A stretch of 64,000 bases of DNA, taken from the NCBI GenBank assembly GCA_947477885.1, contig CANJUD010000001.1, positions 482,632-546,631 on the forward strand, given 5' to 3'. Every line of letters starts with the position of its first letter. The first letter of the stretch is position 1. This DNA is from Bacteroidota bacterium. Lineage in GTDB: Bacteria > Bacteroidota > Bacteroidia > UKL13-3. Under the pieces are notes generated by a model that searched no databases, was not told the DNA's origin, and worked only from the letters and a program-made list of their open reading frames with translations. Position numbers and translations under genes: made by a program. Of the stretch, positions 1 through 64,000 are shown piece after piece.

Positions 1-215
1 TTAGTATGTTCTTTGGGTTTGCGTTGTAATCTATGTATTACAGGTATGGCAAATGCTGCAGTTTTGCCAGTACCTGTTTGGGCGATAGCTAATATATTCT
101 GTCCTTTTAATATAACAGGAATCGATTTGAATTGTATATCTGTAGGGCGGCTAAAACCTATTTCAGCAATACTTTTTTTTAGTTCGGTTGATATTAGGTA
201 GTCGGCAAATTTCAT
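1..215 (-). CDS. DEAD-box RNA helicase, N-terminal part (runs off left edge)
   Basis: An open frame starts at the ATG complementary to 213-215 and runs off the window after 71 codons. It encodes the helicase Q motif (GFSRPTDIQ, about residues 20-28) and the Walker A/motif I loop AQTGTGKT (about residues 49-56). These are the first two motifs of the DEAD-box RNA helicase family (RhlE/DeaD type), which unwinds RNA with ATP in ribosome assembly or mRNA decay. The spacing from start to Q motif is normal, so this is a complete N-terminus. The DEAD and SAT motifs lie outside the window, so the subfamily is undecided. It follows nuoH on the same strand across a repeat-rich spacer. Confidence 0.9.
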   Translation of the reverse strand, partial: MKFADYLISTELKKSIAEIGFSRPTDIQFKSIPVILKGQNILAIAQTGTGKTAAFAIPVIHRLQRKPKEHT

Positions 216-239
216 TTGTTATGTTATATAGTTTTTAAA

Positions 240-480
240 GCTGCCGTTTCACCTCTTCGTCATTCTGAGCAGGCTTCCTGCGAAGAATCTCATTGAGCGT
301 GTGCTCGGTATTATAACTCTCCGCGTTGTTTCTTTTTGTCTTGTAATTATTATATATAGTTCTCGGGGATTTCAATATGGTCGAGCACACACTTAAGGAG
401 ATTTGCTTCGTCGCCTACACACATCCAAACGCACTGCTCCTCGCAATGACGGACGTGGGGAACTTGCCTTTTGTTGTGGT
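240..480. repeat. Dispersed intergenic element with inverted halves (CGTCATT...GTGTGCTCGG family)
   Basis: The 278-base spacer between nuoH and the helicase holds a GC-richer element. Its left half starts CGTCATTCTGAGCAGG and ends GTGTGCTCGG (about 258-308). Its right half reads CGAGCACACACTT, then GCTTCGTCGCC, and ends CTCCTCGCAATGACGG (about 383-452), which is roughly the reverse complement of the left half. A second copy of the family lies at about 62357-62475. No coding function is seen; short open frames here are accidental. Confidence 0.7.
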
Positions 481-493
481 TAGCGGAGTCGAA

Positions 494-1522
494 CTACTTC
501 CACACATAAGTCATCCACCCACCTGTAATCAGCATATTTATTATAGCAAGTGGTATCAAAACTTTCCATCCCAAATGCATCAATTGGTCATAGCGGAAAC
601 GAGGTAAAGTCCAACGAACCCACATGAAGAAGAAGATGAAGAAAATTATTTTTGAGAACAAAACGGCGACCTCTATAATAGCAAGCCAGTTGTGTCCTAA
701 ATGATCACCTACCCAGTGCATCCCGGGGAAATTATAGCTGCCAAAATACAAGGTCGATATCATCGTTGCTGATATAAACATATTGATATATTCAGCAAAT
801 AAATAGAAGCCCAATTTCATACTACTATATTCTGTATGATAACCACCTATTAGTTCACTATCACATTCTGCAAGGTCAAATGGAGCACGATTGGTTTCTG
901 CAAAAGCACATACAATAAATATTAAAAACCCGAGTGGTTGATATAATACATTCCAGTGCCAACTATCTTGTTTTTCGGCAATCACACTTAAGCTCAGGCT
1001 TTCGTTCATCATCACAATTGCTATAATACTTAAGCCCATCGCTAGCTCATAACTAATCATTTGGCTCGATGCACGTATCGCACCCATCAATGAATATTTA
1101 TTATTCGATGCCCAGCCGCCTACCATAATTCCATATACACCAATACTTAAAAATCCCATCACATATAATATACCTATATTAATATCGGCTACTTGCAAAC
1201 TTATATTTCTGCCAAACATTTCTATCGAGGTTCCCCAAGGAATAACTGCACTCGTCATCAACGCAGTAAGCATTGCAATTCCGGGCCCCAATATAAATAA
1301 CCAACGCTCCGATTTTGCAGGAATAAAATCTTCTTTAAAAAACATTTTGCCACCATCAGCCAGTGGTTGTAATATACCGAATGGTCCCGCTCTGTCAGGC
1401 CCAATGCGGTCTTGCAAGAATGCCGCTACCTTGCGTTCCATATAAGTACTATACATTGCAATCACCAGTGTGATGGAAAATATAACAATAATTAATATAC
1501 TTTTTTCTAATATTAAATCCAT
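494..1522 (-). CDS. nuoH: NADH-quinone oxidoreductase subunit H (complex I membrane arm)
   Basis: A 342-residue, highly hydrophobic protein of normal NuoH length. It carries the family signatures ERKVAAFLQDRIGPDRAGP (about residues 29-47), the ADGGKMFFKEDFIP loop, and AFAETNRAPFDLAE followed by ELIGGYHTEYSSMKLGFY, the conserved loop near the quinone cavity. NuoH joins the peripheral and membrane arms of respiratory complex I and forms part of the ubiquinone/menaquinone access channel. It lies 28 bases downstream of nuoG and is surely cotranscribed with it. The expected next gene, nuoI, is absent: a repeat element and a helicase gene follow instead. Confidence 0.97.
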   Translation of the reverse strand: MDLILEKSILIIVIFSITLVIAMYSTYMERKVAAFLQDRIGPDRAGPFGILQPLADGGKMFFKEDFIPAKSERWLFILGPGIAMLTALMTSAVIPWGTSIEMFGRNISLQVADINIGILYVMGFLSIGVYGIMVGGWASNNKYSLMGAIRASSQMISYELAMGLSIIAIVMMNESLSLSVIAEKQDSWHWNVLYQPLGFLIFIVCAFAETNRAPFDLAECDSELIGGYHTEYSSMKLGFYLFAEYINMFISATMISTLYFGSYNFPGMHWVGDHLGHNWLAIIEVAVLFSKIIFFIFFFMWVRWTLPRFRYDQLMHLGWKVLIPLAIINMLITGGWMTYVWK

Positions 1523-1550
1523 GATATAATGTGGTAATTATTATAATAGT

Positions 1551-2495
1551 TTATTTCAAAGTTTTCACTTTTTCAAGCTCCGGAAGTTCATAATGATTTT
1601 GTGCAATCACCGAATGCTTGTCTATATGTCTGGGTCCTTCAATCGTCCAATCGGCTAGCGATTTTTTATCGAAGCGACAGGTATTACATATAAAGTCTTC
1701 CACCTCGCCCCACTGGTCTTTGCGGGCAGTTACGCGTAATACTTCATCGCCAAATAACCATACTGCAGTTTTGCCGCAGCACTTGTCACAATTGCGGTGT
1801 GCATCCATTGGGCGGGTATACCAAACACGGCTTTTAAATCTAAAAGTTTTATCAGTCAACGCACCTACGGGGCATACATCAATCACGTTTCCTGAGAAAT
1901 CGTTATCGATAACATTATGTATATAAGTACTAATTTCACTGTGGTCGCCACGGTTCAATATGCCGTGTACGCGGTTGTCGGTTATTTGGTCGGCAACATA
2001 TACGCAGCGGTAGCATAGTATACAGCGGTTCATGTGCAATTTTATTTTATCGCCAATATCTTCCATCTCAAAAGTGCGACGTTCCTCATGTGTTCTTGTA
2101 CTAACAAGTCCATGTTCATATCCCAAGTTTTGCAAATCGCATTCGCCCGCTTGGTCGCATACGGGGCAATCGAGTGGATGATTCAATAATAAAAATTCCA
2201 CCACACCTTTTCTGGCGTCTTGAACTTTTGCGCTTGTTGCATTGCCTACTTCCATGCCGTCCATCACCGGGGTACTGCAACTGGCCACAAGTTTGGGCAT
2301 GGGTCTGGGGTCCTTCTCGCTGCCTTTGCTTACTTCAACCAAACAGGTGCGGCATTTGCCACCGCTGCCTTTTAGTTTACTATAATAGCACATGGCAGGG
2401 GGCACAATATCGCCACCTATCATGCGGGCTGCGTTCAGTATGGTAGTGCCATCAGGCACTTCAATCGATTTTCCGTCTATGGTTACTTTAGCCAT
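1551..2495 (-). CDS. nuoG: NADH-quinone oxidoreductase subunit G, short Bacteroidota type
   Basis: About 314 residues starting MAKVTIDGK. I chose the ATG at 2495 over a TTG nine codons upstream (2522) because it gives the usual ferredoxin-like N-terminus. Domains in order: a 2Fe-2S ferredoxin fold (cysteines in CYYSKLKGSGGKCRTC and SCSTP); the His-Cys 4Fe-4S segment (HPLDCPVCDQAGECDLQ); a 4Fe-4S pair (MNRCILCYRC and DVCPVGAL); and the start of the molybdopterin-type 4Fe-4S domain (NCDKCC ... CNTC). The large C-terminal molybdopterin-fold domain of E. coli NuoG is missing, as is common in this phylum. The protein carries electrons through the peripheral arm of complex I. It is first in the nuoG-nuoH pair. 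Confidence 0.95.
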   Translation of the reverse strand: MAKVTIDGKSIEVPDGTTILNAARMIGGDIVPPAMCYYSKLKGSGGKCRTCLVEVSKGSEKDPRPMPKLVASCSTPVMDGMEVGNATSAKVQDARKGVVEFLLLNHPLDCPVCDQAGECDLQNLGYEHGLVSTRTHEERRTFEMEDIGDKIKLHMNRCILCYRCVYVADQITDNRVHGILNRGDHSEISTYIHNVIDNDFSGNVIDVCPVGALTDKTFRFKSRVWYTRPMDAHRNCDKCCGKTAVWLFGDEVLRVTARKDQWGEVEDFICNTCRFDKKSLADWTIEGPRHIDKHSVIAQNHYELPELEKVKTLK

Positions 2496-2569
2496 TTTTT
2501 TTATTTCTGTACTATCGTGCAAAAGTAAGGCGAGAAGATGGAATTTTTAACGAAGTTTTTCACACTAAA

Positions 2570-2600
2570 AACCCACGCCGATTTCAAATTGGCGTGGGTT
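2570..2600 (-). terminator. Hairpin with T-run on the minus strand
   Basis: A perfect 10-bp stem, AACCCACGCC (2570-2579) and GGCGTGGGTT (2591-2600), with an 11-base loop. Read leftward, the stem is followed by TTTTT, which fits an intrinsic terminator. It lies between divergent genes (nuoG leftward, the metalloprotease rightward), so it has no obvious transcript to end. It may be a relic, or an attenuator in a long nuoG leader. Confidence 0.5.
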
Positions 2601-2733
2601 ATTTAGATAGTGCATAGAAAATTTCTTGTTGTATCTCGATACGCATTAAGTGTAAGTATTTTAGTACTATATTCGCTCCGAAATTTCATAAATCACTAAT
2701 CACTAATCATACAATTTGTAAATTTGTAATCAA

Positions 2734-4011
2734 ATGAAAAAAAACTTTCAAAAAATTATTTTTATCCTTTTCATTTTTAATTCCGCATTTTTACAAGCAC
2801 AGCGTCATCGCTGTGGAAGTGCAGAAAGACTCCAGCAACATATACTTGCAAACCCGGCCTTGCAGCAGATAAGAAGCAGGAATGAGATTGCGACTAAACA
2901 ATGGTTGGCCAATAAGGGTAACTTTCGCGGAAATACAGGAGTTACCACCATACCTGTTGTGGTGCATATAATATATAATATTGCTGCTCAAAACATTTCA
3001 GATCAACAAGTGCTATCGCAAATTGCGGTATTAAATAAAGATTTCAGAAAATTAAATTCGGACTCGTTGCATCCGCAGCATCCATTTTATAAATATACTG
3101 CTGATGCAAAAGTTGAATTTTGTTTGGCTCAGAAAGATCCAAACGGGAAGCCCACGTCCGGAATTACCCGCACTTCTACTAATATAAAAAAATGGGATAG
3201 TAACAATGAGGATGATATAAAGTCAACCGCAAATGGCGGGCATGATAATTGGGACCCAACTAAGTATTTAAATATATGGGTGGGAAATTTGACAGGTAAC
3301 TATGTGGGTTTTTCTACTTTTCCCGATGAGCTTGTAACTGCACCCGAGTTGGATGGGGTGGTAATAGCATTTGAATCATTTGGAACAATGGGTGCCGCTG
3401 GTTCGGGACTCGGGGCGGGCAATGTCTTAGGCCGCACAGGTACTCACGAGATAGGCCATTGGTTAAATTTGAGCCATATATGGGGTGATGCAAAGTGTGG
3501 AGACGATTCAGTTGCTGATACAGAGCCCGCAGAAAGTGAAAATTATGATTGCCCTAGTTTTCCCCATCGTGCAAATAATGCTTGTGGAACGGGTCCAAAT
3601 GGTGAAATGTATATGAATTTTATGGATTACGCAGATGATAGTTGTTTGAATATGTATACTAAGGGGCAGGCAGGCAGAATGCAAGCAACTTTGAACACTA
3701 TGCGACAGGCATTACTAACATCGAATGCGTGTTCCCAAAATAATATAATCGAGAACCTGGATTTACGCTTTTTGATAAATGTATTTCCTAACCCTAATAA
3801 TGGCAAATTTACGGTAAGCATTGATGGCGATGAAAAAAGCATGACCACAATATATATATATGATTTATTAGGCAATATCATTAAAGGGCCGATTCTATTT
3901 TTGAAAAACCAGAGCACGAAAGAAATTTCAGAATTAGCGTGTGGAGTTTACATGTTGAAAATTCAAAATGGATCGAATTTTTGCACTAAGAAAATAGTAG
4001 TTACAAATTGA
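2734..4011 (+). CDS. Secreted M43-family (cytophagalysin-like) zinc metalloprotease with T9SS tail
   Basis: A 425-residue protein with a signal peptide (KKNFQKIIFILFIFNSAFLQAQ). The zinc site HEIGHWLNLSH (His238, Glu239, His242, His248), followed by IWGD, is the M43 pappalysin/cytophagalysin signature. A downstream MNFMDYADD gives the Met-turn. The C-terminus (INVFPNPNNGKF ... GVYMLKIQ ... KKIVVTN, last ~80 residues) is a type A T9SS sorting domain, so the enzyme should be exported and attached or released at the surface. It probably degrades extracellular protein. Its TGA overlaps the TTG start of the next gene, suggesting translational coupling. Substrate unknown. Confidence 0.92.
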   Translation: MKKNFQKIIFILFIFNSAFLQAQRHRCGSAERLQQHILANPALQQIRSRNEIATKQWLANKGNFRGNTGVTTIPVVVHIIYNIAAQNISDQQVLSQIAVLNKDFRKLNSDSLHPQHPFYKYTADAKVEFCLAQKDPNGKPTSGITRTSTNIKKWDSNNEDDIKSTANGGHDNWDPTKYLNIWVGNLTGNYVGFSTFPDELVTAPELDGVVIAFESFGTMGAAGSGLGAGNVLGRTGTHEIGHWLNLSHIWGDAKCGDDSVADTEPAESENYDCPSFPHRANNACGTGPNGEMYMNFMDYADDSCLNMYTKGQAGRMQATLNTMRQALLTSNACSQNNIIENLDLRFLINVFPNPNNGKFTVSIDGDEKSMTTIYIYDLLGNIIKGPILFLKNQSTKEISELACGVYMLKIQNGSNFCTKKIVVTN

Positions 4012-4454
4012 AAAAGAACTGTAATATATACAAAGTACCGTTTTTGAAAATTACTATATTTTTAAAATTCGTTACACCCATTTTGGTAATGATGTGTCTG
4101 GGCTCATGTTACAGCTCAAAGCATATCACGAAGAAAGAAACAAGCAAAAAAGTCGTCAGGGAAAAAATATTCTGTCGTTTCTATATTTCTTTTTATAGTA
4201 TTGGATCGGGAATAGATGGAAAAGGGAAAACTGAACTTGTAAATTTTATCAATGAATTTGGTGCGCGACACCATACAGCAATAAAATATAATGTGCTGCC
4301 TTGGGGTAGGGAAGGAGAGACTGATTTTTGTTTCACATTGAGTAATTTAAATAAGAAGCAGAGAAAACACTTTATAGCTGATTGCAAAATACTACTAAGT
4401 TCGCACAAGCATGTGCGCTTCGGCGAAAATGAGTATAGAAAAATGCGAAGATGA
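4008..4454 (+). CDS. Hypothetical lipoprotein coupled to the metalloprotease
   Basis: 148 residues if the TTG at 4008 is used. That start overlaps the stop of the protease gene (TTGA). It is preferred over the ATGs at 4089/4092 because only it provides a full signal peptide (KKNCNIYK, then a hydrophobic stretch ending MMCLGSC, a good lipobox). The mature part has no domain I can name. It contains SIGSGIDGKGK and a PWGREGETDFCF segment that I associate only loosely with uncharacterised Bacteroidota proteins. The coupling suggests a role alongside the M43 protease at the outer membrane, but this is inference. Confidence 0.7.
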   Translation: MKKNCNIYKVPFLKITIFLKFVTPILVMMCLGSCYSSKHITKKETSKKVVREKIFCRFYISFYSIGSGIDGKGKTELVNFINEFGARHHTAIKYNVLPWGREGETDFCFTLSNLNKKQRKHFIADCKILLSSHKHVRFGENEYRKMRR

Positions 4455-4489
4455 TTATATTTTTTTAAGTAATTTTGTCACTCGAAGTT

Positions 4490-4605
4490 AATCGAATATA
4501 AGGTGGTCTATTCCCTTTGGTTGCGGCGAGCAGCCTGCACTGAGCTAACTTGTGCTGAGCGACAGCAGAAGTAGCCGAAGCATAGTCGAACCATCACCTG
4601 TGTAT
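4490..4605. repeat. Dispersed CACTGAGC/GTCGAACC repeat
   Basis: GC-richer spacer DNA with the blocks GTTGCGGCGAGCAG, CACTGAGC and CATAGTCGAACCATCACC. A related sequence, GGTTCGACTACGCTCACCACCGCAACC, lies in two parts at about 63869-63896. It overlaps and appears to have replaced the 3' end of the IS remnant at 4545-4718. No gene product is expected. Confidence 0.5.
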
Positions 4606-4718
4606 TTCTCCCAGATTTCCACTTTCGTACATTGGGTTGAAATTAACTCCTGAATGATTTTGTGCTTCTCGTCTTCGGTAAAATATTTACCCGCTTTTTG
4701 AATAATTTTTTTGTCCAT
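4545..4718 (-). pseudogene. Remnant of insertion-sequence orfA (helix-turn-helix)
   Basis: From the ATG at 4718 a 57-codon frame reads MDKKIIQKAGKYFTEDEK, then a segment with IQELISTQCTK and EIWEKYTG. This resembles the small HTH protein (orfA) of IS3-like elements in Bacteroidota. After the conserved part the frame runs into a dispersed repeat and stops. No orfB is present. I call it a 5' fragment left by a decayed insertion. Family assignment is from memory of the motif and moderate only. Confidence 0.55.
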
Positions 4719-4720
4719 GT

Positions 4721-4740
4721 TTTACACTTTTTAGTGTAAA
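4721..4740. repeat. 8-bp inverted repeat at IS-remnant end
   Basis: TTTACACT (4721-4728), TTTT loop, AGTGTAAA (4733-4740). It sits just upstream of the IS orfA remnant start. The following GTAAACCTATTTCAGGACA looks like the outer end of an IS3-like element, so the IS boundary probably lies near 4735-4780. Confidence 0.45.
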
Positions 4741-5015
4741 CCTATTTCAGGACAAGACAGTTTTTGGGCATTGGCTTCGCTACCACCACCCACTTTTCCA
4801 TTGGGGTTCCATCCCAAGTTGTGCAAGTGAGCATCTATTATCCAATCCGCATTGTTAGCTGTTTCAGCTTTTGTGGCATCAAATAATATCTTCACCGTTT
4901 GCTGAGAGCAGGCTATAAAAAATGTAAATAATAAAATAACTTTAGAAAATAATCTTATGATAGGCCAAAAAATATCATCATTTAGGGTATATTTTATTGG
5001 TATTCCAATATGCAA
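4731..5015 (-). pseudogene. Truncated secreted lipoprotein, 3' end lost at the IS remnant
   Basis: A 94-codon frame with a hydrophobic signal segment ending FFIACSQQ (lipobox) and a mature part beginning TVKILFDATKAETANNADW, then NLGWNPNGKVGGGSEANAQK. This pattern is typical of the N-terminus of larger Bacteroidota secreted proteins that begin with a DATK...AGNADW block. The frame ends abruptly within IS-like sequence. The only in-frame start upstream of the signal segment is a TTG at 5015. I infer a once longer gene broken by insertion. Confidence 0.55.
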
Positions 5016-5164
5016 GGATTATTGTTTGATTAAAAAAATGCCATTAAGCCCTGCTATAAGTGGACTAATTAATCAAAATTGCTTGTCGATAATAACTCCA
5101 TTTTGCAAGAAAAAATAATATTCTCAAAACAATTAGGGAATAGGGGTGTTCTGATATCTATATT

Positions 5165-6058
5165 ATGGCAAGATTTTCTATACGCGATGTTGAAAAATTT
5201 ACAGGGGTAAAAGCCCATACTTTGCGTATTTGGGAGCAACGTTATAATATACTCACTCCAAAACGTACCGATACAAATATTCGTTATTATGATGATGCCG
5301 ACCTGAAACAACTATTGGGCATTTCTATTTTGCTCAACAATGGTTACCGAATATCGAAAGCTGCTTGCATGTGTCGAGAAGAGGTGGCAGGAAAAGTCAA
5401 AGAATTTTCTGAAAACAATGTTTCCGCGATTAATCAAATTATGGGGTTGGTTTCTGCTATGCTCGATCTAGATGAGCAGGCATTTAACAAACTTTTAAAC
5501 ACACAAGTACTCCAACTCGGATTAGAAAAAACAGTGATTCAGGTTTTATTCCCATTCCTCAATCACTTAGGGATGCTTTGGATGACGGGTACAATTCACC
5601 CAGCTCATGAACATTTTGTGAGCAACCTTATCAAACAAAAACTATATGTGGCGATAGAAGGGCAAGTTCAAAAATCGGGTTCTGAATCAATCAAATTTTT
5701 ATTATATCTGCCTGAGGGAGAATCTCATGAATTGGGCTTGTTATTTGCAAATTATGTGTTGAGAAGCCACGGTCACCAAACTATATATTTGGGTCAAAAT
5801 ACCCCCGAAGAAGATATCGTTCAGGTATTTGAATTATACAATCCCGATGCTGTTGTTCTAACTGTTACCGCCTGCACTACCATAAATGAAATGCCTTCAT
5901 TTGTTCAGCATACCGCCAAACTTTGGAAAGGCAAGCATATATATATTGCCGGTAAAATGTGCGATGACTTAAAATCAACTCTTCCTGCTGGAATGACTTG
6001 GGTAAAAGATTTGGACGACCTGCTGGAGCAAATGGATAAAAATAAAATCGCAAGCTAA
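5165..6058 (+). CDS. MerR-family regulator with cobalamin-binding domain (LitR/CarH-like)
   Basis: 297 residues. An N-terminal MerR winged helix (residues 4-70; SIRDVEKFTGVKAHTLRIWE) is followed by a B12-binding cap domain (about 85-165) and a B12-binding Rossmann domain (about 175-290). The cap has the CarH spacing W139 ... E149-H150. The Rossmann domain has E186-x-H188-x-x-G191, the place of the lower cobalt ligand. The residue after the tryptophan is Met140, where Thermus CarH has His132, the ligand that forms after photolysis. Relatives repress carotenoid or photoprotection genes in the dark; this one may be B12-sensing but wired differently. It is followed by a TonB-dependent receptor gene 87 bases downstream. 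No riboswitch is seen. Confidence 0.88.
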   Translation: MARFSIRDVEKFTGVKAHTLRIWEQRYNILTPKRTDTNIRYYDDADLKQLLGISILLNNGYRISKAACMCREEVAGKVKEFSENNVSAINQIMGLVSAMLDLDEQAFNKLLNTQVLQLGLEKTVIQVLFPFLNHLGMLWMTGTIHPAHEHFVSNLIKQKLYVAIEGQVQKSGSESIKFLLYLPEGESHELGLLFANYVLRSHGHQTIYLGQNTPEEDIVQVFELYNPDAVVLTVTACTTINEMPSFVQHTAKLWKGKHIYIAGKMCDDLKSTLPAGMTWVKDLDDLLEQMDKNKIAS

Positions 6059-6145
6059 CCTGATATTTTATTTTAACTTAAACTGTGATCATTTTTTCTT
6101 AATTTTCAAAAACTCTCGAGTAATAGTTACTTGCTAAAAAAAGCC

Positions 6146-8596
6146 ATGGCAAAAAAATATACATTTTATTTATCTCTTATTTTTTTTATTTCTGCAATCA
6201 CCGTTCGTGCCCAAAATGGGATGATAACAGGTATCATAAAAGACTCAAGAACGCAGCAGAGTTTGGTGTTAGCGGCAGTTGAAATAATTAATACAGAACT
6301 AAAAACCGTGAGCGACACCAATGGGTATTACATACTTGACAAAATAGTACCAGGCACCTATACATTAAAAATTTCAGGCAATGGTTATACTCCCAAAGAA
6401 CTGTATAACGTAATAGTTACTTCTGGAAATATTAATTCGATCAATATATATTTGGATGCCGAAGAAAAAGTTTTAGAGGCGGCAAATATTAAAGCAAAGA
6501 AAAAATCTTTTGTCAAGCAAATTGAAACGCCACTTTCTACGCAAAGCCTGAGTGCCCAAGAAGTAAAATCTTTTCCGGGAGCAAATTTTGATATTGTAAA
6601 AGTAGCACAAAGTTTACCTGGTGTGAGTGGCTCAGTCGGTTTCAGAAATGATTTAGTTATTCGGGGCGGTGCACCTAACGAAACAGTATATTATTTGGAT
6701 GGGATGGAAGTGCCCAATATCAATCATTTTGCTACTCAAGGCAGTGGTGGTGGGCCAGTTGGAATGCTTAATGTGGCATTTATTGATGAGGTTACTTTAA
6801 GTACGAGTGCCTTCAATGCAAAGTATGATAATCCACTAAGTGGTGTATTGCAGTTTCGCCAAAAATCTGGAAATTTGACACGTACACAAGGAAATTTTAG
6901 ATTGGGTGCAAGTGAAGCTGCCCTCACTCTGGAAGGCCCATTAGGCAAAAGCAAAAAGGTGAGTTATATAGTTTCTGCCCGGCGTTCTTATTTGCAAACA
7001 TTATTTAAACTTATTAAACTTCCTTTTTTGCCGAACTACTGGGATTATCAATATAAAATCACTTACAAACCAACCAAAAAAGATGAGATAAATATACTAG
7101 GGTTAAATGCCATCGACAATTTCGATTTTAATCCGCCCAAAGTTGACCCAACCGATACTTCCCTAGCTACACAAAATAATTTGTATATATTAAATGGCGT
7201 GGCCAAATACACACAGTATTCAGCAACGGGCGGTATTTCTTGGAAACACTTGGTTCCGCGAGGCTATTTTAATGTAGTGTTAAGTTCAAATGTGCTGCGA
7301 AATGGAATATCTAAGTATGAAGACAATGATGAAACTGACGAAAACAAGTTGAAGTTGAAACTAAAGAGTTACGAGTGGGAACACAAGCTGCGTTTTGATT
7401 TGAATAAATTTGTTGGGAAATGGAAGCTAAGCACAGGTGCAAATTTTGCCTACTGCAAGTATGATAATAACTACTTCCAAAAAATATTTATTCCAAGTAA
7501 TAATAGTTATTTTAATTTGTCGTCAGATAGATCCATAGCTTTTGCAAAATTTGGGATTTTTGGAAATGTAGCACGCAGTTTCTTCGGCAATCGATTCAAT
7601 TTATCAGGCGGTATTAGGACGGATATGAATACCTATACCACAAACGGTTTAAACCCAATAAAAGCATTGGCTCCAAGACTTTCTGCTACCTATGTTTTAA
7701 GTAAACGAATTAATATAAATGCATCAGTGGGTCGCTATTCAAAAATAGCTTCCTATACCATCTTGGGATATGTGGATAGTAATAACAATTTGGCCAATAA
7801 AAATGTAGATTACATCATTAGTAATCATATTACTGCCGGTGTAGAATATGTAAAAGGACCACTAAGAATTACCCTAGAAGGATTTCATAAGTTATATAAT
7901 AACTATCCCGTTTCTGCAGATAAAGGTATATCCTATGCAAACTTGGGTGGTAATTTTGGTTTCATCGGGAATGAGCTCACGCAAACGATTGGCAAAGGCC
8001 GCAGTTATGGTATAGAATTTTGCTTGCAACGCAAACTCACCAAGAACTTTTATGGTATCCTTAGTTATACATTTTACAAAAGTGAATTTACAGGACCTAA
8101 TTCAAAGATATATATTCCCTCGGCTTGGGATAACAGGCATTTGGCCACATTTACGGGCGGATATAAATTTAAGAAAAACTTAGAAGTTGGAACCCGTTTT
8201 AGGTTTTTGGGTTCGTCGCCTTATACAGCTTATGATACTGTAAAATCGAGATATTATTACCCGAATAATGGAGTAGGCTATCTCGATTATGCCCATTTTA
8301 ATGCCTTACGTTTTAAACCTTATTTCGCGCTTGATATTCGTATTGACAAAAAATGGAACTTCAAAAAATGGTCATTAGATTTCTTTATGGAATTGCAAAA
8401 TGCAACGGGCAGAAATAATCCGTCGCAACCTAATTATACTTTTAAACGCGACCCTGCAAATCCTAAAAATTATATAACCACTGATGGCTTATCGGTGCCT
8501 GCTTCTAGTATCGACCCGCTTAAAGCAATCCCCATTATAATAAATAGCACGAATGCTACCCGTACACCAGGCATTGGACTGGTAGTGGAGTTTTAG
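6146..8596 (+). CDS. TonB-dependent outer-membrane receptor with carboxypeptidase-like N-domain
   Basis: 816 residues from the ATG at 6146 (a TTG at 6131 is less likely because ATG gives a clean signal peptide, AKKYTFYLSLIFFISAITVRAQ). A carboxypeptidase-regulatory-like domain (about 24-115; GMITGIIKDSRTQQSLVLAAVEI) precedes the plug (PGVSGSVGFRNDLVIRGG ... YYLDGMEVPNINHFA) and a 22-strand-type barrel ending in Phe. Such receptors import siderophores, cobalamin, oligosaccharides or peptides with TonB energy. No SusD partner is adjacent, so substrate is unknown. The upstream regulator binds cobalamin, which makes a B12 link worth testing, but no B12 riboswitch is in the 87-base spacer. Confidence 0.9.
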   Translation: MAKKYTFYLSLIFFISAITVRAQNGMITGIIKDSRTQQSLVLAAVEIINTELKTVSDTNGYYILDKIVPGTYTLKISGNGYTPKELYNVIVTSGNINSINIYLDAEEKVLEAANIKAKKKSFVKQIETPLSTQSLSAQEVKSFPGANFDIVKVAQSLPGVSGSVGFRNDLVIRGGAPNETVYYLDGMEVPNINHFATQGSGGGPVGMLNVAFIDEVTLSTSAFNAKYDNPLSGVLQFRQKSGNLTRTQGNFRLGASEAALTLEGPLGKSKKVSYIVSARRSYLQTLFKLIKLPFLPNYWDYQYKITYKPTKKDEINILGLNAIDNFDFNPPKVDPTDTSLATQNNLYILNGVAKYTQYSATGGISWKHLVPRGYFNVVLSSNVLRNGISKYEDNDETDENKLKLKLKSYEWEHKLRFDLNKFVGKWKLSTGANFAYCKYDNNYFQKIFIPSNNSYFNLSSDRSIAFAKFGIFGNVARSFFGNRFNLSGGIRTDMNTYTTNGLNPIKALAPRLSATYVLSKRININASVGRYSKIASYTILGYVDSNNNLANKNVDYIISNHITAGVEYVKGPLRITLEGFHKLYNNYPVSADKGISYANLGGNFGFIGNELTQTIGKGRSYGIEFCLQRKLTKNFYGILSYTFYKSEFTGPNSKIYIPSAWDNRHLATFTGGYKFKKNLEVGTRFRFLGSSPYTAYDTVKSRYYYPNNGVGYLDYAHFNALRFKPYFALDIRIDKKWNFKKWSLDFFMELQNATGRNNPSQPNYTFKRDPANPKNYITTDGLSVPASSIDPLKAIPIIINSTNATRTPGIGLVVEF

Positions 8597-8617
8597 TCCC
8601 ATCCTGCTTAAAATCGA

Positions 8618-8649
8618 TTGGTATTTTTTTGTTTTGCTGTATATATTTG
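8618..8649 (+). promoter_or_regulatory. Bacteroidota-type promoter of the YdeI-like gene
   Basis: TTG at 8618-8620, a 21-base spacer, and TATATTTG at 8642-8649 fit TTG-N19-21-TAnnTTTG. The start codon at 8729 lies 79 bases downstream. Between them is a short AT-rich direct-repeat tract (CATCACTTATCACTTATCATT, in two parts, near 8692-8712). Confidence 0.5.
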
Positions 8650-8728
8650 CCTCCATGTGCAATATAAAAAATGATGTCCCGTTATTGCATTCATCACTTA
8701 TCACTTATCATTAACCATTATCATATAC

Positions 8729-8983
8729 ATGGAACAAAGTATCGACCCTAGCATTGACAATTATATAGATAAACCCGCTGCGAAAGCTACCGAAAAAAAG
8801 GGAATTATAGCACCCGATTATTTTATAAAAGCATTAGAAAATTTTAGTCCATCACACCGCAAAGAATATATAAACTGGATTGCCGAAGCCAAGACCGAAT
8901 CAACGCGTGAACGACGCATGGCTCCTGCTATTGAGCAATTAGGCGAAGGGAAGAGAAGGGATTGGAAATATTTGAAGAAATGA
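8729..8983 (+). CDS. YdeI/OmpD-associated family protein
   Basis: 84 residues. The C-terminal half, SPSHRKEYINWIAEAKTEST then RERRMAPAIEQLGEGKRRDW, is the conserved core of the YdeI (bacteriocin-protection, OmpD-associated) family. It is shorter than E. coli YdeI, but stand-alone short versions are common in this phylum. The first 30 residues are low-complexity and charged. It has no signal peptide. The gene converges on the T9SS gene at 8989 with only five bases between the two stops. Molecular role is poorly defined in the family. Confidence 0.8.
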   Translation: MEQSIDPSIDNYIDKPAAKATEKKGIIAPDYFIKALENFSPSHRKEYINWIAEAKTESTRERRMAPAIEQLGEGKRRDWKYLKK

Positions 8984-8988
8984 CACCT

Positions 8989-11610
8989 CTACTCTAGCAA
9001 CTTAACTATCTTATAAGTAAACTTCTTATCATCGCTGGTAATATGCAATACATATATTGCCGAAGCTAAATCAGTCGTATTAACGGAGAATGTGGCAAAT
9101 TGATTAACGGGTATATTATTATAACTAGCCACTTGCTTGCCGGATATTTCATATAATTGAACATTGATGTTCTGTGTTGTTCTTGAATAAACTGCTATCT
9201 TAAACTCATTGCCGAAAGGGTTGGGATAAACGGATATATTAAATTTACAGTGTTCATCATAGTTTTGCGTAATAACAGTACTATCTTCAACTGTACATCC
9301 GCCATTAGTTTCTTTTACCCAATAAGTACCCGCTTTGGTTAAAATTATATCTTTTGTTGTATCTCCCGTATTCCATTTATAGCGATAACCTGCGGTGGCC
9401 GCAAGTTGTAATACTTCATCGCTGCAAATAAAAGTATCGTTTAACAGTTTTAAATAAGGCCGTGAGTTCAATTGTATTGCAACAGTATCCTGAGTAATGC
9501 ACCCTGTGGCACCTGTTAATATCTGTTTTATGGTATATAAACCCGAATCTTTTTGGTTAAGGTTAAAACCTTTTGGAATTGCTGGTAAATTGGGCTTATT
9601 GATAAAACTGTCTCTTAAAATATGTAAGCCATTGCGTACATAATATTTTTCCGAAACTATGGTATCATTGTATAAAGGTTTTATTTGGAATACTTGTGGG
9701 ATGCAGCCGGTGGTGGGGCTTAGGGTTAAACCTGGCTGGGGGGCAGGGGTGATGTAGATAGGTTGCAATGTAGTGAAGGCGTCTTCACATAATCCGTTAT
9801 AAAAAATGAGCTTAACAATATAGTTCCCACTTTTATTATATATATGCCCGACACTTCCCATACCTATCGACTTAAGAGGACTAGGTGCATATATAATGGT
9901 ATCTGTTCCATCGCCAAAATACCAGTGCCAACTATATGGCACATAGGGAGAATATTTATCAGCATAAGATGAATCTTTAAACAGAATACTCGTATATTGA
10001 CAATGTTTTTCAGGCAAAGTGTAAAAATTTGCAACGGGTGGAGTTTGTGCATATATACTATCGCTGAACCACGCATAATAACCATCCACTGATATGCCTT
10101 TAAGTTTATAATAAATGCCATCCCTTAAATCTGTTATATAGCAAGCATTACCTAAAGTACTATCGAACATGTTCGTATTCCTATTCCACACATACCAAAC
10201 AAAAGACTTATAAACAGAATCAGCATTAGTATATAATGTTGCAGAATTACAGTCAATCTTTTCTACTGTTGACAATAATTTATTAAAATGAATTGGGGAA
10301 TAATTACTGCGGACATCTATATAGAAATTTGCTTGTTCAGCACTATCTGTATTTTTATAAAATGAACTGTCACATATTAATATTGGATAATTTCTGTACA
10401 CTTTACAATAGGGGAAAGGCAAATTAGGCTTTGCTATTACAATTGCAGTTGTGCAATTTACATAAAGATACAATCTCCCTGAAGGATGATTGCTTATGTT
10501 GAATAACCCAACAGTATTGAAAGAATACCCATGGGGTGAGGTTCTGTTTTCGAAAATTGTAGTGTCAAATATTTTTGTCTGCTGTCTATTGAAGATATTA
10601 TATTGATATATTTCTAATACATGATTGTAATTGTAATCTTCTTTGTTATAAGCAATATACACGAAAGTGTCATTGTCAGTTACCGCATAGCTTGAATAAA
10701 AGCTGTTGCTAAAAGTATTAGTTCTGTAAGGCACCTTTTTAAAGTACGGCATTGTGTCAAGTTTATATATGGTGTCAATGGAAGAAAAATCTTCAGATAG
10801 ACGCATTAGATAAATTTTGAAATTACAAATACTATTAGTGTCACTATAATCAGGATACTGTACCAATATAATATTTTTGTTTGCAAATGAAATAAAATTA
10901 TAGTATAGTGGAGATAAATTTAAGTAATAAATGTTCTCATGAAATTTATAAAATGATTTTGATTGAAAAAAAATATTACTGAAATCACACCTATATATTT
11001 CTTGCGAATCTGTAGTTAAAGTAATTAGCTCAAAATATCTGAACTGTTTATCTATAATTATAGAATAGTTTTTCCATCTTTGAATATTTTTTGAAATATT
11101 AACAACAGGTGTATCAGTATAATTGCCACTATTTTTTATAACTCCAAGCAATTTTAATCCATTCTCTATTACTGAAAATTTATTATTAACATAGTTTAGA
11201 TTTAATATATATATATATGAGCTACTTTCAAAAGAAATCTTCTTTGTTAAAGAATCCCTTATTATTATTATATGATAATTTACATCAGATATACTATCAG
11301 GTATAATAAATATCCTGTTAGACAGTTTAACATCGGCACTATCAGATATGATTTTTATTGAATCTTCAGCGGAAGTATATATGTATCTATTCTGTAAATT
11401 AAACCATCCAAGTCTATCTCCTTTTTTATTCCTTATTTCAATATAAGCAGGGTATTTAAAACTTTCAAACCCCAAATTAGATGGCTCCAGTTTGTTGCTA
11501 ATCATCAAACCTTTAGTGTTATTATTGATATGGTATTGATGGTGCATAACCTGTCCATATATTGTAGTTAAACAACAAGCACAATAAAATAATATTAATA
11601 AATATTTCAT
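8989..11610 (-). CDS. Large secreted protein with PKD domain and T9SS tail
   Basis: 873 residues with signal peptide (KYLLILFYCACCLTTIYGQ). The first ~480 residues look like a beta-propeller-like region without a named domain. A PKD domain (about 535-620; SWHWYFGDGTDTI ... SGNYIVKLIFYNG) follows, then an Ig-like segment (SRPYLKLLNDTFICSDE ... TGDTTKDIILTKAGTYWV) and a type A T9SS tail (FNISVYPNPFGNEF ... SAIYVLHI ... YKIVKLLE). It is probably a surface adhesin or matrix protein. A smaller secreted-protein gene lies 61 bases upstream on the same strand. Ligand unknown. Confidence 0.85.
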   Translation of the reverse strand: MKYLLILFYCACCLTTIYGQVMHHQYHINNNTKGLMISNKLEPSNLGFESFKYPAYIEIRNKKGDRLGWFNLQNRYIYTSAEDSIKIISDSADVKLSNRIFIIPDSISDVNYHIIIIRDSLTKKISFESSSYIYILNLNYVNNKFSVIENGLKLLGVIKNSGNYTDTPVVNISKNIQRWKNYSIIIDKQFRYFELITLTTDSQEIYRCDFSNIFFQSKSFYKFHENIYYLNLSPLYYNFISFANKNIILVQYPDYSDTNSICNFKIYLMRLSEDFSSIDTIYKLDTMPYFKKVPYRTNTFSNSFYSSYAVTDNDTFVYIAYNKEDYNYNHVLEIYQYNIFNRQQTKIFDTTIFENRTSPHGYSFNTVGLFNISNHPSGRLYLYVNCTTAIVIAKPNLPFPYCKVYRNYPILICDSSFYKNTDSAEQANFYIDVRSNYSPIHFNKLLSTVEKIDCNSATLYTNADSVYKSFVWYVWNRNTNMFDSTLGNACYITDLRDGIYYKLKGISVDGYYAWFSDSIYAQTPPVANFYTLPEKHCQYTSILFKDSSYADKYSPYVPYSWHWYFGDGTDTIIYAPSPLKSIGMGSVGHIYNKSGNYIVKLIFYNGLCEDAFTTLQPIYITPAPQPGLTLSPTTGCIPQVFQIKPLYNDTIVSEKYYVRNGLHILRDSFINKPNLPAIPKGFNLNQKDSGLYTIKQILTGATGCITQDTVAIQLNSRPYLKLLNDTFICSDEVLQLAATAGYRYKWNTGDTTKDIILTKAGTYWVKETNGGCTVEDSTVITQNYDEHCKFNISVYPNPFGNEFKIAVYSRTTQNINVQLYEISGKQVASYNNIPVNQFATFSVNTTDLASAIYVLHITSDDKKFTYKIVKLLE

Positions 11611-11671
11611 TAATTTAAAATAAGAAAAGTTTGAGTCTTTATATTAAAACTCAAACCTTTCATAAGTATTG

Positions 11672-12436
11672 TTATGGGCAATTACATGGATCTATAGGAC
11701 AGGGCTGCCCCGGAACTGGGCTATAACCTTGAAAAGTAACCCCTTTGCCACTATGTTTGATGGGGATATCATCTGAGAACTCATTGTACCAAACTTGATT
11801 ACTACCCAACACCCATCCTAAACCTGGGGTGTTACTGTTTACAGCATCAAATGTCCCCTGATATAAATAGTCCCAGCTTGTGGTAGCAATTGTTGGATAA
11901 ACTACAAAAGTATAAATTTGACCATTCCCTGTAGGCAAACAATAGTCGATGCATATATCCCCATTTGCATCTGATGTTAGTGTTTGCGGAGTATTCGGGA
12001 GTATTAAATGCGAAGCAAGGTAGGCTCTTTTTGCGGTTAAATCACTTTCAATCCAATCATCATAAACGCTATAATTAACATTTTGAATATTTAGAACATC
12101 AAATTTGTATTGGCTGTTAGCAGCCAAACCATTATAGCAAACTCTTACCTTCTTCTTTGGACAAGTTGTTGGGGTTGGACAGCAAACTGGGATTACAATA
12201 TTAGAATAATCGTTTGTGTAAGGGGGTACTGGTGCTGTAAAACTTATTGTCGTTGTTGTTCCTGGAGGTGTTCCGTTTGTCCCATCGCATGGAGTGATTG
12301 TCATTTGAGTAGGCTTTTGGTTACTTTGTCCAGTACTACTAGAATAAATTCCAATAAATAGTAAAAGAATCACACAAAATCGCCATCGACCAAATGTCGC
12401 ATTAAGCTGTGTGTGTGTGTGTTGATTTTTCGGCAA
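11672..12436 (-). CDS. Secreted protein of unknown function with an AC-repeat in its start region
   Basis: 254 residues if the TTG at 12436 is used. A hydrophobic signal (RWRFCVILLLFIGIYSSSTGQ) is followed by a Thr/Pro-rich part with Cys pairs (VIPVCCPTPTTCPKKKVRVC; CPIDPCNCP at the end). There is no ATG in frame before the signal. The ATG at 12485 opens a frame that reaches a stop inside the AC tract (12408-12422) one frame off. Adding one AC unit, or losing two, would join it to this coding frame and give a signal peptide with a longer N-region. The gene may be switched by slippage, or the TTG may be the real start. No T9SS tail is obvious. Confidence 0.65.
   Translation of the reverse strand: MPKNQHTHTQLNATFGRWRFCVILLLFIGIYSSSTGQSNQKPTQMTITPCDGTNGTPPGTTTTISFTAPVPPYTNDYSNIVIPVCCPTPTTCPKKKVRVCYNGLAANSQYKFDVLNIQNVNYSVYDDWIESDLTAKRAYLASHLILPNTPQTLTSDANGDICIDYCLPTGNGQIYTFVVYPTIATTSWDYLYQGTFDAVNSNTPGLGWVLGSNQVWYNEFSDDIPIKHSGKGVTFQGYSPVPGQPCPIDPCNCP
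12408..12422. repeat. Dinucleotide microsatellite (TG)7T
   Basis: Fifteen bases of uninterrupted TG (AC on the coding strand), coding for the HTHT segment of the secreted protein at 11672-12436. It lies between an out-of-frame upstream ATG (12485) and the signal peptide, the arrangement of a contingency repeat. Confidence 0.85.
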
Positions 12437-12655
12437 CGGCTGCTATTTCTAGCACGGCTGCATTTTTTGTATTGTTTTTTGTCATAAGGTTTTGTCCATA
12501 CAAATTAGTTCCATAAGCAGGGCAAATATAACCAAAATAGTTACAAAACATTTTTTTTAAAACGGTATGTCAATCCGGGTAAATATAAGAAAAGGATATT
12601 TACATTTGTCTATTCTTCTATAATTCCGAATTACTCGGAACAAGATCACAAAAAG

Positions 12656-12982
12656 CTAAACAGCAAAACTTTCACCACACCCGCAACTTCTACTGGCATT
12701 GGGATTTATAAAACTAAATCCTTTGCCATTGAGCCCATCTGAAAAATCCAATTCGGTACCGCAGAGGTAGAGAAAACTCTTCATATCGCATAAAATTTTC
12801 TCACCCTTGTCTTCAAACAATTGGTCGCCAGCTTTCATTTCATTATCGAAATCGAGATTATAGGTGAGCCCGCTGCAACCGCCACCAACAACCGAAACAC
12901 GAATCATATAGTCTGCAGTTAAATGAGACTCCTGTTTCAATTGGTCTATTTTAGTTTTTGCTATATCAGAAACTGTTATCAT
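12656..12982 (-). CDS. iscA: Iron-sulfur cluster assembly accessory protein (IscA/SufA type)
   Basis: 108 residues starting MITVSDIAKTKIDQL at the ATG at 12982; an upstream in-frame start would add a non-homologous tail. The three conserved cysteines are present: the one in GGGCSGLTYNL and the SCGCG pair near the C-terminus. A-type carriers receive Fe-S clusters or iron and hand them to target proteins. It is third in an iscS-iscU-iscA operon, separated from iscU by a 70-base spacer holding a dispersed repeat. Whether it functions like IscA, SufA or ErpA cannot be settled here. Confidence 0.93.
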   Translation of the reverse strand: MITVSDIAKTKIDQLKQESHLTADYMIRVSVVGGGCSGLTYNLDFDNEMKAGDQLFEDKGEKILCDMKSFLYLCGTELDFSDGLNGKGFSFINPNASRSCGCGESFAV

Positions 12983-13019
12983 AATACAATTATAATTTAT
13001 ATAATATAATACTAGCGTC

Positions 13020-13060
13020 AAATACTTGCTACTTGCTACTAGCTACTAGATACTATTTAA
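13020..13060. repeat. Dispersed 40-bp degenerate repeat (AATACTTGxTAC family), copy 1
   Basis: AATACTTGCTACTTGCTACT at 13021-13040 and AGCTACTAGATACTATTTAA at 13041-13060. It matches a copy at 19083-19122, upstream of msrB, at about 35 of 40 positions. Internally it is built of degenerate 7-8 base units. It overlaps the last codons of iscU by a few bases and fills most of the iscU-iscA spacer. Confidence 0.75.
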
Positions 13061-13457
13061 GAGGTAACGCCTCCAATCCATTCTTCACACGATAATCATT
13101 GATCGCTGTACGTATGGCATCTTCAGCTAATACTGAGCAGTGTATTTTTACAGGAGGCAATGATAATTCCTCAACAATATCCATATTGTCAATAGTTAAA
13201 GCATCATCAATGGTTTTTCCTTTCAGCCATTCGGTAGCCAAACTGCTGCTTGCAATTGCTGAACCACAACCAAAGGTTTTAAACTTCGCATCGGTAATGG
13301 TATGTGTGGTTTCATCTACCTCAATTTGAAGACGCATCACATCTCCACATTCGGGTGCACCCACAAGACCAGTTCCTACGTTCTTTTTGTTTTTGTCAAG
13401 TGTTCCTATATTTCTAGGACTTGTATAATGTTCGATTACTTTTTCTGAATAAGCCAT
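13053..13457 (-). CDS. iscU: Fe-S cluster assembly scaffold IscU
   Basis: 134 residues, normal IscU length. The three cluster-ligand cysteines are visible: GAPECGDVM, FGCGSAIASSS and the late VKIHCSVLAEDA. The LPPVKIHC block is the recognition loop for the HscA chaperone in the family, though no hscBA genes are in the window. IscU holds the nascent cluster built with sulfur from IscS. It lies 86 bases downstream of iscS; that spacer holds a strong hairpin. Confidence 0.95.
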   Translation of the reverse strand: MAYSEKVIEHYTSPRNIGTLDKNKKNVGTGLVGAPECGDVMRLQIEVDETTHTITDAKFKTFGCGSAIASSSLATEWLKGKTIDDALTIDNMDIVEELSLPPVKIHCSVLAEDAIRTAINDYRVKNGLEALPLK

Positions 13458-13504
13458 TGTAGTATTTTTTATTTTATAATTGCTATTTTTTATTTTTGAT
13501 GCCT

Positions 13505-13528
13505 GTGGTTGGTGTTGTCACCAACCAC
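13505..13528. repeat. 10-bp perfect hairpin in the iscS-iscU spacer
   Basis: GTGGTTGGTG (13505-13514), loop TTGT, CACCAACCAC (13519-13528). No T-run follows, so it is not a classic terminator. The core TGGTTGGTGTTGTCACC recurs in the tandem repeat near 62646, so it belongs to a dispersed family. In the transcript it could stabilise or separate the iscS and iscU parts. Confidence 0.7.
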
Positions 13529-13543
13529 ATTGCTTGTATATTA

Positions 13544-14758
13544 TTAATGTTCTTGCCAGTCTATACTTTTCAAATCTATTCCCTCTTTAAACATTTCCCA
13601 TAGTGGACTCATTTCTCTTAATTTATTTACTGCAGTAGTTACTTGATCAATTGCAAAATCAACTTCTTCCTCTGTGGTGAAACGACCCAAGCCGAAACGC
13701 AAGCTTGAGTGGGCTAATTCATCATCCAAACCTAATGCTTTTAATACATAAGATGGTTCGAGTGATGCTGAGGTGCAGGCTGAGCCACTTGACAATGCGA
13801 TATCTTTCACACCCATCAATAAACCTTCGCCTTCCACATATTTAAAAGATATATTAGATACCTGAGGCAAACGATGTTCTTTGTTTCCGTTCAAATAGGT
13901 TTCCTCCAATTTCATTAAAGAAGTTTCCAATTTATCACGCAATGCTTTAATTCGTTTGTTATCGCTTTCCATATCGGTCATGCATATTTCGCAAGCTTTA
14001 CCCAAACCAACTATGCCTGGCACATTTAAGGTGCCAGAACGCATGCCACGCTCGTGGCCGCCACCGTCCATTTGTGAGGTAACCTTTACACGTGGATTTT
14101 TACGACGAACATATAAAGCTCCCACACCTTTTGGTCCATACATTTTATGGGCAGTAAATGCCATCAAATCAATCCCATCGGCTTGCACATCAACGGGAAT
14201 TTTTCCTACTGCTTGCGTGGCATCGGTAAATACCAACACACCATGTTTTTTTGCAATAGCGGATATTTCCTTGATGGGTTGTAATACACCAATTTCATTA
14301 TTGGCATACATCAATGACACTAAGATCGTAGTTGGCTTAATAGATGCTTCAAGCTCCTCAAGATTTATTATGCCATCTTCTCCAACTGACAAATAAGTAA
14401 TTTCAGCACCTGCTTTTTCTAAATGTTTACAAGTATCAAGAACTGCTTTGTGCTCCGTTTTTGTGGTAATAATATGATTGCCTTTTTCACGGTACATTTC
14501 AAATACACCTTTAATGGCAAGGTTATCACCTTCCGTTGCTCCGCTGGTAAAAATAATTTCTTTTGCATCAGCATTGATAAGCTTTGCCACTTGCTCACGG
14601 GCATAGTCGACAGCTTCTTCAGCTTGCCAACCAAATGCGTGATTACGACTTGCGGCATTCCCAAAATTATTGGTGAAATATGGAATCATAGCCTCTACAA
14701 CCCTTGGATCGCAAGGGGTGGTGGCATTGTGGTCTAAATATATAGGTAGTTTTAACAT
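13544..14758 (-). CDS. iscS: Cysteine desulfurase IscS
   Basis: 404 residues from the ATG at 14758 (a TTG five codons upstream is less likely). Class V aminotransferase fold: [14 protein letters not shown] at the N-terminus, the PLP-binding lysine in [17 protein letters not shown], and the mobile catalytic cysteine loop [17 protein letters not shown]. It supplies persulfide sulfur for Fe-S clusters and other thio-cofactors. It heads the iscS-iscU-iscA operon. No IscR, HscA/B or ferredoxin gene is linked. A 13-bp inverted repeat lies 27 bases upstream. Confidence 0.96.
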
Positions 14759-14784
14759 GATAATTATATGCAAATTTCGTTTAT

Positions 14785-14816
14785 TTAGAACAAATAAAAA
14801 TAATTATTTGTTCTAA
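14785..14816. promoter_or_regulatory. Perfect 13-bp inverted repeat upstream of iscS
   Basis: TTAGAACAAATAA (14785-14797), 6-base spacer, TTATTTGTTCTAA (14804-14816). It lies 27 bases from the iscS start codon and about 140 bases from pdxJ. Its position suits an operator of the isc operon or a leader hairpin. No regulator gene is adjacent, so the binding protein is unknown. Confidence 0.6.
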
Positions 14817-14942
14817 TAATTGAATAAAAATCCTAAGTTATTAATGATTAGTTTGTTACTTTATTTAAAAAAATGTTGTAAAACACAATTAATCCACACC
14901 AGCCAATCAAAACATTATATATTTTTGAACCTATTTTTAAAA

Positions 14943-14950
14943 TACCTTTG
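14943..14950 (+). promoter_or_regulatory. Promoter -7 element of pdxJ, very short leader
   Basis: TACCTTTG fits TAnnTTTG and ends five bases before the pdxJ ATG, so transcription would start at or just inside the start codon (leaderless or nearly so). No TTG lies at the ideal 19-21 spacing upstream, so the call is tentative. Confidence 0.35.
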
Positions 14951-14955
14951 CAGCC

Positions 14956-15681
14956 ATGCACACCAAACTCAGTGTAAATATTAACAAATTTGCCACCTTA
15001 CGAAATTCTCGGGGTGGCAATAATCCGGACGTAGTGAAAGCTGCAGTGGATGCTGAACGCTTTGGTGCGGAGGGCATCACCGTGCATCCACGCCCCGACC
15101 AAAGACATATAAGATATGATGATGTTTTTGCTTTGAAAAATGCGGTGACTACCGAATTTAATATAGAAGGAAATCCATTGGGGGAATTTATAAAACTAGT
15201 TCTTCAAGTAAAACCCAATCAAGTAACTTTAGTGCCTGATGCTGAGCATGCACTCACTTCTGATGAGGGTTGGGATACAATTAAGTATGCCTCATTTTTA
15301 AAAGATACAATCGCACAATTCAAAGAACAAAATATACGCGTTTCCATTTTTTGCAACGCTGATGAAAGATTGGTAGAAGCTGCAAAAGCAACAGGAACTG
15401 ACAGGATAGAACTATATACGGGTCCTTATGCTCATCACTATCATACTGATAAAAATAAAGCTATAAAAGATTATATACTTGCTGCAAATATTGCTACCAA
15501 TCTGGGCTTAGGAATCAATGCTGGGCATGATCTTGACCTGCATAACCTAGAATTTTTCAAACAACAAATACCAAATCTATTGGAAGTTTCAATCGGCCAT
15601 GCTTTAATTTGCGACAGTATATACTATGGTTTTGAAAACACCATACAAATGTATAAACGAAAACTCTCAACTATTATATAA
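14956..15681 (+). CDS. pdxJ: Pyridoxine 5'-phosphate synthase
   Basis: 241 residues, normal PdxJ length. Conserved blocks: LSVNINKFATLRNSRGGNNP at the N-terminus (phosphate and substrate contacts), GITVHPRPDQRHI, and IELYTGPYAHHYH then GINAGHDLDLHNL near the C-terminus. PdxJ condenses 1-deoxyxylulose 5-phosphate with 3-amino-2-oxopropyl phosphate to pyridoxine 5'-phosphate in the DXP-dependent vitamin B6 pathway. PLP is the cofactor of IscS, encoded divergently next to it. A small secreted-protein gene follows after 13 bases. Confidence 0.96.
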   Translation: MHTKLSVNINKFATLRNSRGGNNPDVVKAAVDAERFGAEGITVHPRPDQRHIRYDDVFALKNAVTTEFNIEGNPLGEFIKLVLQVKPNQVTLVPDAEHALTSDEGWDTIKYASFLKDTIAQFKEQNIRVSIFCNADERLVEAAKATGTDRIELYTGPYAHHYHTDKNKAIKDYILAANIATNLGLGINAGHDLDLHNLEFFKQQIPNLLEVSIGHALICDSIYYGFENTIQMYKRKLSTII

Positions 15682-15694
15682 AAAATTCATAAAT

Positions 15695-16213
15695 ATGATG
15701 AATACATTTTTCAAAAAAAGCATCTTCCTATTGATGCTGTTCACTGCAAGTAATTATATGTTTTCTCAAGCAGTTCCCGCTGCTGGACAGCTATATAAAG
15801 ATATCCCTAAAAAAGTACGTATCAATTTCGAAACGATGTATCCACAAAAAGTGGGTGGTGGTTTTAAAAACAAAAATTATGTAAGCAGTGTTTGGCAAAA
15901 AACAAATGATACAGTATATGAAGTTAAAATAACACAAGCAAATAAATCTACTATTTTCTCAAGGTATTATAAGAATGGAAATTGGCTATTGACGGGCAAT
16001 CCCCTCACTGTAGCACTAAATAAAATTAGCAACCTGCCACAAGATTTAAACGATGTTTGGAAAACACAATATAAAACAGCTACTATTATATCGGCAGCAA
16101 AAGTTACTACCCCTTTCTATAATACTTTGTATGAAGTTTATTTTATACAGAACAATAAAAAAATACGTCGCTATTTTATAGATAATGGATTTGCGATAGA
16201 TAAGTTAGAATAG
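15695..16213 (+). CDS. Small secreted protein, PepSY-like
   Basis: 172 residues from the ATG at 15695 (a second ATG follows directly). The signal peptide is NTFFKKSIFLLMLFTASNYMFSQ. The mature part has two imperfect repeats of a beta-rich PepSY-like pattern, IPKKVRINFETMYPQK and LPQDLNDVWKTQYKTA, each followed by strand-forming sequence (VYEVKITQANKSTIFSRYY; LYEVYFIQNNKKIRRYFID). Such PepSY/DUF2874-like proteins are periplasmic with unclear roles. It lies 13 bases behind pdxJ and is likely cotranscribed. Confidence 0.75.
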   Translation: MMNTFFKKSIFLLMLFTASNYMFSQAVPAAGQLYKDIPKKVRINFETMYPQKVGGGFKNKNYVSSVWQKTNDTVYEVKITQANKSTIFSRYYKNGNWLLTGNPLTVALNKISNLPQDLNDVWKTQYKTATIISAAKVTTPFYNTLYEVYFIQNNKKIRRYFIDNGFAIDKLE

Positions 16214-16387
16214 GATTACGAAGCATGAACCGAAGCGGTTTCGGGGGTCTGGATTCGGGATTCGGAGCCTCCTAGATAGCTATCGGGACGGCGTCAGCCG
16301 CTAACTAATAAAGTAAGACAGTATAAAAGTAGTATAAAGACATTGCAGCCAATAGTAAATCTGGCGTCAGCCACTAACTACTGTTTA
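16214..16387. repeat. Convergent spacer with degenerate dispersed repeats
   Basis: Between the convergent secreted-protein and fic genes. It contains two GGCGTCAGCC(G/A)CTAACTA blocks (about 16283 and 16362) and a run of degenerate units, CACTAACTACTGTTTACTAA then CCACTAATTACTATA, like those at 30030-30110 and 38428-38452. No gene or clear terminator is seen. Confidence 0.5.
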
Positions 16388-17503
16388 CTAACCACTAATT
16401 ACTATATAAGAAGTGCTTCTTCCTCCGCCATCTTCTTTCTTCAATATCTCTTTATTTATAAAATCCTGTATATCGCGCAAAGCTGTATCGGGCGAGCATT
16501 TAGTTATCTTGGCCCATTTAGAAGAAGTGAGTTTTCCATCAAATCCATCTAGTAATTTATTGACCATTAATTTTTGTCTTGAATTGAGATGTGTGTCTTT
16601 ATGCTTCTCCCAAAAATCAACTTTATATAATACTTTTGAAAGTGTATTTTCGGTAGCATGCAAGGCACTATGTAAACAGTTTAAAAACCACTGCAGCCAA
16701 TTGCTGATATCTAAAGTTCCTTGCTGGGTTTTTTCGAGTATATCATAATACTTTTTTCGCTCCAATCTTATTTGTGCTGACATGCTGTAAAACCTTTGCG
16801 TGCTGCCATCAGCGCGGGCAAGCTGCATATCGGCTATTGCACGGGCTATGCGTCCATTGCCATCATCGAAAGGATGTATAGTTACATACCATAAATGAGC
16901 TATTCCTGCTTTTAGAACGGGATCTAATTTATCTTTGGCATTAAACCACTTAATAAATTGACCCATTTCTTTGTTTACAATTTTTGCATCGGGTGCTTCA
17001 AAATGTACTTTCTCTTTTCCCAAAGCACCAGAAATTACTTGCATAGGACCTGAAGCATCATCACGCCATTTGCCCACTTTTATTTTATACATTCCACTTC
17101 TCCCTGCGGGAAATAGTGAAGCATGCCAACTATATAATCTTTCGGCACTTAATCGTTTTTCATTTTGCTGGGTACCATCCAACATCATTTCTACCACACC
17201 GTCTACATTTCTATCTGAGCGAACCAAGCCTGATATATCCATACCCAAATGCCTGGCTATAGACGAACGCACTTGCTCAGGACTTAATAATTCTCCTTCT
17301 ATTTCTGATGACTTCAATACATCCAATGTTAGGGTTTCTAAAACAGCTTCTTCTCTTAAATGAAAACCCAATGCTTCCATTTTTCCCATTATTTTTCCCT
17401 GCAAATGCCTTACCTGCCCAAGCGTAAACACCAGCTCCTCTCGCTTCCAAGTAAAATTGGGCCAAGATTTTTTTTGATGTATATAGATTTCTATTCTCCG
17501 CAA
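16388..17503 (-). CDS. Fic-family AMP-transferase with N-terminal inhibitory helix and C-terminal winged helix
   Basis: 371 residues. An N-terminal DUF4172-type domain contains the inhibitory motif S65-SEI-E69-G70 ([S/T]xxxE[G/N]), so this is a class II (intramolecularly inhibited) Fic protein. The catalytic Fic motif is H210-PFDDGNGRIAR-221, complete. The last ~60 residues (SRQKLMVNKLLDGFDGKLTS ... CSPDTALRDIQDFI) look like a winged helix. Fic enzymes transfer AMP from ATP to target-protein hydroxyls. The only start before the conserved SWPNFTW block is a TTG at 17503, which overlaps an operator-like repeat. The winged helix plus the repeats suggest self-regulation. Target unknown. Confidence 0.92.
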   Translation of the reverse strand: MRRIEIYIHQKKSWPNFTWKREELVFTLGQVRHLQGKIMGKMEALGFHLREEAVLETLTLDVLKSSEIEGELLSPEQVRSSIARHLGMDISGLVRSDRNVDGVVEMMLDGTQQNEKRLSAERLYSWHASLFPAGRSGMYKIKVGKWRDDASGPMQVISGALGKEKVHFEAPDAKIVNKEMGQFIKWFNAKDKLDPVLKAGIAHLWYVTIHPFDDGNGRIARAIADMQLARADGSTQRFYSMSAQIRLERKKYYDILEKTQQGTLDISNWLQWFLNCLHSALHATENTLSKVLYKVDFWEKHKDTHLNSRQKLMVNKLLDGFDGKLTSSKWAKITKCSPDTALRDIQDFINKEILKKEDGGGRSTSYIVISG

Positions 17504-17602
17504 AATATGCGGCAGATATACGCCCGATTCTCCGCATCAAAAAATTTATTCTCTGCAAAATATGCGGTAATTAGGTGTGCTATTCTCCGCATGATGGGAT
17601 TC
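17493..17602 (-). promoter_or_regulatory. Four-copy operator-like array over the fic start
   Basis: ATTCTCCGCA-like boxes at 17493, 17527, 17548 and 17582, spaced 34, 21 and 34 bases. The arrangement is a 55-bp tandem duplication, each unit with one full palindromic box (CCGCAAAATATGCGG, 17498-17512, and CTGCAAAATATGCGG, 17553-17567) and one half box. On the coding strand each box reads (A/T)TGCGGAGAAT, and the TTG start codon of fic lies in the first box. Confidence 0.7.
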
Positions 17603-17610
17603 AGGATTCA

Positions 17611-17626
17611 GTTCGCCGCGGCGAAC
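17611..17626. repeat. GC palindrome GTTCGCCGCGGCGAAC
   Basis: A perfect 16-bp palindrome in an AT-rich spacer. The 14-bp core recurs at 18944-18957 and 62387-62400, with a variant at 23376-23389. Confidence 0.8.
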
Positions 17627-17665
17627 GGGGCCATTCGGTGGCGGTCCTAACCTCTATACCAATAT

Positions 17666-18020
17666 CACTTCGAGACATTTACTATATAAATACTCTTAAT
17701 GTATCTATCTGGATTTAACAAATATTCATGATTACCACCTGCTGGAATGTTGGCAATTTAAATGGTATCTGTACCAACTGAAACACCTTTATACAACCAA
17801 GCATAAGAAGAGGAGCAACCATCGCAGTCACTATCTGCTTCCTGAACAAGTTTTTTTCTAATAACTTTACTGATTTGACTGATGCTGAATTAGCCCAACT
17901 ATAAATACAACAAGAATTCTCTCCTACATACAATTCGAAACTTTCTCCAATTTTGATATTATATAATTCCTTATTCTGATAATTCGATTTGCAACCCAAA
18001 AAAGTGAAGATGAGTATCAA
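17666..18020 (-). pseudogene. Decayed lipoprotein gene
   Basis: The frame from a TTG at 18020 begins ILIFTFLGCKS (lipobox) and continues GESFELYVGENSCCIYSWAN. It then shifts at a run of A's (near LLEKNLFRKQ). In the next frame the sequence continues sensibly as LVQEADSDCDGCSSSYAWLY then KGVSVGTDTI, meets a TAA, and goes on as IANIPAGGNHEYLLNPDRYI to a TGA at 17666. A frameshift and a nonsense codon in otherwise coherent protein sequence indicate a pseudogene. The fold weakly recalls chagasin-type protease inhibitors; I would not rely on that. Confidence 0.6.
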
Positions 18021-18123
18021 ATAAAATATTTTCCTTGCATTCTAAATATAATAAGACATGCATTATTCGTAATTCGCAATTAATCATTCGTAATTGATGC
18101 GTCTGCCCCCCCGAATCCCATTC

Positions 18124-18906
18124 CTAATTCCCTTTAAAATCCGGTTTCCGTTTTTCAATAAACGCACTCATCCCCTCTTTCTGGTCCTGGCCTGCAAATA
18201 ATAAATAGTAGTTTTTGCGTTCGAAATAGAGTCCTTCTTGTAAGCCCAATTCGTATGATTTAAGCACTGCTTCTTTCGCCATTTGTGTTGCCAATGGACT
18301 TTGGACAGCAATTTCTGTAGCCAGTTTCATCGCTTCATCTAAATATAATTCTACTGGAGCTATGCGGTTAATTAATCCTGCTGCCATCGCCTTTTCGGCA
18401 TTGATGAAATTTCCTGTGAGTATCATTTCCATTGCCAATGCTTTTCCTACTGCCCTACTCAATCGTTGTGTTCCTCCAGCACCTGGCATTACGCCTATCT
18501 TAATTTCTGGCTGACCAAACTTGGCAGTTTCGCTGGCTACTATCATATCGCAAGTCATGGCTAGTTCGCAACCACCGCCCAAAGCAAATCCACTAACGGC
18601 TGCAATGATAGGTTTCTTGGTACGTTTAATTCCATCCCAAGTGCTAAACTGATCTATTTTCAACATATCAATGGCTGATTTGTCCGCCATCTGTTTTATA
18701 TCTGCTCCTGCAGCAAATGCTTTTTCGTTTCCGGTAAGAACAATTACACGCACCTCATCCATATCATCCAATTCTTTTAATGCATCACGCAGTTCACCCA
18801 TCAATTGCAGGTTAAGTGCATTAAGTGCATCTGGACGGTTGAGCCTTACCAACGCTATGTGTTGCTGGTATGCTGGCTCTACGATAATAAATTCAAAAGT
18901 ATTCAT
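18124..18906 (-). CDS. Enoyl-CoA hydratase (PaaF/crotonase type)
   Basis: 260 residues of the crotonase family. The oxyanion-hole and catalytic blocks are intact: AFAAGADIKQM, GFALGGGCELAMTCD (first catalytic Glu) and FGQPEIKIGVMPGAGGTQRL (second Glu). The C-terminus KEGMSAFIEKRKPDFKGN is close to that of E. coli PaaF and of mitochondrial short-chain enoyl-CoA hydratase. It adds water to trans-2-enoyl-CoA in fatty-acid oxidation, or acts on 2,3-dehydroadipyl-CoA in phenylacetate breakdown. The paaABC genes lie 11 kb away on the other strand, so the PaaF role is possible but not shown. Confidence 0.9.
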   Translation of the reverse strand: MNTFEFIIVEPAYQQHIALVRLNRPDALNALNLQLMGELRDALKELDDMDEVRVIVLTGNEKAFAAGADIKQMADKSAIDMLKIDQFSTWDGIKRTKKPIIAAVSGFALGGGCELAMTCDMIVASETAKFGQPEIKIGVMPGAGGTQRLSRAVGKALAMEMILTGNFINAEKAMAAGLINRIAPVELYLDEAMKLATEIAVQSPLATQMAKEAVLKSYELGLQEGLYFERKNYYLLFAGQDQKEGMSAFIEKRKPDFKGN

Positions 18907-18943
18907 ATTATATATATTTGCAGCGAAATTAAGTATAAAGTGA

Positions 18944-18957
18944 TTCGCCGCGGCGAA
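18944..18957. repeat. GC palindrome TTCGCCGCGGCGAA, copy 2
   Basis: A perfect 14-bp palindrome 38 bases upstream of the enoyl-CoA hydratase start, in AT-rich sequence. Same core as 17612-17625 and 62387-62400. Confidence 0.8.
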
Positions 18958-19081
18958 CTAAAAGTGAAAAATTTATCAACTCGTAATTAAATTTAAAAGA
19001 CACACAATCTGTATAGCCTTTAGTTTCGTAAATTAGATGAAATTAAATGTTAAATCCTCATGATAGATAACTGTAGACGCC

Positions 19082-19122
19082 CAATACTTGATACCTGATA
19101 CTAGCTACTTGATACTATTAAA
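19082..19122. repeat. Dispersed 40-bp degenerate repeat (AATACTTGxTAC family), copy 2
   Basis: AATACTTGATACCTGATACT then AGCTACTTGATACTATTAAA, matching the iscU-iscA spacer copy at about 35 of 40 bases. It lies 33 bases upstream of the msrB ATG. Confidence 0.75.
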
Positions 19123-19154
19123 ACAAACACTAACATTTCTTGTTACTATATATT

Positions 19155-19562
19155 ATGTCACACCACAATTTTGAAATCCAGAAAAGCAAAGAAGAATGGG
19201 AGCAGCAATTAACCTCTGAAGAATATAGGGTATTGCGCGAAAAAGGAACCGAAAAAGCTTATGTGGGTATATACGAAACACACTGGGAAAAAGGAACCTA
19301 TTTATGCAAAGGTTGCGGCCATGAATTATTTACCAGCGAAGCCAAATTTGATGCCGGCTGCGGTTGGCCTAGTTTTTATGAAACAATGGATAAGACCCAT
19401 ATAGAAGAAATTGCAGACAATAGTTTTGGCATGAAGCGTTTAGAAGTTGTTTGTGCTTATTGCGGTGGTCACTTAGGTCACGTATTTGAAGATGGCCCGC
19501 AACCTACTGGATTGCGTTACTGCATCAACAGCGTTAGTTTAGGTTTTAAAAAAAAACAATAA
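19155..19562 (+). CDS. msrB: Peptide-methionine (R)-S-oxide reductase
   Basis: 135 residues from the ATG at 19155. Two zinc-binding CxxC pairs (CKGC and CAYC), the GCGWPSFYE block and the catalytic cysteine in RYCINS are all present, with the MsrB signature HLGHVFEDGPQPTGLRYC. It reduces methionine R-sulfoxide in proteins, repairing oxidative damage. No signal peptide, so it is cytoplasmic. It stands alone, followed by a convergent gene after nine bases. The dispersed 40-bp repeat lies in its promoter region. Confidence 0.96.
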   Translation: MSHHNFEIQKSKEEWEQQLTSEEYRVLREKGTEKAYVGIYETHWEKGTYLCKGCGHELFTSEAKFDAGCGWPSFYETMDKTHIEEIADNSFGMKRLEVVCAYCGGHLGHVFEDGPQPTGLRYCINSVSLGFKKKQ

Positions 19563-19571
19563 TATAATACC

Positions 19572-21122
19572 TTATAAAAACGGATGTGTGAAAGGAATTG
19601 TAATAGTTCCTGCTTTTGTTTTTAATATAATATCATAAGAGCCATAATTCAGTTTTGAGGTTTTGAAATGGAATTCATTTTCGCCTTTTTGTAGATTCAT
19701 TTTCCCCACTTTTTTAGGCTCGCCTACTTTGTTATATTGTAGATAAACTTTGTATTTTTGATTGTACGCCGAATTGGTATGTACATATATACTTTTCCCC
19801 GAAATGGAAGTTTTCACAGCAACATCTAATCTGCTTGGTGCGGTATTATAATTAATAATATCATTGGCATTAACTAGTCCGCATTTTACTTGTGTTGTAT
19901 TGTTATTATAGTCAGTCCAGATAGGACGTACTATATTGTTTACGGCATCAATATCTATATAGTCTCCAAAGAAAATAAATTTTTCGGGTAGTGGGAATGA
20001 ATTGGGTGTAAGTCTAAGATTGTTAAATGTTGTACCTCCATCTGTAGAGAAAGCCATATATACATCAGTGAACATATTACTCTTACTATGGTGCCCATCA
20101 TAATATATAATATATACATTTTGGGTAATGGGGTCTATGCACATATTGGGTGTAAATTGATCAGCTCCATTTTTGAGTTCATCGTGGTTTATTCGTTTGT
20201 CCTCTGTCCAAGTTTTGCCGCCATCAGTGCTTATTTTGAGCCACACATCCATATCTCCATGCCGTATATCAGCAAACAAAAGATATAGTTTCCCATTTTT
20301 ATCAGAATGCAAAAATGGCATTCCATTACTTCTATATAATCCTTTTACGGGCAAATCCCATCCCCCTTTTTGGTGCGCTATTATATGATCCTTACCCCAA
20401 GTATTTCCACCATCTTTCGATTGGTCAAAATATATATATTCGTAACCTGCCCAGACTGCATATACTGTGCCATCAGGGCCTATGGCAGTGGTAGCTCCTT
20501 CAAGCGTATTGTCACTATCAATACAATCGCCGAAAGTATCTGAAATTGTTATAGCTGGCGTGTAGTCAACTCCTTCTCCTTTTGATCTGCTAAATCTAAT
20601 ACGAGAATGGTCTTTGGGGTTTTTGCTTTCATATTTATCGAACTCCGTCCAGGTAACATATATATGATTGTCTTTATCATGACTAAACCAATGCTTATCC
20701 TGAGTTTTAGTGGTATCCATTCCGGTATAATCTCCGTCACTAAATGTTTTACCGCCATCGATAGATTTTTGTATAATAATACGGTCTAATCCATCATAAG
20801 CTCCTATAACTAATTTTTTGTTTTTTGCCAAATGACCGAAATAGAAATTCCCTTTATTATCAGCATGCAGCACGGGATCTCCGTAAACCCCCATACTACT
20901 CCGCAATTCTTTCTCTGACCAGGTTTTTCCACTATCAGTACTATAATATAGAATTTGTATATTGGCTCCCGCTACCATGTGTGCTGGGTTTGTTGGGTCA
21001 ATAGCAATCGATACCTCATTGGGTGAATTACTAAATGTATTTACTTTTACTACCTTATATTGGGCATCAGCTTTTGCAAAAAAAACTAAGGACAATATAT
21101 ATAATACAATTCCTCTTTTCAT
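19572..21122 (-). CDS. Secreted BNR/Asp-box beta-propeller protein (sialidase-like fold)
   Basis: 516 residues from the ATG at 21122, which gives a signal peptide (KRGIVLYILSLVFFAKADAQ). At least five Asp boxes (SxDxGxTW) mark a six-bladed propeller: STDSGKTWSE, SIDGGKTFSD, SKDGGNTWGK, STDGGKTWTE and STDGGTTFNN. The arginine triad of true sialidases is not obvious, so catalytic activity is uncertain; a binding or other glycosidase role is possible. The last ~100 residues are a beta-sandwich-like domain, not a standard T9SS tail. It follows purK after four bases and ends the leftward gene run. Confidence 0.82.
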   Translation of the reverse strand: MKRGIVLYILSLVFFAKADAQYKVVKVNTFSNSPNEVSIAIDPTNPAHMVAGANIQILYYSTDSGKTWSEKELRSSMGVYGDPVLHADNKGNFYFGHLAKNKKLVIGAYDGLDRIIIQKSIDGGKTFSDGDYTGMDTTKTQDKHWFSHDKDNHIYVTWTEFDKYESKNPKDHSRIRFSRSKGEGVDYTPAITISDTFGDCIDSDNTLEGATTAIGPDGTVYAVWAGYEYIYFDQSKDGGNTWGKDHIIAHQKGGWDLPVKGLYRSNGMPFLHSDKNGKLYLLFADIRHGDMDVWLKISTDGGKTWTEDKRINHDELKNGADQFTPNMCIDPITQNVYIIYYDGHHSKSNMFTDVYMAFSTDGGTTFNNLRLTPNSFPLPEKFIFFGDYIDIDAVNNIVRPIWTDYNNNTTQVKCGLVNANDIINYNTAPSRLDVAVKTSISGKSIYVHTNSAYNQKYKVYLQYNKVGEPKKVGKMNLQKGENEFHFKTSKLNYGSYDIILKTKAGTITIPFTHPFL

Positions 21123-21126
21123 AAAT

Positions 21127-22293
21127 TTATGCTGCTGCAACGGTATATATCAACCTAACTTTTTCTGTCTTAATTATTAGCGCTTCTAGTGTATCTGCCA
21201 AAATAGTAATGTGGCCTAGCTTCCTACCCGGGCGGCTTTCATGCTTGCCATATAAATGCACATATACACCTTCTTCGGCCAATAGTTTATCGATGTTTTG
21301 CAGGTAATAATTTCCTGTTAAATTATCTGGTCCTATAATATTAATCATGGATGATGGCTTGATAATTTCAGTACTGCCAAGTGGCCAGCCCATCAGCACC
21401 CTTAGCAGTTGCTCATACTGGCTTGTGTAGCATGCCTCAATAGTGTGATGCCCTGAATTGTGAGGTCGTGGTGCAGTTTCATTGATATATATATCGCCAT
21501 TCGAATCTACAAACATTTCTACTGCAAATAATCCAGGGCTTTCAAAATGTTGCGTAAGTTCAACCGCAATTTTTTCTGCTTCTTGTAATATACTTTCGTC
21601 GAGTCGTGCGGGGCAAATAAGTGTGTCTACTAAATTAAGTTTGGGATCGAAAACCATCTCGACCGCTGGGAAGCATTTAATGTTCCCTTGTTGGTCACAA
21701 GCTGTAATTACTGATATCTCAACAGCATTGTCAATAAATATTTCTACCACCAATTTACCTTTTAACATGGATATAGAATCTATATAATTGGATTTTTTTG
21801 ATAATACAAAAACACCTTTGCCATCATATCCTCCAGTAGCGATTTTTATCACAAATTTATCTGTTATTCCAAGTTGATTTAACGCTTCGTCTATTTGATT
21901 GACATCATCAACTATTATATATTCCGCAGTAGGCAATTCATGTTTTTTGTAAAAATCTTTCTGTATGGATTTGTCCTTTATTAGTTGCAATACAAGGGGT
22001 CTTGGGATTATTTTCTTTCCTGATTTGTCTAATTCAATCAATGCAGCTACATTAATATTTTCAATTTCAAAAGTAAGTACATCCGAAATTTGAGCTAACT
22101 TATATATATCTTCTTTGCTTTGAAGTGAGCCTACTATATGATTTCTAGCTGTAGTTTGTGCAGGAGCATCATCAGCATCCAAAGTATTGATTATAATATC
22201 GTACCTTGCTGCTTCTTGTATAAGCATACAACCCAACTGCCCTCCACCTACAATACCTATAGCAGGTTGATTGTTATATAGTTTTTCGGCCAT
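21127..22293 (-). CDS. purK: 5-(carboxyamino)imidazole ribonucleotide synthase
   Basis: 388 residues, ATP-grasp fold. GIVGGGQLGCMLIQEAARYD opens the protein; the glycine-rich ATP-grasp loop KIATGGYDGKGVFVL and the acceptor site NETAPRPHNSGHHTIEAC are typical of PurK. It makes N5-CAIR from AIR, bicarbonate and ATP in purine synthesis; PurE is not in the window. Its start codon shares one base with the stop of the esterase-like gene upstream, so the two are translationally coupled despite unrelated roles. Confidence 0.95.
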   Translation of the reverse strand: MAEKLYNNQPAIGIVGGGQLGCMLIQEAARYDIIINTLDADDAPAQTTARNHIVGSLQSKEDIYKLAQISDVLTFEIENINVAALIELDKSGKKIIPRPLVLQLIKDKSIQKDFYKKHELPTAEYIIVDDVNQIDEALNQLGITDKFVIKIATGGYDGKGVFVLSKKSNYIDSISMLKGKLVVEIFIDNAVEISVITACDQQGNIKCFPAVEMVFDPKLNLVDTLICPARLDESILQEAEKIAVELTQHFESPGLFAVEMFVDSNGDIYINETAPRPHNSGHHTIEACYTSQYEQLLRVLMGWPLGSTEIIKPSSMINIIGPDNLTGNYYLQNIDKLLAEEGVYVHLYGKHESRPGRKLGHITILADTLEALIIKTEKVRLIYTVAAA

Positions 22294-23360
22294 TATTTCA
22301 ATACAATCTTATATAAATAAGAATGGCTTTTATCATGCAAATTAACAAAATATGTACCATTGGGCAAATTTACCATATTAATAGAATTGTTATATAGTTT
22401 TTCGTCTGACATAAATTGTTTGCCATGAGAATCTATTACATGATACATATAATTTTTGGATAAATCTATGGGGCTAAAACGTGCTATTCCTTTTTTAAAT
22501 TCAAGTTGCGGTTTGCTTTTCAACTGATCAGTTTCCAATGATGCATTGTTAAAAAACAACCACTGATAAGCTATTCCAAACTCCCACCTGCCATCGCTGT
22601 TGGTGGTTACTATATCTGCCATTTGGGTCTCGGGCAATCCAGATAATTTAAGTAATTTATATATCCTTGCTATATCATCAATAATAAGTTTGTTTTCGCC
22701 AGTACCCAAATAAGCATAAATTTTTTGAGTGGGCTGGGGAGGATTGGAAAGTATATAATTACTCATTGAATCACCAACCCAAAATTCTGGATTTAAGAGA
22801 CCCAATTTCCCAAATATATCTGGATATTTAAGCCAAGTGTACAAACTTATATAAGAGCCCCAATGCCCTCCCATCACAGCTGTCTTATCAGCATAGGGTA
22901 GGGTGCGATAAGCTGAGTCGATATAAGGCTTTAAGGTGTTTGCCAAAAAGTTTACATAAGCATCGCCAATGCTATTGGGTCCGAAGGGAGTGAATAATTC
23001 ACGTCCTGCCTTTTTCCCATTTACCACTGCTACCAATAAACCACTTTGCAAATTATTCTTTTCAAAATTTCCTAAAGTACTATATATATCTGCTCTTTGG
23101 TTGGCCGCCGATGAAGGGTCGGCCAATGATGCCTTTTCGCCATCGGGCATATAGGTTACCGAATAATCTTTTTTAGAAATATTATAATCTGCTGGCAGAT
23201 ATATCCATATTTTTTTATAGGTATTTAACTGGGGCGAAAATATACTATCGTTTATAATCTTTACCGTTTGATTTGGCTTATCATATTGCACAAACTTACT
23301 ACTAGCTTCCACATTTATATAGAAGAACAATAAACAAAATATGTATAAAATCTTTGTCAA
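22293..23360 (-). CDS. Esterase-fold protein lacking the catalytic serine, with T9SS-like tail
   Basis: 355 residues; the only start giving a signal peptide (TKILYIFCLLFFYINVEAS) is a TTG at 23360. The fold matches the putative esterase (Fes/IroE, esterase D) family: IYLPADYN, SVTYMPDGE, and AVMGGHWGSYISLYTWLKYP. In active members the nucleophile elbow reads GxSxG, often GSSMGG; here it is G-G-His166-W-G-S. The usual catalytic histidine region (HNE..W) reads NSDGRWEFG. I infer a pseudoenzyme. The C-terminus (INMVNLPNGTYFVNLHDK ... YKIVLK) resembles a T9SS sorting tail. It lies between a thioredoxin gene and purK. Confidence 0.75.
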   Translation of the reverse strand: MTKILYIFCLLFFYINVEASSKFVQYDKPNQTVKIINDSIFSPQLNTYKKIWIYLPADYNISKKDYSVTYMPDGEKASLADPSSAANQRADIYSTLGNFEKNNLQSGLLVAVVNGKKAGRELFTPFGPNSIGDAYVNFLANTLKPYIDSAYRTLPYADKTAVMGGHWGSYISLYTWLKYPDIFGKLGLLNPEFWVGDSMSNYILSNPPQPTQKIYAYLGTGENKLIIDDIARIYKLLKLSGLPETQMADIVTTNSDGRWEFGIAYQWLFFNNASLETDQLKSKPQLEFKKGIARFSPIDLSKNYMYHVIDSHGKQFMSDEKLYNNSINMVNLPNGTYFVNLHDKSHSYLYKIVLK

Positions 23361-23375
23361 TTATTAAGACTACTA

Positions 23376-23389
23376 TTCGCAGCTGCGAA
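23376..23389. repeat. Variant palindrome TTCGCAGCTGCGAA
   Basis: A perfect 14-bp palindrome differing in the central six bases from the TTCGCCGCGGCGAA copies at 17612, 18944 and 62387. It lies in the 33-base spacer between the thioredoxin and esterase-like genes. Confidence 0.65.
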
Positions 23390-23393
23390 CGAA

Positions 23394-23912
23394 TTAATTT
23401 TTTGCTACTTTTTCTTGCAATGTTTTTATAAACTCGGCTGGGGCAGCATATCCCTCAAACGGAGTCAACATTTGATTACCTTTGGTTTTGATAAAAAAAG
23501 TGGTGGGATAACCTGAGCTTTGACCATTTGAAAGTATGCTAAGCAGTTCCATACCATTATATGTTTTGCCGTCAATTACATACTTCATATCTGTTTTTTC
23601 TGGATTAAATTTAATAGCTACAAAATATTTGTTCACAGTTTCAATAATTGCTGAATCGGTATAAGTGTCTTTGTCCAATCGCTTGCACCAGTAGCACCAA
23701 TCAGTATAACAATCGATAAGAGCTATTTTGTTCTCGCTCTTGGCTTTCGCATAGCCTGTATTAAAATCAACCCAAGTTATTTTTCTGCCAACTCCACTTA
23801 TTTCAGCTTCTTGAGCAACAGCTGCTGTTGTTTCACTTTTTTTGTCGGGGCTCATTGAGCAAAAACTGATGGCCATTGCCAAAAGTGGCAGAATAAATAG
23901 TAGCTTTTTCAT
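23394..23912 (-). CDS. Secreted thioredoxin-fold protein (CYWC)
   Basis: 172 residues from the ATG at 23912 (KKLLFILPLLAMAISFCSMS signal, possibly a lipoprotein at that Cys). The active-site segment IDCYTDWCYWCKRLDKDTYT places a CxxC redox pair in a thioredoxin fold; GYPTTFFIKTKG gives the cis-proline. It resembles the Bacteroidota thioredoxin_7/DUF255-like group, thought to act in periplasmic disulfide exchange. It may keep the neighbouring exported proteins reduced or folded. Upstream, 41 bases away, is the O-antigen-ligase-like gene. Confidence 0.85.
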   Translation of the reverse strand: MKKLLFILPLLAMAISFCSMSPDKKSETTAAVAQEAEISGVGRKITWVDFNTGYAKAKSENKIALIDCYTDWCYWCKRLDKDTYTDSAIIETVNKYFVAIKFNPEKTDMKYVIDGKTYNGMELLSILSNGQSSGYPTTFFIKTKGNQMLTPFEGYAAPAEFIKTLQEKVAKN

Positions 23913-23953
23913 GATGTAATGGTGTTTTGAAATTTTGGACAAAAATACAATGA

Positions 23954-25393
23954 TTATACCAATTTTGTTTTTTTATCGTGATAAATATCTAATGCTGCTA
24001 TCATGGCTATAAAACCCCATATAAGAATGGCTGCTTTATCCTGATCGCTGTAATTATTAAGCAGGCCATGCACAAAATAAGTGGTCAACCCCAATAGAGC
24101 CGCCATATTCAAAACCCGTACTTTGGGGTCGGGCGATTTGTAATGCAGCTTCACAGCAGTGCGTCCTACTACAAATAGCAGATACAAAAAACTGAGCAGT
24201 CCAATCACACCCAACTCGGCAAGTGGTTGAAAATACTCACTATGGGCATTGCCAACTGTGCCAAAGTTGGTACTTATTTTAGTCAATTCTTTTGCCCGTT
24301 GAAAAGGGGCATATTGAAACTTATAGGTGCCCGCACCAAAGCCCACCCAAGGCCGCTCCGCTGTCATCCTTAATGCACTACGCCAGCGGTTAATACGCTC
24401 TAAGTTAGAGTCGTCATTTGAAATATTGTAAATGGATTTCACGTGCTGCTCTAAATTATCGGCTGATACCTGTTTGTTCTTGTGCAACATTAACTGCAAC
24501 CGCTCCCGCATTGAATAAGCCATCACCAACACAATTAAAATTCCTCCTGCATAAATATACCACTTGAAACGAAAATACAAAATAAAGGCAAGACCCAAGG
24601 CTGCTAACAAACTTACCCAGGCCGCTCGGGTATAGCTATAAATAAGTCCCACCAAAAATAAACCTAATAGGGCAATACAAATTGTGCGAAAGAGAAGACT
24701 ATAATTGAGTTTATGTCCATTTGCCAAAACTGCAATTAAAAACGGCACAAAGAAAGCAATAGGAATAGAATAAATACCGTGGTTGATATAGAATGGCTGG
24801 CTCATGGCATAGCTTGCCCGTTGGTCGAAATTGTATTCAGAATGTTGGATCAGCGTATATATAATGACTCCTGCAAAGGGAAGAATATAAACCCAAAAGT
24901 ATAGTTTTATTTTGTCCAGATTCTTAAATATATGGGTCAATGCAAAATAGAAAACTATAACGTATAGAAACCGTGACAAAAGGTATTTAATAGAAACCAA
25001 AGGCATGCTGCTGGTGATACTCGTAAATAAAATCCATCCTAAATTGATAAATATAGCAAGGGTAATTGGATGTTTGATTATCTTTAAATCAGCCTGCCCA
25101 TCTGCAAAAAATTTGAAGATAACGATGCCGCCCAAAAACAAAATCAATAAATCGGATGGCATATCCAGCCCAACCCCATAGCCAATATCATTAAACCTAA
25201 AAGACAGTGGAGTGAGCATGGCAGTAAGCATAATCAACCAATCGAAACGATAAATACCTACTAAAATAACAGCAAATACTACTGGGGCAAATAGACCATA
25301 ATATATATTATTGGCCAATAAAAAAACATTGACGCTTATATATAAAAACGTCAACAACCAAAACCAACGTTGATGATTAAGCAGCAGTTGCAA
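23954..25393 (-). CDS. O-antigen ligase family membrane protein
   Basis: 479 residues with about 11-12 hydrophobic segments and a large periplasmic loop (about 300-385) containing RINRWRSALRMTAERPWVGF and GNAHSEYFQPLAELG. The RPWxGxGxGT and NxHxxYxxxxxExG pattern is that of the Wzy_C/O-antigen ligase (WaaL-like) family, which ligates or polymerises polysaccharide. The likely start is a TTG overlapping the wzz-like gene by 17 bases, so the two are coupled. I infer an exopolysaccharide or O-antigen chain pair; no other polysaccharide genes are adjacent. Confidence 0.88.
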   Translation of the reverse strand: MQLLLNHQRWFWLLTFLYISVNVFLLANNIYYGLFAPVVFAVILVGIYRFDWLIMLTAMLTPLSFRFNDIGYGVGLDMPSDLLILFLGGIVIFKFFADGQADLKIIKHPITLAIFINLGWILFTSITSSMPLVSIKYLLSRFLYVIVFYFALTHIFKNLDKIKLYFWVYILPFAGVIIYTLIQHSEYNFDQRASYAMSQPFYINHGIYSIPIAFFVPFLIAVLANGHKLNYSLLFRTICIALLGLFLVGLIYSYTRAAWVSLLAALGLAFILYFRFKWYIYAGGILIVLVMAYSMRERLQLMLHKNKQVSADNLEQHVKSIYNISNDDSNLERINRWRSALRMTAERPWVGFGAGTYKFQYAPFQRAKELTKISTNFGTVGNAHSEYFQPLAELGVIGLLSFLYLLFVVGRTAVKLHYKSPDPKVRVLNMAALLGLTTYFVHGLLNNYSDQDKAAILIWGFIAMIAALDIYHDKKTKLV

Positions 25394-26402
25394 TTGCGGG
25401 CTTTTTATTGGGCAAATATATTTTTTCGTACACTAAAATCGCCAAGCAGGTAAAAGCTAATGTAGCCAAACAAGTAAGCATCATCATCAAAGACCTAATA
25501 GGATACGCTTTAAACTGCGAGGGTCCCGATTTGCTTACGATAAACTTATGCTGCACGTTGGCACTGGCATCAATACGGGCTTGGTCGTAAAATTTGCGAA
25601 GGTCAGATTCTTTTTCAAGTTCTAAAAAAACTGTTCTTGCCATCGTTTCAAATGAACGTCCGTACTTGGCCAAAAGCTGTTGTTGCAATTGCGTATTTGT
25701 ACCGTTCTTAAGCTGGATTTCTGTGAGCATTTTAGCTTGCTCCGATACATTGAAAACTCCCAAATCGCCGAGACGATTTAATGAATCATTATAGAATTTT
25801 ATTTCTGCACGTTTGGCTAAGTATGCTTCTTCTACTATTAACAATGCTTGTTTCGCAATCTGCCTTTGTATCTGTGTTTTCACTGAGTCCATGATATCCG
25901 AAATGCCATCAACCATTTTGGCGGCAAACAGCGGGTCTTCATCCAACACCGTGCATTCTATAGATGTAAACTCTGTACGTTTGAAACTCACTTTGCGGTC
26001 GTACATACGTCCCAATTTCACGTAGGCATATTCATCGTCTTTATCAATATGATAATGATTCAACAAATCGAAATGTTTCATCACCGCACCACGAGTCAAA
26101 TCGGAATTGAGAATTTGGAGCATCTCTTCTACCTGTACCTCAGTACCAAAAACCAAAGGGTCACTTTTGTCGCCCACATTGTCTTTTAAGAAACTGGCCG
26201 AGAATGAATTGTTCACGGTCGGATAAAAAATCATATTCGATTTATATAATGGTGTGATGAGCCACGGCCCTGTAGCTACTGCTGAAATAGCTGCTGCTAT
26301 AAGCACCACAATGATAATTTTTTTACGCCATTTCCACAATATTTGTATCATCTCAATCACATTGAAATGGTACTCCACTTGTTTGTTATTTTCAGTTGTC
26401 AT
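25377..26402 (-). CDS. Wzz-type polysaccharide chain-length determinant
   Basis: 341 residues with a membrane segment near each end (about 29-50: KIIIVVLIAAAISAVATGPW; about 305-325: MMMLTCLATLAFTCLAILVY) flanking a mainly helical periplasmic part, the Wzz/polysaccharide copolymerase layout. The Pro-rich motif usually near the second segment is replaced by SQFKAYPIRS. It should set polymer length for the adjacent ligase/polymerase-like protein, whose start overlaps its end. No tyrosine-kinase domain is fused. Confidence 0.87.
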   Translation of the reverse strand: MTTENNKQVEYHFNVIEMIQILWKWRKKIIIVVLIAAAISAVATGPWLITPLYKSNMIFYPTVNNSFSASFLKDNVGDKSDPLVFGTEVQVEEMLQILNSDLTRGAVMKHFDLLNHYHIDKDDEYAYVKLGRMYDRKVSFKRTEFTSIECTVLDEDPLFAAKMVDGISDIMDSVKTQIQRQIAKQALLIVEEAYLAKRAEIKFYNDSLNRLGDLGVFNVSEQAKMLTEIQLKNGTNTQLQQQLLAKYGRSFETMARTVFLELEKESDLRKFYDQARIDASANVQHKFIVSKSGPSQFKAYPIRSLMMMLTCLATLAFTCLAILVYEKIYLPNKKPAIATAA

Positions 26403-26545
26403 ATTTCGGGCAAAATTAGGACAAAATGATGCTTGACCAAGCCAAATGGAACAAGATTGTTAATACAGGCTAAATTACTGATTAATATTCACATAATCAG
26501 ATATATATTTTCCCAACGAACAACAATAAAGAAATTTAAGCCCTT

Positions 26546-28174
26546 TTATTGTTTTACAAATTTCATTTCGCAATCGCCTAACCTCATTATATATAAACCA
26601 CCTGGTAGCTTGTTAATATCTATCGTTTGTTGGGTTTGAGAAGGTAGCCAATTGTTTTGATAAACAGTTTCACCTAACATATTATAGATATTAAGCATTT
26701 CCTTTTTATTAGTTCTGTATTCAAGGGTAATAAGGTCGTTGGTGGGATTGGGATAAAGCGTAATATTTTTTGCAGATTGTATATTATTGACATCAATATT
26801 ATAATTGGGATTTGCTAATTTTACAAGTACAATTCTATCAGCACCATTGCCATAGTATTTTTGATTGTACAATATTGAATCATTTATTTGTAGCACATAA
26901 GTGTTCTCTCCATCTGAAGTTACAGTTCCGCTTAATTGAGGTAAGTCATTGCTCCAAAATTCTCTCGCAGAATATACATTAGCACTCTTGTCTAAGTACA
27001 TATTTAAAAAAGCTCTTTTGCTCACATTGAGAGCACCTATTTGGTAAGTACCCGCTGCATTGAAACATGAATATATATTGTTATCTTTTGTTGTTCCCAT
27101 GTTATAGTTGGTACCAAAATAGCCATTGGAATCTTTTGAAGTTATAGCCCATCTTATTGTTCCCAAAGTATCAAGCTTTAACCATATTGGGAAATGCTGA
27201 AAGGTTTTATAGTTATTCCCAGCAATATCTAATTTACCAAGAAAAATATAGGAGAAATATAAATTCTCGCTATTATCTACACATAAGGATTTGTAGAATA
27301 AATGATTGATTGCATATGTAGCTTTTGCCTGAAATCTTTCTAAAAAAACAAATTGCAAATCCTTATTAGCACATGCTACATAAAAGTCCTTTTCTACTGG
27401 ATTAAGAGTTGAGTCTGTAATATTAAATGTATCATACTTTATATTTGACTTTGAGTCTAATACATTAAAGATATATATATGGTTCCCGTTTGCTGAAACT
27501 GCTAAATTGCCAACACTGCTATTTATATTTGAATTTATTTTTAACACGCTGCCATTTTTATCAAATTTTGCTATTGATACTCCTTTCTTTTTCTGTAATG
27601 CTGTATCATTAACCATCGCTCCCAATATACTAGTTACAAGGTTTACATATATACTTCCATTGCTATCCGCCGCTAGTTTTACATCTACACCATTATGTGC
27701 ATATTTATGGCTTTTACTCCACAGCAAATTGCCTGCGGGGTCTATTTTAAGCAAAAACCCATTGGTGTACCAAATGGAATCCAATTTTACGCCTCCAGAT
27801 AGTTGTAATGTACTATTATAATTGCCAATTAGCACCACACACCCGTCCGAAGTGGTTATCATATCTTTTACTTCAAGTTCGTCACCTGCCTTCATGGTGT
27901 ATATCCATCTGAATATTCCATTTGAATCGAGTGACACAAGCACCATAGCTGTCTTTCTATCGTTTACTATCGCTTGGTTGTTTATTAATAAAGTATCTTT
28001 AATCTTTAATAGTTGAAATGCATTCCCTTTTGAATCAATGACTGAAGGGTAAAAAGAGTTTTTATAAATGGATTGACTACTTGCTCCTTTAAATTCGTAC
28101 AGCCATTTAATGTCTTGACCATTTAGGTTAGTACAAAACAAAATTAGTATATAAAAGAATATTGTTTTTTTCAT
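26546..28174 (-). CDS. Secreted beta-propeller-like protein with T9SS tail
   Basis: 542 residues with signal peptide (KKTIFFYILILFCTNLNGQ). Repeated segments of the type GxxLWxxxxxxxNG...DSNGxIYV (for example LKIDPAGNLLWSKSHKYAHN and LAADSNGSIYVNLVT) are like SBBP/delta-60-type propeller repeats. The end is a type A T9SS tail (ITLYPNPTNDLITLEY ... GGLYIMRLGDCEMKFVKQ). It is probably surface-attached. It is followed by 143 bases of spacer before the wzz-like gene. No enzymatic motif is seen. Confidence 0.82.
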   Translation of the reverse strand: MKKTIFFYILILFCTNLNGQDIKWLYEFKGASSQSIYKNSFYPSVIDSKGNAFQLLKIKDTLLINNQAIVNDRKTAMVLVSLDSNGIFRWIYTMKAGDELEVKDMITTSDGCVVLIGNYNSTLQLSGGVKLDSIWYTNGFLLKIDPAGNLLWSKSHKYAHNGVDVKLAADSNGSIYVNLVTSILGAMVNDTALQKKKGVSIAKFDKNGSVLKINSNINSSVGNLAVSANGNHIYIFNVLDSKSNIKYDTFNITDSTLNPVEKDFYVACANKDLQFVFLERFQAKATYAINHLFYKSLCVDNSENLYFSYIFLGKLDIAGNNYKTFQHFPIWLKLDTLGTIRWAITSKDSNGYFGTNYNMGTTKDNNIYSCFNAAGTYQIGALNVSKRAFLNMYLDKSANVYSAREFWSNDLPQLSGTVTSDGENTYVLQINDSILYNQKYYGNGADRIVLVKLANPNYNIDVNNIQSAKNITLYPNPTNDLITLEYRTNKKEMLNIYNMLGETVYQNNWLPSQTQQTIDINKLPGGLYIMRLGDCEMKFVKQ

Positions 28175-28342
28175 AATAATAGGTGGATTTTATTTGTATA
28201 TTTATGATAATTCACTGCAAAACTTCCATTTAATTTTGCCTTTAGTCGATGAAAATAATATAAACTGCAAATCATAATGTATTTATTTTTATCAAACATC
28301 GACCAAAGCAAAATTTTGAAAGTTAAATTGCATGAATGCTTT

Positions 28343-28774
28343 TTATGGACATCTACCAGGTTTACTACTTGTGAAATAGGCTTTGCCAAGCACACACTTA
28401 ACATTAAATACAGCACAGCAGGCCTTGCTGCAGCTGAGTGGAGGGCATTGTGGGCAACATATTTCACCACCAGTAACATCTACTCCGCCATATTTAATTT
28501 TATATTTATTTGGACAAGGGGCATTAGGGTCACAAGCACACCAAATATTATTTGTAACTAATACAGTGTTAATACTTGGAGTAGCCCAATGACCTGGTGT
28601 CAATGTCGCATTTTTGGATTCTATTAAATTACCATTGCAATCGTACGCCTCAATTGTAATAGCTACATTACAATCAATAGCATTTTCAACTATTACACTT
28701 GCACATTGAGCTTTTGTATATAAAGTACCGAAAACAATCAGTACCAATAAAATTAATGATTTTACCTTTTTCAT
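28343..28774 (-). CDS. Small Cys-rich secreted protein
   Basis: 143 residues with a clear signal peptide (KKVKSLILLVLIVFGTLYTK-AQ). The mature protein has about 13 cysteines, including EICCPQCPP, SCSKACC and a final PGRCP, and a beta-rich first half (VAITIEAYDCNGNLIES). Disulfides are likely. It shares Cys-pair style with the secreted protein at 11672-12436, but I see no clear homology. It lies upstream of, and in the same direction as, the T9SS gene at 26546-28174. No family recognised. Confidence 0.75.
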   Translation of the reverse strand: MKKVKSLILLVLIVFGTLYTKAQCASVIVENAIDCNVAITIEAYDCNGNLIESKNATLTPGHWATPSINTVLVTNNIWCACDPNAPCPNKYKIKYGGVDVTGGEICCPQCPPLSCSKACCAVFNVKCVLGKAYFTSSKPGRCP

Positions 28775-28901
28775 TTTTAAAATATTAAAAAATGCCTACT
28801 CTAATCCCTTTTCGGCAGACGGTAGCTGTTTTTATTGTGACAACTAAACAAGCAATGCGATAGTTTTCGCTATGTAAAAAGAATTTTGCTGTTGTGTTTA
28901 T

Positions 28902-28932
28902 TTGGGTTAATAGATAGTTTTTTCTACCTTTG
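28902..28932 (+). promoter_or_regulatory. Bacteroidota-type promoter of an orphan transcript
   Basis: TTG at 28902-28904, 20-base spacer, TACCTTTG at 28925-28932: a full match to TTG-N19-21-TAnnTTTG. No coding frame follows; a hairpin and a terminator do. Confidence 0.65.
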
Positions 28933-28937
28933 CCCCG

Positions 28938-29025
28938 TCTACGCTCTCATGTAGATGGCAAGGTATTTATTTATTTTGCTTCAAAGAGCAGCCCGTGGAT
29001 CGCAAGTCGGCGGGTTGCCTTTTTT
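28938..29025 (+). ncRNA. Candidate small RNA of about 88 nt
   Basis: Between a consensus promoter and an intrinsic terminator in a 678-base spacer. The predicted RNA begins with a hairpin (GTCTAC 28937-28942 with GTAGAT 28951-28956, extendable by GCC/GGC), then an AU-rich single-stranded stretch (GGTATTTATTTATTTTGC) and the terminator hairpin. No open frame of note lies inside. I do not recognise an Rfam family. Expression is not shown. Confidence 0.5.
28988..29025 (+). terminator. Intrinsic terminator of the candidate small RNA
   Basis: GCAGCCCG (28988-28995) pairs with CGGGTTGC (29011-29018), one G-U pair, 15-base loop, followed by six T's from 29020. Confidence 0.7.
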
Positions 29026-29402
29026 GTAGTTATATTTAATACGTATTTTTATTTAAAATAAGTCAAACCTAGTAGGAGTAAATCTACTAGCAGATAAAAT
29101 TCTAAATCAAAAAACGCTGCTGAGAAATGTTCAAAAAAAATTCATAGGCTTAGATAATGGTATATTTTAAGTATGTTTAAAAATTATTATATTCTACATA
29201 GTAAAGAATACAGAGGCAATCTTAGGAATTAAAATAATACAAAACAAATTTATTTTAAAATAAATTGCCCCCCCCCTTTACGCCAATAAGCATTACAGGA
29301 TATTGATTGGTTGGTTTTTAAGAATTATATGAATTTTATAGCTCTAATATTTTTCATTAATTTTCTTAAAAGTTAAATCTTTTGCTTACTTTCAAAAAAA
29401 AT
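29026..29402. other. Non-coding AT-rich spacer
   Basis: No gene seen. It holds an inverted repeat CTAGTAG/CTACTAG (29069-29090) and a run of nine C's (29268-29276), unusual in this AT-rich context and prone to slippage or sequencing error. Confidence 0.5.
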
Positions 29403-29432
29403 TTGCAATCCCAAAAGTATTCTCTACTTTTG
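29403..29432 (+). promoter_or_regulatory. Promoter of the TetR gene
   Basis: TTG at 29403-29405, 19-base spacer, TACTTTTG at 29425-29432, matching the Bacteroidota consensus. A 16-bp palindrome begins at the next base. Confidence 0.7.
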
Positions 29433-29448
29433 CCTAACACTTGTTAGG
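29433..29448. promoter_or_regulatory. TetR operator candidate CCTAACACTTGTTAGG
   Basis: A perfect 16-bp palindrome placed directly after the -7 box, over the expected transcription start, and four bases before the TetR ATG. Binding here would block initiation. The inner CTAACACTTGTTAG agrees at 12 of 14 positions with CNAACGNNCGTTNG, the consensus I recall for the TetR-type phenylacetate repressor PaaR of Thermus. Confidence 0.65.
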
Positions 29449-29452
29449 GTAC

Positions 29453-30028
29453 ATGGTAGATCGTCGTCGTCAACAGATAATAGAAATGGCCTGTAAACGC
29501 TTTGCTGACAAAGGTTTCATTGGTTCGTCGATGCGTGATTTGGCGGCCGATATGGGACTGGAAGCCGCTTCGCTCTATACCTATATAAAATCGAAAGACG
29601 ACCTGTTGGAAGATATTTGTTTCAGTATCGGCAACAAACTAATAAATGCCATAGCCGAAGTAAATGATATATATTTTAATGCTGAAGAAAAACTGAGGAT
29701 GGCCATCAAAAATCATGTAGAAATTATATGTGCCAATCCACAAGCATCTAAAGTATTTACCCACGAGTGGCGTCATCTGCAAGAAGCAAAAAAAACTGAG
29801 TTCATTACCCTGAGAAACCAATACGAACAAGGAATTACAGAAATAATAGATACAGGAATAACAGAACAAATATTTATAGAAGACGATAAAAGATTTGCAG
29901 TGCTCACTATATTGTCAGCTGTAAATTGGATATCGGAATGGTATAACCCACAAGGCAAAATGAAACCCAACGAAATAGCACAGAAACTAGCAGACTTTGT
30001 GTTTACTGGATTAAAGAAAACAATATAG
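29453..30028 (+). CDS. TetR-family regulator, likely of phenylacetate genes (PaaR-like)
   Basis: 191 residues from the ATG at 29453 (a TTG at 29441 lies inside the operator-like palindrome). The N-terminal HTH is clear: RRQQIIEMACKRFADKGFIG, then SSMRDLAADMGLEAASLYTY and IKSKDDLL. The C-terminal ligand domain resembles TetR_C_33-type regulators. It is directly upstream of paaA in the same direction, so it probably responds to phenylacetyl-CoA and represses itself and perhaps the paa genes. The paaA upstream region itself holds no copy of the palindrome, so control may be through readthrough from the tetR promoter. Confidence 0.88.
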   Translation: MVDRRRQQIIEMACKRFADKGFIGSSMRDLAADMGLEAASLYTYIKSKDDLLEDICFSIGNKLINAIAEVNDIYFNAEEKLRMAIKNHVEIICANPQASKVFTHEWRHLQEAKKTEFITLRNQYEQGITEIIDTGITEQIFIEDDKRFAVLTILSAVNWISEWYNPQGKMKPNEIAQKLADFVFTGLKKTI

Positions 30029-30115
30029 TAAACAGTAGCCAGTAATCAGTAGTCAGTTTGCTGACGCCGAATGGCACTGATTACTTACTACTGATTACTT
30101 ACCACTAAAAATAAA
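30029..30115. repeat. Degenerate CAGTAGTCAGT repeats with inverted halves
   Basis: The tetR-paaA spacer contains AACAGTAGCCAGTAATCAGT then AGTCAG, and after TTGCTGACGCCGAATGG the opposite-sense CTGATTACTTACTACTGATT then ACTTACCACT. The halves can pair. Related tracts lie at 16357-16405 and 38428-38452. Confidence 0.6.
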
Positions 30116-30151
30116 TCATTCAATAAAAAATCGTTAAATCATTAAATAATT

Positions 30152-31141
30152 ATGTACGGCAACGCATACATCGACCCCAATGAAAAAATGCCTTCGTTCT
30201 TAGAAGGTGAAGACTTGCAAAAGTTAGAAGAATTTGAAGCACGCATTACAGGCGGCGACAAAATTGAACCAATGGACTGGATGCCACGGGAATACCGGAA
30301 GCAACTCATCCGTATGATAGAGCAGCACGCACACAGCGAAGTGATAGGTGCTTTGCCTGAGGGAACATGGATTACACGTGCTCCGGGATTTCGCCGCAAA
30401 TTATCATTGATGGCAAAAGTTCAGGACGAAATGGGGCATGCGCAACTATTATACTCAGCTGCTGAAACCCTTGGTAAAAGCCGCGAAGCAATGATCGATG
30501 ATTTGTTGACCGGTAAATCGAAATATAGTAATGTATTTAATTACCCTGCCGTTACTTGGGCTGATACTGCTGTGATAGCTTGGCTAATTGATGCAGGTGC
30601 GATCGTAAACCAAGTGGCAAATAGCAAAGGAAGTTATGGTCCTTATTGCCGTGCATTGGAACGTATATGTTCTGAAGAATCTTTTCATTTAAAATATGGA
30701 CACGATGTAGTGGTGCATTTGGCAACAGGAACCAAAACCCAAAGACAAATGGTACAAGAAGCATTGACCCGTTGGTGGCCGCCCATCATGCATTTCTTTG
30801 GCCCATCGGATAAAGAAAGTGTGCATGGTGCAATACTGATGAAATGGAAAGTAAAAATGGCAAGCAATGATGATATGCGTAACCAATTTCTCAATATGTA
30901 TGTCCCTAAAATTTGGGACCTAGGCTTGGTATTACCTGACCCTGCTTTTAAGAAAAACGAAACCACTGGAAAATGGGAATATACTGAGCCCGATTGGGAT
31001 GAATTTAAACGCGTAATTAATGGCGATGGTCCTTGCAATAAAGAAAGATTGGCCGTGCGTAAATGGGCCGAGACCGAAGGATCATGGGTGCGTCGTGCCT
31101 TAAACACCAAGGAATCTGCATATGTAGTTCCTCTTGCATAA
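30152..31141 (+). CDS. paaA: Phenylacetyl-CoA 1,2-epoxidase, catalytic subunit A
   Basis: 329 residues, normal PaaA length. A ferritin-like diiron protein: candidate iron ligands lie in MIEQHAHSEVIG, VQDEMGHAQLL (ExxH) and CSEESFHLKYGHDV (ExxH). PaaA holds the diiron site that epoxidises the ring of phenylacetyl-CoA, the committed step of aerobic phenylacetate breakdown, as a heterotetramer with PaaC. Its operon is unusual: two unrelated exported-protein genes separate it from paaB and paaC, and no paaE reductase or paaD is nearby. Confidence 0.96.
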   Translation: MYGNAYIDPNEKMPSFLEGEDLQKLEEFEARITGGDKIEPMDWMPREYRKQLIRMIEQHAHSEVIGALPEGTWITRAPGFRRKLSLMAKVQDEMGHAQLLYSAAETLGKSREAMIDDLLTGKSKYSNVFNYPAVTWADTAVIAWLIDAGAIVNQVANSKGSYGPYCRALERICSEESFHLKYGHDVVVHLATGTKTQRQMVQEALTRWWPPIMHFFGPSDKESVHGAILMKWKVKMASNDDMRNQFLNMYVPKIWDLGLVLPDPAFKKNETTGKWEYTEPDWDEFKRVINGDGPCNKERLAVRKWAETEGSWVRRALNTKESAYVVPLA

Positions 31142-31189
31142 TTAATAAATTAATTAAACTTATATATAATAAAACCTAATAACAACAAC

Positions 31190-32566
31190 ATGAAAAAAAT
31201 CACACTTTACATCATTGCACTTTTTATCACAACCAGTGCATGGGCTCAAATCCCAAACGCTTCATTCGAAAACTGGGGCAAGGATTCTTCTGGAACATTG
31301 GACAAATGGATAATACTTGGCGATGCTTCTAAGACATCACAATCACATACAGGTGCTACTGCTATTTTGCTTAAACATACTGCATTTAGTGGGAACCAAT
31401 CTTACCTAGCCTATGGGGCACAAGGTTTAGGCGGATGGCCTTATGTGGGCAGACCTGATACACTTTCATTTTTTGCAAAAGGCAGTATAGCAGCGGGCGA
31501 TAGTGTTCAAGCAGTCGTTTCATTTGGAAAGGCTGGTTCGCCCATAGGAGTTGTTTATGTTAATTTTTCGGTAAGTGATAGTATTAATTTTACTGAGATA
31601 AAAATCCCAATTAGTTTTTATGTTCCTATAATAAAATCAGACACTACAGGTATCTATTTCTTGATAGGTCAGGTTGATTCACTAAATAGTTGGATAATTA
31701 TTGACGATGTAAAGTTAACCAAAGCCGGAGCAACAGAAGGTACTGTCGACAATCCTGGTTTTGAAACCTGGAATTTGGCTGATGCACTAACAGGTTGGTC
31801 TACTAGTAATGAAATTACTAAAGCTTTAGGAAACCCTATAATCTTGGTTGAAAAAACTAGCGATGCAAAAGATGGAAGTGCTGCAATAAAATTGACCAAT
31901 AAAAATCTGAGCGGATTTGGTGTATTCCCCGCACTTGCAGTTACGGGCATTGTGGATATTAATGCTAATGGCCTTGTCCCTGCTTTTTCAGTTAATAAAA
32001 GATTTCTAAATATGACTGGCTATTTTAAATATGCACCTGCAAGTGGTGATACTTGCAAATTTCAATTACTATTATATAAAGATGGCCTACAAGTGGGAAT
32101 GGGTGAATACCTCTCAGCAACAAATACCTCCACATATACAAAGTTCAATGCACCTGTAAAATATGAAAGTTCGTTTAGTGGAATTCCTGATAGTGCTACT
32201 GTTGTAATATTTGCTGGTAGCGAAAACGGTAACCCTCAAGCTGGCTCAGTTTTATATACCGACCAACTTGAATTAAATGATATCAATGCGATTTCAAATC
32301 CAGAAAACAATATACAAACTAATATATTCCCCAACCCAGCTAATAACAATATAATACTTGATCTGAATAGTTTAAATACAGCCAATGTATATATACAATT
32401 ATTAGATATTTCGGGCAAACAAATCAAAGAAATCTACAATGGAAAAATCGGGTCGGGATATACAAAAATAGCTGCAAATATTGCTGATGTTCCTGCTGGA
32501 ATATATATAGTAAAAATTAGTAATAATGGTTTTATACAAACCAATAAATTGCAAATTGTGAAGTGA
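31190..32566 (+). CDS. T9SS-exported protein with duplicated carbohydrate-binding-like domain
   Basis: 458 residues with signal peptide (KKITLYIIALFITTSAWAQ). Two similar halves: IPNASFENWGKDSSGTLDKW ... (about 20-180) and VDNPGFETWNLADALTGW ... (about 187-360), each a jelly-roll-like PCMD/CBM-type domain found in Bacteroidota surface proteins. A type A T9SS tail ends the protein (TNIFPNPANNNI ... PAGIYIVKISN ... KLQIVK). It sits inside the paa operon, 48 bases after paaA, which is not its expected place; its link to phenylacetate use is unknown. Its stop overlaps a GTG that may begin the next gene. Confidence 0.85.
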   Translation: MKKITLYIIALFITTSAWAQIPNASFENWGKDSSGTLDKWIILGDASKTSQSHTGATAILLKHTAFSGNQSYLAYGAQGLGGWPYVGRPDTLSFFAKGSIAAGDSVQAVVSFGKAGSPIGVVYVNFSVSDSINFTEIKIPISFYVPIIKSDTTGIYFLIGQVDSLNSWIIIDDVKLTKAGATEGTVDNPGFETWNLADALTGWSTSNEITKALGNPIILVEKTSDAKDGSAAIKLTNKNLSGFGVFPALAVTGIVDINANGLVPAFSVNKRFLNMTGYFKYAPASGDTCKFQLLLYKDGLQVGMGEYLSATNTSTYTKFNAPVKYESSFSGIPDSATVVIFAGSENGNPQAGSVLYTDQLELNDINAISNPENNIQTNIFPNPANNNIILDLNSLNTANVYIQLLDISGKQIKEIYNGKIGSGYTKIAANIADVPAGIYIVKISNNGFIQTNKLQIVK

Positions 32567-32594
32567 TAAAATACATCAATATATTTTCTTTTTT

Positions 32595-33080
32595 TTGTTG
32601 ATGTTGATAGTTACCAAAACTACTTGTAAACGCATTACTGCTGCTGATCCCACAACGGGTATTACTTATAAGGTATTGTTTGAATTGGCAAGCTATTCGG
32701 GCTTGTTTTATTATCAAAATAATGCCAGTTATATAGCATCTGACCCATCATGCCCGCATGATAAATTCATGCGGGTTAATGTTAACGCTAAGGCTTCTTC
32801 TGCTTTGGTATCTGATGGAAAACTTCCTCCTAGTGGTAACTTTCCCGATTCGTCATTAATAGTAAAAGAAATAAGTTCAGCACAAGCTGGTTCCTTAAAG
32901 CTATATGCAGTAATGTATAAAATGCCAAAAGCTTCAAATGCAGGCAGTGGTTGGGTGTGGGCTGAATACAAATCAGGCGGTAGTGCACAAACAGCAGCAA
33001 AGGATAAAGGTGCAAAATGCATTATTTGCCACAATACAAGCAAACAAAGAGACGTAGTAAAAATATTCGATTTACATTGA
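32595..33080 (+). CDS. P460-like c-type cytochrome, N-terminus disrupted at a T8 tract
   Basis: 161 residues as read from a TTG (or 159 from the ATG at 32601). The C-terminus GSGWVWAEYKSGG ... KGAKCIICHNTSKQRDVVKI carries a CxxCH haem site in the cytochrome P460 pattern. Such haem needs export, but this frame has no complete signal peptide. A GTG at 32563 overlapping the previous stop (GTGA) opens a frame reading IKYINIFSFF, which then stops after a run of eight T's (32589-32596). With nine T's it would join this frame and give a proper leader. So the gene is either frameshifted, slippage-controlled or affected by a sequence error. Confidence 0.65.
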   Translation: MLMLIVTKTTCKRITAADPTTGITYKVLFELASYSGLFYYQNNASYIASDPSCPHDKFMRVNVNAKASSALVSDGKLPPSGNFPDSSLIVKEISSAQAGSLKLYAVMYKMPKASNAGSGWVWAEYKSGGSAQTAAKDKGAKCIICHNTSKQRDVVKIFDLH

Positions 33081-33090
33081 TATATATAAT

Positions 33091-33453
33091 ATGAACAAAT
33101 CCATAGACCCGAGGGTAAACCGATTAAATTTCCCAGAAGAAATTACCGAAAAAAAACAACTTGACCAATGGGAAACTTGGGAAGTTTTTCACCAACGCAA
33201 ACGCGGTGAACAGCACGAACATGCAGGTATTGTGCACGCACCCAATGCCGAAATGGCATTGGTAATGGCGAAGGAAACTTTTGGCCGCCGCGGGCATACT
33301 GCCAATATATGGGTAGTGCAATCCATACATGTGCATAGTACAGGATATGATGATGATGATATGTTTTCAACTACTCCCGAGAAAATATATAGAGAGGCGG
33401 GAGGATATAAAGTGATGGAGAAAATAAATAAGTATAAAAAAGAACAACAATAA
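33091..33453 (+). CDS. paaB: Phenylacetyl-CoA 1,2-epoxidase subunit B
   Basis: 120 residues. It has the PaaB core WETWEVFHQRKRGEQHEHAG and IVHAPNAEMALVMAKETFGR followed by IWVVQS. PaaB bridges PaaAC subunits in the epoxidase complex. It is somewhat longer than E. coli PaaB because of a C-terminal tail with YREAGGYKVMEKI. It lies 10 bases after the P460-like gene and five bases before paaC. Confidence 0.95.
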   Translation: MNKSIDPRVNRLNFPEEITEKKQLDQWETWEVFHQRKRGEQHEHAGIVHAPNAEMALVMAKETFGRRGHTANIWVVQSIHVHSTGYDDDDMFSTTPEKIYREAGGYKVMEKINKYKKEQQ

Positions 33454-33458
33454 TATAT

Positions 33459-34217
33459 ATGGATACCAATACAGCTATTAAAGAATTATTATATAAAATA
33501 GCCGATGACCAACTTATTATAGGCCACCGAAATAGTGAGTGGACGGGGCTTGGGCCTATCTTGGAAGAAGATATAGCTTTCAGTAGTATGGCACAAGATA
33601 AATTAGGACAAAGCCAAGCAATATATAATATATTAAACAGCATGGGCGAGCAAGATGCCGACACGCTAGCTTTTATGCGTAACGCAGCCCAGTTCCATTG
33701 CAACCATTTGGTGGAGATGCCCATTGGCGGATATGATTTTAGCTTGATTCGGCATTTCCTTTTCGACCATGCGGAGTGGTTGCGTTTTGATATGTTGATG
33801 AACTCATCTTTCGAACCGATTGCAAAACTTGCCCGCAAATATCGTGGCGAAATAAAATATCATATCATGCATGCTGATGTATGGTTAAAACAATTGGGAA
33901 ATGCAACGGAAGAATCGCACAATAGAATGCAAACCGCATTAGACAATTCTTTTAATATGGCTCTCGGAATTTTCGAAAATGGCCCACATGAAGAACAATT
34001 GAAATCGGAAAAAATATTTGAGGGTGAAGAGATTTTAAAACAGCAATGGTTAAAAAAAATATCACCTATTATAGAATTAGCAAACCTAGAACTTCCTGCA
34101 GAGAGCACTTGGAACCCCTCACTGGGTGGCCGTGCAGGAAAACATACAGAATATCTTCAACCTTTGCTCGATGAAATGACTGAAGTATTTAAGATTGACC
34201 CTTCGGCTGAGTGGTAA
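33459..34217 (+). CDS. paaC: Phenylacetyl-CoA 1,2-epoxidase subunit C
   Basis: 252 residues, normal PaaC length. A ferritin-like helical protein without a complete metal site, pairing with PaaA. Family blocks include ADDQLIIGHRNSEWTGLGPI, EEDIAFSSMAQDKLGQSQAI and HIMHADVWLKQLGNATEESH. It is last of the epoxidase genes here. The usual paaD and the flavin/2Fe-2S reductase paaE are missing, so the electron donor must be encoded elsewhere. Confidence 0.95.
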   Translation: MDTNTAIKELLYKIADDQLIIGHRNSEWTGLGPILEEDIAFSSMAQDKLGQSQAIYNILNSMGEQDADTLAFMRNAAQFHCNHLVEMPIGGYDFSLIRHFLFDHAEWLRFDMLMNSSFEPIAKLARKYRGEIKYHIMHADVWLKQLGNATEESHNRMQTALDNSFNMALGIFENGPHEEQLKSEKIFEGEEILKQQWLKKISPIIELANLELPAESTWNPSLGGRAGKHTEYLQPLLDEMTEVFKIDPSAEW

Positions 34218-34329
34218 GTATTATATCTTTAACAAATATTTCGCGTTTTTAAATCACATAGGATTTGCTTCGAGCAAAAACTTTATTTGTGTATATCGAA
34301 TATTTAAGTTTATTTGCAAGCTCAAGTCT

Positions 34330-34415
34330 GTCAGTCTGTGATTATCGAAAATAGGCAAAGGATGAATACTCCTCCTTCACCCTTCGATAATCTCGAATGG
34401 TCGGGACAGGATGAC
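34330..34415. repeat. Dispersed inverted element GTCA...TTATCGAA / TTCGATAA...GACAGGATGAC
   Basis: In the 235-base spacer before the SPFH gene. GTCAGTCTGTGATTATCGAA (34330-34349) pairs broadly with TTCGATAATCTCGAATGG ... GACAGGATGAC (34383-34415). This is a common type of intergenic element in this phylum. The rest of the spacer is AT-rich with no gene. Confidence 0.55.
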
Positions 34416-34452
34416 AAAATAAAAAACACCAAATAAAAAAATCTAAAATATT

Positions 34453-35382
34453 ATGGATCCAGTAACATTAAGTATTATAGGAGCAATTTTTTTGATCCTA
34501 ATCTCCGGCATCTCTGCCGTTAAACAGGGAAATATTGTAGTCATCACCATGTTCGGTAAATACCGCAGGTTATTATACCCGGGACTTAATTTTAAAATCC
34601 CATTAATTGAACGCGAGTTCAAAACTATCTCTATTCAAAACCGCTCGATTGAGTTAGGTTTCCAAGCAATCACCATCGACCAAGCAAATGTGAATTTCTC
34701 TGCAATGTTATTATATGCAGTAGTCAATCATGATGAAGAAACTATTAAAAATGTAGCTTTCAAATTTATGGATCTTAAAAGCTTTCAATCGGCTTTAATT
34801 CGCACGGTGGAAGGAAGTATTCGTGCTTTTGTTGCTACCAAAAAACAAGCAGAAATATTATCATTGCGTCGTGATATAGTAGAAGAGGTAAAAATACAAT
34901 TGGATAATACTTTGGAAGGTTGGGGCTATCATTTAATTGATATGCAAATGAATGATATCACTTTCGATGAAGAGATTATGAAATCGATGGCGAGAGTAGT
35001 TGCTTCGAACAACTTAAAAGCTGCTGCCGAAAACGAAGGACAAGCATTATTGATTACAAAAACAAAAGCAGCTGAAGCTGAAGGAAACGCCATAAAAATT
35101 ACTGCGGAAGCTGAGAAACAGGCAGCCACACTGCGTGGACAGGCGGTTGCATCATTCCGCGAAGAAGTTGCAAAAGGTATGAGTGTGGCGGCTAAAGAAA
35201 TGGCAACTTCTAATTTGGATTCATCCGTTATACTTTTTAGTATGTGGACCGAAGCTGTGAAAACTATGGCAGAACAAGGCAGTGGAAATGTAATATTCTT
35301 GGATGGTTCGCCAGATGGGATGCAACGTAGCTTTCAACAATTAATGGCATTCAATAATTTGGATATGGGTGGTACGAAATAA
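34453..35382 (+). CDS. SPFH/Band 7 domain protein (slipin/stomatin-like)
   Basis: 309 residues. One N-terminal membrane segment (SIIGAIFLILISGISAV), then the SPFH domain (about 25-190: VKQGNIVVITMFGKYRRLLY-PGLNFKIPL ... SIQNRSIEL) and an Ala/Glu-rich coiled coil (about 195-250: AAENEGQALLITKTKAAEAE). Such proteins oligomerise in the membrane and scaffold proteases or lipid domains. No NfeD partner is adjacent. It is 20 bases upstream of a peptide-binding lipoprotein gene and may be cotranscribed. Confidence 0.9.
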   Translation: MDPVTLSIIGAIFLILISGISAVKQGNIVVITMFGKYRRLLYPGLNFKIPLIEREFKTISIQNRSIELGFQAITIDQANVNFSAMLLYAVVNHDEETIKNVAFKFMDLKSFQSALIRTVEGSIRAFVATKKQAEILSLRRDIVEEVKIQLDNTLEGWGYHLIDMQMNDITFDEEIMKSMARVVASNNLKAAAENEGQALLITKTKAAEAEGNAIKITAEAEKQAATLRGQAVASFREEVAKGMSVAAKEMATSNLDSSVILFSMWTEAVKTMAEQGSGNVIFLDGSPDGMQRSFQQLMAFNNLDMGGTK

Positions 35383-35402
35383 CACCAATAATACTTCTAC
35401 TT

Positions 35403-37079
35403 TTGTTTTCTAAAATTAAAAATACAAGCAATTATCATATAGGTGCATTTGTATTTTGTATTATAGTATTTACAAACTGTAGCAATACAAGTCAAAACAG
35501 AAACGATATATTTTATTATAATGAAGATGCAGGAATCACTTCGCTCGATCCTGCCTTTGCCAAGGACCAGAATAATATCTGGGCAGTCACACAATTATAT
35601 AATGGGCTGGTGGAATTGGATTCGAATCTGAACATTATCCCTGCACTTGCTAAGAGTTGGAATATTACTGACAACGGTAAAACATATACTTTCTATTTGC
35701 ATGATAATATCTATTTTCAAGACCACGATTGTTTTGCAAATGGCAAAGGCCGTAAATTAATTTCGAAAGATATAGCCTATAGTTTAATCAGAATATTTGA
35801 TCCTGCAACAGCAAGTCCGGGTGCATGGTTATTGAATGAAAAATGGTTGCCTATTACCAATCCCAAAATTGATAAGAATATATATAATAATAGTAAGATA
35901 ATTGAAACCCCAAATGATACTACTATTATCATACATATTGCAAAAGCATTTCCTCCCTTTTTAGGTCAGCTTGCTATGCCTTATTGTTTTGCAATTCCGC
36001 AAGAAGCTATTGAAAAATACGGCAAAGATTTTCGTTCACACCCAGTGGGTACAGGCCCGTTCCAACTTAAGTTTTGGGAAGACGGCGTAAAATTGGTGAT
36101 GAAAAAAAACCCGCATTATTTCGAAAAAGATATATATAATAAACCATTACCTTATCTCAATGGGATTGTAGTATCATTTATTGGGAGTAAGCATTCTGCA
36201 TTCCTAGAGTTTTTGCAAGGCAAATTAGATTTTATGAACGGTTTGGAAAGCAGCTACAAAGACGATGTACTCACCAAATCGGGCGGATTAAAACAACAAT
36301 ATACTCATAAATTTAAATTGGTTTTGGGCAATTATCTCAATACGGAATACCTAGGTTTTTTGATGGATGATAGTTTGCCTTTATCTAAAAATTCGGTGTT
36401 TGCAAATATATATTTTCGTCAAGCTATAAGTTATGCTATAAATAGAAAAGAAATGGTGGCACAGTTGCGAAACAATATTGGCAATGGCAGTGTGGGCGGC
36501 TTTATTCCCAAAGGTTTGCCTGGCAATATAGAAGACAATATATATGCATATAATCCTGAAAAAGCAAAAGAGCTATTACACAAATCTGGCTTTAATACAA
36601 AAGATGAAATTACAATATATACAACTCGAAATTATTTAGATTTAACGGTATATATTCAAAACCAATTGGCGGCCATTGGTGTTAAATGCAAAATAGAAAA
36701 TAACCCCGGGCCTGCACAACGCAAAATGGTATCTGCAAGCCAAGCACTGTTTTTTCGGGGTTCGTGGATTGCAGATTATCCCGATGCGGAAAATTATTTG
36801 AGTTTGTTTTATTCAAAAAACTATAGTCCTGCCGGCCCCAATTATTTTCATTATAAAAATTCTGAAATTGATAATTTATATACACAATCGCTCACCATTA
36901 CCAATGATAGTATTAGAACGAAACTCTATCATACTATCGACCAAAAAATTATGAACGATGCTCCTGTTGTAACTTTATTTTATGATAGGAGTATTAGGCT
37001 TGTACAGAATAATATTAGCAACTTACCTACCAATCCGCTAAATTTATTGGTGCTTAAAAACACCAAAAAAGCACACTGA
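35403..37079 (+). CDS. ABC-transporter solute-binding lipoprotein, family 5 (peptide/opine type)
   Basis: 558 residues from a TTG start. The leader ends FCIIVFTNCSN (lipobox). Family 5 blocks are visible: DAGITSLDPAFAKDQNNIWA, YNGLVELDSNLNIIPALAKS-WNIT, GKTYTFYLHDNIYFQDH, and HPVGTGPFQLKFWEDGVKL. Members deliver oligopeptides, nickel or opines to Opp/Dpp permeases. No permease or ATPase genes follow, so partners lie elsewhere. The next gene is convergent (nucleoside transporter). Confidence 0.92.
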   Translation: MFSKIKNTSNYHIGAFVFCIIVFTNCSNTSQNRNDIFYYNEDAGITSLDPAFAKDQNNIWAVTQLYNGLVELDSNLNIIPALAKSWNITDNGKTYTFYLHDNIYFQDHDCFANGKGRKLISKDIAYSLIRIFDPATASPGAWLLNEKWLPITNPKIDKNIYNNSKIIETPNDTTIIIHIAKAFPPFLGQLAMPYCFAIPQEAIEKYGKDFRSHPVGTGPFQLKFWEDGVKLVMKKNPHYFEKDIYNKPLPYLNGIVVSFIGSKHSAFLEFLQGKLDFMNGLESSYKDDVLTKSGGLKQQYTHKFKLVLGNYLNTEYLGFLMDDSLPLSKNSVFANIYFRQAISYAINRKEMVAQLRNNIGNGSVGGFIPKGLPGNIEDNIYAYNPEKAKELLHKSGFNTKDEITIYTTRNYLDLTVYIQNQLAAIGVKCKIENNPGPAQRKMVSASQALFFRGSWIADYPDAENYLSLFYSKNYSPAGPNYFHYKNSEIDNLYTQSLTITNDSIRTKLYHTIDQKIMNDAPVVTLFYDRSIRLVQNNISNLPTNPLNLLVLKNTKKAH

Positions 37080-37087
37080 TATAGGCA

Positions 37088-37116
37088 CCTGCTTTTTATT
37101 TTATGATATCAGCAGG
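37088..37116. terminator. Weak hairpin between convergent genes
   Basis: CCTGCT (37088-37093) and AGCAGG (37111-37116) with a 17-base loop in the 74-base spacer between the solute-binding protein and nupC-like genes. There is no T-run, so termination is uncertain. Confidence 0.3.
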
Positions 37117-37153
37117 ATTTGGTTGGATCATGAAATCTAAGTTTATTGATAAA

Positions 37154-38377
37154 CTATAACTCCATCAACAACCCCGCAATCGTAGCAGAAAGATATGATG
37201 CTAGTGTCCCGCAAAACAATGCCTTCATACCCAGCTTCGCCAAGTCTGCTCTGCGGCCGGGAGCAAGTTCGCCGATGCCTCCTATCTGCATTCCCACACT
37301 GCTAAAATTAGCGAAACCACATAGTGCAAAACTTGCAATCATCATAGCTTTAGGCGATAGCGGAGTTGCCAAATGTGTGAGCTGATTATATGCATAAAAT
37401 TCGTTGATACTTAGTTTTTGCCCCATTAAAGTAGCAACTTGCGATACCTCTTCATTGGGCACGCCCATCACCCAAGCAAACGGTGTAAACACCCATCCGA
37501 AAATCATTTCCAAACTTAGCCCCGGATATATCTTTCCAAATATATAATTGATGAAAGCAATCAGTGCAATAAAACCTATCAGCATGGCTATTACATTCAA
37601 TGATATTTTCATCCCATCCGAAGCACCATGACTTATCGCATCTATCAAATTATTATATTGGCTTTTTACTTCTAATTTTACGCGACCTTTGGTTTCACTT
37701 TCTTCGGTTTCGGGATATAATATTTTGGAAATTACCAGTGCCGCAGGTGCAGCCATTATACTTGCCGCCAGCAGAAATTGTGCAGGTATTCCCATATTAA
37801 CATATACTATTAAAATACCACCTGCAATGCATGCAAGGCTGCCACTCATACTCGCCAACAATTCACTCTTAGTCATTCCAGATAAGTAAGGACGTATCAT
37901 CACTTGTGCCTCTACTTGCCCTACGAATGCACTGGCCACATTACTCAAACTTTCTGATCCACTGGTACGCATAATAAAATATACACCACGAGCAAGTATT
38001 GATACCACGCGTTGCATAAAACCTATATGATATAATATAGCCACCAGCACACATACAAGTATGATAGTACAAGGAATATTAAAAAAGAATATAAATGCAT
38101 TTTCGCCTCCCCAAAATTTACCAAGCTCACCCGGATTGGGCAACACATTTCCGAAAACAAATTTGCCTCCCTCTCTCCCAAACATCTCAATCTTCTCCAT
38201 ACCGTGGCCCAAATATTTAAAAAAGTTGGTCACCACCTCCACCTTCAATACCAGCACGGCTAGCACTACCTGCAATAGCAAACCACTAATAACCAACCGA
38301 TAGTTTATCGCCTTCCTATTATTAGAAAACAAAAAGGCCAAGCCCAGTATTACGATGATGCCTAAAATACCTGTCAT
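37154..38377 (-). CDS. nupC: Concentrative nucleoside transporter (NupC/CNT family)
   Basis: 407 residues, about 10 hydrophobic segments. Conserved CNT blocks: GLLLQVVLAVLVLKVE near the N-terminus, SESLSNVASAFVGQVEAQVM-IRPYL (nucleoside and ion site), MSGSLACIAGGILIVYVNMG, the GVPNEEV motif, and the C-terminal ALCGFANFSSVGMQIGGIGE. It imports nucleosides with H+ or Na+. It stands alone, convergent with the preceding lipoprotein gene. Confidence 0.94.
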   Translation of the reverse strand: MTGILGIIVILGLAFLFSNNRKAINYRLVISGLLLQVVLAVLVLKVEVVTNFFKYLGHGMEKIEMFGREGGKFVFGNVLPNPGELGKFWGGENAFIFFFNIPCTIILVCVLVAILYHIGFMQRVVSILARGVYFIMRTSGSESLSNVASAFVGQVEAQVMIRPYLSGMTKSELLASMSGSLACIAGGILIVYVNMGIPAQFLLAASIMAAPAALVISKILYPETEESETKGRVKLEVKSQYNNLIDAISHGASDGMKISLNVIAMLIGFIALIAFINYIFGKIYPGLSLEMIFGWVFTPFAWVMGVPNEEVSQVATLMGQKLSINEFYAYNQLTHLATPLSPKAMMIASFALCGFANFSSVGMQIGGIGELAPGRRADLAKLGMKALFCGTLASYLSATIAGLLMEL

Positions 38378-38427
38378 AAATTGTGATGCAAGAATAATAC
38401 AGAAATGGGGAAGAAAAAAATTAGTAG

Positions 38428-38452
38428 ACAGTAGTCAGTAAACAGTGGTCAG
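38428..38452. repeat. Degenerate CAGTAGTCAGT tract
   Basis: TAGACAGTAGTCAGTAAACA then GTGGTCAG, of the same family as the tetR-paaA spacer repeats (30029-30115), about 50 bases upstream of nupC. Confidence 0.5.
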
Positions 38453-38461
38453 TTATTTTGT

Positions 38462-38817
38462 CTATAGTTCCAAAGTATCTATAAGAACCGAATGTGTTTT
38501 TAAAATATCCTTATTCTCTAACTTTGCTCTTTTACTCACAATTCTATCAAATGAAATTGTTCTGATCTGATGGCACAGTGCAAAGCTATCTGCGGTAAGC
38601 CAGTCCCCAATGTGATAATTATAGCATCTGCGTTTTGGATTGAATTTAAAAGGTCAGCTTTATTAGTTGCATCACCAAGTATCATATTTAATAATTTTTT
38701 CTCTTCTATTTCAATTTCAGATCGAGAAAGGGTCGTTATCGAATGATTTTTATTTAATCCTCTTTTTACTGTTTCTAATCCTATTCCAGCCGAGGCTCCT
38801 ATGATTGTTATATTCAT
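38462..38817 (-). pseudogene. Broken NAD(P)-binding (atypical SDR) gene
   Basis: A frame from the ATG at 38817 encodes NITIIGASAGIGLETVKRGL (Rossmann glycine motif GASAGIG), then LNMILGDATNKADLL and ADAIIITLGTGLP, the first half of an atypical short-chain dehydrogenase (usually about 210 residues). It ends after 93 residues. In another frame, sequence near the end continues as FDRIVSKRAKLENKDILKTH then SVLIDTLEL to a stop at 38462, like a family segment containing RAKxEXEDIL. I infer an internal deletion and frameshift. Confidence 0.6.
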
Positions 38818-38847
38818 TTTGCTTTCTTATTTATTTCGATTCTGAGC

Positions 38848-38965
38848 TCACCCCTAACGTTTTGCGGCTTGGCGTAGTTGCGACTGATGTTTTTGATTTT
38901 TACTTAGCATTTTCTTCGCCATTTTGCTTAGGCGCTGTTGTATTAAACCTTTGGTAGTTTTAACA
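38848..38965. repeat. TAACGTTTTGCGGCTTGGCG element, left border of accessory patch
   Basis: CCCCTAACGTTTTGCGGCTT then GGCG, ending near CGCCATTTTGCTTAGGCGCT. A related element at about 43045-43190 begins GCCCATAACGCTTTGCAGCT. Such blocks are frequent between genes in this phylum. The two copies flank the accessory genes at 38.4-43.0 kb. Confidence 0.5.
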
Positions 38966-39021
38966 ATTCGGAGACGAATATATGATATAATATATTTCCT
39001 TTACGGAATAGTTTAAATATC

Positions 39022-39390
39022 ATGAAAAAAAAGAAACAACCCCCACGCTTGTTGCCAGTGCATGTGCAACAGTACCAGGTTTTGCCGACCTTTATGGCAA
39101 GCTTGAGAGAAAGATTTCGCTATCGGGCAAAAGCCGGAGTACTTTAAAAAGCTATGGCACGCACCTAGCCAAGCTGGCCCTGCATTTTGGCTGTATTCCC
39201 ACCGAGTTAGATGGTGATCAGATAGATGATTATCTGCACCTTTTGCAACGGCAGCACCACACACCTTCCGATTCTTATTTTAAGTTTACGGTGTATGGCC
39301 TTCGCTATGCGTAGGATGGAGGGTCTCAAGGATAAGCATATAGAACTGCCGATGATAAAGCATGAAAAAAAGCGAAGAGAACAAGGTATA
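39022..39390 (+). pseudogene. Tyrosine recombinase (XerC/phage-integrase type) remnant
   Basis: Across frameshifts, the plus strand encodes LYGKLERKISLSGKSRSTLK, then SYGTHLAKLALHFG, LDGDQIDDYLHLLQRQHHT and FKFTVYGLRYA, and after a shift RMEGLKDKHIELPMIKHEKK. This is the SAM-like N-terminal domain of tyrosine recombinases of the type common beside Bacteroidota IS91-like elements. The catalytic domain (R-H-R-Y) is missing. The surrounding 39391-39625 holds no gene that I can see. Confidence 0.7.
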
Positions 39391-39625
39391 TAAAGCCACT
39401 AGTTTGGATGGGTTTACTACCTGATGCCAATGGCAAGATTGATTTTCTTGATACATTTCCTTTCCCAGAAAATGTTGATATGGGGTATTATCTATTCATG
39501 ATTCTGATTGATGCGATCATAATGTGTCGTAAATGTTTGAGACTGTATTTGCTTTTGGAGTAGAGTGGCTGTATAGCTAGCTAGTATTTAATCCAAAAGT
39601 TAAGTTTACTTTAGATGAGTTCTAG

Positions 39626-40393
39626 TTATTTGTGTCTGAACCAGCAATCTTTTCGGATGTTTTCATACTGTTTAAAAACCGTATTTACTGGTGCGCCATG
39701 GATAAGTTGCTGGTTGAACTTTGTGCGTGCTAAATAATTGAATGCACCCATGTCGCCGGTGTATGCGGTTTTGTTATCGCGATTAGCATGTTGGTGAATT
39801 GCACAAAGTTGTTGTAAAAAATCAAAAAATAAGGAAGCAGAACCTCCAATAATTCCAAAATTCAGTAAGGTCTCATTTCCAAAAGTACTTTCATAAGCTG
39901 CATAATCGGATATTTTTTTCCGTAAATTTTCAGCATGCGCAATCATCCAATCATTGTGCAATATTTTGGGTTCATCGCCACAAAATAGGGCGTTAGAATT
40001 TTCACTAAAAAGTGGATCCGTAAATGGATTGTTAACAAGCACAACATCGGTAATATCGGTGATAAAGATTCCGTTGATTTGTTGAATGTGCTGCTCTAAA
40101 AAATCTCTGTAAACAAAATAACGAAATACATTGGGATTATATTGGGAATCATAAGCGATTTTAATCAACGAAATATTTTCATTTTCGAACGACATACAAG
40201 TTTCTTCGGAGAAATTATTATGAAAAATAACCCCTTGCAAATTCGCTTCTGTAACAGATTCCGCCCAATCCTTAACCAATTCGTACGAGTCGTTAGCAAG
40301 TATAGTGTTGCGGTTCATATCGTGCACGCCAGTAATGTGGCAGGCCATTACTAAATTTTTATCTGGCGGAAAAAGAGGCGGTGCAGCAGCCAT
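39626..40393 (-). CDS. Putative glycosyltransferase-like protein
   Basis: 255 residues, soluble, no signal peptide. It begins near PPDKNLVMACHITGVHDMNR. The segment INGIFITDITDVVLVNNPF places a DxxD-type acidic motif after a beta strand, as in GT-A enzymes, followed by ALFCGDEPKI and, near the end, HGAPVNTVFKQYENI. The pattern recalls nucleotide-diphospho-sugar transferases, but I cannot name the family. It ends two bases after a GT2 gene's stop region and is probably cotranscribed with it. The substrate is unknown. Confidence 0.6.
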   Translation of the reverse strand: MAAAPPLFPPDKNLVMACHITGVHDMNRNTILANDSYELVKDWAESVTEANLQGVIFHNNFSEETCMSFENENISLIKIAYDSQYNPNVFRYFVYRDFLEQHIQQINGIFITDITDVVLVNNPFTDPLFSENSNALFCGDEPKILHNDWMIAHAENLRKKISDYAAYESTFGNETLLNFGIIGGSASLFFDFLQQLCAIHQHANRDNKTAYTGDMGAFNYLARTKFNQQLIHGAPVNTVFKQYENIRKDCWFRHK

Positions 40394-40395
40394 GT

Positions 40396-41046
40396 TTAAG
40401 CGTTAGTTAAATTAGCTTTTTTTATTATTGAACAAATACTATTCGGTATATTTCGGTGATAAACATAGGTGCGTAAGTCTAATTTTTTTACACGAAACAG
40501 TTTGGCAGCACGTTCGTAAAAATCGGAATCAGCTGCGAACCCCGTTTTAAAATCAATGCTGGTAAATACTTTTTTCCGTCCAAATAAAGTTCCAAACAAG
40601 ATAACTTCATCTAGGTGAATGAGCTTAGTTAGGTCGTTTTTATCCGAAACATAATAATCGTTGTCGTTATCAACTATAGTTTCCGAGGTTGAGCAAATTA
40701 AGTCCAACTCATTTATTTCCAGTAAGCAAGTGCTTAGATGGTTGGGTTTGTATTGATCATCGCTGTCAATAATTGTAATGTATTCACCTGCGCTAAAAAT
40801 AACGCCGCGATTAATCGATTCAGATTGACCGCGATTGCTGTGGCGGATATAGCTGATTTTGTCCTCATGTTTTTCTACATAATCCAGTAATGACTCTCGG
40901 TCATTTTCCTTGCTCCCATCGTCAATAATAATTAGCTGAAAATCTTGAAAATCCTGTTTTAAGACTGAATCAATCGCTCTTTTCGTGTACGAAAAATGGG
41001 TATTAAAAACCGTCATTAACACGGATACTTTCACTTGTTTTAACAT
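40396..41046 (-). CDS. Family 2 glycosyltransferase
   Basis: 216 residues from the ATG at 41046 (upstream in-frame sequence to 41151 is not family-like). GT2 fold: VKVSVLMTVFNTHFSYTKRA, FQLIIIDDGSKEND, then the metal-binding DxD in YITIIDSDDQYKPNHL. The C-terminal part has GFAADSDFYERAAKLF. It is short for GT2 but complete in the catalytic core and soluble. It and the following gene probably decorate a surface glycan. Confidence 0.88.
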   Translation of the reverse strand: MLKQVKVSVLMTVFNTHFSYTKRAIDSVLKQDFQDFQLIIIDDGSKENDRESLLDYVEKHEDKISYIRHSNRGQSESINRGVIFSAGEYITIIDSDDQYKPNHLSTCLLEINELDLICSTSETIVDNDNDYYVSDKNDLTKLIHLDEVILFGTLFGRKKVFTSIDFKTGFAADSDFYERAAKLFRVKKLDLRTYVYHRNIPNSICSIIKKANLTNA

Positions 41047-41438
41047 AATTTTATTGCGTAGGTGCAAATATGGCCCAAAGATAGAATTATTTTTTAGAAA
41101 TTGTAGATTGACCAAAATAAGGCATAAGCATTGGTGAGGGAGGCTAATCAAGCGAAAAAAAAGGACCTACATTTCTGTAACTGCTTTTTTTTGCTCCCCT
41201 TTTCCTCGAAAGCGGCAAGTACAATGCGATGGTTATATATTTGAAAATTAGGAAATTAAAGGGTTGAAATCTGTGCAATTTTCAGGATGTTTATTTACGA
41301 ATTATAACTTATCCGAAAGCAATTTTATTAGCGCCAACAACGTAGGACCGGGTTTATCCAAAGCATACCTCATTTGATTACTACTGTAATGGTTGAAATT
41401 ATTTAAAGTTTAATATTGAATATTATAGAATTTAATAG
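41047..41438. other. Non-coding spacer
   Basis: About 390 bases with no gene. It contains homopolymer runs (A7 and T8 around 41156 and 41186) and AT-rich sequence upstream of the GT2 gene. No clear promoter or terminator was recognised. Confidence 0.4.
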
Positions 41439-42455
41439 TTATTTCTTAAGCACAGTCTCCACAGATTTAGCCGTGTCGAGAACTGTTTTTTCAAAGGGAA
41501 TAGGTTTCCAATTAAATGTAGCCATAGTGTTGCTTACATCAGCTTCTATAGTGTTTCCAACAAAAGGCAACATTCCTTTCATTTCGCTATTAAAATTGGC
41601 CATGAATTTTAATAAAAAGTTTGGCGCTAATGTGGTGCTTACTTTATCATATCCATTTGATTTTAAAATTTGTGCGATTGCTTGCATAGCGTACGGGTTT
41701 TCTGATGTTACGATGAAACGCTTGCCGTTTGCTTTTTCATTTTCTAAAGCTGCCACATGGATTGCTGCTATATCTCTTACATCCGACATAACAGTATAGG
41801 CCTTTGGCAGCATGGGTACTTTTCCTATTATTAATTTTTTGAAAAATTCCATTGCTTCGGCATCTAAATTCCCTGTCAAGGTTGGGCCATAAATAGGTCC
41901 TGGGTTAACTACTACCAATTCCAATTTAGAGTCACCTGTTTGATTTTTTATAAAATCCCATGCACTTTTTTCCGCAAGTGTTTTACTTTTAAAATATGCA
42001 GTTACATTTTTCCCATTTACATCAGTCCAACTGTCTTGATTTATTTTTATCACACCTTCTTTCCCACCAGTCATAGCAACTATAGAGGATGTAAGCACTA
42101 CTCTTTTAACTCCTGCTTTTTTTGCAGCTTTTAATGCTCTTAATGTACCCTCAACAGCAGGTTTTATTAATTCGTTTTCATCTTTCGGTGCTTTAATTAC
42201 AAAAGGTGACGCAACGTGCAATACATAATCACAACCTTCCATTGCTTCATTCCAACCCGCATCTTTCATTAGGTCAAGTTCGCAAAATTCTAAATTATCC
42301 TTAGGGTCAATTTCATTTTTAATGCCATTAACCACCTCGGCAGCTCTTGATAAACTCCTTACAGAACCTTTTACGGCATAGCCTTTTTTTAATAATTCGG
42401 CAGCACAATGCTGTCCTACAAATCCTGAAATTCCAGTGACTAATACTTTTTTCAT
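41439..42455 (-). CDS. NAD(P)-dependent epimerase/dehydratase family reductase
   Basis: 338 residues, extended SDR fold. The glycine motif TGISGFVGQHCA is at residues 7-18; YVLHVASPF, VVLTSSIVAMTGG and the catalytic Y-x-x-x-K (TAYFKSKTLAEKSAW) are intact, followed by VVVNPGPIYGPTL. This is the dihydroflavonol-4-reductase-like aldehyde/ketone reductase group. It is divergent from an HxlR regulator, a layout typical of stress- or aldehyde-responsive pairs. Its promoter overlaps operator-like repeats (42508-42543). Confidence 0.9.
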   Translation of the reverse strand: MKKVLVTGISGFVGQHCAAELLKKGYAVKGSVRSLSRAAEVVNGIKNEIDPKDNLEFCELDLMKDAGWNEAMEGCDYVLHVASPFVIKAPKDENELIKPAVEGTLRALKAAKKAGVKRVVLTSSIVAMTGGKEGVIKINQDSWTDVNGKNVTAYFKSKTLAEKSAWDFIKNQTGDSKLELVVVNPGPIYGPTLTGNLDAEAMEFFKKLIIGKVPMLPKAYTVMSDVRDIAAIHVAALENEKANGKRFIVTSENPYAMQAIAQILKSNGYDKVSTTLAPNFLLKFMANFNSEMKGMLPFVGNTIEADVSNTMATFNWKPIPFEKTVLDTAKSVETVLKK

Positions 42456-42483
42456 TTTTTAATCTTTACTTTTGTTTCCCAAG

Positions 42484-42543
42484 CAAAATTAGATGGTTAC
42501 TTTTAAATTGCAAGCAGTATGCAAAATAAATTGCAAGATGCAA
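42484..42543. promoter_or_regulatory. SDR promoter overlapped by two TTGCA/TGCAA inverted repeats (HxlR operator candidate)
   Basis: On the minus strand TTG (42513-42511), 19-base spacer and TAATTTTG (42491-42484) form a consensus promoter for the SDR gene. TTGCA-N7-TGCAA (42508-42524) covers the -33 box and TTGCA-N3-TGCAA (42531-42543) follows. Binding of the divergent HxlR protein here would shut off the SDR gene. Confidence 0.6.
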
Positions 42544-42567
42544 GTAAAAATTAACGTTCACATTAAC

Positions 42568-42999
42568 ATGGATTATAAATTTCGTGGCCAATGCCCAATC
42601 ACTTCTGCCCTTGATATTTTGGGCGATAAATGGATGCTAGTTATTATTAAGCAAATGCTTATAGAAGACAAAAAGACGTTCAAAGACTTTATTGAAAGCG
42701 ATGAAGCCATTGCTACTAATATTCTTTCTTCTAAGCTAAAATGTCTTGAAGAATTAGGGATTATAAGTAAAACACAGATTCCTGATAATAAAAAAACGAA
42801 TCTTTACCTTCTAACAGAAAAGGGTTTAGCCTTAACACCTATTATTGTTGAACTGTCTATTTGGAGTGATGAAAATGTGAGGGGAATAAATTCAATAATG
42901 AGAGATAGTCCAGAAATAGCCATAATGAAAAGCAATAAGGATGCTTTTATTCAAATGATAAAAGACAATTACAAAGCAAAGACTGAAAAATATTATTAA
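42568..42999 (+). CDS. HxlR-family transcriptional regulator
   Basis: 143 residues from the ATG at 42568, which gives the standard start DYKFRGQCPITSALDILGDK before W. The winged helix is clear: WMLVIIKQMLIEDKKTFKDF, then ATNILSSKLKCLEELGII and a wing around SKTQIPDNKKTNLYLLTEKG. The conserved cysteine of HypR/YodB-type redox sensors is present at the N-terminus (RGQCPI). It is transcribed away from the SDR gene and likely represses it in response to a reactive aldehyde or quinone. The effector is inferred, not shown. Confidence 0.92.
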   Translation: MDYKFRGQCPITSALDILGDKWMLVIIKQMLIEDKKTFKDFIESDEAIATNILSSKLKCLEELGIISKTQIPDNKKTNLYLLTEKGLALTPIIVELSIWSDENVRGINSIMRDSPEIAIMKSNKDAFIQMIKDNYKAKTEKYY

Positions 43000-43039
43000 T
43001 ATTTTAAATTTTTCTTATCGTGCTCGGTGTCTCTACTAT

Positions 43040-43190
43040 GCTTGCCCATAACGCTTTGCAGCTAAAAGAAGTTGGCGATTTCGGAGACAAAAACTCTTTG
43101 CCACCAATGAACTTGACACGAAGTACAAATGTGCATTTAACCGCTGAACCGCCAATTTCTTGTAGATGCTTTAATGGGCTGGATAATTAT
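43040..43190. repeat. TAACGCTTTGCAGCT element, right border of accessory patch
   Basis: GCCCATAACGCTTTGCAGCT, then AGTTGGCGATTTCGGAG, TTTGCCACCAATGAACTTGA and AACCGCTGAACCGCCAATTT. Related in its first part to the element at 38848. It runs up to the stop codon of the rhodopsin gene. It has an accidental short open frame and no gene. Confidence 0.5.
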
Positions 43191-43903
43191 TCCTCTGTTC
43201 TTGAGAGTGAATAGATTACTAAACCAAAACCAATTTTATTAATCGCGTCTGCAATGTTGTAGACAATATCCATGGAATGAGCGGCAGCAGTTGGGTCGGA
43301 AACTAACTGAATTCCGAATAATCCTCCTGGTGTGCCTAAAATATAACCCAATGGATAAATTGCCCAACCTACCAATACGAACCAGCCCAATACTTTGGTA
43401 GCTTTTGCAACTTGAGGACCAGCAGCCTGAGAAAGTTTCGCAACTTCACCAAACCAAATTAGGTAAACAATGTAGAAATAAGCAGCGCCAGAAATCACAC
43501 CCCACATAACACTGTTGTTACGTAGAATTGTTTCTCCTAAATAACCAGTAATTAGCATTACCAATGAGGCAAAAATTAGCTTCCATAAAAGTGAAATTTT
43601 TGCTCCCGCTTTTTTGGTAATGAGATAGAACTCAACACACATTAAAGGCACCGTAAGAATCCAATCCACATAGCGGAAAAAAGTTGGGGATTCCCCTGTT
43701 TCAAGATTGTACCCTCTCATGTAGTAGTAATGTACTGCTGCAATAAAGGTAATCAATCCTGATACTAATACTGAAGTTCTCCATTTTTTTGAAGTAGTGT
43801 TTAACTCAAAAAAGAAGAAAACGGATGCGGCCATCATAGCCATTGTTCCGATGAAAAAGGTAAAGGCAACGTAATTGTCACTAGCAATTTTTAAATGTTC
43901 CAT
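43187..43903 (-). CDS. Green-type proton-pumping rhodopsin (proteorhodopsin family)
   Basis: 238 residues from the ATG at 43903 (an ATG at 44005 would add 34 non-family residues). Seven hydrophobic helices. Helix C reads RYVDWILTVPLMCVEFYLI: D80 (Schiff-base counter-ion), T84 and E91 (proton donor) form the DTE motif of outward proton pumps. H58 in helix B (AAVHYYYMRGY) matches PR His75. K223 (NIADAINKIGFG) is the retinal lysine. The tuning position is M88, typical of green-absorbing forms. No blh or carotenoid gene is linked. It stands alone between an accessory patch and a giant gene. Confidence 0.95.
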   Translation of the reverse strand: MEHLKIASDNYVAFTFFIGTMAMMAASVFFFFELNTTSKKWRTSVLVSGLITFIAAVHYYYMRGYNLETGESPTFFRYVDWILTVPLMCVEFYLITKKAGAKISLLWKLIFASLVMLITGYLGETILRNNSVMWGVISGAAYFYIVYLIWFGEVAKLSQAAGPQVAKATKVLGWFVLVGWAIYPLGYILGTPGGLFGIQLVSDPTAAAHSMDIVYNIADAINKIGFGLVIYSLSRTEE

Positions 43904-44235
43904 TGTTATATTTATTGTGTTTTTAATTTTCCCTACTCTTAGGATTTTCGGAATCTCCAAGTTTTTTGAGTTGATTTTCATCTTCAATATTTCTTTAGCA
44001 ACCATCTTAGCTTTTTGTTCTATTTAAATATAACTTGCCAATGACTTTTTTATCGGTGCCATAAATGTTTTACCAATATGCATTAGTAGCGCATTTTTAC
44101 ATACAATCAAATGGGCATAATTCGTGCAAATTCGTGTGCCTAATTTCGTACTTGTATATCCAAACTATTTTCCGTTATTTCGTACACCAAATTTCAATCA
44201 CAATTATTTAACATATCCATTCAACAATCCACCAC
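43904..44235. other. Non-coding spacer between rhodopsin and the first giant gene
   Basis: 332 bases with no gene; the in-frame extension of the rhodopsin to 44005 is not supported by family alignment. It contains direct repeats of an ATTCGTG / TTTCGTAC type (about 44120-44190). No full consensus promoter was found for either divergent gene. Confidence 0.4.
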
Positions 44236-47200
44236 ATGCTTAGAAAAATTTACCCTATCCTACTCCTGATCTTATTCCCCCTTGTAGGTAATTGTCAATT
44301 GTTTATCAATGAAATTTCGAGTGCTAATGCTGGTGCCATTATCGATGACGATGGCGACTACTCTGACTGGTTTGAGTTATACCTCAAAACAGGTTCATCT
44401 TCAATTAATCTAAGAAATTATTGTTTCTCTAACGACCGCGGTAACCTAACCATGTGGCGAATTCAAAGCAGTGTGGCGATGACTTCGGGTCAGCGTTATG
44501 TCATATTTGCAGATGGTAAAGATCATTATAAAAGTAGTAAGGCTCATACCAATTTCAAACTGAACCAATATAGCAATAGTCAAGAATTGTTTATGAGTGA
44601 TACGCTTGGCAATCTGATAGAAAGCCATGTGGTTGGAGGGATTACCTCACGCGATACCTATTCACGGATGCCCGATGGCAGCACTTGGTATATATCCGAT
44701 AAACCCACTCCCAATAATACCAATTCGGGTACAAAATTCACAGCTTATTGCCAAGCACCCAATTTTTCTCCTGAATCTGGTGTGTTTAATCAAAAGGGAG
44801 GAAAATATAAGCTCACCGTTGCCATGACCTCGCCTGATAATGCCACAATATATTTTACTACAGATGGTAGTTACCCCACAATTAAATCAACCAAATACAC
44901 CAAAGCACTTACTTTCGATAGTACCAAAGTAATCAAAGCCCGTTGTTTTAAAACAGGTATGGGAGCCAGCCCACAACAAGTGCAAACCTATTTTGTAAAC
45001 GATTCATTATATACTCCCGTGGTTTCCATGTCATCTGAAAAAGATAGCTTTTTTGGCAGTTCAGGAATTTATCCTACTGCATCTGAGCGTCAAGGATATT
45101 TTGAGATGCTGGATAAGAATGGGAAAACCATGAAGCAGTTCGGATGCATATTTACTACACATGGCAACTACTCTCGTTCATTTGCCCAAAAAAGTATTCG
45201 GGTAAAAACAAACGGGTACATGGATAGCAGTTATTGCGGTGGCGATTTATTTTGGAATAAAAAACTACCAAATGTGCAAAGTTTTAATGTGCGAAATGCA
45301 GGTGTGGATTGGTTTAGGGCACATATGCGAGATGAGCTAATACATACTTTGGGGAATATGACCAACCAAGATGTGGAAGTTGCACGAACAGTAAAGGGCT
45401 ATATGAATGGACAATTTTATGGAATGTTCCATATACGTGAAAGACAGGATAATGATTATTGCTATGCGAACCATGGTGTTAATAAAGACAGCATAGATAT
45501 GATACATTATAGTACCAGTTACCCTGCAATGTACGGTGATGGTAAGACATGGGACAAGTTGGTAGATACTTTTAGTAAATTTTCAAGTGCGAGTTCACTA
45601 AGTGATGCTACATTTGATAGGATAACCAAAACTGTAGATTATGAAAACTGGACTGACTATTTTTTTACTGAAACTTATGTGATTAACCACGATTGGCCAG
45701 GGAATAATATACGCTGGTGGAGACCACAAACAGGCAATAAAAAATGGCGTTTTATGTTGTGGGATTTGGATTTTGGTTTTGGGATTACTTGGAGTAGCAC
45801 CCCTGATGCCACTGAAGACTTTATGGGGACTACTTTGGATGCCGGACAAAACCCGGCAACTCTTATTAAGGTAATGCTGAAGAATGCCAAGTTTAAAAAA
45901 TACTTTATTAATAGACAGGCAGATTTGATTAATACCGTTTTCCATTACACTTCGGTAGATGCCATAGTTAAAATTTTCGTTGATTCCTTATATGCTGATA
46001 TGGACAAAAGCTTTAAACGTTGGGCAAATCAATTCAACCCTCCGGGTGGCACTGCTACTAATTATACTGAGTGGATGAAGGAAATTAATGTGATTAGAAA
46101 ATTTGCTTTTGATAGGAATATGTATGCCCGTAAAAATATAAAAAATTATTCGGGTTTCAATTTATCAGATACTGTAAACCTTAATTTTATTATAGATACA
46201 TTGGGTCGCGGGCGTATGAAAATAAGTACGATATATCCAAAGTTTACCACCCCGAAAGCTGGCGGAGTTACTGGAGCTTGGCAAGGGACTTACTTTAATG
46301 GAAATAATGTAACAGTTACTGCTATAGCAAATCCAGGTTATAAGTTTAGTCACTGGAGTGGTGATGCTTTAAGTGCCAATGATAGTAATATAACAATCGA
46401 TAAAAACTTCTCCAAAAGAGGAGGTAAACTCATTGCCAATTTTGTACCTACAGGCACCTCAACCAAGCTTACACTTAATATAACAGAAGTACATTATAAT
46501 TCAGATAAAAACCAGAATCAAGGCAATTGGATGGAGTTAACTAATTATGGCAGTTCAGATATAGACCTTAGTGAATGGAAATTAAATAGCAATATCGTAT
46601 GGAATAAATATAAATTCCCAATAGGAGCTACAGTACCAGCAAACACGAGAATGATACTATGCAGCGATACAAATTTGTTCCGTGCACAATATAGCAATGT
46701 AACTTCACCTTTAATACAAACGGGTATTCAATTAAACAATAAAGGCGATGAAATAGATTTGATAGATAACCAAGGGAAAAACATTGTAAGTATACATTAT
46801 GATAACCAACAGCCTTGGCCATTAACTGCCGATGGATACGGCCGCAACATGGAGTTGATCAATGACAGTTTGGTGGCTTCAAATCCACTTAGTTGGAGAA
46901 ATGGTTGTATGCGCGGTTCGCCAGGTGCAGCTTTTACAAAATGTAGTGAGTTTATTAAAGTATCCGAAATAAATTATCACCCACCCAAGTTTGCCGCTTC
47001 AGGCGATTGGTTCGAATTATATAACCATACCAATAAAACTATTGACTTGAGCAACTACTTGGTTCGTAATAAATATGTATATGATACCTTTGCATTCCCT
47101 GCCAATACAAAACTTGCCCCAGGAGGTAGGCTTGTATGTGTGGGCGATTCAACCGCATTTAAAACAGTTAATTCATCAGTAAGCAATTTTGTATCTTTAG

Positions 47201-50200
47201 AAGGGTTGAATTTGGCAAATGGACTTGATGTAATTCGTATATATACCCCTGCTGACAGTTTAGTATTTTCAGTAGCTTATGATGACCAAGGTACTTTTAC
47301 TCAAAAGGCAGATGGACAAGGTTATTCGCTAGAACTTAAAGATTCAGCCGATGATTTTTCTGATGGCAGTAGTTGGTATAGTGCATGCATGGGAGGTTCG
47401 CCAGGCACCACACCTGCAAATTGTATTGGAGGAATATTATTCACCGAAGTAAATTATAAATCAGCATCATTTAACGATGCAGGCGATTGGTTCGAAGTTA
47501 AAAATTCTTCACCATCATCACTCAACCTTTCAGGATGGAATGTATATGATAGTGATACTTTAACTCCATTCAAAATTCCCAATAATACAATTTTAAAATC
47601 AGGTGAATATTTGGTTTTTGTTTCAGATACAGTGAAGTTTAAAAACATGTATCCCAATGTAAATAACTATATGGGTAATTTTCAATTTGGTTTGGGTGCA
47701 GGTGGTGATGATATCCGGTTTTTGCAAGGCACCAAATTAATTGCGGCTATGAGTTATGATGATACCTTGGCATGGCCCAATCGTGTTGCAGGCACAGGTT
47801 ATACCTTAGAAGTAAAAGATACTGTAGCTTGGCAAAGTGACCCTAAAGCATGGAAACGCGGATGCCTTGGTGGTTCGCCCGGAACTAATTTTATTCCATG
47901 TGATGACAGTATTTTTGTGAGTGAGATAAATTATAATAGTAATATAAATGCAGATGCTGGGGACTGGATAGAAATATGGAATATGCATAAAGTAGCCAAA
48001 GATATTTCGGGATGGTTATTCCAAGACAATAACTTGCAGGATACTTTCTTGTTCCCAAGTGGAACTGTTCTGCAACCAAATGATAGAATAGTAGTAAGTA
48101 ATAAGAAAAGTAAACTATTAAAACTTTTCCCAAATTTAACCAATGTATTGGGCGATTTCAATTTCGGCTTGGGTTCATTGGGCGATCATATAGTGCTTCG
48201 TGATCCAAATAGTAAGTTGCGTTATGGCGTTGCATATTATATAGATTCAACTTGGGACTTTACCTTGAGAATTACCAATGGTGGTTCATATACTTTAGAT
48301 TGGAAAAAAGATTCCATATTTGCCTCGCAGCCTCAAAGCTGGACAACTGCTTGTCCGTGCGGTTCGCCAGGTAAAATTAAAGGTGCATGCGGAGGCCAGT
48401 TAGCCATTACAGAAATAAACTACAATAGTGATATTTCTCTTAATTCAGGCGATTGGTTTGAAGTGCAAAACACGGGACCACTGCCAGTAGAACCCTCAGG
48501 TTTCAGGTTGCAAAATGGTGATAGTAGCTTTGTATATACTTTCCAAAAAGCACCCGTAATATTTAAAGATGAATATTTGGTTTTTTGTTATGATACTGTC
48601 AAGTTCAAGCAAAGGCATTCAGGTGTTAAAATAATGGGTAATTTCAATTTCGATTTGGTAAATAATAAACCGCAAACTATTAAGCTTAGAGACAATTTTG
48701 GAATCTTATTCGCTACCGCATCTTTCGATGGTACTTCTAGCAACTGGCCGCAAGGAGCAAACGGGAATGGCCGCACGCAAGAACGCACCAGTATATATGA
48801 TAGTTCTTTATATGCTTCTTCTTGGTTTAATGGATGCATTGAAGGTTCACCCGGTGGGCCTTATCAAAAATGCGATGAAAAGATTGTGATATCGGAAATA
48901 AACCATACCCCATCAAGTATTATAAATACAGGTCAATGGATTGAGATTTGGAATAAAACAAGCAGTAATTATGATTTAAGTTATTATAACTTGAAAAATG
49001 GGAATGGTGGTAATTTTAGTTTCCCTCAAAATAGTGTTTTGGCAGCTAACCAGCGTATTGTGCTTTCTGCTGATAGTAATAAGTTTAGAGCAGTATTTCC
49101 TTCAATACCTATTTTCGGAAATATCAATTTTACTTTGGGTAAAAATGATATTTTAAAAATATATAGTAAACAGGCCGAACTAATTTCGCAAGTAATGTTT
49201 GATGGTTCAGCGATATCAAAGGCTGATGGGAAAGGATATACTATAGAAGGGAATGATACTTTTAGTAATACCGCAGCTCCAAATTATTGGTTTGCTGGTT
49301 GCTTAGGAGGTTCGCCCACAACAGCATATAGTCCTTGTTTTAACGGTGCCGTGCTCAGCGAAATGCAGTTGGCAAGTGGTAGCTGGTCTAAGAGCGGAGA
49401 TTGGTTAGAATTTAAAAATAACAGTAGCTCATTTGCCACCATGGATGGATGGGAGATAAGCAACGCCAATGGTTCACTTAGCGGTCAAATACATACCGAT
49501 AAAATTTTGAAACCTGGGGATTATATAGTAGTAACTCCCGACTCTTCATTATTTGCAAGTTATTATAATACTTACAATCATATATCAGGAGGTTATTATT
49601 ACGATGACAATGCTGATACTATAAAAATATATAATGAAGACCACACGCTAGTATATACTATTCCCTATAATTTCTCGAAAGGTTGGACACGTGATGCATA
49701 CTTAACGGATAGAACATTGGAACGCACCTCATTCAATAACGACCCTGCATTGGGTAGTTCATGGTTTGGTGGATGTTTAGAAGGTTCTCCAGGTAAAGAC
49801 TATAGCACATGCTCCGAAAATTTAGTGTTCTCAGAAATCAACTATCAAAGTCACCCAAGAGCCGATGCGGGCGATTGGTTTGAAATATGGAATACTGGAA
49901 GTCAGTTAAAAGATTTGAGCGGGTTTAATGTGCAAACCATACAAGGTGGGCAAAGTTTTACCTTGCCAGCAAACACTATTGTTCCAGCAGGTTTCCGCCT
50001 AGTTGTTATCAACGATAAAACCAAATTCAATAATATATTCCCAGTACAATCTTTCTTAAAAGCGGAGGCAACTTTCGATTTGGGTGTGAATGATGGAATA
50101 ATTGTTTTGGATAAAGCAGGTAAAGTTGCGGCGGGTATTAATTATGATACATCTATATGGCCAAAAGCTGATGCGAATGGTTATACAATTGCTTTCAATG

Positions 50201-51495
50201 ATACTGCTAAAATAACTTATTCAGCAGCTAATTGGACTAACTATTGTGTATTAGGTTCACCCGGTGCCGGTAATAGTGTTTGTAGTGGTGATGCAACTGT
50301 TTCAGAAATCATGTATAAGCCCAATCCCAAGAATAATACCGGCGATTGGATTGAATTGGCAAATACTAATGCAACCCCTATAGATATTAGTAATTATCTG
50401 ATCATAAATAACGATTCAAGTAAAACATATATTGTACCTGAAAAAACGATTATGCTTAAAGATGAAAGATTGGTTTTTGCAAGTGACTTAACCAATTTTA
50501 ACTTATATAATAGTGGAGTAAGTGCAATATCAATGAAAGGTTTCGATTTGGCTGATACGGGTGGTTATATAAAAATGTTTAATACCAAACGAAGTATGGT
50601 AGGTATATACGGATTCAATACAGGAAACGGGTGGCCTATTGAAGTAGCAGGAACTGGTCGTAGCTTGGAGCGTGACTTGAATAAACTAGCAGCAGGAACA
50701 TACAATGCTTGGTTCCAAGGTTGTATTGGTGGTTCGCCAGGTGCTAATTATACAAACTGTCAATACCCATTGGTGGTAAGCGAAATAAACTATAACCCCG
50801 GACCCTTGTTTGACGCAGGGCAATGGCTCGAACTAAAAAATAATACCGGCGTCACTATGTTACTCGACCAATGGCGTGTTGATATTGGAGCCTTGAGCTA
50901 TAAGTTCTCAGGAAACCTAACTGTGCAATCTAAACAATATCAACTAGTGAATAAGGATGATAGCAAACTATCTCAATATTGGCCTAGCGTAACCAATCAC
51001 AGCACTTGGACCGGTATGGACTTGCCCAAACAAGGTAGCATTGAATTGTTTGATACCTCAGGCAAATTAAAGTTTTATATAAACTATGCCAATGTGAATC
51101 CTTGGCCTACTTGTGCCGATGGAATGGAATATACATTGGAATTAGCTGATAGCACCAAACAAGGATTTAACAATACAAACTCATGGTTCTGTGGTTGTGC
51201 TGCTGGTTCGCCCGGCAATAAATATAGTACACCTTGTGCCTATACTGGGTTGGAAAATATCAGCAATAAAAAAGCATTTGCAGTATATCCAAATCCAAGC
51301 AATGGTATAGTTATAGTTGAGTCTTCTTATAATACAGGCCGCATAAATGTAATTGATATTACTGGCAAGCAAGTAGGTAGCTATGATTTGCAACCCAAAA
51401 CAGTTTTGGATCTTTCGCAATTTGCCAAAGGAATATATTTGATTAGGATAGTTACAGGTACCGAAACACTTGAGCAAAAAGTGGTGTTAAGGTAG
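44236..51495 (+). CDS. Giant T9SS surface protein: CotH kinase-like domain plus eleven lamin-tail domains
   Basis: 2419 residues with signal peptide (LRKIYPILLLILFPLVGNCQ). Order: a lamin-tail domain (LTD, about 20-165); a chitobiase-like domain (DNATIYFTTDGSYPT, about 180-260); a CotH domain (about 260-640) with NHDWPGNNIRWWRP and KWRFMLWDLDFGFG, the acidic and Asn motifs of CotH-type atypical kinases; a WxG-rich link; then ten LTDs of about 155 residues, each starting (V/I)xEINYxxxxxxxxGDWxE and ending GCxxGSPG; and a type A T9SS tail (FAVYPNPSNGIV ... KGIYLIRIV ... KVVLR). It is probably a surface adhesin or spore-coat-like kinase scaffold. An intrinsic terminator follows 30 bases after the stop. 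Confidence 0.92.
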   Translation: MLRKIYPILLLILFPLVGNCQLFINEISSANAGAIIDDDGDYSDWFELYLKTGSSSINLRNYCFSNDRGNLTMWRIQSSVAMTSGQRYVIFADGKDHYKSSKAHTNFKLNQYSNSQELFMSDTLGNLIESHVVGGITSRDTYSRMPDGSTWYISDKPTPNNTNSGTKFTAYCQAPNFSPESGVFNQKGGKYKLTVAMTSPDNATIYFTTDGSYPTIKSTKYTKALTFDSTKVIKARCFKTGMGASPQQVQTYFVNDSLYTPVVSMSSEKDSFFGSSGIYPTASERQGYFEMLDKNGKTMKQFGCIFTTHGNYSRSFAQKSIRVKTNGYMDSSYCGGDLFWNKKLPNVQSFNVRNAGVDWFRAHMRDELIHTLGNMTNQDVEVARTVKGYMNGQFYGMFHIRERQDNDYCYANHGVNKDSIDMIHYSTSYPAMYGDGKTWDKLVDTFSKFSSASSLSDATFDRITKTVDYENWTDYFFTETYVINHDWPGNNIRWWRPQTGNKKWRFMLWDLDFGFGITWSSTPDATEDFMGTTLDAGQNPATLIKVMLKNAKFKKYFINRQADLINTVFHYTSVDAIVKIFVDSLYADMDKSFKRWANQFNPPGGTATNYTEWMKEINVIRKFAFDRNMYARKNIKNYSGFNLSDTVNLNFIIDTLGRGRMKISTIYPKFTTPKAGGVTGAWQGTYFNGNNVTVTAIANPGYKFSHWSGDALSANDSNITIDKNFSKRGGKLIANFVPTGTSTKLTLNITEVHYNSDKNQNQGNWMELTNYGSSDIDLSEWKLNSNIVWNKYKFPIGATVPANTRMILCSDTNLFRAQYSNVTSPLIQTGIQLNNKGDEIDLIDNQGKNIVSIHYDNQQPWPLTADGYGRNMELINDSLVASNPLSWRNGCMRGSPGAAFTKCSEFIKVSEINYHPPKFAASGDWFELYNHTNKTIDLSNYLVRNKYVYDTFAFPANTKLAPGGRLVCVGDSTAFKTVNSSVSNFVSLEGLNLANGLDVIRIYTPADSLVFSVAYDDQGTFTQKADGQGYSLELKDSADDFSDGSSWYSACMGGSPGTTPANCIGGILFTEVNYKSASFNDAGDWFEVKNSSPSSLNLSGWNVYDSDTLTPFKIPNNTILKSGEYLVFVSDTVKFKNMYPNVNNYMGNFQFGLGAGGDDIRFLQGTKLIAAMSYDDTLAWPNRVAGTGYTLEVKDTVAWQSDPKAWKRGCLGGSPGTNFIPCDDSIFVSEINYNSNINADAGDWIEIWNMHKVAKDISGWLFQDNNLQDTFLFPSGTVLQPNDRIVVSNKKSKLLKLFPNLTNVLGDFNFGLGSLGDHIVLRDPNSKLRYGVAYYIDSTWDFTLRITNGGSYTLDWKKDSIFASQPQSWTTACPCGSPGKIKGACGGQLAITEINYNSDISLNSGDWFEVQNTGPLPVEPSGFRLQNGDSSFVYTFQKAPVIFKDEYLVFCYDTVKFKQRHSGVKIMGNFNFDLVNNKPQTIKLRDNFGILFATASFDGTSSNWPQGANGNGRTQERTSIYDSSLYASSWFNGCIEGSPGGPYQKCDEKIVISEINHTPSSIINTGQWIEIWNKTSSNYDLSYYNLKNGNGGNFSFPQNSVLAANQRIVLSADSNKFRAVFPSIPIFGNINFTLGKNDILKIYSKQAELISQVMFDGSAISKADGKGYTIEGNDTFSNTAAPNYWFAGCLGGSPTTAYSPCFNGAVLSEMQLASGSWSKSGDWLEFKNNSSSFATMDGWEISNANGSLSGQIHTDKILKPGDYIVVTPDSSLFASYYNTYNHISGGYYYDDNADTIKIYNEDHTLVYTIPYNFSKGWTRDAYLTDRTLERTSFNNDPALGSSWFGGCLEGSPGKDYSTCSENLVFSEINYQSHPRADAGDWFEIWNTGSQLKDLSGFNVQTIQGGQSFTLPANTIVPAGFRLVVINDKTKFNNIFPVQSFLKAEATFDLGVNDGIIVLDKAGKVAAGINYDTSIWPKADANGYTIAFNDTAKITYSAANWTNYCVLGSPGAGNSVCSGDATVSEIMYKPNPKNNTGDWIELANTNATPIDISNYLIINNDSSKTYIVPEKTIMLKDERLVFASDLTNFNLYNSGVSAISMKGFDLADTGGYIKMFNTKRSMVGIYGFNTGNGWPIEVAGTGRSLERDLNKLAAGTYNAWFQGCIGGSPGANYTNCQYPLVVSEINYNPGPLFDAGQWLELKNNTGVTMLLDQWRVDIGALSYKFSGNLTVQSKQYQLVNKDDSKLSQYWPSVTNHSTWTGMDLPKQGSIELFDTSGKLKFYINYANVNPWPTCADGMEYTLELADSTKQGFNNTNSWFCGCAAGSPGNKYSTPCAYTGLENISNKKAFAVYPNPSNGIVIVESSYNTGRINVIDITGKQVGSYDLQPKTVLDLSQFAKGIYLIRIVTGTETLEQKVVLR
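46470..51235 (+). repeat. Ten tandem lamin-tail domain units, period about 480 bp
   Basis: Each unit ends in a GGTTCGCC-like codon block for GSPG: near 46914, 47394, 47870, 48361, 48843, 49308, 49780, 50253, 50731 and 51205. The unit proteins are clearly homologous but diverged, so this is old domain duplication and not a recent DNA repeat. Confidence 0.85.
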
Positions 51496-51516
51496 TAGTA
51501 TATTGTATAGTTCGTA

Positions 51517-53661
51517 ATGGAAATAAAACCACCGATAGCTGAACACAGGCCGCAGTCTGAGCTTGGCAATCGGTGGTTTTTTTATGTTGCCAACCGAACT
51601 ATTATATTGAGTTTTCTGGTTTTTATTTTCAGTAATACATTCGCTCAAAGTTTAAACAAGCATGCTTTGGTCATGCTTAATGGAGAGGATGGCATAGAAA
51701 AACTGACGAGCAATAATGACATACATATTATAAAATGTTTGTCGAAACTCTATCATATATATATGGTGGAACCTAATGCGCCAAGTGATCTAGAACAATT
51801 TATTATAGCACTTAAGAAGAGACCCGAAGTAGTAATAGCTCAACTTAACCACAAAGTATTTTTACGAGGAATACCCAATGATACTTTTTTTAATAAGCAA
51901 TGGCATTTGCAAAATACTGCAAGTCCTACAATTCATATTGGGGCAGTAAATGTGTGGGACAGCACAACTGGGGGCATTACAAAAACTGGCGATACTATAG
52001 TGCTGGGTTTGGTAGAATTGGGATTAGAGATTACACATCCTGATCTCCAACAAAATTTATTCATCAACCACCCCGAAATTCCCAATAACCAAATTGATGA
52101 TGATAGTAATGGGTACGTTGACGACTATCACGGTTATAATACAGTGCTAGGCAACGATAGTATACCACCCTCTGGCCACGGAACTTCTGTAGCAGGTGTG
52201 ATGGGTGCAGTAGGCAACAATAAAATAGGGGTAAGTGGTATAAACTGGAATGTAAAAATACTTCCTGTGGCTTTCCCTACTGCCGATGAAGCCAGCGTAA
52301 TTGAAGCTTATAGCTATTATGCCCAAATGAAAAAGTATTATATTCAAAGCCAAGGGAAAAAAGGTGCTTTTGTGGTGTCAGTCAATTCCTCATTTGGTAT
52401 TGATAATGGCAACCCAAAAGATTATCCGCTTTGGTGTGCCATGTATGATAGTTTGGGGCAATTGGGTATAGTAAGTGTGGCAGCCACAGCCAATTCAGCT
52501 ATTAATACCGATGTATCATTGGATATGCCCACCAGTTGTTTGAGTCATTTTTTGGTGATGGTAACCAATCACGATGTAACAGGAGTTATTAATAATACTG
52601 CTGCTTTTGGCAAACGCAATATTGATATAGCTGCACCAGGAACTGATATTTATACCACAGGTTCAAATGGCAATTATAATTTTGATGGAGGTACTTCATT
52701 TGCCGCACCGCAAGTAACGGGGGGAATTGGATTATTATATAGTGCTGCTTGCCCCGCTACTATAAATTGGGTGAAGAACAATCCAGCATATGGTGCATTG
52801 TTTTTTAAATCTATAGTAATGAATGGTGCCAAACGAGATAATAATTTTAGCAGTTTAACCCAATGCGGCGGAGGGCTTTATTTACCCAGTGCTTTTGATT
52901 TATTAAAAACCGGATTTTGTGGAATAGATAGTTTCCCTTTGGCTGCCATATATTTTAACCAAACACAGATTTGTCCTAGGGAACTAACACAATTAATTTG
53001 TTTGAAGAATGATTATATAAAAACTGTGAGTTGGTTTGTAAATGGCATACCTGCAGGTAATACTGACACCATAACTTGGCAGAATGATACTGCTGGTTAT
53101 TATGATATTAAATTGGTGGTGGCCAATAATTTATTAACTGATACTTTGGAACTGAAAAAATATATTCGGGTATTAAATCTTCCGCAGAAACCAGTTATAC
53201 AAGTAAACACGAGCTACCTTACCACGCAAAATGCAGTAGTAAATTGGTACGATACTGCTGGAACTTTACTAGGAACAGGAGTTAATTATACCCCAATACA
53301 AAAAGGCAGGTATTACTGCGCGTATACCAATCCTGATCTATGCACTTCTACTGCAGATGCAGTTAATTTTTATGGAGTTGGAATCTCGAGCACATTTGAA
53401 AATGGAACGATAGAGATTTATCCAAATCCAGTATCTCAAGATTTATATATCGAGAACAAAATTTCTAACACCATCCAATCGGATAATTTGACGATAGAAA
53501 TTTTTGACCCAATGGGTGGTTTGATTTTAGAAAAAAAAGTATTTTTAACTAAAGGATCAAAGGAGTTAATTCCATTCTCAAATTTTTCGGCTGGACTTTA
53601 CCTGGTGCGAGTTAGCGACATGAATGGAGATATTTGGGTACAGAAAATTGTGAAGAACTAA
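51517..53661 (+). CDS. Subtilisin-like (S8) protein with Glu in place of the catalytic Asp, T9SS tail
   Basis: 714 residues if the ATG at 51517 is used; residues 3-24 are then encoded by the terminator hairpin. The hydrophobic leader is RTIILSFLVFIFSNTFAQ. The S8 motifs are VLGLVELGLEITHPDL (E167 where active enzymes have Asp), SGHGTSVAGV (H221), VVSVNSSFG (N290, oxyanion) and GGTSFAAPQVTG (S394). The C-terminal third has a PKD-like part (SWFVNGIPAGNTDTI) and a type A T9SS tail (IEIYPNPVSQDL ... AGLYLVRV ... KIVKN). It is either a protease with Glu167 or an inactive relative. Start codon uncertain. Confidence 0.85.
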   Translation: MEIKPPIAEHRPQSELGNRWFFYVANRTIILSFLVFIFSNTFAQSLNKHALVMLNGEDGIEKLTSNNDIHIIKCLSKLYHIYMVEPNAPSDLEQFIIALKKRPEVVIAQLNHKVFLRGIPNDTFFNKQWHLQNTASPTIHIGAVNVWDSTTGGITKTGDTIVLGLVELGLEITHPDLQQNLFINHPEIPNNQIDDDSNGYVDDYHGYNTVLGNDSIPPSGHGTSVAGVMGAVGNNKIGVSGINWNVKILPVAFPTADEASVIEAYSYYAQMKKYYIQSQGKKGAFVVSVNSSFGIDNGNPKDYPLWCAMYDSLGQLGIVSVAATANSAINTDVSLDMPTSCLSHFLVMVTNHDVTGVINNTAAFGKRNIDIAAPGTDIYTTGSNGNYNFDGGTSFAAPQVTGGIGLLYSAACPATINWVKNNPAYGALFFKSIVMNGAKRDNNFSSLTQCGGGLYLPSAFDLLKTGFCGIDSFPLAAIYFNQTQICPRELTQLICLKNDYIKTVSWFVNGIPAGNTDTITWQNDTAGYYDIKLVVANNLLTDTLELKKYIRVLNLPQKPVIQVNTSYLTTQNAVVNWYDTAGTLLGTGVNYTPIQKGRYYCAYTNPDLCTSTADAVNFYGVGISSTFENGTIEIYPNPVSQDLYIENKISNTIQSDNLTIEIFDPMGGLILEKKVFLTKGSKELIPFSNFSAGLYLVRVSDMNGDIWVQKIVKN
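51525..51583 (+). terminator. Strong intrinsic terminator inside the subtilase 5' coding region
   Basis: AAAACCACCGAT (51525-51536) and ATCGGTGGTTTT (51569-51580), a 12-bp perfect stem with an inner AGCT/AGCT stem, followed by a run of seven T's (51577-51583). It is correctly placed to end the giant gene's transcript, yet the only good start of the next gene, ATG at 51517, lies before it. Confidence 0.85.
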
Positions 53662-53926
53662 GTAATAGTATCGCGTCTTAAATTTAGAGCTTTGAGCAGA
53701 CAATAATATGTCTTATATTCGCGTAGAATTATAGGCAAATGGGGGTTTTCTATATTCTTCCAACTATCTTTTAAAATATTTTCATAATATGGATTCCACT
53801 GTGTTCATCTCAGTGCTAGTAGTATTTGCAAATTTGAATCGATGCCTATGATTTTAAAAGTATAAACAAACGGGAATTGGAGAAAAAAGATCGTAATTCA
53901 CAGATTTACAAGTTTATGCAAATCAT
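53662..53926. other. Non-coding spacer before the second giant gene
   Basis: 265 AT-rich bases with no gene, no consensus promoter and no terminator that I recognise, despite the very long genes on each side. Confidence 0.4.
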
Positions 53927-56900
53927 ATGGAGCTAGTGATGCAAATCATTATGCCGTCCAAAAAGTCGCAGTTTCTTTGCACTATCAAATCAATCAAAAT
54001 GAATCAATTCAAAATCATTAACCAAAGTATTAAAATAGCAGGCATTCTGTTGTTTAAAACGGGGATGGCATTTATCGAATTCTTATTTAAAAGATTATCA
54101 ATGATAAAGCCAACCATTCAGACAAAAAATTTGTCTATACGGTTATTAATCAATAAATTTACCCCTTCAAAAATGACCCAAAAATCATTTGCTTTTCTAT
54201 TATTAATGTTAGCCCTAGCGGGTATGACCAATCGTGTGCAGGCCACCCACTTAATGGGGGGCGATTTTACCTACAGATATTTATATACCCAGAGCAATAA
54301 AGTTTACTATGAAACCAAGCTGGTTTTATACCGTAACTGCAATTCGGCTACTGGATTTGGCAATCCTATTTGCATGGGAGTTTACAAGGGAACTAACTAT
54401 GGTTCAATTGGCTCGAGGAGCGTGTACATCTATGGTGGGAAAGCCAATAATGTTACCCCAACCTGTATTCCAGCCTCAGGTATTTGTATTGAAGAAGCTA
54501 TTTATATTGACACCTTAAATTATCCTACCAATCAAAGCTATGGTGTATACGTTACTTGTGGCGGCACGGCTAGGAACAATGCAATTGTTAATCTTGACCT
54601 CACAACAGGAAATGCAGGAATGGCATTGCAAATTTATATCCCACCCCCAAACCAGTATATTAATAGTTCGCCAGCCTTTGTAAATAAGCCACTTCCATTT
54701 TTGTGTACAGGTAAGCAAATGGTTTTTAGCAATAATGCCTATGACGCCGACGGAGATTCTGTAGTCTTTAGTTTTGTGTTGCCTTACGGATCAAATAATC
54801 CAGGCGGTGGTTGCCCTACCTCAGGCTATCCAGTGCCACCACCTTTGAGTAGTACTCCTTGCAAATGGGCATCAGGCTATTCTGTCAGTCAGCCTTTTGG
54901 TTCTAGCGGTTCTATTGTAATGGATACTTTTACAGGTGAAATTACAGCAACGGCACCTGCGCAATCAAATTATGTTATAGCTATAGAAATTCAAGAATAT
55001 CGCACTCTTTCAAATGGTTCCGTAGTATTGATGAGTGCGGTGAGGAGAGATTTGCAAGTGGTTTCAAAAACTTGTGCCAATTATTACCCGCCTAAGCTTG
55101 TGAGTTATGGAAGTACTACTGCAAAATCTGTAAAAGTAGGAGACTCTATCTGTTTTAATATTACGGGTGCCGATTCCTTAGGCGACTCTGTTTTTATTTC
55201 AGCCAGTGGTGTAATGTTCGATACTTTATCGGGTGGAACCCCGCCTTTGGCCACGTTTACAAAAAAAGGGGGAGACAGTTTGGTAACACAACAGTTTTGT
55301 TGGAAACCCGGTTGCAACCATGCGCGTTCGCAGCCTTATATAATGACCGTAGATTTGATAAACGCAAACTGTGGAAGTGATCAAAAAACTTTTACAGTTA
55401 CAGTTAATCAAATGCCCACAGGCAACACGCCGCAACTGCGATGTGCAGATGTAGTCAGTAGTAATCAAGTAAAAATAACTTGGATAAACCCAGCAAGTCA
55501 AAGCTCATACACTACTAAATATTATGTGTTAAGAAAACCAATTTCGGGCAGCTATACGCTAATCGATTCTGTAAGTTTAACTGCTACTAGTTACACTGAT
55601 AATTCAGTAACCAATGCCACATCAACACAATATGTATATCAAATTGTTCCAGTAAATACTTGCGGAAATTATGGTAGTGGAAATTCAATTTCAACCATTC
55701 TTCTCAGCGGTACCCTTAGCGGGCAGAGTGTGGTAAACTTAACTTGGAATGATCCCACATCAGTTTACAAACCTTATAAATTCTTTTTATATAAAGATGA
55801 TGGCAGTGGCACGTGGACTTATGCTGACAGCACGGTAAACGATTCTATTTCGCAATATGCCAGGGGTTGTACCTCTTCTCACCGTTACAAAGTGGTAGCA
55901 TATGACAGTGTTGGTGGTTGCACTTCATCTTCAACTTATTCTTCTTTCTATACTTTAAAAGATAAACTACCTCCAGTTATTCAAGGTTTTGTAAAGGCTA
56001 CGATTACACCTTCAGGCCAGCAGGTTCAGCTTGAGTGGAAACCCAATGACTCGCTTGATGTCGCTTGGTTTTATGTATATCGCAAAACTACTGGGGCTTT
56101 TGTGTTCTTGGATTCAGTGAAAAGTAATAGCAGTCTTTACTATAAATATATTGACAATACGGCCAATATTAACAGTGGCAACCTTCCATATCATTACAAA
56201 ATACAGGCTGTTGATAGTTGTGGCAATATAGGTTCTATGTACGAGCCCCATGCTCCAGTTAACTTGCAGGGCCAAGCTCAAAATTTTAGAGTGAAACTTT
56301 GGTGGTACAATTATCAAGGCTTTAAAGGTTTCAGCAAAGTGGTATTAGTAAGGGCAGATACAGGGAGCAATTACGTGTGGGCCGCTTATAAAACACTTAC
56401 CGTGAGCGATTCTATAGTATATGATTCAGCAGTATCATGTTATTCTCGTTATTGGTATAAAGTTCAGTTTTATGATGTGAGGGATACCACATTATATACA
56501 GAAAGTGACACCATTATTTTAACACCTACTGATACAATTAAACCCGAAGCTGCTAGTGTAGAAATGGCTACTGTAATTAGTGGCACACAAATAAATTTAT
56601 TATTTAATCCAAGTGTTTCTAAAGACGTGGACAGGTATTTTATATATAAATCTACCAATGGTGGATCTTATGTATTAGATACGGTACTAACCTATCCTCC
56701 GGGAAATCCTATTATATATACCGATAAAAAAGTTGATGCGTTAAATAATAGATATTGTTATTATATAAAGCCACACGATAGTTGCCAAAATTTGGAATCC
56801 GTAGATTCAACTATTCATTGTGCGATGCAACTTCATGCACAGCCTGGTAATAACCGCGTATTTTTACAGTTCTATGGATATAAAGGTTTTGCAGTTAGCG

Positions 56901-59900
56901 ATTATAATATACAAAGATGGAACAATGGTTCATGGTTAAATATCCATAATGAAACCGCTGGCGATACCTCTTTTATTGATAGTGTTGGTGTGCATTGCAA
57001 ATTGAACTATTATAGAATACAAGCTTTATATCAGGGTGGTTATCCTACCTCGTATTCAGATACCATTGCTATACAACCTTTCGATACACAGCCTCCGCCA
57101 AGGCCCGTATTTGATTATGTTATCACAACAAATCACACACGCCTCGATCTGAACTGGAGCCAAACTGATAAAGATGTAAACCGTCTTATATTATATAGAG
57201 CTTTGAATAATGGAATACCTGTTCCATATGATACATTGCCAGGCACTACCACCCATTATTCCGATTCAAATGTGGATGCTGCAAAGTACCATTATACCTA
57301 TACACTTGAAGCTTTCGATAGTTGTTCTAACAATAGCAGTGGTAAAGCATTGCAGCATAATTCCATCAACTTGGATGCGCAATTAGATATTTGCAACAGG
57401 TTGTATAAGATGAAATGGAATACCTACAAAAATTGGCCTGCAAATGTAGCAGCATATCAACTTTATCGCAGCAGTAATGGCGGAGCATATTCAGTATATA
57501 AGAATTTTAGCTACATTGATTCTACTTATACTGACACTGCGATTTCAGTAAATACTTTTTATAGATATGTAATAGTTGCACTTGAAAATGGTGGCGGTGG
57601 CAACATGAGCAAAAGTGATACAGTTAATTTTGATTTCAAAAATGTTCGTGGGCCAGTAATACATTCAGTGAGCAAAGTGGCAACCTCTACTACCAATGGT
57701 GCTGTGCTAATTGCATGGAAAGCTTTGGAGTTGGATTCATTTGTTAAATTTTCTCGATTATATTATTCAAGTACAGGTACCGCAGGTAGTTATTCTTTAT
57801 TGAAAGACAATATATCTTTAACACGCGATACATTTACCCACATGGGTATAAATACACGCACCAAAAATCATTGGTATTATATGGTAAGTGTGGATTCGTG
57901 TAATATAGTTACTGATAGCAATGGGTTTCATAAAACAATGGATTTGAGTGTGACACTTAAAAAACTAAGAAACAAATTAAACTGGACTCCTTACCTAGGA
58001 TGGAAAGTTGGAAGCTATATAATCATGCGTCAAGACACCGGTGGATTTTATCCCGCGGGAACTGTTGCAGGAATAGATACTTTCTTTACAGATTTCCCTT
58101 CACCCTGCAATGGATATGTTACTTATGCAGTAGTTGCAAAAGATACAAATGGCGTATATTATAGTTTAAGTGATACCGTTACTTTGCCTCCAATTGATAC
58201 TGCATTTATTGCATTGGGTGTATTGAAAAATGTAACTGTTCACGATAATCAAGTAATTCAAATTGATATCGTAGAACAAGATTCAGTTTCTATATTTGGA
58301 TATGCTATAAAACGTAAAGAACGCGATTCGAGTAATTGGACACAACGTGCATTTTTATATAGTGTGGCACCAGGCAATGTATTTACTTTCTATGATACTG
58401 CCGATGTGCAAAACCGTTATTATAATTATCAGGTTGCAGTAGTAGATTCTTGTTTGAATGCATCATATTCTGTTACCTTTAGTCAAATGCAACTTACAGG
58501 TAAAGCAGGTCATTTACAGAATACACTTACTTGGAACAAATTTGCAGGTTATAATACACAACGTTATGAAGTAACAGAACTATTACCCAATGGTGGTTTC
58601 TTAAGGTTAGATACATTGTCGCCATCAGATAGTACATGGACACATGATAGTTTGTTATGTAATATATCTCACACCTATTTTATTATAGCCGTTGAAAATA
58701 ATACAGGCCGCGAAAGTTATTCAGACACTATCATACTTACTCCTTTCGATTCGGTTCCTCCTGCACAGGTAAAAATAATCAACGCAACGGTTGTTAATAA
58801 TAATACCTTAACTGTAAACTGGCAAGCATCATCTGCTGATGTTGGACAGTATGTATTATCATGTAAATCACCCAATGGGAATTGGATAAAAGTTGATACT
58901 TTATCGGCAAGTACTTTAACCTACGATATAACACCCTTACCTGTTGCCGACTCAGCATATAGTGTTTCAATTATTGCTTATGATAGTTGTGCTATGAATG
59001 CATCAGCGGTTTCTGCTACGCACACTAGTGTAAATTTGAGCGGAAATGCCGTGAATTTGGGCGTAAAACTTAATTGGAATATATATACTGGTTTCCCTAT
59101 TAAAGATCAAGAAGTAGAAAGGTTTATTGATGGTGCGTGGTCAACCATAATCATTACTGACGACAAAACAAACATAGTCAGTGTTGACACTTTGGGTTGT
59201 AATACAAGCCAATATTTCCGAATTAAAACAAATGGATTTGGGGGTGTAACTGCTTATTCTGATAGCATATTGTTAATTCCTTATGATACTATTAAACCTG
59301 AACCCGCAGTTGTAAAATTGGCTACAGTAGTTAATAGTAATTTGATAAGATTAGAATGGTTTGCAAGTGCAAGCCCTGATGTGAAGTTCTATAATATATA
59401 TAGGAATAATGGTTCAGGAATTTTTACCAATATTGCACAAGTTACCAATGTATTATATTATAATGATTCAACAGTATCAGCTAACCAGCAATCATATTCT
59501 TATTATGTAGTTGCTATTGATAGTTGTAATACCAATAATATATCTATACCTAGCGATACTGAATGCACTGTTAAACTACAATTCCACTATCAAGCTTGTT
59601 TTCCAGAAATTAATATCTCATGGAGTGCATATAAATATTTTGGAGATAAACTTTCGAAATATGAAGTATATAGAAAAGATAGTTTAGGTGTTAAATCATT
59701 ATATATTGCTGATTCAAATACCCTTACTTATAAAGACTCAGGTATTAATTTGGGCAGTACTTATAGTTATGTAGTAGTTGCCAGCAGTAGTGATGGAACC
59801 ACCTATTCATTAAGTGATACATTAGATGTGGTGCCTTATAATTTTCCATTCTCTAAGGCTCCAAATATCTATAATGCAACAACAACAGCTACTAGTTCTA

Positions 59901-62350
59901 CAGTGGGAGAAGTTACCTTTAATTGGGCCAAAACAACAGATACTTTGGTTAGAAAATATCAAATATATTATTGGAATGGCAGCCCATTCAGCAAATACTA
60001 TTTGTATTATGAAACTACCAATATGAATGATACTAGCTACGTGATGGATAGTATCGATACACAGAATGGTAAAAATTATTTCAAGATGGTATTCCGTGAC
60101 TTATGCGACCGTGAAGGTGCTTATACTGAAGTTCACAAAACAATGGATTTATCTGTTACCCCAGGGAATTTGCAAGTTTCTGTCGATTGGAATAAATATG
60201 AAGGATGGCCAGTGGCAAACTATAAAGTTTGGAGATCGGACAATGTGAATGCTCCAGCAGTTATTGCAGTTACTGATTCATCAACCACCAGTTATATTGA
60301 TACGATGGTGAGCTGCACCTATACATATAGTTATTATGTAGAGGCATCAGAATTGTTTGGAGATTTCACACTAAGTAATTCAAATGTTAATACTGCTGTT
60401 ACTTTTGATACCATTCCGCCACCAAGAATTAAAATAGATTATGCTACCGTAAATACTACCGACCCAGCAAATGCAGAAGTAGAAGTATTCTTCAATGCAT
60501 CAACCGATCGTATCCGCACTGGTTATAATATATATTTGAACGACAGTGGAACTTTCTTCAAATTGAAAAATGTATATCCTGAATTGAATAGTGGTAAATT
60601 ATCGTTTGCAGTTCAGGGCCTTAATACACAATATCTTGCCAATGGATTTTATATAACAGCTACTGATAGCTGCGATAACGAATCTGCCCCAAGTGATACC
60701 CATACAGTGGTTCAACTTCAGGCAAATTCAGTGAGCGGTTCTGTTGATTTAAGTTGGTCAAAATATATAGGTTTCACAGTAAATAATTATTTGCTAGAAA
60801 GAATGAGTGCCGGACAAACTGCTTGGACTGCTATCGGACAATTTGCTCCAACAGTAACAAATTTTTCTGATTCTTTTGCTACATGTAATTTGACATATTA
60901 CTATCGTATTACTGCCAGAGATAGTAGTGGTTTGATATCACTTTCAGATACCGTTGGTGTATTAACTTTTGAAATTGATCCTCCTAATGCTACCACAATA
61001 ATCAGTGCTACGGTTACCGCTACCAGCGTTACTAATGGCGAAGTGAAAATAAATTGGAATGCTTCAACCAGCGATGATGTGAGTGGTTACATTGTATACT
61101 ATCGTACCTCAAATGATTCTAATTGGATATTGGCCACAGCATTTACCTCACAATTAAACTATAAAGTTTCAGGATTGAATACTGTTGATTCAGTGTATTA
61201 TTTCAAAGTAGCGGTGTGGGATAGCTGCGGAAATATTAGTACTACATTCTCACCAGCTCACGCCAGCATCGTATTGGTTGCGGTTCCCGGCGAACAAAAT
61301 ATTAGTTTGAATTGGAATAATTATATAGGATGGCAAGCAGATAGTTTCATTGTATTACGCAATGGCAAACGTTTAGCCTCGGTTCCTAGCAATGTATTAA
61401 GTTATATAGATTCACCATTGTCATGCGTTAGGGTAATGTATTATCAAATAAAAGCGGTGAGCAGTTTATATAAAACATATAGTATGTCCGACTCGTCATA
61501 TACTAGACCTTATGACCACACGCCTCCAGCACCAAGTTATATCAAGTTTGCAACAGTATATGAAAATAATCATACAGCCAAGATTGAGTTCACAGCTTCT
61601 AAAACTTTCGATATCGCATTCTATGATATATTCCGTAAACCTAATGGAACCAATGGGTGGGTAAAAATTGCCCGCACCAGCGATACTATATATTATGATA
61701 GTACCGTTGATGCATCGCATGCTTCTTATTGCTATCGTATACAATCGGGCGATTCGTGCAGTAACTATAGTGTGCCCAGTAACGAAGCTTGTTTGATTTG
61801 GTTAAAAGGCAAAAGCTATAATTTAAGTAATCACCTAAACTTTACACCTTATACTTTTTGGAACAAGGGTGTTGACCACTATGAAGTATATAGAACTGAT
61901 GATAGTAACATGACAAATTTAATATTGACCACTACTGCACCTCCTATTGAATATTTAGATAGTTTGGTGGGAAGTAACAATGTCGAAAATTTCTGTTATG
62001 TGGTTAAAGGTATTGAAAACTTAGGTGGCTACGATGCTGTTACTTTCTCAAACCAATTGTGCTTACACCAGCAGCCTTTGGTGTATTTCCCCAACACATT
62101 TACGCCCAATGATGATGATTTGAATGAAACATTTGGCCCTACCGGTTTATATTATAAAAAATACGATATGGAAATTATCGACCGTTGGGGTGGTGTTATA
62201 TTTAAGAACAGTGAGGCAAAACCTAGATGGGATGCTAAATTTGGCAATGGCGCCATTGTGCCAATGGGAGTTTATATATACCGCGTTAAAATATATAGTT
62301 ACGACGGAAAAGAAATTAACTATAATGGGGTGATACAGATATTGCGATAA
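53927..62350 (+). CDS. Giant T9SS adhesin-like protein with 11 paired fibronectin-III-like units and type B tail
   Basis: 2807 residues from the ATG at 53927; ATGs at 53999 and 54173 are alternatives. The best signal peptide starts at 54173 (TQKSFAFLLLMLALAGMTNR before VQA), but the frame upstream stays open for 82 codons, so an extended leader is possible. The mature start THLMGGDFTYRYL is typical of Bacteroidota giant adhesins. After an N-terminal domain (to about 500) come FN3-like modules in pairs, each pair opening near D(T)xPPxxxxxxxATV and holding VxAxDSCxN; I count 11 pairs. The end LVYFPNTFTPNDDDLNETFG ... IIDRWGGVIF is a type B (gliding-associated) T9SS tail. Likely role: adhesion or gliding. 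Confidence 0.9.
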   Translation: MELVMQIIMPSKKSQFLCTIKSIKMNQFKIINQSIKIAGILLFKTGMAFIEFLFKRLSMIKPTIQTKNLSIRLLINKFTPSKMTQKSFAFLLLMLALAGMTNRVQATHLMGGDFTYRYLYTQSNKVYYETKLVLYRNCNSATGFGNPICMGVYKGTNYGSIGSRSVYIYGGKANNVTPTCIPASGICIEEAIYIDTLNYPTNQSYGVYVTCGGTARNNAIVNLDLTTGNAGMALQIYIPPPNQYINSSPAFVNKPLPFLCTGKQMVFSNNAYDADGDSVVFSFVLPYGSNNPGGGCPTSGYPVPPPLSSTPCKWASGYSVSQPFGSSGSIVMDTFTGEITATAPAQSNYVIAIEIQEYRTLSNGSVVLMSAVRRDLQVVSKTCANYYPPKLVSYGSTTAKSVKVGDSICFNITGADSLGDSVFISASGVMFDTLSGGTPPLATFTKKGGDSLVTQQFCWKPGCNHARSQPYIMTVDLINANCGSDQKTFTVTVNQMPTGNTPQLRCADVVSSNQVKITWINPASQSSYTTKYYVLRKPISGSYTLIDSVSLTATSYTDNSVTNATSTQYVYQIVPVNTCGNYGSGNSISTILLSGTLSGQSVVNLTWNDPTSVYKPYKFFLYKDDGSGTWTYADSTVNDSISQYARGCTSSHRYKVVAYDSVGGCTSSSTYSSFYTLKDKLPPVIQGFVKATITPSGQQVQLEWKPNDSLDVAWFYVYRKTTGAFVFLDSVKSNSSLYYKYIDNTANINSGNLPYHYKIQAVDSCGNIGSMYEPHAPVNLQGQAQNFRVKLWWYNYQGFKGFSKVVLVRADTGSNYVWAAYKTLTVSDSIVYDSAVSCYSRYWYKVQFYDVRDTTLYTESDTIILTPTDTIKPEAASVEMATVISGTQINLLFNPSVSKDVDRYFIYKSTNGGSYVLDTVLTYPPGNPIIYTDKKVDALNNRYCYYIKPHDSCQNLESVDSTIHCAMQLHAQPGNNRVFLQFYGYKGFAVSDYNIQRWNNGSWLNIHNETAGDTSFIDSVGVHCKLNYYRIQALYQGGYPTSYSDTIAIQPFDTQPPPRPVFDYVITTNHTRLDLNWSQTDKDVNRLILYRALNNGIPVPYDTLPGTTTHYSDSNVDAAKYHYTYTLEAFDSCSNNSSGKALQHNSINLDAQLDICNRLYKMKWNTYKNWPANVAAYQLYRSSNGGAYSVYKNFSYIDSTYTDTAISVNTFYRYVIVALENGGGGNMSKSDTVNFDFKNVRGPVIHSVSKVATSTTNGAVLIAWKALELDSFVKFSRLYYSSTGTAGSYSLLKDNISLTRDTFTHMGINTRTKNHWYYMVSVDSCNIVTDSNGFHKTMDLSVTLKKLRNKLNWTPYLGWKVGSYIIMRQDTGGFYPAGTVAGIDTFFTDFPSPCNGYVTYAVVAKDTNGVYYSLSDTVTLPPIDTAFIALGVLKNVTVHDNQVIQIDIVEQDSVSIFGYAIKRKERDSSNWTQRAFLYSVAPGNVFTFYDTADVQNRYYNYQVAVVDSCLNASYSVTFSQMQLTGKAGHLQNTLTWNKFAGYNTQRYEVTELLPNGGFLRLDTLSPSDSTWTHDSLLCNISHTYFIIAVENNTGRESYSDTIILTPFDSVPPAQVKIINATVVNNNTLTVNWQASSADVGQYVLSCKSPNGNWIKVDTLSASTLTYDITPLPVADSAYSVSIIAYDSCAMNASAVSATHTSVNLSGNAVNLGVKLNWNIYTGFPIKDQEVERFIDGAWSTIIITDDKTNIVSVDTLGCNTSQYFRIKTNGFGGVTAYSDSILLIPYDTIKPEPAVVKLATVVNSNLIRLEWFASASPDVKFYNIYRNNGSGIFTNIAQVTNVLYYNDSTVSANQQSYSYYVVAIDSCNTNNISIPSDTECTVKLQFHYQACFPEINISWSAYKYFGDKLSKYEVYRKDSLGVKSLYIADSNTLTYKDSGINLGSTYSYVVVASSSDGTTYSLSDTLDVVPYNFPFSKAPNIYNATTTATSSTVGEVTFNWAKTTDTLVRKYQIYYWNGSPFSKYYLYYETTNMNDTSYVMDSIDTQNGKNYFKMVFRDLCDREGAYTEVHKTMDLSVTPGNLQVSVDWNKYEGWPVANYKVWRSDNVNAPAVIAVTDSSTTSYIDTMVSCTYTYSYYVEASELFGDFTLSNSNVNTAVTFDTIPPPRIKIDYATVNTTDPANAEVEVFFNASTDRIRTGYNIYLNDSGTFFKLKNVYPELNSGKLSFAVQGLNTQYLANGFYITATDSCDNESAPSDTHTVVQLQANSVSGSVDLSWSKYIGFTVNNYLLERMSAGQTAWTAIGQFAPTVTNFSDSFATCNLTYYYRITARDSSGLISLSDTVGVLTFEIDPPNATTIISATVTATSVTNGEVKINWNASTSDDVSGYIVYYRTSNDSNWILATAFTSQLNYKVSGLNTVDSVYYFKVAVWDSCGNISTTFSPAHASIVLVAVPGEQNISLNWNNYIGWQADSFIVLRNGKRLASVPSNVLSYIDSPLSCVRVMYYQIKAVSSLYKTYSMSDSSYTRPYDHTPPAPSYIKFATVYENNHTAKIEFTASKTFDIAFYDIFRKPNGTNGWVKIARTSDTIYYDSTVDASHASYCYRIQSGDSCSNYSVPSNEACLIWLKGKSYNLSNHLNFTPYTFWNKGVDHYEVYRTDDSNMTNLILTTTAPPIEYLDSLVGSNNVENFCYVVKGIENLGGYDAVTFSNQLCLHQQPLVYFPNTFTPNDDDLNETFGPTGLYYKKYDMEIIDRWGGVIFKNSEAKPRWDAKFGNGAIVPMGVYIYRVKIYSYDGKEINYNGVIQILR
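55965..62045 (+). repeat. Eleven paired-FN3 units, period about 555 bp
   Basis: Unit starts (codons for the PP/KP...AT(V/I) block) lie near 55970, 56540, 57090, 57645, 58195, 58750, 59295, 59850, 60410, 60970 and 61515. Units are diverged at the DNA level. The regular paired period points to duplication of two-domain blocks. Confidence 0.75.
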
Positions 62351-62355
62351 TACTA

Positions 62356-62475
62356 AGCGTCATTGCGAGGAGTCTTCCGGCGTGGCTTCGCCGCGGCGAA
62401 CCATTGAGTGTGTGCTCGGGAATTCAATCTCGTCAAGTATATAATCAAGTAGATTGCTTCGTCACCCAACCGCAC
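62356..62475. repeat. Dispersed CGTCATTGCGAGGAG...GTGTGCTCGG element, copy 2, with embedded palindrome
   Basis: CGTCATTGCGAGGAGTCTTC, the palindrome TTCGCCGCGGCGAA (62387-62400), CATTGAGTGTGTGCTCGG and AGATTGCTTCGTCACCCAA. Same family as 240-480. Confidence 0.7.
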
Positions 62476-62489
62476 TTACCAACGCTACG

Positions 62490-62827
62490 TTATGCATCTG
62501 GTTGGTGTTGTTACCGGCCAGTTAACGAGAGACATCGCATTGTGTGATATGTTGGGAAGACGTTTAACTTAGTTGGTTGCCGACAGCACCAACCAAAGGC
62601 AGATACACGATGCCCAAAATCAATTATTGAAACATTTTATGCATCTGGTTGGTGTTGTCACCGACCAGTTAATGAGAAACCTCGCACTGCATGATATGTT
62701 GGGAAGACGTGCAACACAATTGGTTGGTGACAACAGCAACCAAAGGCAGTTGTCAATTGTGCATTTATCTAAGGGGTTATATATACTTTTTGTGGGGTGG
62801 GAGAAGGTGGAGGTGGCGGTGGATTGA
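62490..62827 (+). pseudogene. Tandemly duplicated relic of a T9SS tail
   Basis: Two copies offset by 147 bases (49 codons, in frame): 62490-62636 and 62637-62783. In one frame they read IALCDMLGRRLT-stop-LVADSTNQRQ and LALHDMLGRRATQLVGDNSN, the second continuing IVHLSKGLYILFVG. This matches the end of a type A T9SS sorting domain (xIYDMLGR ... LxxGxYxxxV). There is no passenger domain and a stop lies between copies, so it is a relic. The copies also contain GGTTGGTG-type sequence like the 13505-13528 hairpin. Confidence 0.6.
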
Positions 62828-62873
62828 TTTGTTCAATGCTTCGTCCCTATATACTTCTTTGGCGGCAGTGTTC

Positions 62874-63812
62874 TTAGAATAAAGATGTTATAGCGGAAAA
62901 TTTCTCATCAATTTTCAACCTCACTTCTGCTCCCAAAACAATCGGTGAATTCACCTCTCCATGCCCCGCAGGAAATCCAAAACAGATTGGGTACTTATAT
63001 TTTTTAGCAGTATGATATATAATTTCTTCAGCGGTTTGTCCAAAAGGTTTGCTGGGGTCGAGGTTTTTCATTTGACCCATATCGCCAATGATTAGTGCTT
63101 TCAAATTTTTTAGTTTTCCGCTGCGGTCAATCCATTGTACCATCCGGTCCAGGTGGTAGAGGTACTCGTCTAGATCTTCAATAAATAATATTTTCCCATC
63201 GGTATTTATATCTGTTGGCGACCCGCTCAAACTATATAATACACTTAAATTTCCACCTACTACAATGCCTTCTGCTTCGCCAGTTTTATTATATATATTT
63301 TTTGTGAAAGTATAGGATATTTTTTGTCCCGTTATTATATGATATGTATCATCTAAACTTTGTGGCGAAATATGAAAATTGCTTTCTCTATCTTGTATAT
63401 AATTTACCGCCATTGAGCCATGTAAACTTGCAAATCCGAGATTGTGGAGATGGCTATGCAGCGCAGTTATATCACTAAAACCAATTAACCATTTGGGGTT
63501 TTGTATATAGTTGTCAAAATTGAGTTGGTCAATAATTCGCACAGTGCCGTAGCCTCCGCGGGCACATAATATAGCTTTTACTTTTGGGTTGTCGAGCATC
63601 GTTTGTAGGTCGCTTGCTCGTTGTATATCATCGCCTGCAAATTGAAAATGTTCACTATATATATTGTTCCCCAGTAGAACATTAAAACCTTTGGCAGTAT
63701 AATAATCAAAACAATCTTGTATTTCTTGTTGGTTTACTTTGCGTGCGGTTGCAACGATGGCAATGGTATCGCCAAGGGACAATGATGGTGGTATGGTATA
63801 TTGTTTTAACAT
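62874..63812 (-). CDS. ldcA: LD-carboxypeptidase (muramoyltetrapeptide carboxypeptidase, S66)
   Basis: 312 residues from the ATG at 63812 (in-frame sequence upstream to 63917 is repeat-derived). S66 family: LSLGDTIAIVATARKV at the N-terminus; AILCARGGYGTVRIIDQL; the nucleophile loop WLIGFSDITALHSHLH (catalytic Ser); KILFIEDLDEYLYHLDRM (Glu); and PICFGFPAGHGEVNSPIVLG (His). It removes the terminal D-Ala from tetrapeptides during murein recycling. There is no signal peptide, so it is cytoplasmic as in E. coli. It stands alone, with repeats on both sides. Confidence 0.93.
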   Translation of the reverse strand: MLKQYTIPPSLSLGDTIAIVATARKVNQQEIQDCFDYYTAKGFNVLLGNNIYSEHFQFAGDDIQRASDLQTMLDNPKVKAILCARGGYGTVRIIDQLNFDNYIQNPKWLIGFSDITALHSHLHNLGFASLHGSMAVNYIQDRESNFHISPQSLDDTYHIITGQKISYTFTKNIYNKTGEAEGIVVGGNLSVLYSLSGSPTDINTDGKILFIEDLDEYLYHLDRMVQWIDRSGKLKNLKALIIGDMGQMKNLDPSKPFGQTAEEIIYHTAKKYKYPICFGFPAGHGEVNSPIVLGAEVRLKIDEKFSAITSLF

Positions 63813-63849
63813 AAACTCAGTGTAACTCTGTGATGAAAAAATATCTAGT

Positions 63850-63900
63850 TTGTGGTTGGTGATGGTTCGACTACGCTCACCACCGCAACCACAGGCAGCA
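63850..63900. repeat. GGTTGGTGATGGTTCGACTACGC dispersed repeat
   Basis: GTGGTTGGTGATGGTTCGAC then TACGCTCACCACCGCAACCA: inverted GGTTG(G)TG / CACCACCGCAACC arms, related to the 4490-4605 element. The remaining bases to 64000 show no gene. Confidence 0.5.
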
Positions 63901-64000
63901 GTGTGGAGTTTAACCACAGAGGTACACGGAGGTAGGCACGGAGTTTCACAGATAAAATTATATATTATAATAAAGTAGAAAGTAATTTAGCATATCTACT

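Follow-up and report, generated by a model that had tools for sequence, protein, structure and literature searches.

In Helicobacter pylori, the oipA gene carries CT repeats in its signal-peptide region and is subject to on/off phase variation by slipped-strand mispairing (PMC10564699). The opa genes of Neisseria carry CTCTT repeats in the region coding for the leader peptide, at several loci per genome, and are switched on and off at the level of translation (PMC3960869). In Bacteroides, the phase variation of surface components proceeds by site-specific DNA inversion, with invertible promoters and an invertase (2025 review, PMC11868660), and it is mainly as DNA inversion that phase variation has been described in Bacteroidota. 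Where that review deals with Bacteroides, its subject is inversion, and the term "dinucleotide" is absent from it. The literature searched, from which subscription papers are mostly missing, contained no account of phase variation through dinucleotide repeats in Bacteroidota.

We describe here an AC microsatellite lying between an upstream ATG and the signal peptide of a secreted protein, in a 64,000-nucleotide stretch of Bacteroidota DNA (hereafter, the window). This tract is likely to be a contingency locus operating by slipped-strand mispairing, that is, by translational phase variation, and to be in the OFF state in the assembly, although switching has not been observed. Like oipA, it has a dinucleotide repeat at the 5' end of a (presumed) surface-protein gene, where the gain or loss of a unit shifts the frame. 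It differs from oipA in its repeat unit (AC instead of CT), in the place of the tract, which is in an N-terminal extension that precedes the signal peptide, in belonging to another phylum, and in that leaders of the window type are common to unrelated mature proteins. With opa it shares the position of the repeat, in the leader-peptide coding region, and its occurrence at several loci of one genome. However, the opa repeat is a pentamer and the opa genes form one homologous family, whereas the window and its sister species G002, and likewise two loci of the same-family genome G013, encode unrelated proteins behind one leader. The inversion systems of Bacteroides also vary surface components, and in the same phylum, but the model for the window requires neither inverted repeats nor a recombinase, only a change of repeat number in the coding frame. 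The mechanism is thus already known from oipA and opa; within the literature searched, its recurrence in Bacteroidota as a leader of unrelated surface proteins seems not to have been described. If this is true, Bacteroidota would possess a second route to surface variation, independent of inversion and missed by tools that detect inversions, and secreted genes that look broken or misannotated in many genome assemblies would be accounted for.

Layout of the locus and frame arithmetic

All the features of the locus are on the minus strand of the window. A -7 promoter element of the Bacteroidota type, TATATTTG (12523..12530), lies 37 nt 5' of the probable start codon, ATG 12485 (12483..12485). 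The latter opens a pre-tract leader frame of 63 nt, MTKNNTKNAAVLEIAAVAEKS (12423..12485), which runs into the proposed switch, an (AC)7A microsatellite at 12408..12422, with (AC)7 at 12422-12409 followed by A 12408. Directly 3' of the tract come the conserved sequence GCGACATTT (12392..12400), encoding ATF, the signal peptide RWRFCVILLLFIGIYSSSTGQ (12326..12388, from the translation) and a mature secreted protein of about 217 aa (11672..12325). The locus thus has a tandem simple repeat in its 5' coding region, with a unit whose length is not a multiple of 3.

The frame from ATG 12485 reads MTKNNTKNAAVLEIAAVAEKSTHTHTA and stops at TAA 12404-12402 (12402..12404), giving a 27-aa product at n=7, where n is the number of AC units. 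The signal-peptide frame, which ends with the stop of the secreted protein at 11672, is one frame off and contains no ATG. From ATG 12485 to the signal-peptide codons CGA TGG CGA the distance is 97 nt, i.e. 1 mod 3, and therefore n=8 (or 5, or 11) gives a single ORF. When the unit number was varied by script, n=8, n=5 and n=11 yielded ORFs of 271, 269 and 273 aa, respectively, and every other n led to a stop within 25-39 aa. The initial annotation had claimed that the secreted protein (11672-12436) has no in-frame ATG, that the frame of ATG 12485 passes through (AC)7A to stop one frame off at 12404-12402, and that the addition of one AC or the removal of two would join this ATG to the signal peptide. 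All three claims held, the last one with n=8 and n=5.

The mature protein matched no Pfam family above the cut-off, and its AlphaFold model (mean pLDDT 44) was unusable. The product carries a signal peptide; its location at the cell surface is inferred. Downstream lies a partner gene of 873 aa (8989..11610) with PKD and T9SS sorting domains (Pfam), which is probably co-transcribed with the secreted-protein gene.

The tract is not due to chance and recurs in a paralogue

In shuffled 64-kb windows, the ten-base AC sequence ACACACACAC has an expected count of 0.04 per window, and a first-order model predicts about 0.01 occurrence of (AC)7 in the 3.1 Mb genome. (AC)7 is found there exactly twice, both times at the start of one of two paralogous secreted-protein genes; the window tract is not a chance occurrence. 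The second copy (G000:C1:421383-421396) occupies the same point of the paralogous gene, whose protein is 46% and 40% identical to the window protein, in two pieces. The frame from its upstream ATG, MKNIYIENSVNAQGAVMDIHTHTQLRH up to the stop, is again out of frame at n=7 and would be joined at n=8, and a homologue of the partner gene also lies downstream of this leader.

Midway through the paralogue the frame breaks a second time, at an A8 run (L008 5012-5064, G000:C1 about 421.0 kb, minus strand), so that the gene falls into frames of 136 aa and 120 aa; this represents either decay or a second slippage site. In the window itself, a TACTAGC heptamer is repeated 4.7 times at 13023-13055, between an IscA-like and an IscU-like gene.

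The leader in related species

Two sister species, G001 and G002, carry leaders that are 75-80% identical in DNA sequence to that of the window, in the same order: -7 box, ATG, 63-nt frame, (AC)n, GCGACATTT, signal peptide. The G001 leader, MIKNNTKHAVGLGKAATANNS (G001:C155, locus L007, public contig JANYDJ010000128.1), precedes an orthologue whose protein is 71% identical to the window protein; its tract is (AC)9, out of frame in the direction opposite to that of the window, and would be joined at n=8. The G002 leader, MLKNNTKHAVVLAIAALAKKS (G002:C6), has (AC)8, is also out of frame, and would be joined at n=7 or 10. The mature protein of G002 is unrelated to that of the window, exceeds 750 aa and ends in a T9SS sorting tail; in a BLASTP comparison, the leader motif alone matches. 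The downstream partner gene of G002 is nonetheless a homologue of the 873-aa gene of the window. A fourth leader, with (AC)5 and an internally deleted gene, was found in G001:C238. In this remnant (L022, 2866-3250, minus strand), which sits upstream of a partner-gene homologue, a large internal deletion has left the (AC)5 leader fused to the final portion of a T9SS tail.

In all four leaders (window, G001:C155, G002:C6 and G001:C238), TATATTTG stands 37 nt before the ATG. The Bacteroidota promoter consensus is TTTG/TAnnTTTG; G002 and G001:C238 have a normally spaced -33 TTTG, and the window has a degenerate form of it. Four leader copies of the genus share the motif ATG-x-AAAAACAATACAAAA. In the window, G001:C155 and G002:C6, the frame that runs from the ATG to the tract measures exactly 63 nt, with no stop codon and no indel. 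Substitutions in this frame do not show a third-position bias in all pairs, and there is no clear codon constraint on the pre-tract residues. The number of AC units among the leader copies of the genus is 5, 7, 7, 8 and 9. The joining length is n=8 for the window, the paralogue and the G001 gene, which carry 7, 7 and 9 units, and the four intact copies (these three and G002) are all OFF as assembled.

These comparisons bear on an alternative in which translation begins at TTG 12436 (12434..12436), the one start codon that lies upstream in the signal-peptide frame at n=7. The gene would then be ON at n=7, and the tract would still act as a switch, with another ON length. In its favour, an uninterrupted frame leads from this TTG to the signal peptide, and in the paralogue, too, an in-frame ATG precedes the tract. 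Against it, the signal-peptide frame of G001 contains no start codon ahead of the tract, the TTG of G002 at the position equivalent to 12436 sits in another frame, and the conserved element is ATG 12485 with its -7 box and spacing, not the TTG. We regard this start as unlikely. A TTG start with a neutral tract, as the initial annotation had envisaged, was rejected: the TTG lies upstream of the tract, which falls inside its frame and so would switch the gene in this case too.

The ON form is illustrated within the same family by G013, in which two (AC)7 loci, beginning MKKNIYASKVSKNKNLTHTHTGTIATF and MKKYIYTSKVSKNKNLTHTHTITIATF, are in frame: HTHT-xx-IATF is followed by signal peptides and long proteins unrelated to each other, the shared IATF motif being read in frame. 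GCGACATTT follows the tract at both G013 loci, as it does in the window, G001 and G002. Two other genomes of the family, G010 (n=11) and G012 (n=8), have the same layout with other leaders, and both are OFF. When the AC tract followed by GCGACATTT was searched in 395 genomes of the class, a draw that did not include G001 and G002, the only matches were the window, G013 and one short, probably fortuitous, match.

The initial annotation, which had inferred the layout of a contingency locus and a possible phase switch, held that mixed lengths in raw reads and in relatives, or relatives with the ATG in frame, would support switching, and that a fixed length across strains, or relatives starting at the TTG with no ATG upstream, would refute it. 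As far as these criteria can be applied, they favour switching, and the inference is supported, the act of switching remaining unobserved. Lengths differ among the leader copies and are not fixed, in-frame relatives exist (the two G013 loci with their (HT)n..IATF motif), and the TTG is not conserved. The limit is that the copies of the same gene type (window, paralogue and G001) are all out of frame.

Selection on the coding genes, and the rival readings of decay and programmed slippage

Over the 125 codons compared between the mature parts of the window and G001 genes, 66 of the 106 differences are at third positions; dN is 0.15 and dS is saturated. In a second pair, the loci L177 and L181 of genome G228 (see below), dN/dS is about 0.16. 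The third-position bias and the low G228 ratio indicate that the genes are kept and are not decaying; the window and G001 genes are under purifying selection.

Decay is the second rival explanation: both copies in the window genome would be frameshifted pseudogenes and the AC tract a relic. It is favoured by the additional break of the paralogue at its A8 run, and by G001:C238, where such a locus survives only as a remnant with an internal deletion. However, the window and G002 genes are otherwise intact long frames, and the G001 gene is intact up to the end of its contig; the tract, the promoter box and the 63-nt spacing are kept in each species; and intact ON relatives exist. The biased codon evolution described above also speaks against decay, which we hold to be very unlikely.

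The third alternative is a programmed ribosomal or transcriptional slippage on the AC tract, which would join the frames without any change in the DNA. All four intact copies of the genus are out of frame, as such a mechanism would have it, and repeats can promote slippage. But the shift needed is +1 in the window and the paralogue, -1 in G001 and G002, and 0 in G013, whereas a programmed site would keep one direction; moreover, the DNA lengths themselves vary. A programmed frameshift gene, for which a constant direction and size of the shift would be required, was therefore rejected, the offsets going both ways, and this possibility can be all but dismissed.

A probable slipped-strand contingency locus

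The preferred reading remains that of a contingency locus. A Bacteroidota promoter would drive transcription, and ATG 12485 would be the start codon, from which the ribosome would read 21 leader codons and then (AC)n as His-Thr repeats. With n = 2 mod 3 (5, 8, 11), it would read on through the IATF-like residues and the signal peptide into the secreted protein (ON); with n=7, as assembled, it would meet the TAA after 27 codons (OFF). The OFF state may also lower the expression of the downstream T9SS partner gene by polarity. The benefit would be surface variation, in the evasion of phage, grazers or immunity, or in adhesion. The layout, the frame arithmetic, the conservation, the differences in length between homologous copies, the existence of relatives in the ON frame and the purifying selection are established. 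That the tract slips during replication in vivo, that translation in vivo begins at ATG 12485, that surface variation is the benefit and that there is a polar effect on the downstream gene are inferences.

The locus satisfies what is expected of a contingency locus: a frame-breaking repeat, the toggling of an ORF by repeat number, a tract above chance that is restricted to such genes, variation in repeat number with both ON and OFF forms, and a secreted or surface product. The variation in repeat number is to be understood here as variation between species and paralogues, as there was one genome per species and there were no reads, and hence no lengths within a population. Counting against this reading, a tract of seven units is short if it is to be a fast dinucleotide switch, all four intact copies of the genus are OFF, and the pre-tract codons show no clear constraint.

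AC-tract leaders across the Bacteroidia

In a class-wide pattern search, ATG followed by (AC)>=8 gave matches in 29 of the 395 genomes. Since the reversed pattern used as a control also matched in some genomes, not every such tract is meaningful, and those with no long ORF behind them were left aside in what follows. The pattern search of viral contigs yielded no match. Other leaders of the Bacteroidia, with (AC)8-42, precede FimA/Mfa2-like, SprB-repeat, OmpA/DUF3575 and T9SS-tail proteins, and several genomes reuse a leader of their own. In G228, a search for D(AC)9 revealed five AC tracts on one 3.29 Mb contig (n=23, 42, 23, 9 and 17), all behind VKYVNMFAxLNNFAN, and two of the five genes score as Mfa2 and FimA fimbrial proteins. 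Two of these loci, L177 and L181, have the same sequence over the 110 nt that precede the tract and the 60 nt that follow it, but carry n=23 and n=17, respectively, which means that the length of the tract changes faster than its flanks. Two copies in G324 (n=20 and 19) and paralogues in G224 (n=10 and 17) are in opposite off frames, and in one genus of another family three species have n=8, 12 and 16.

ON loci were found in G013 and G219. Overall, 4 of the 23 scored loci are ON, against one third expected (P about 0.08, not significant); this mild excess of OFF loci is unexplained and leaves room for an unrecognised start.

On balance, we lean towards a bolder reading, to be taken as a whole: Bacteroidia would commonly carry a modular phase-variation leader, made up of a promoter, a start codon, a short N-terminal extension and (AC)n; this leader would be copied within the genome and attached to unrelated fimbrillins, gliding-type proteins and T9SS-tailed proteins; and one hypermutable N-terminus would in this way randomise the surface repertoire.

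Some further observations were made on these genomes. The five G228 loci (L168, L173, L177, L179 and L181) look like a multi-locus phase-variable fimbrial set. In G224, several contigs stop shortly after an AC-tract leader (L153, L155, L154), suggesting that the assembly breaks at a repeated leader family, and further copies have probably been collapsed or are missing. G122 and G189 (L136, L137, L170, L174) contain repeated short ATG-(AC)10-13 units, behind which there is a conserved stretch of about 45 codons but no long ORF.
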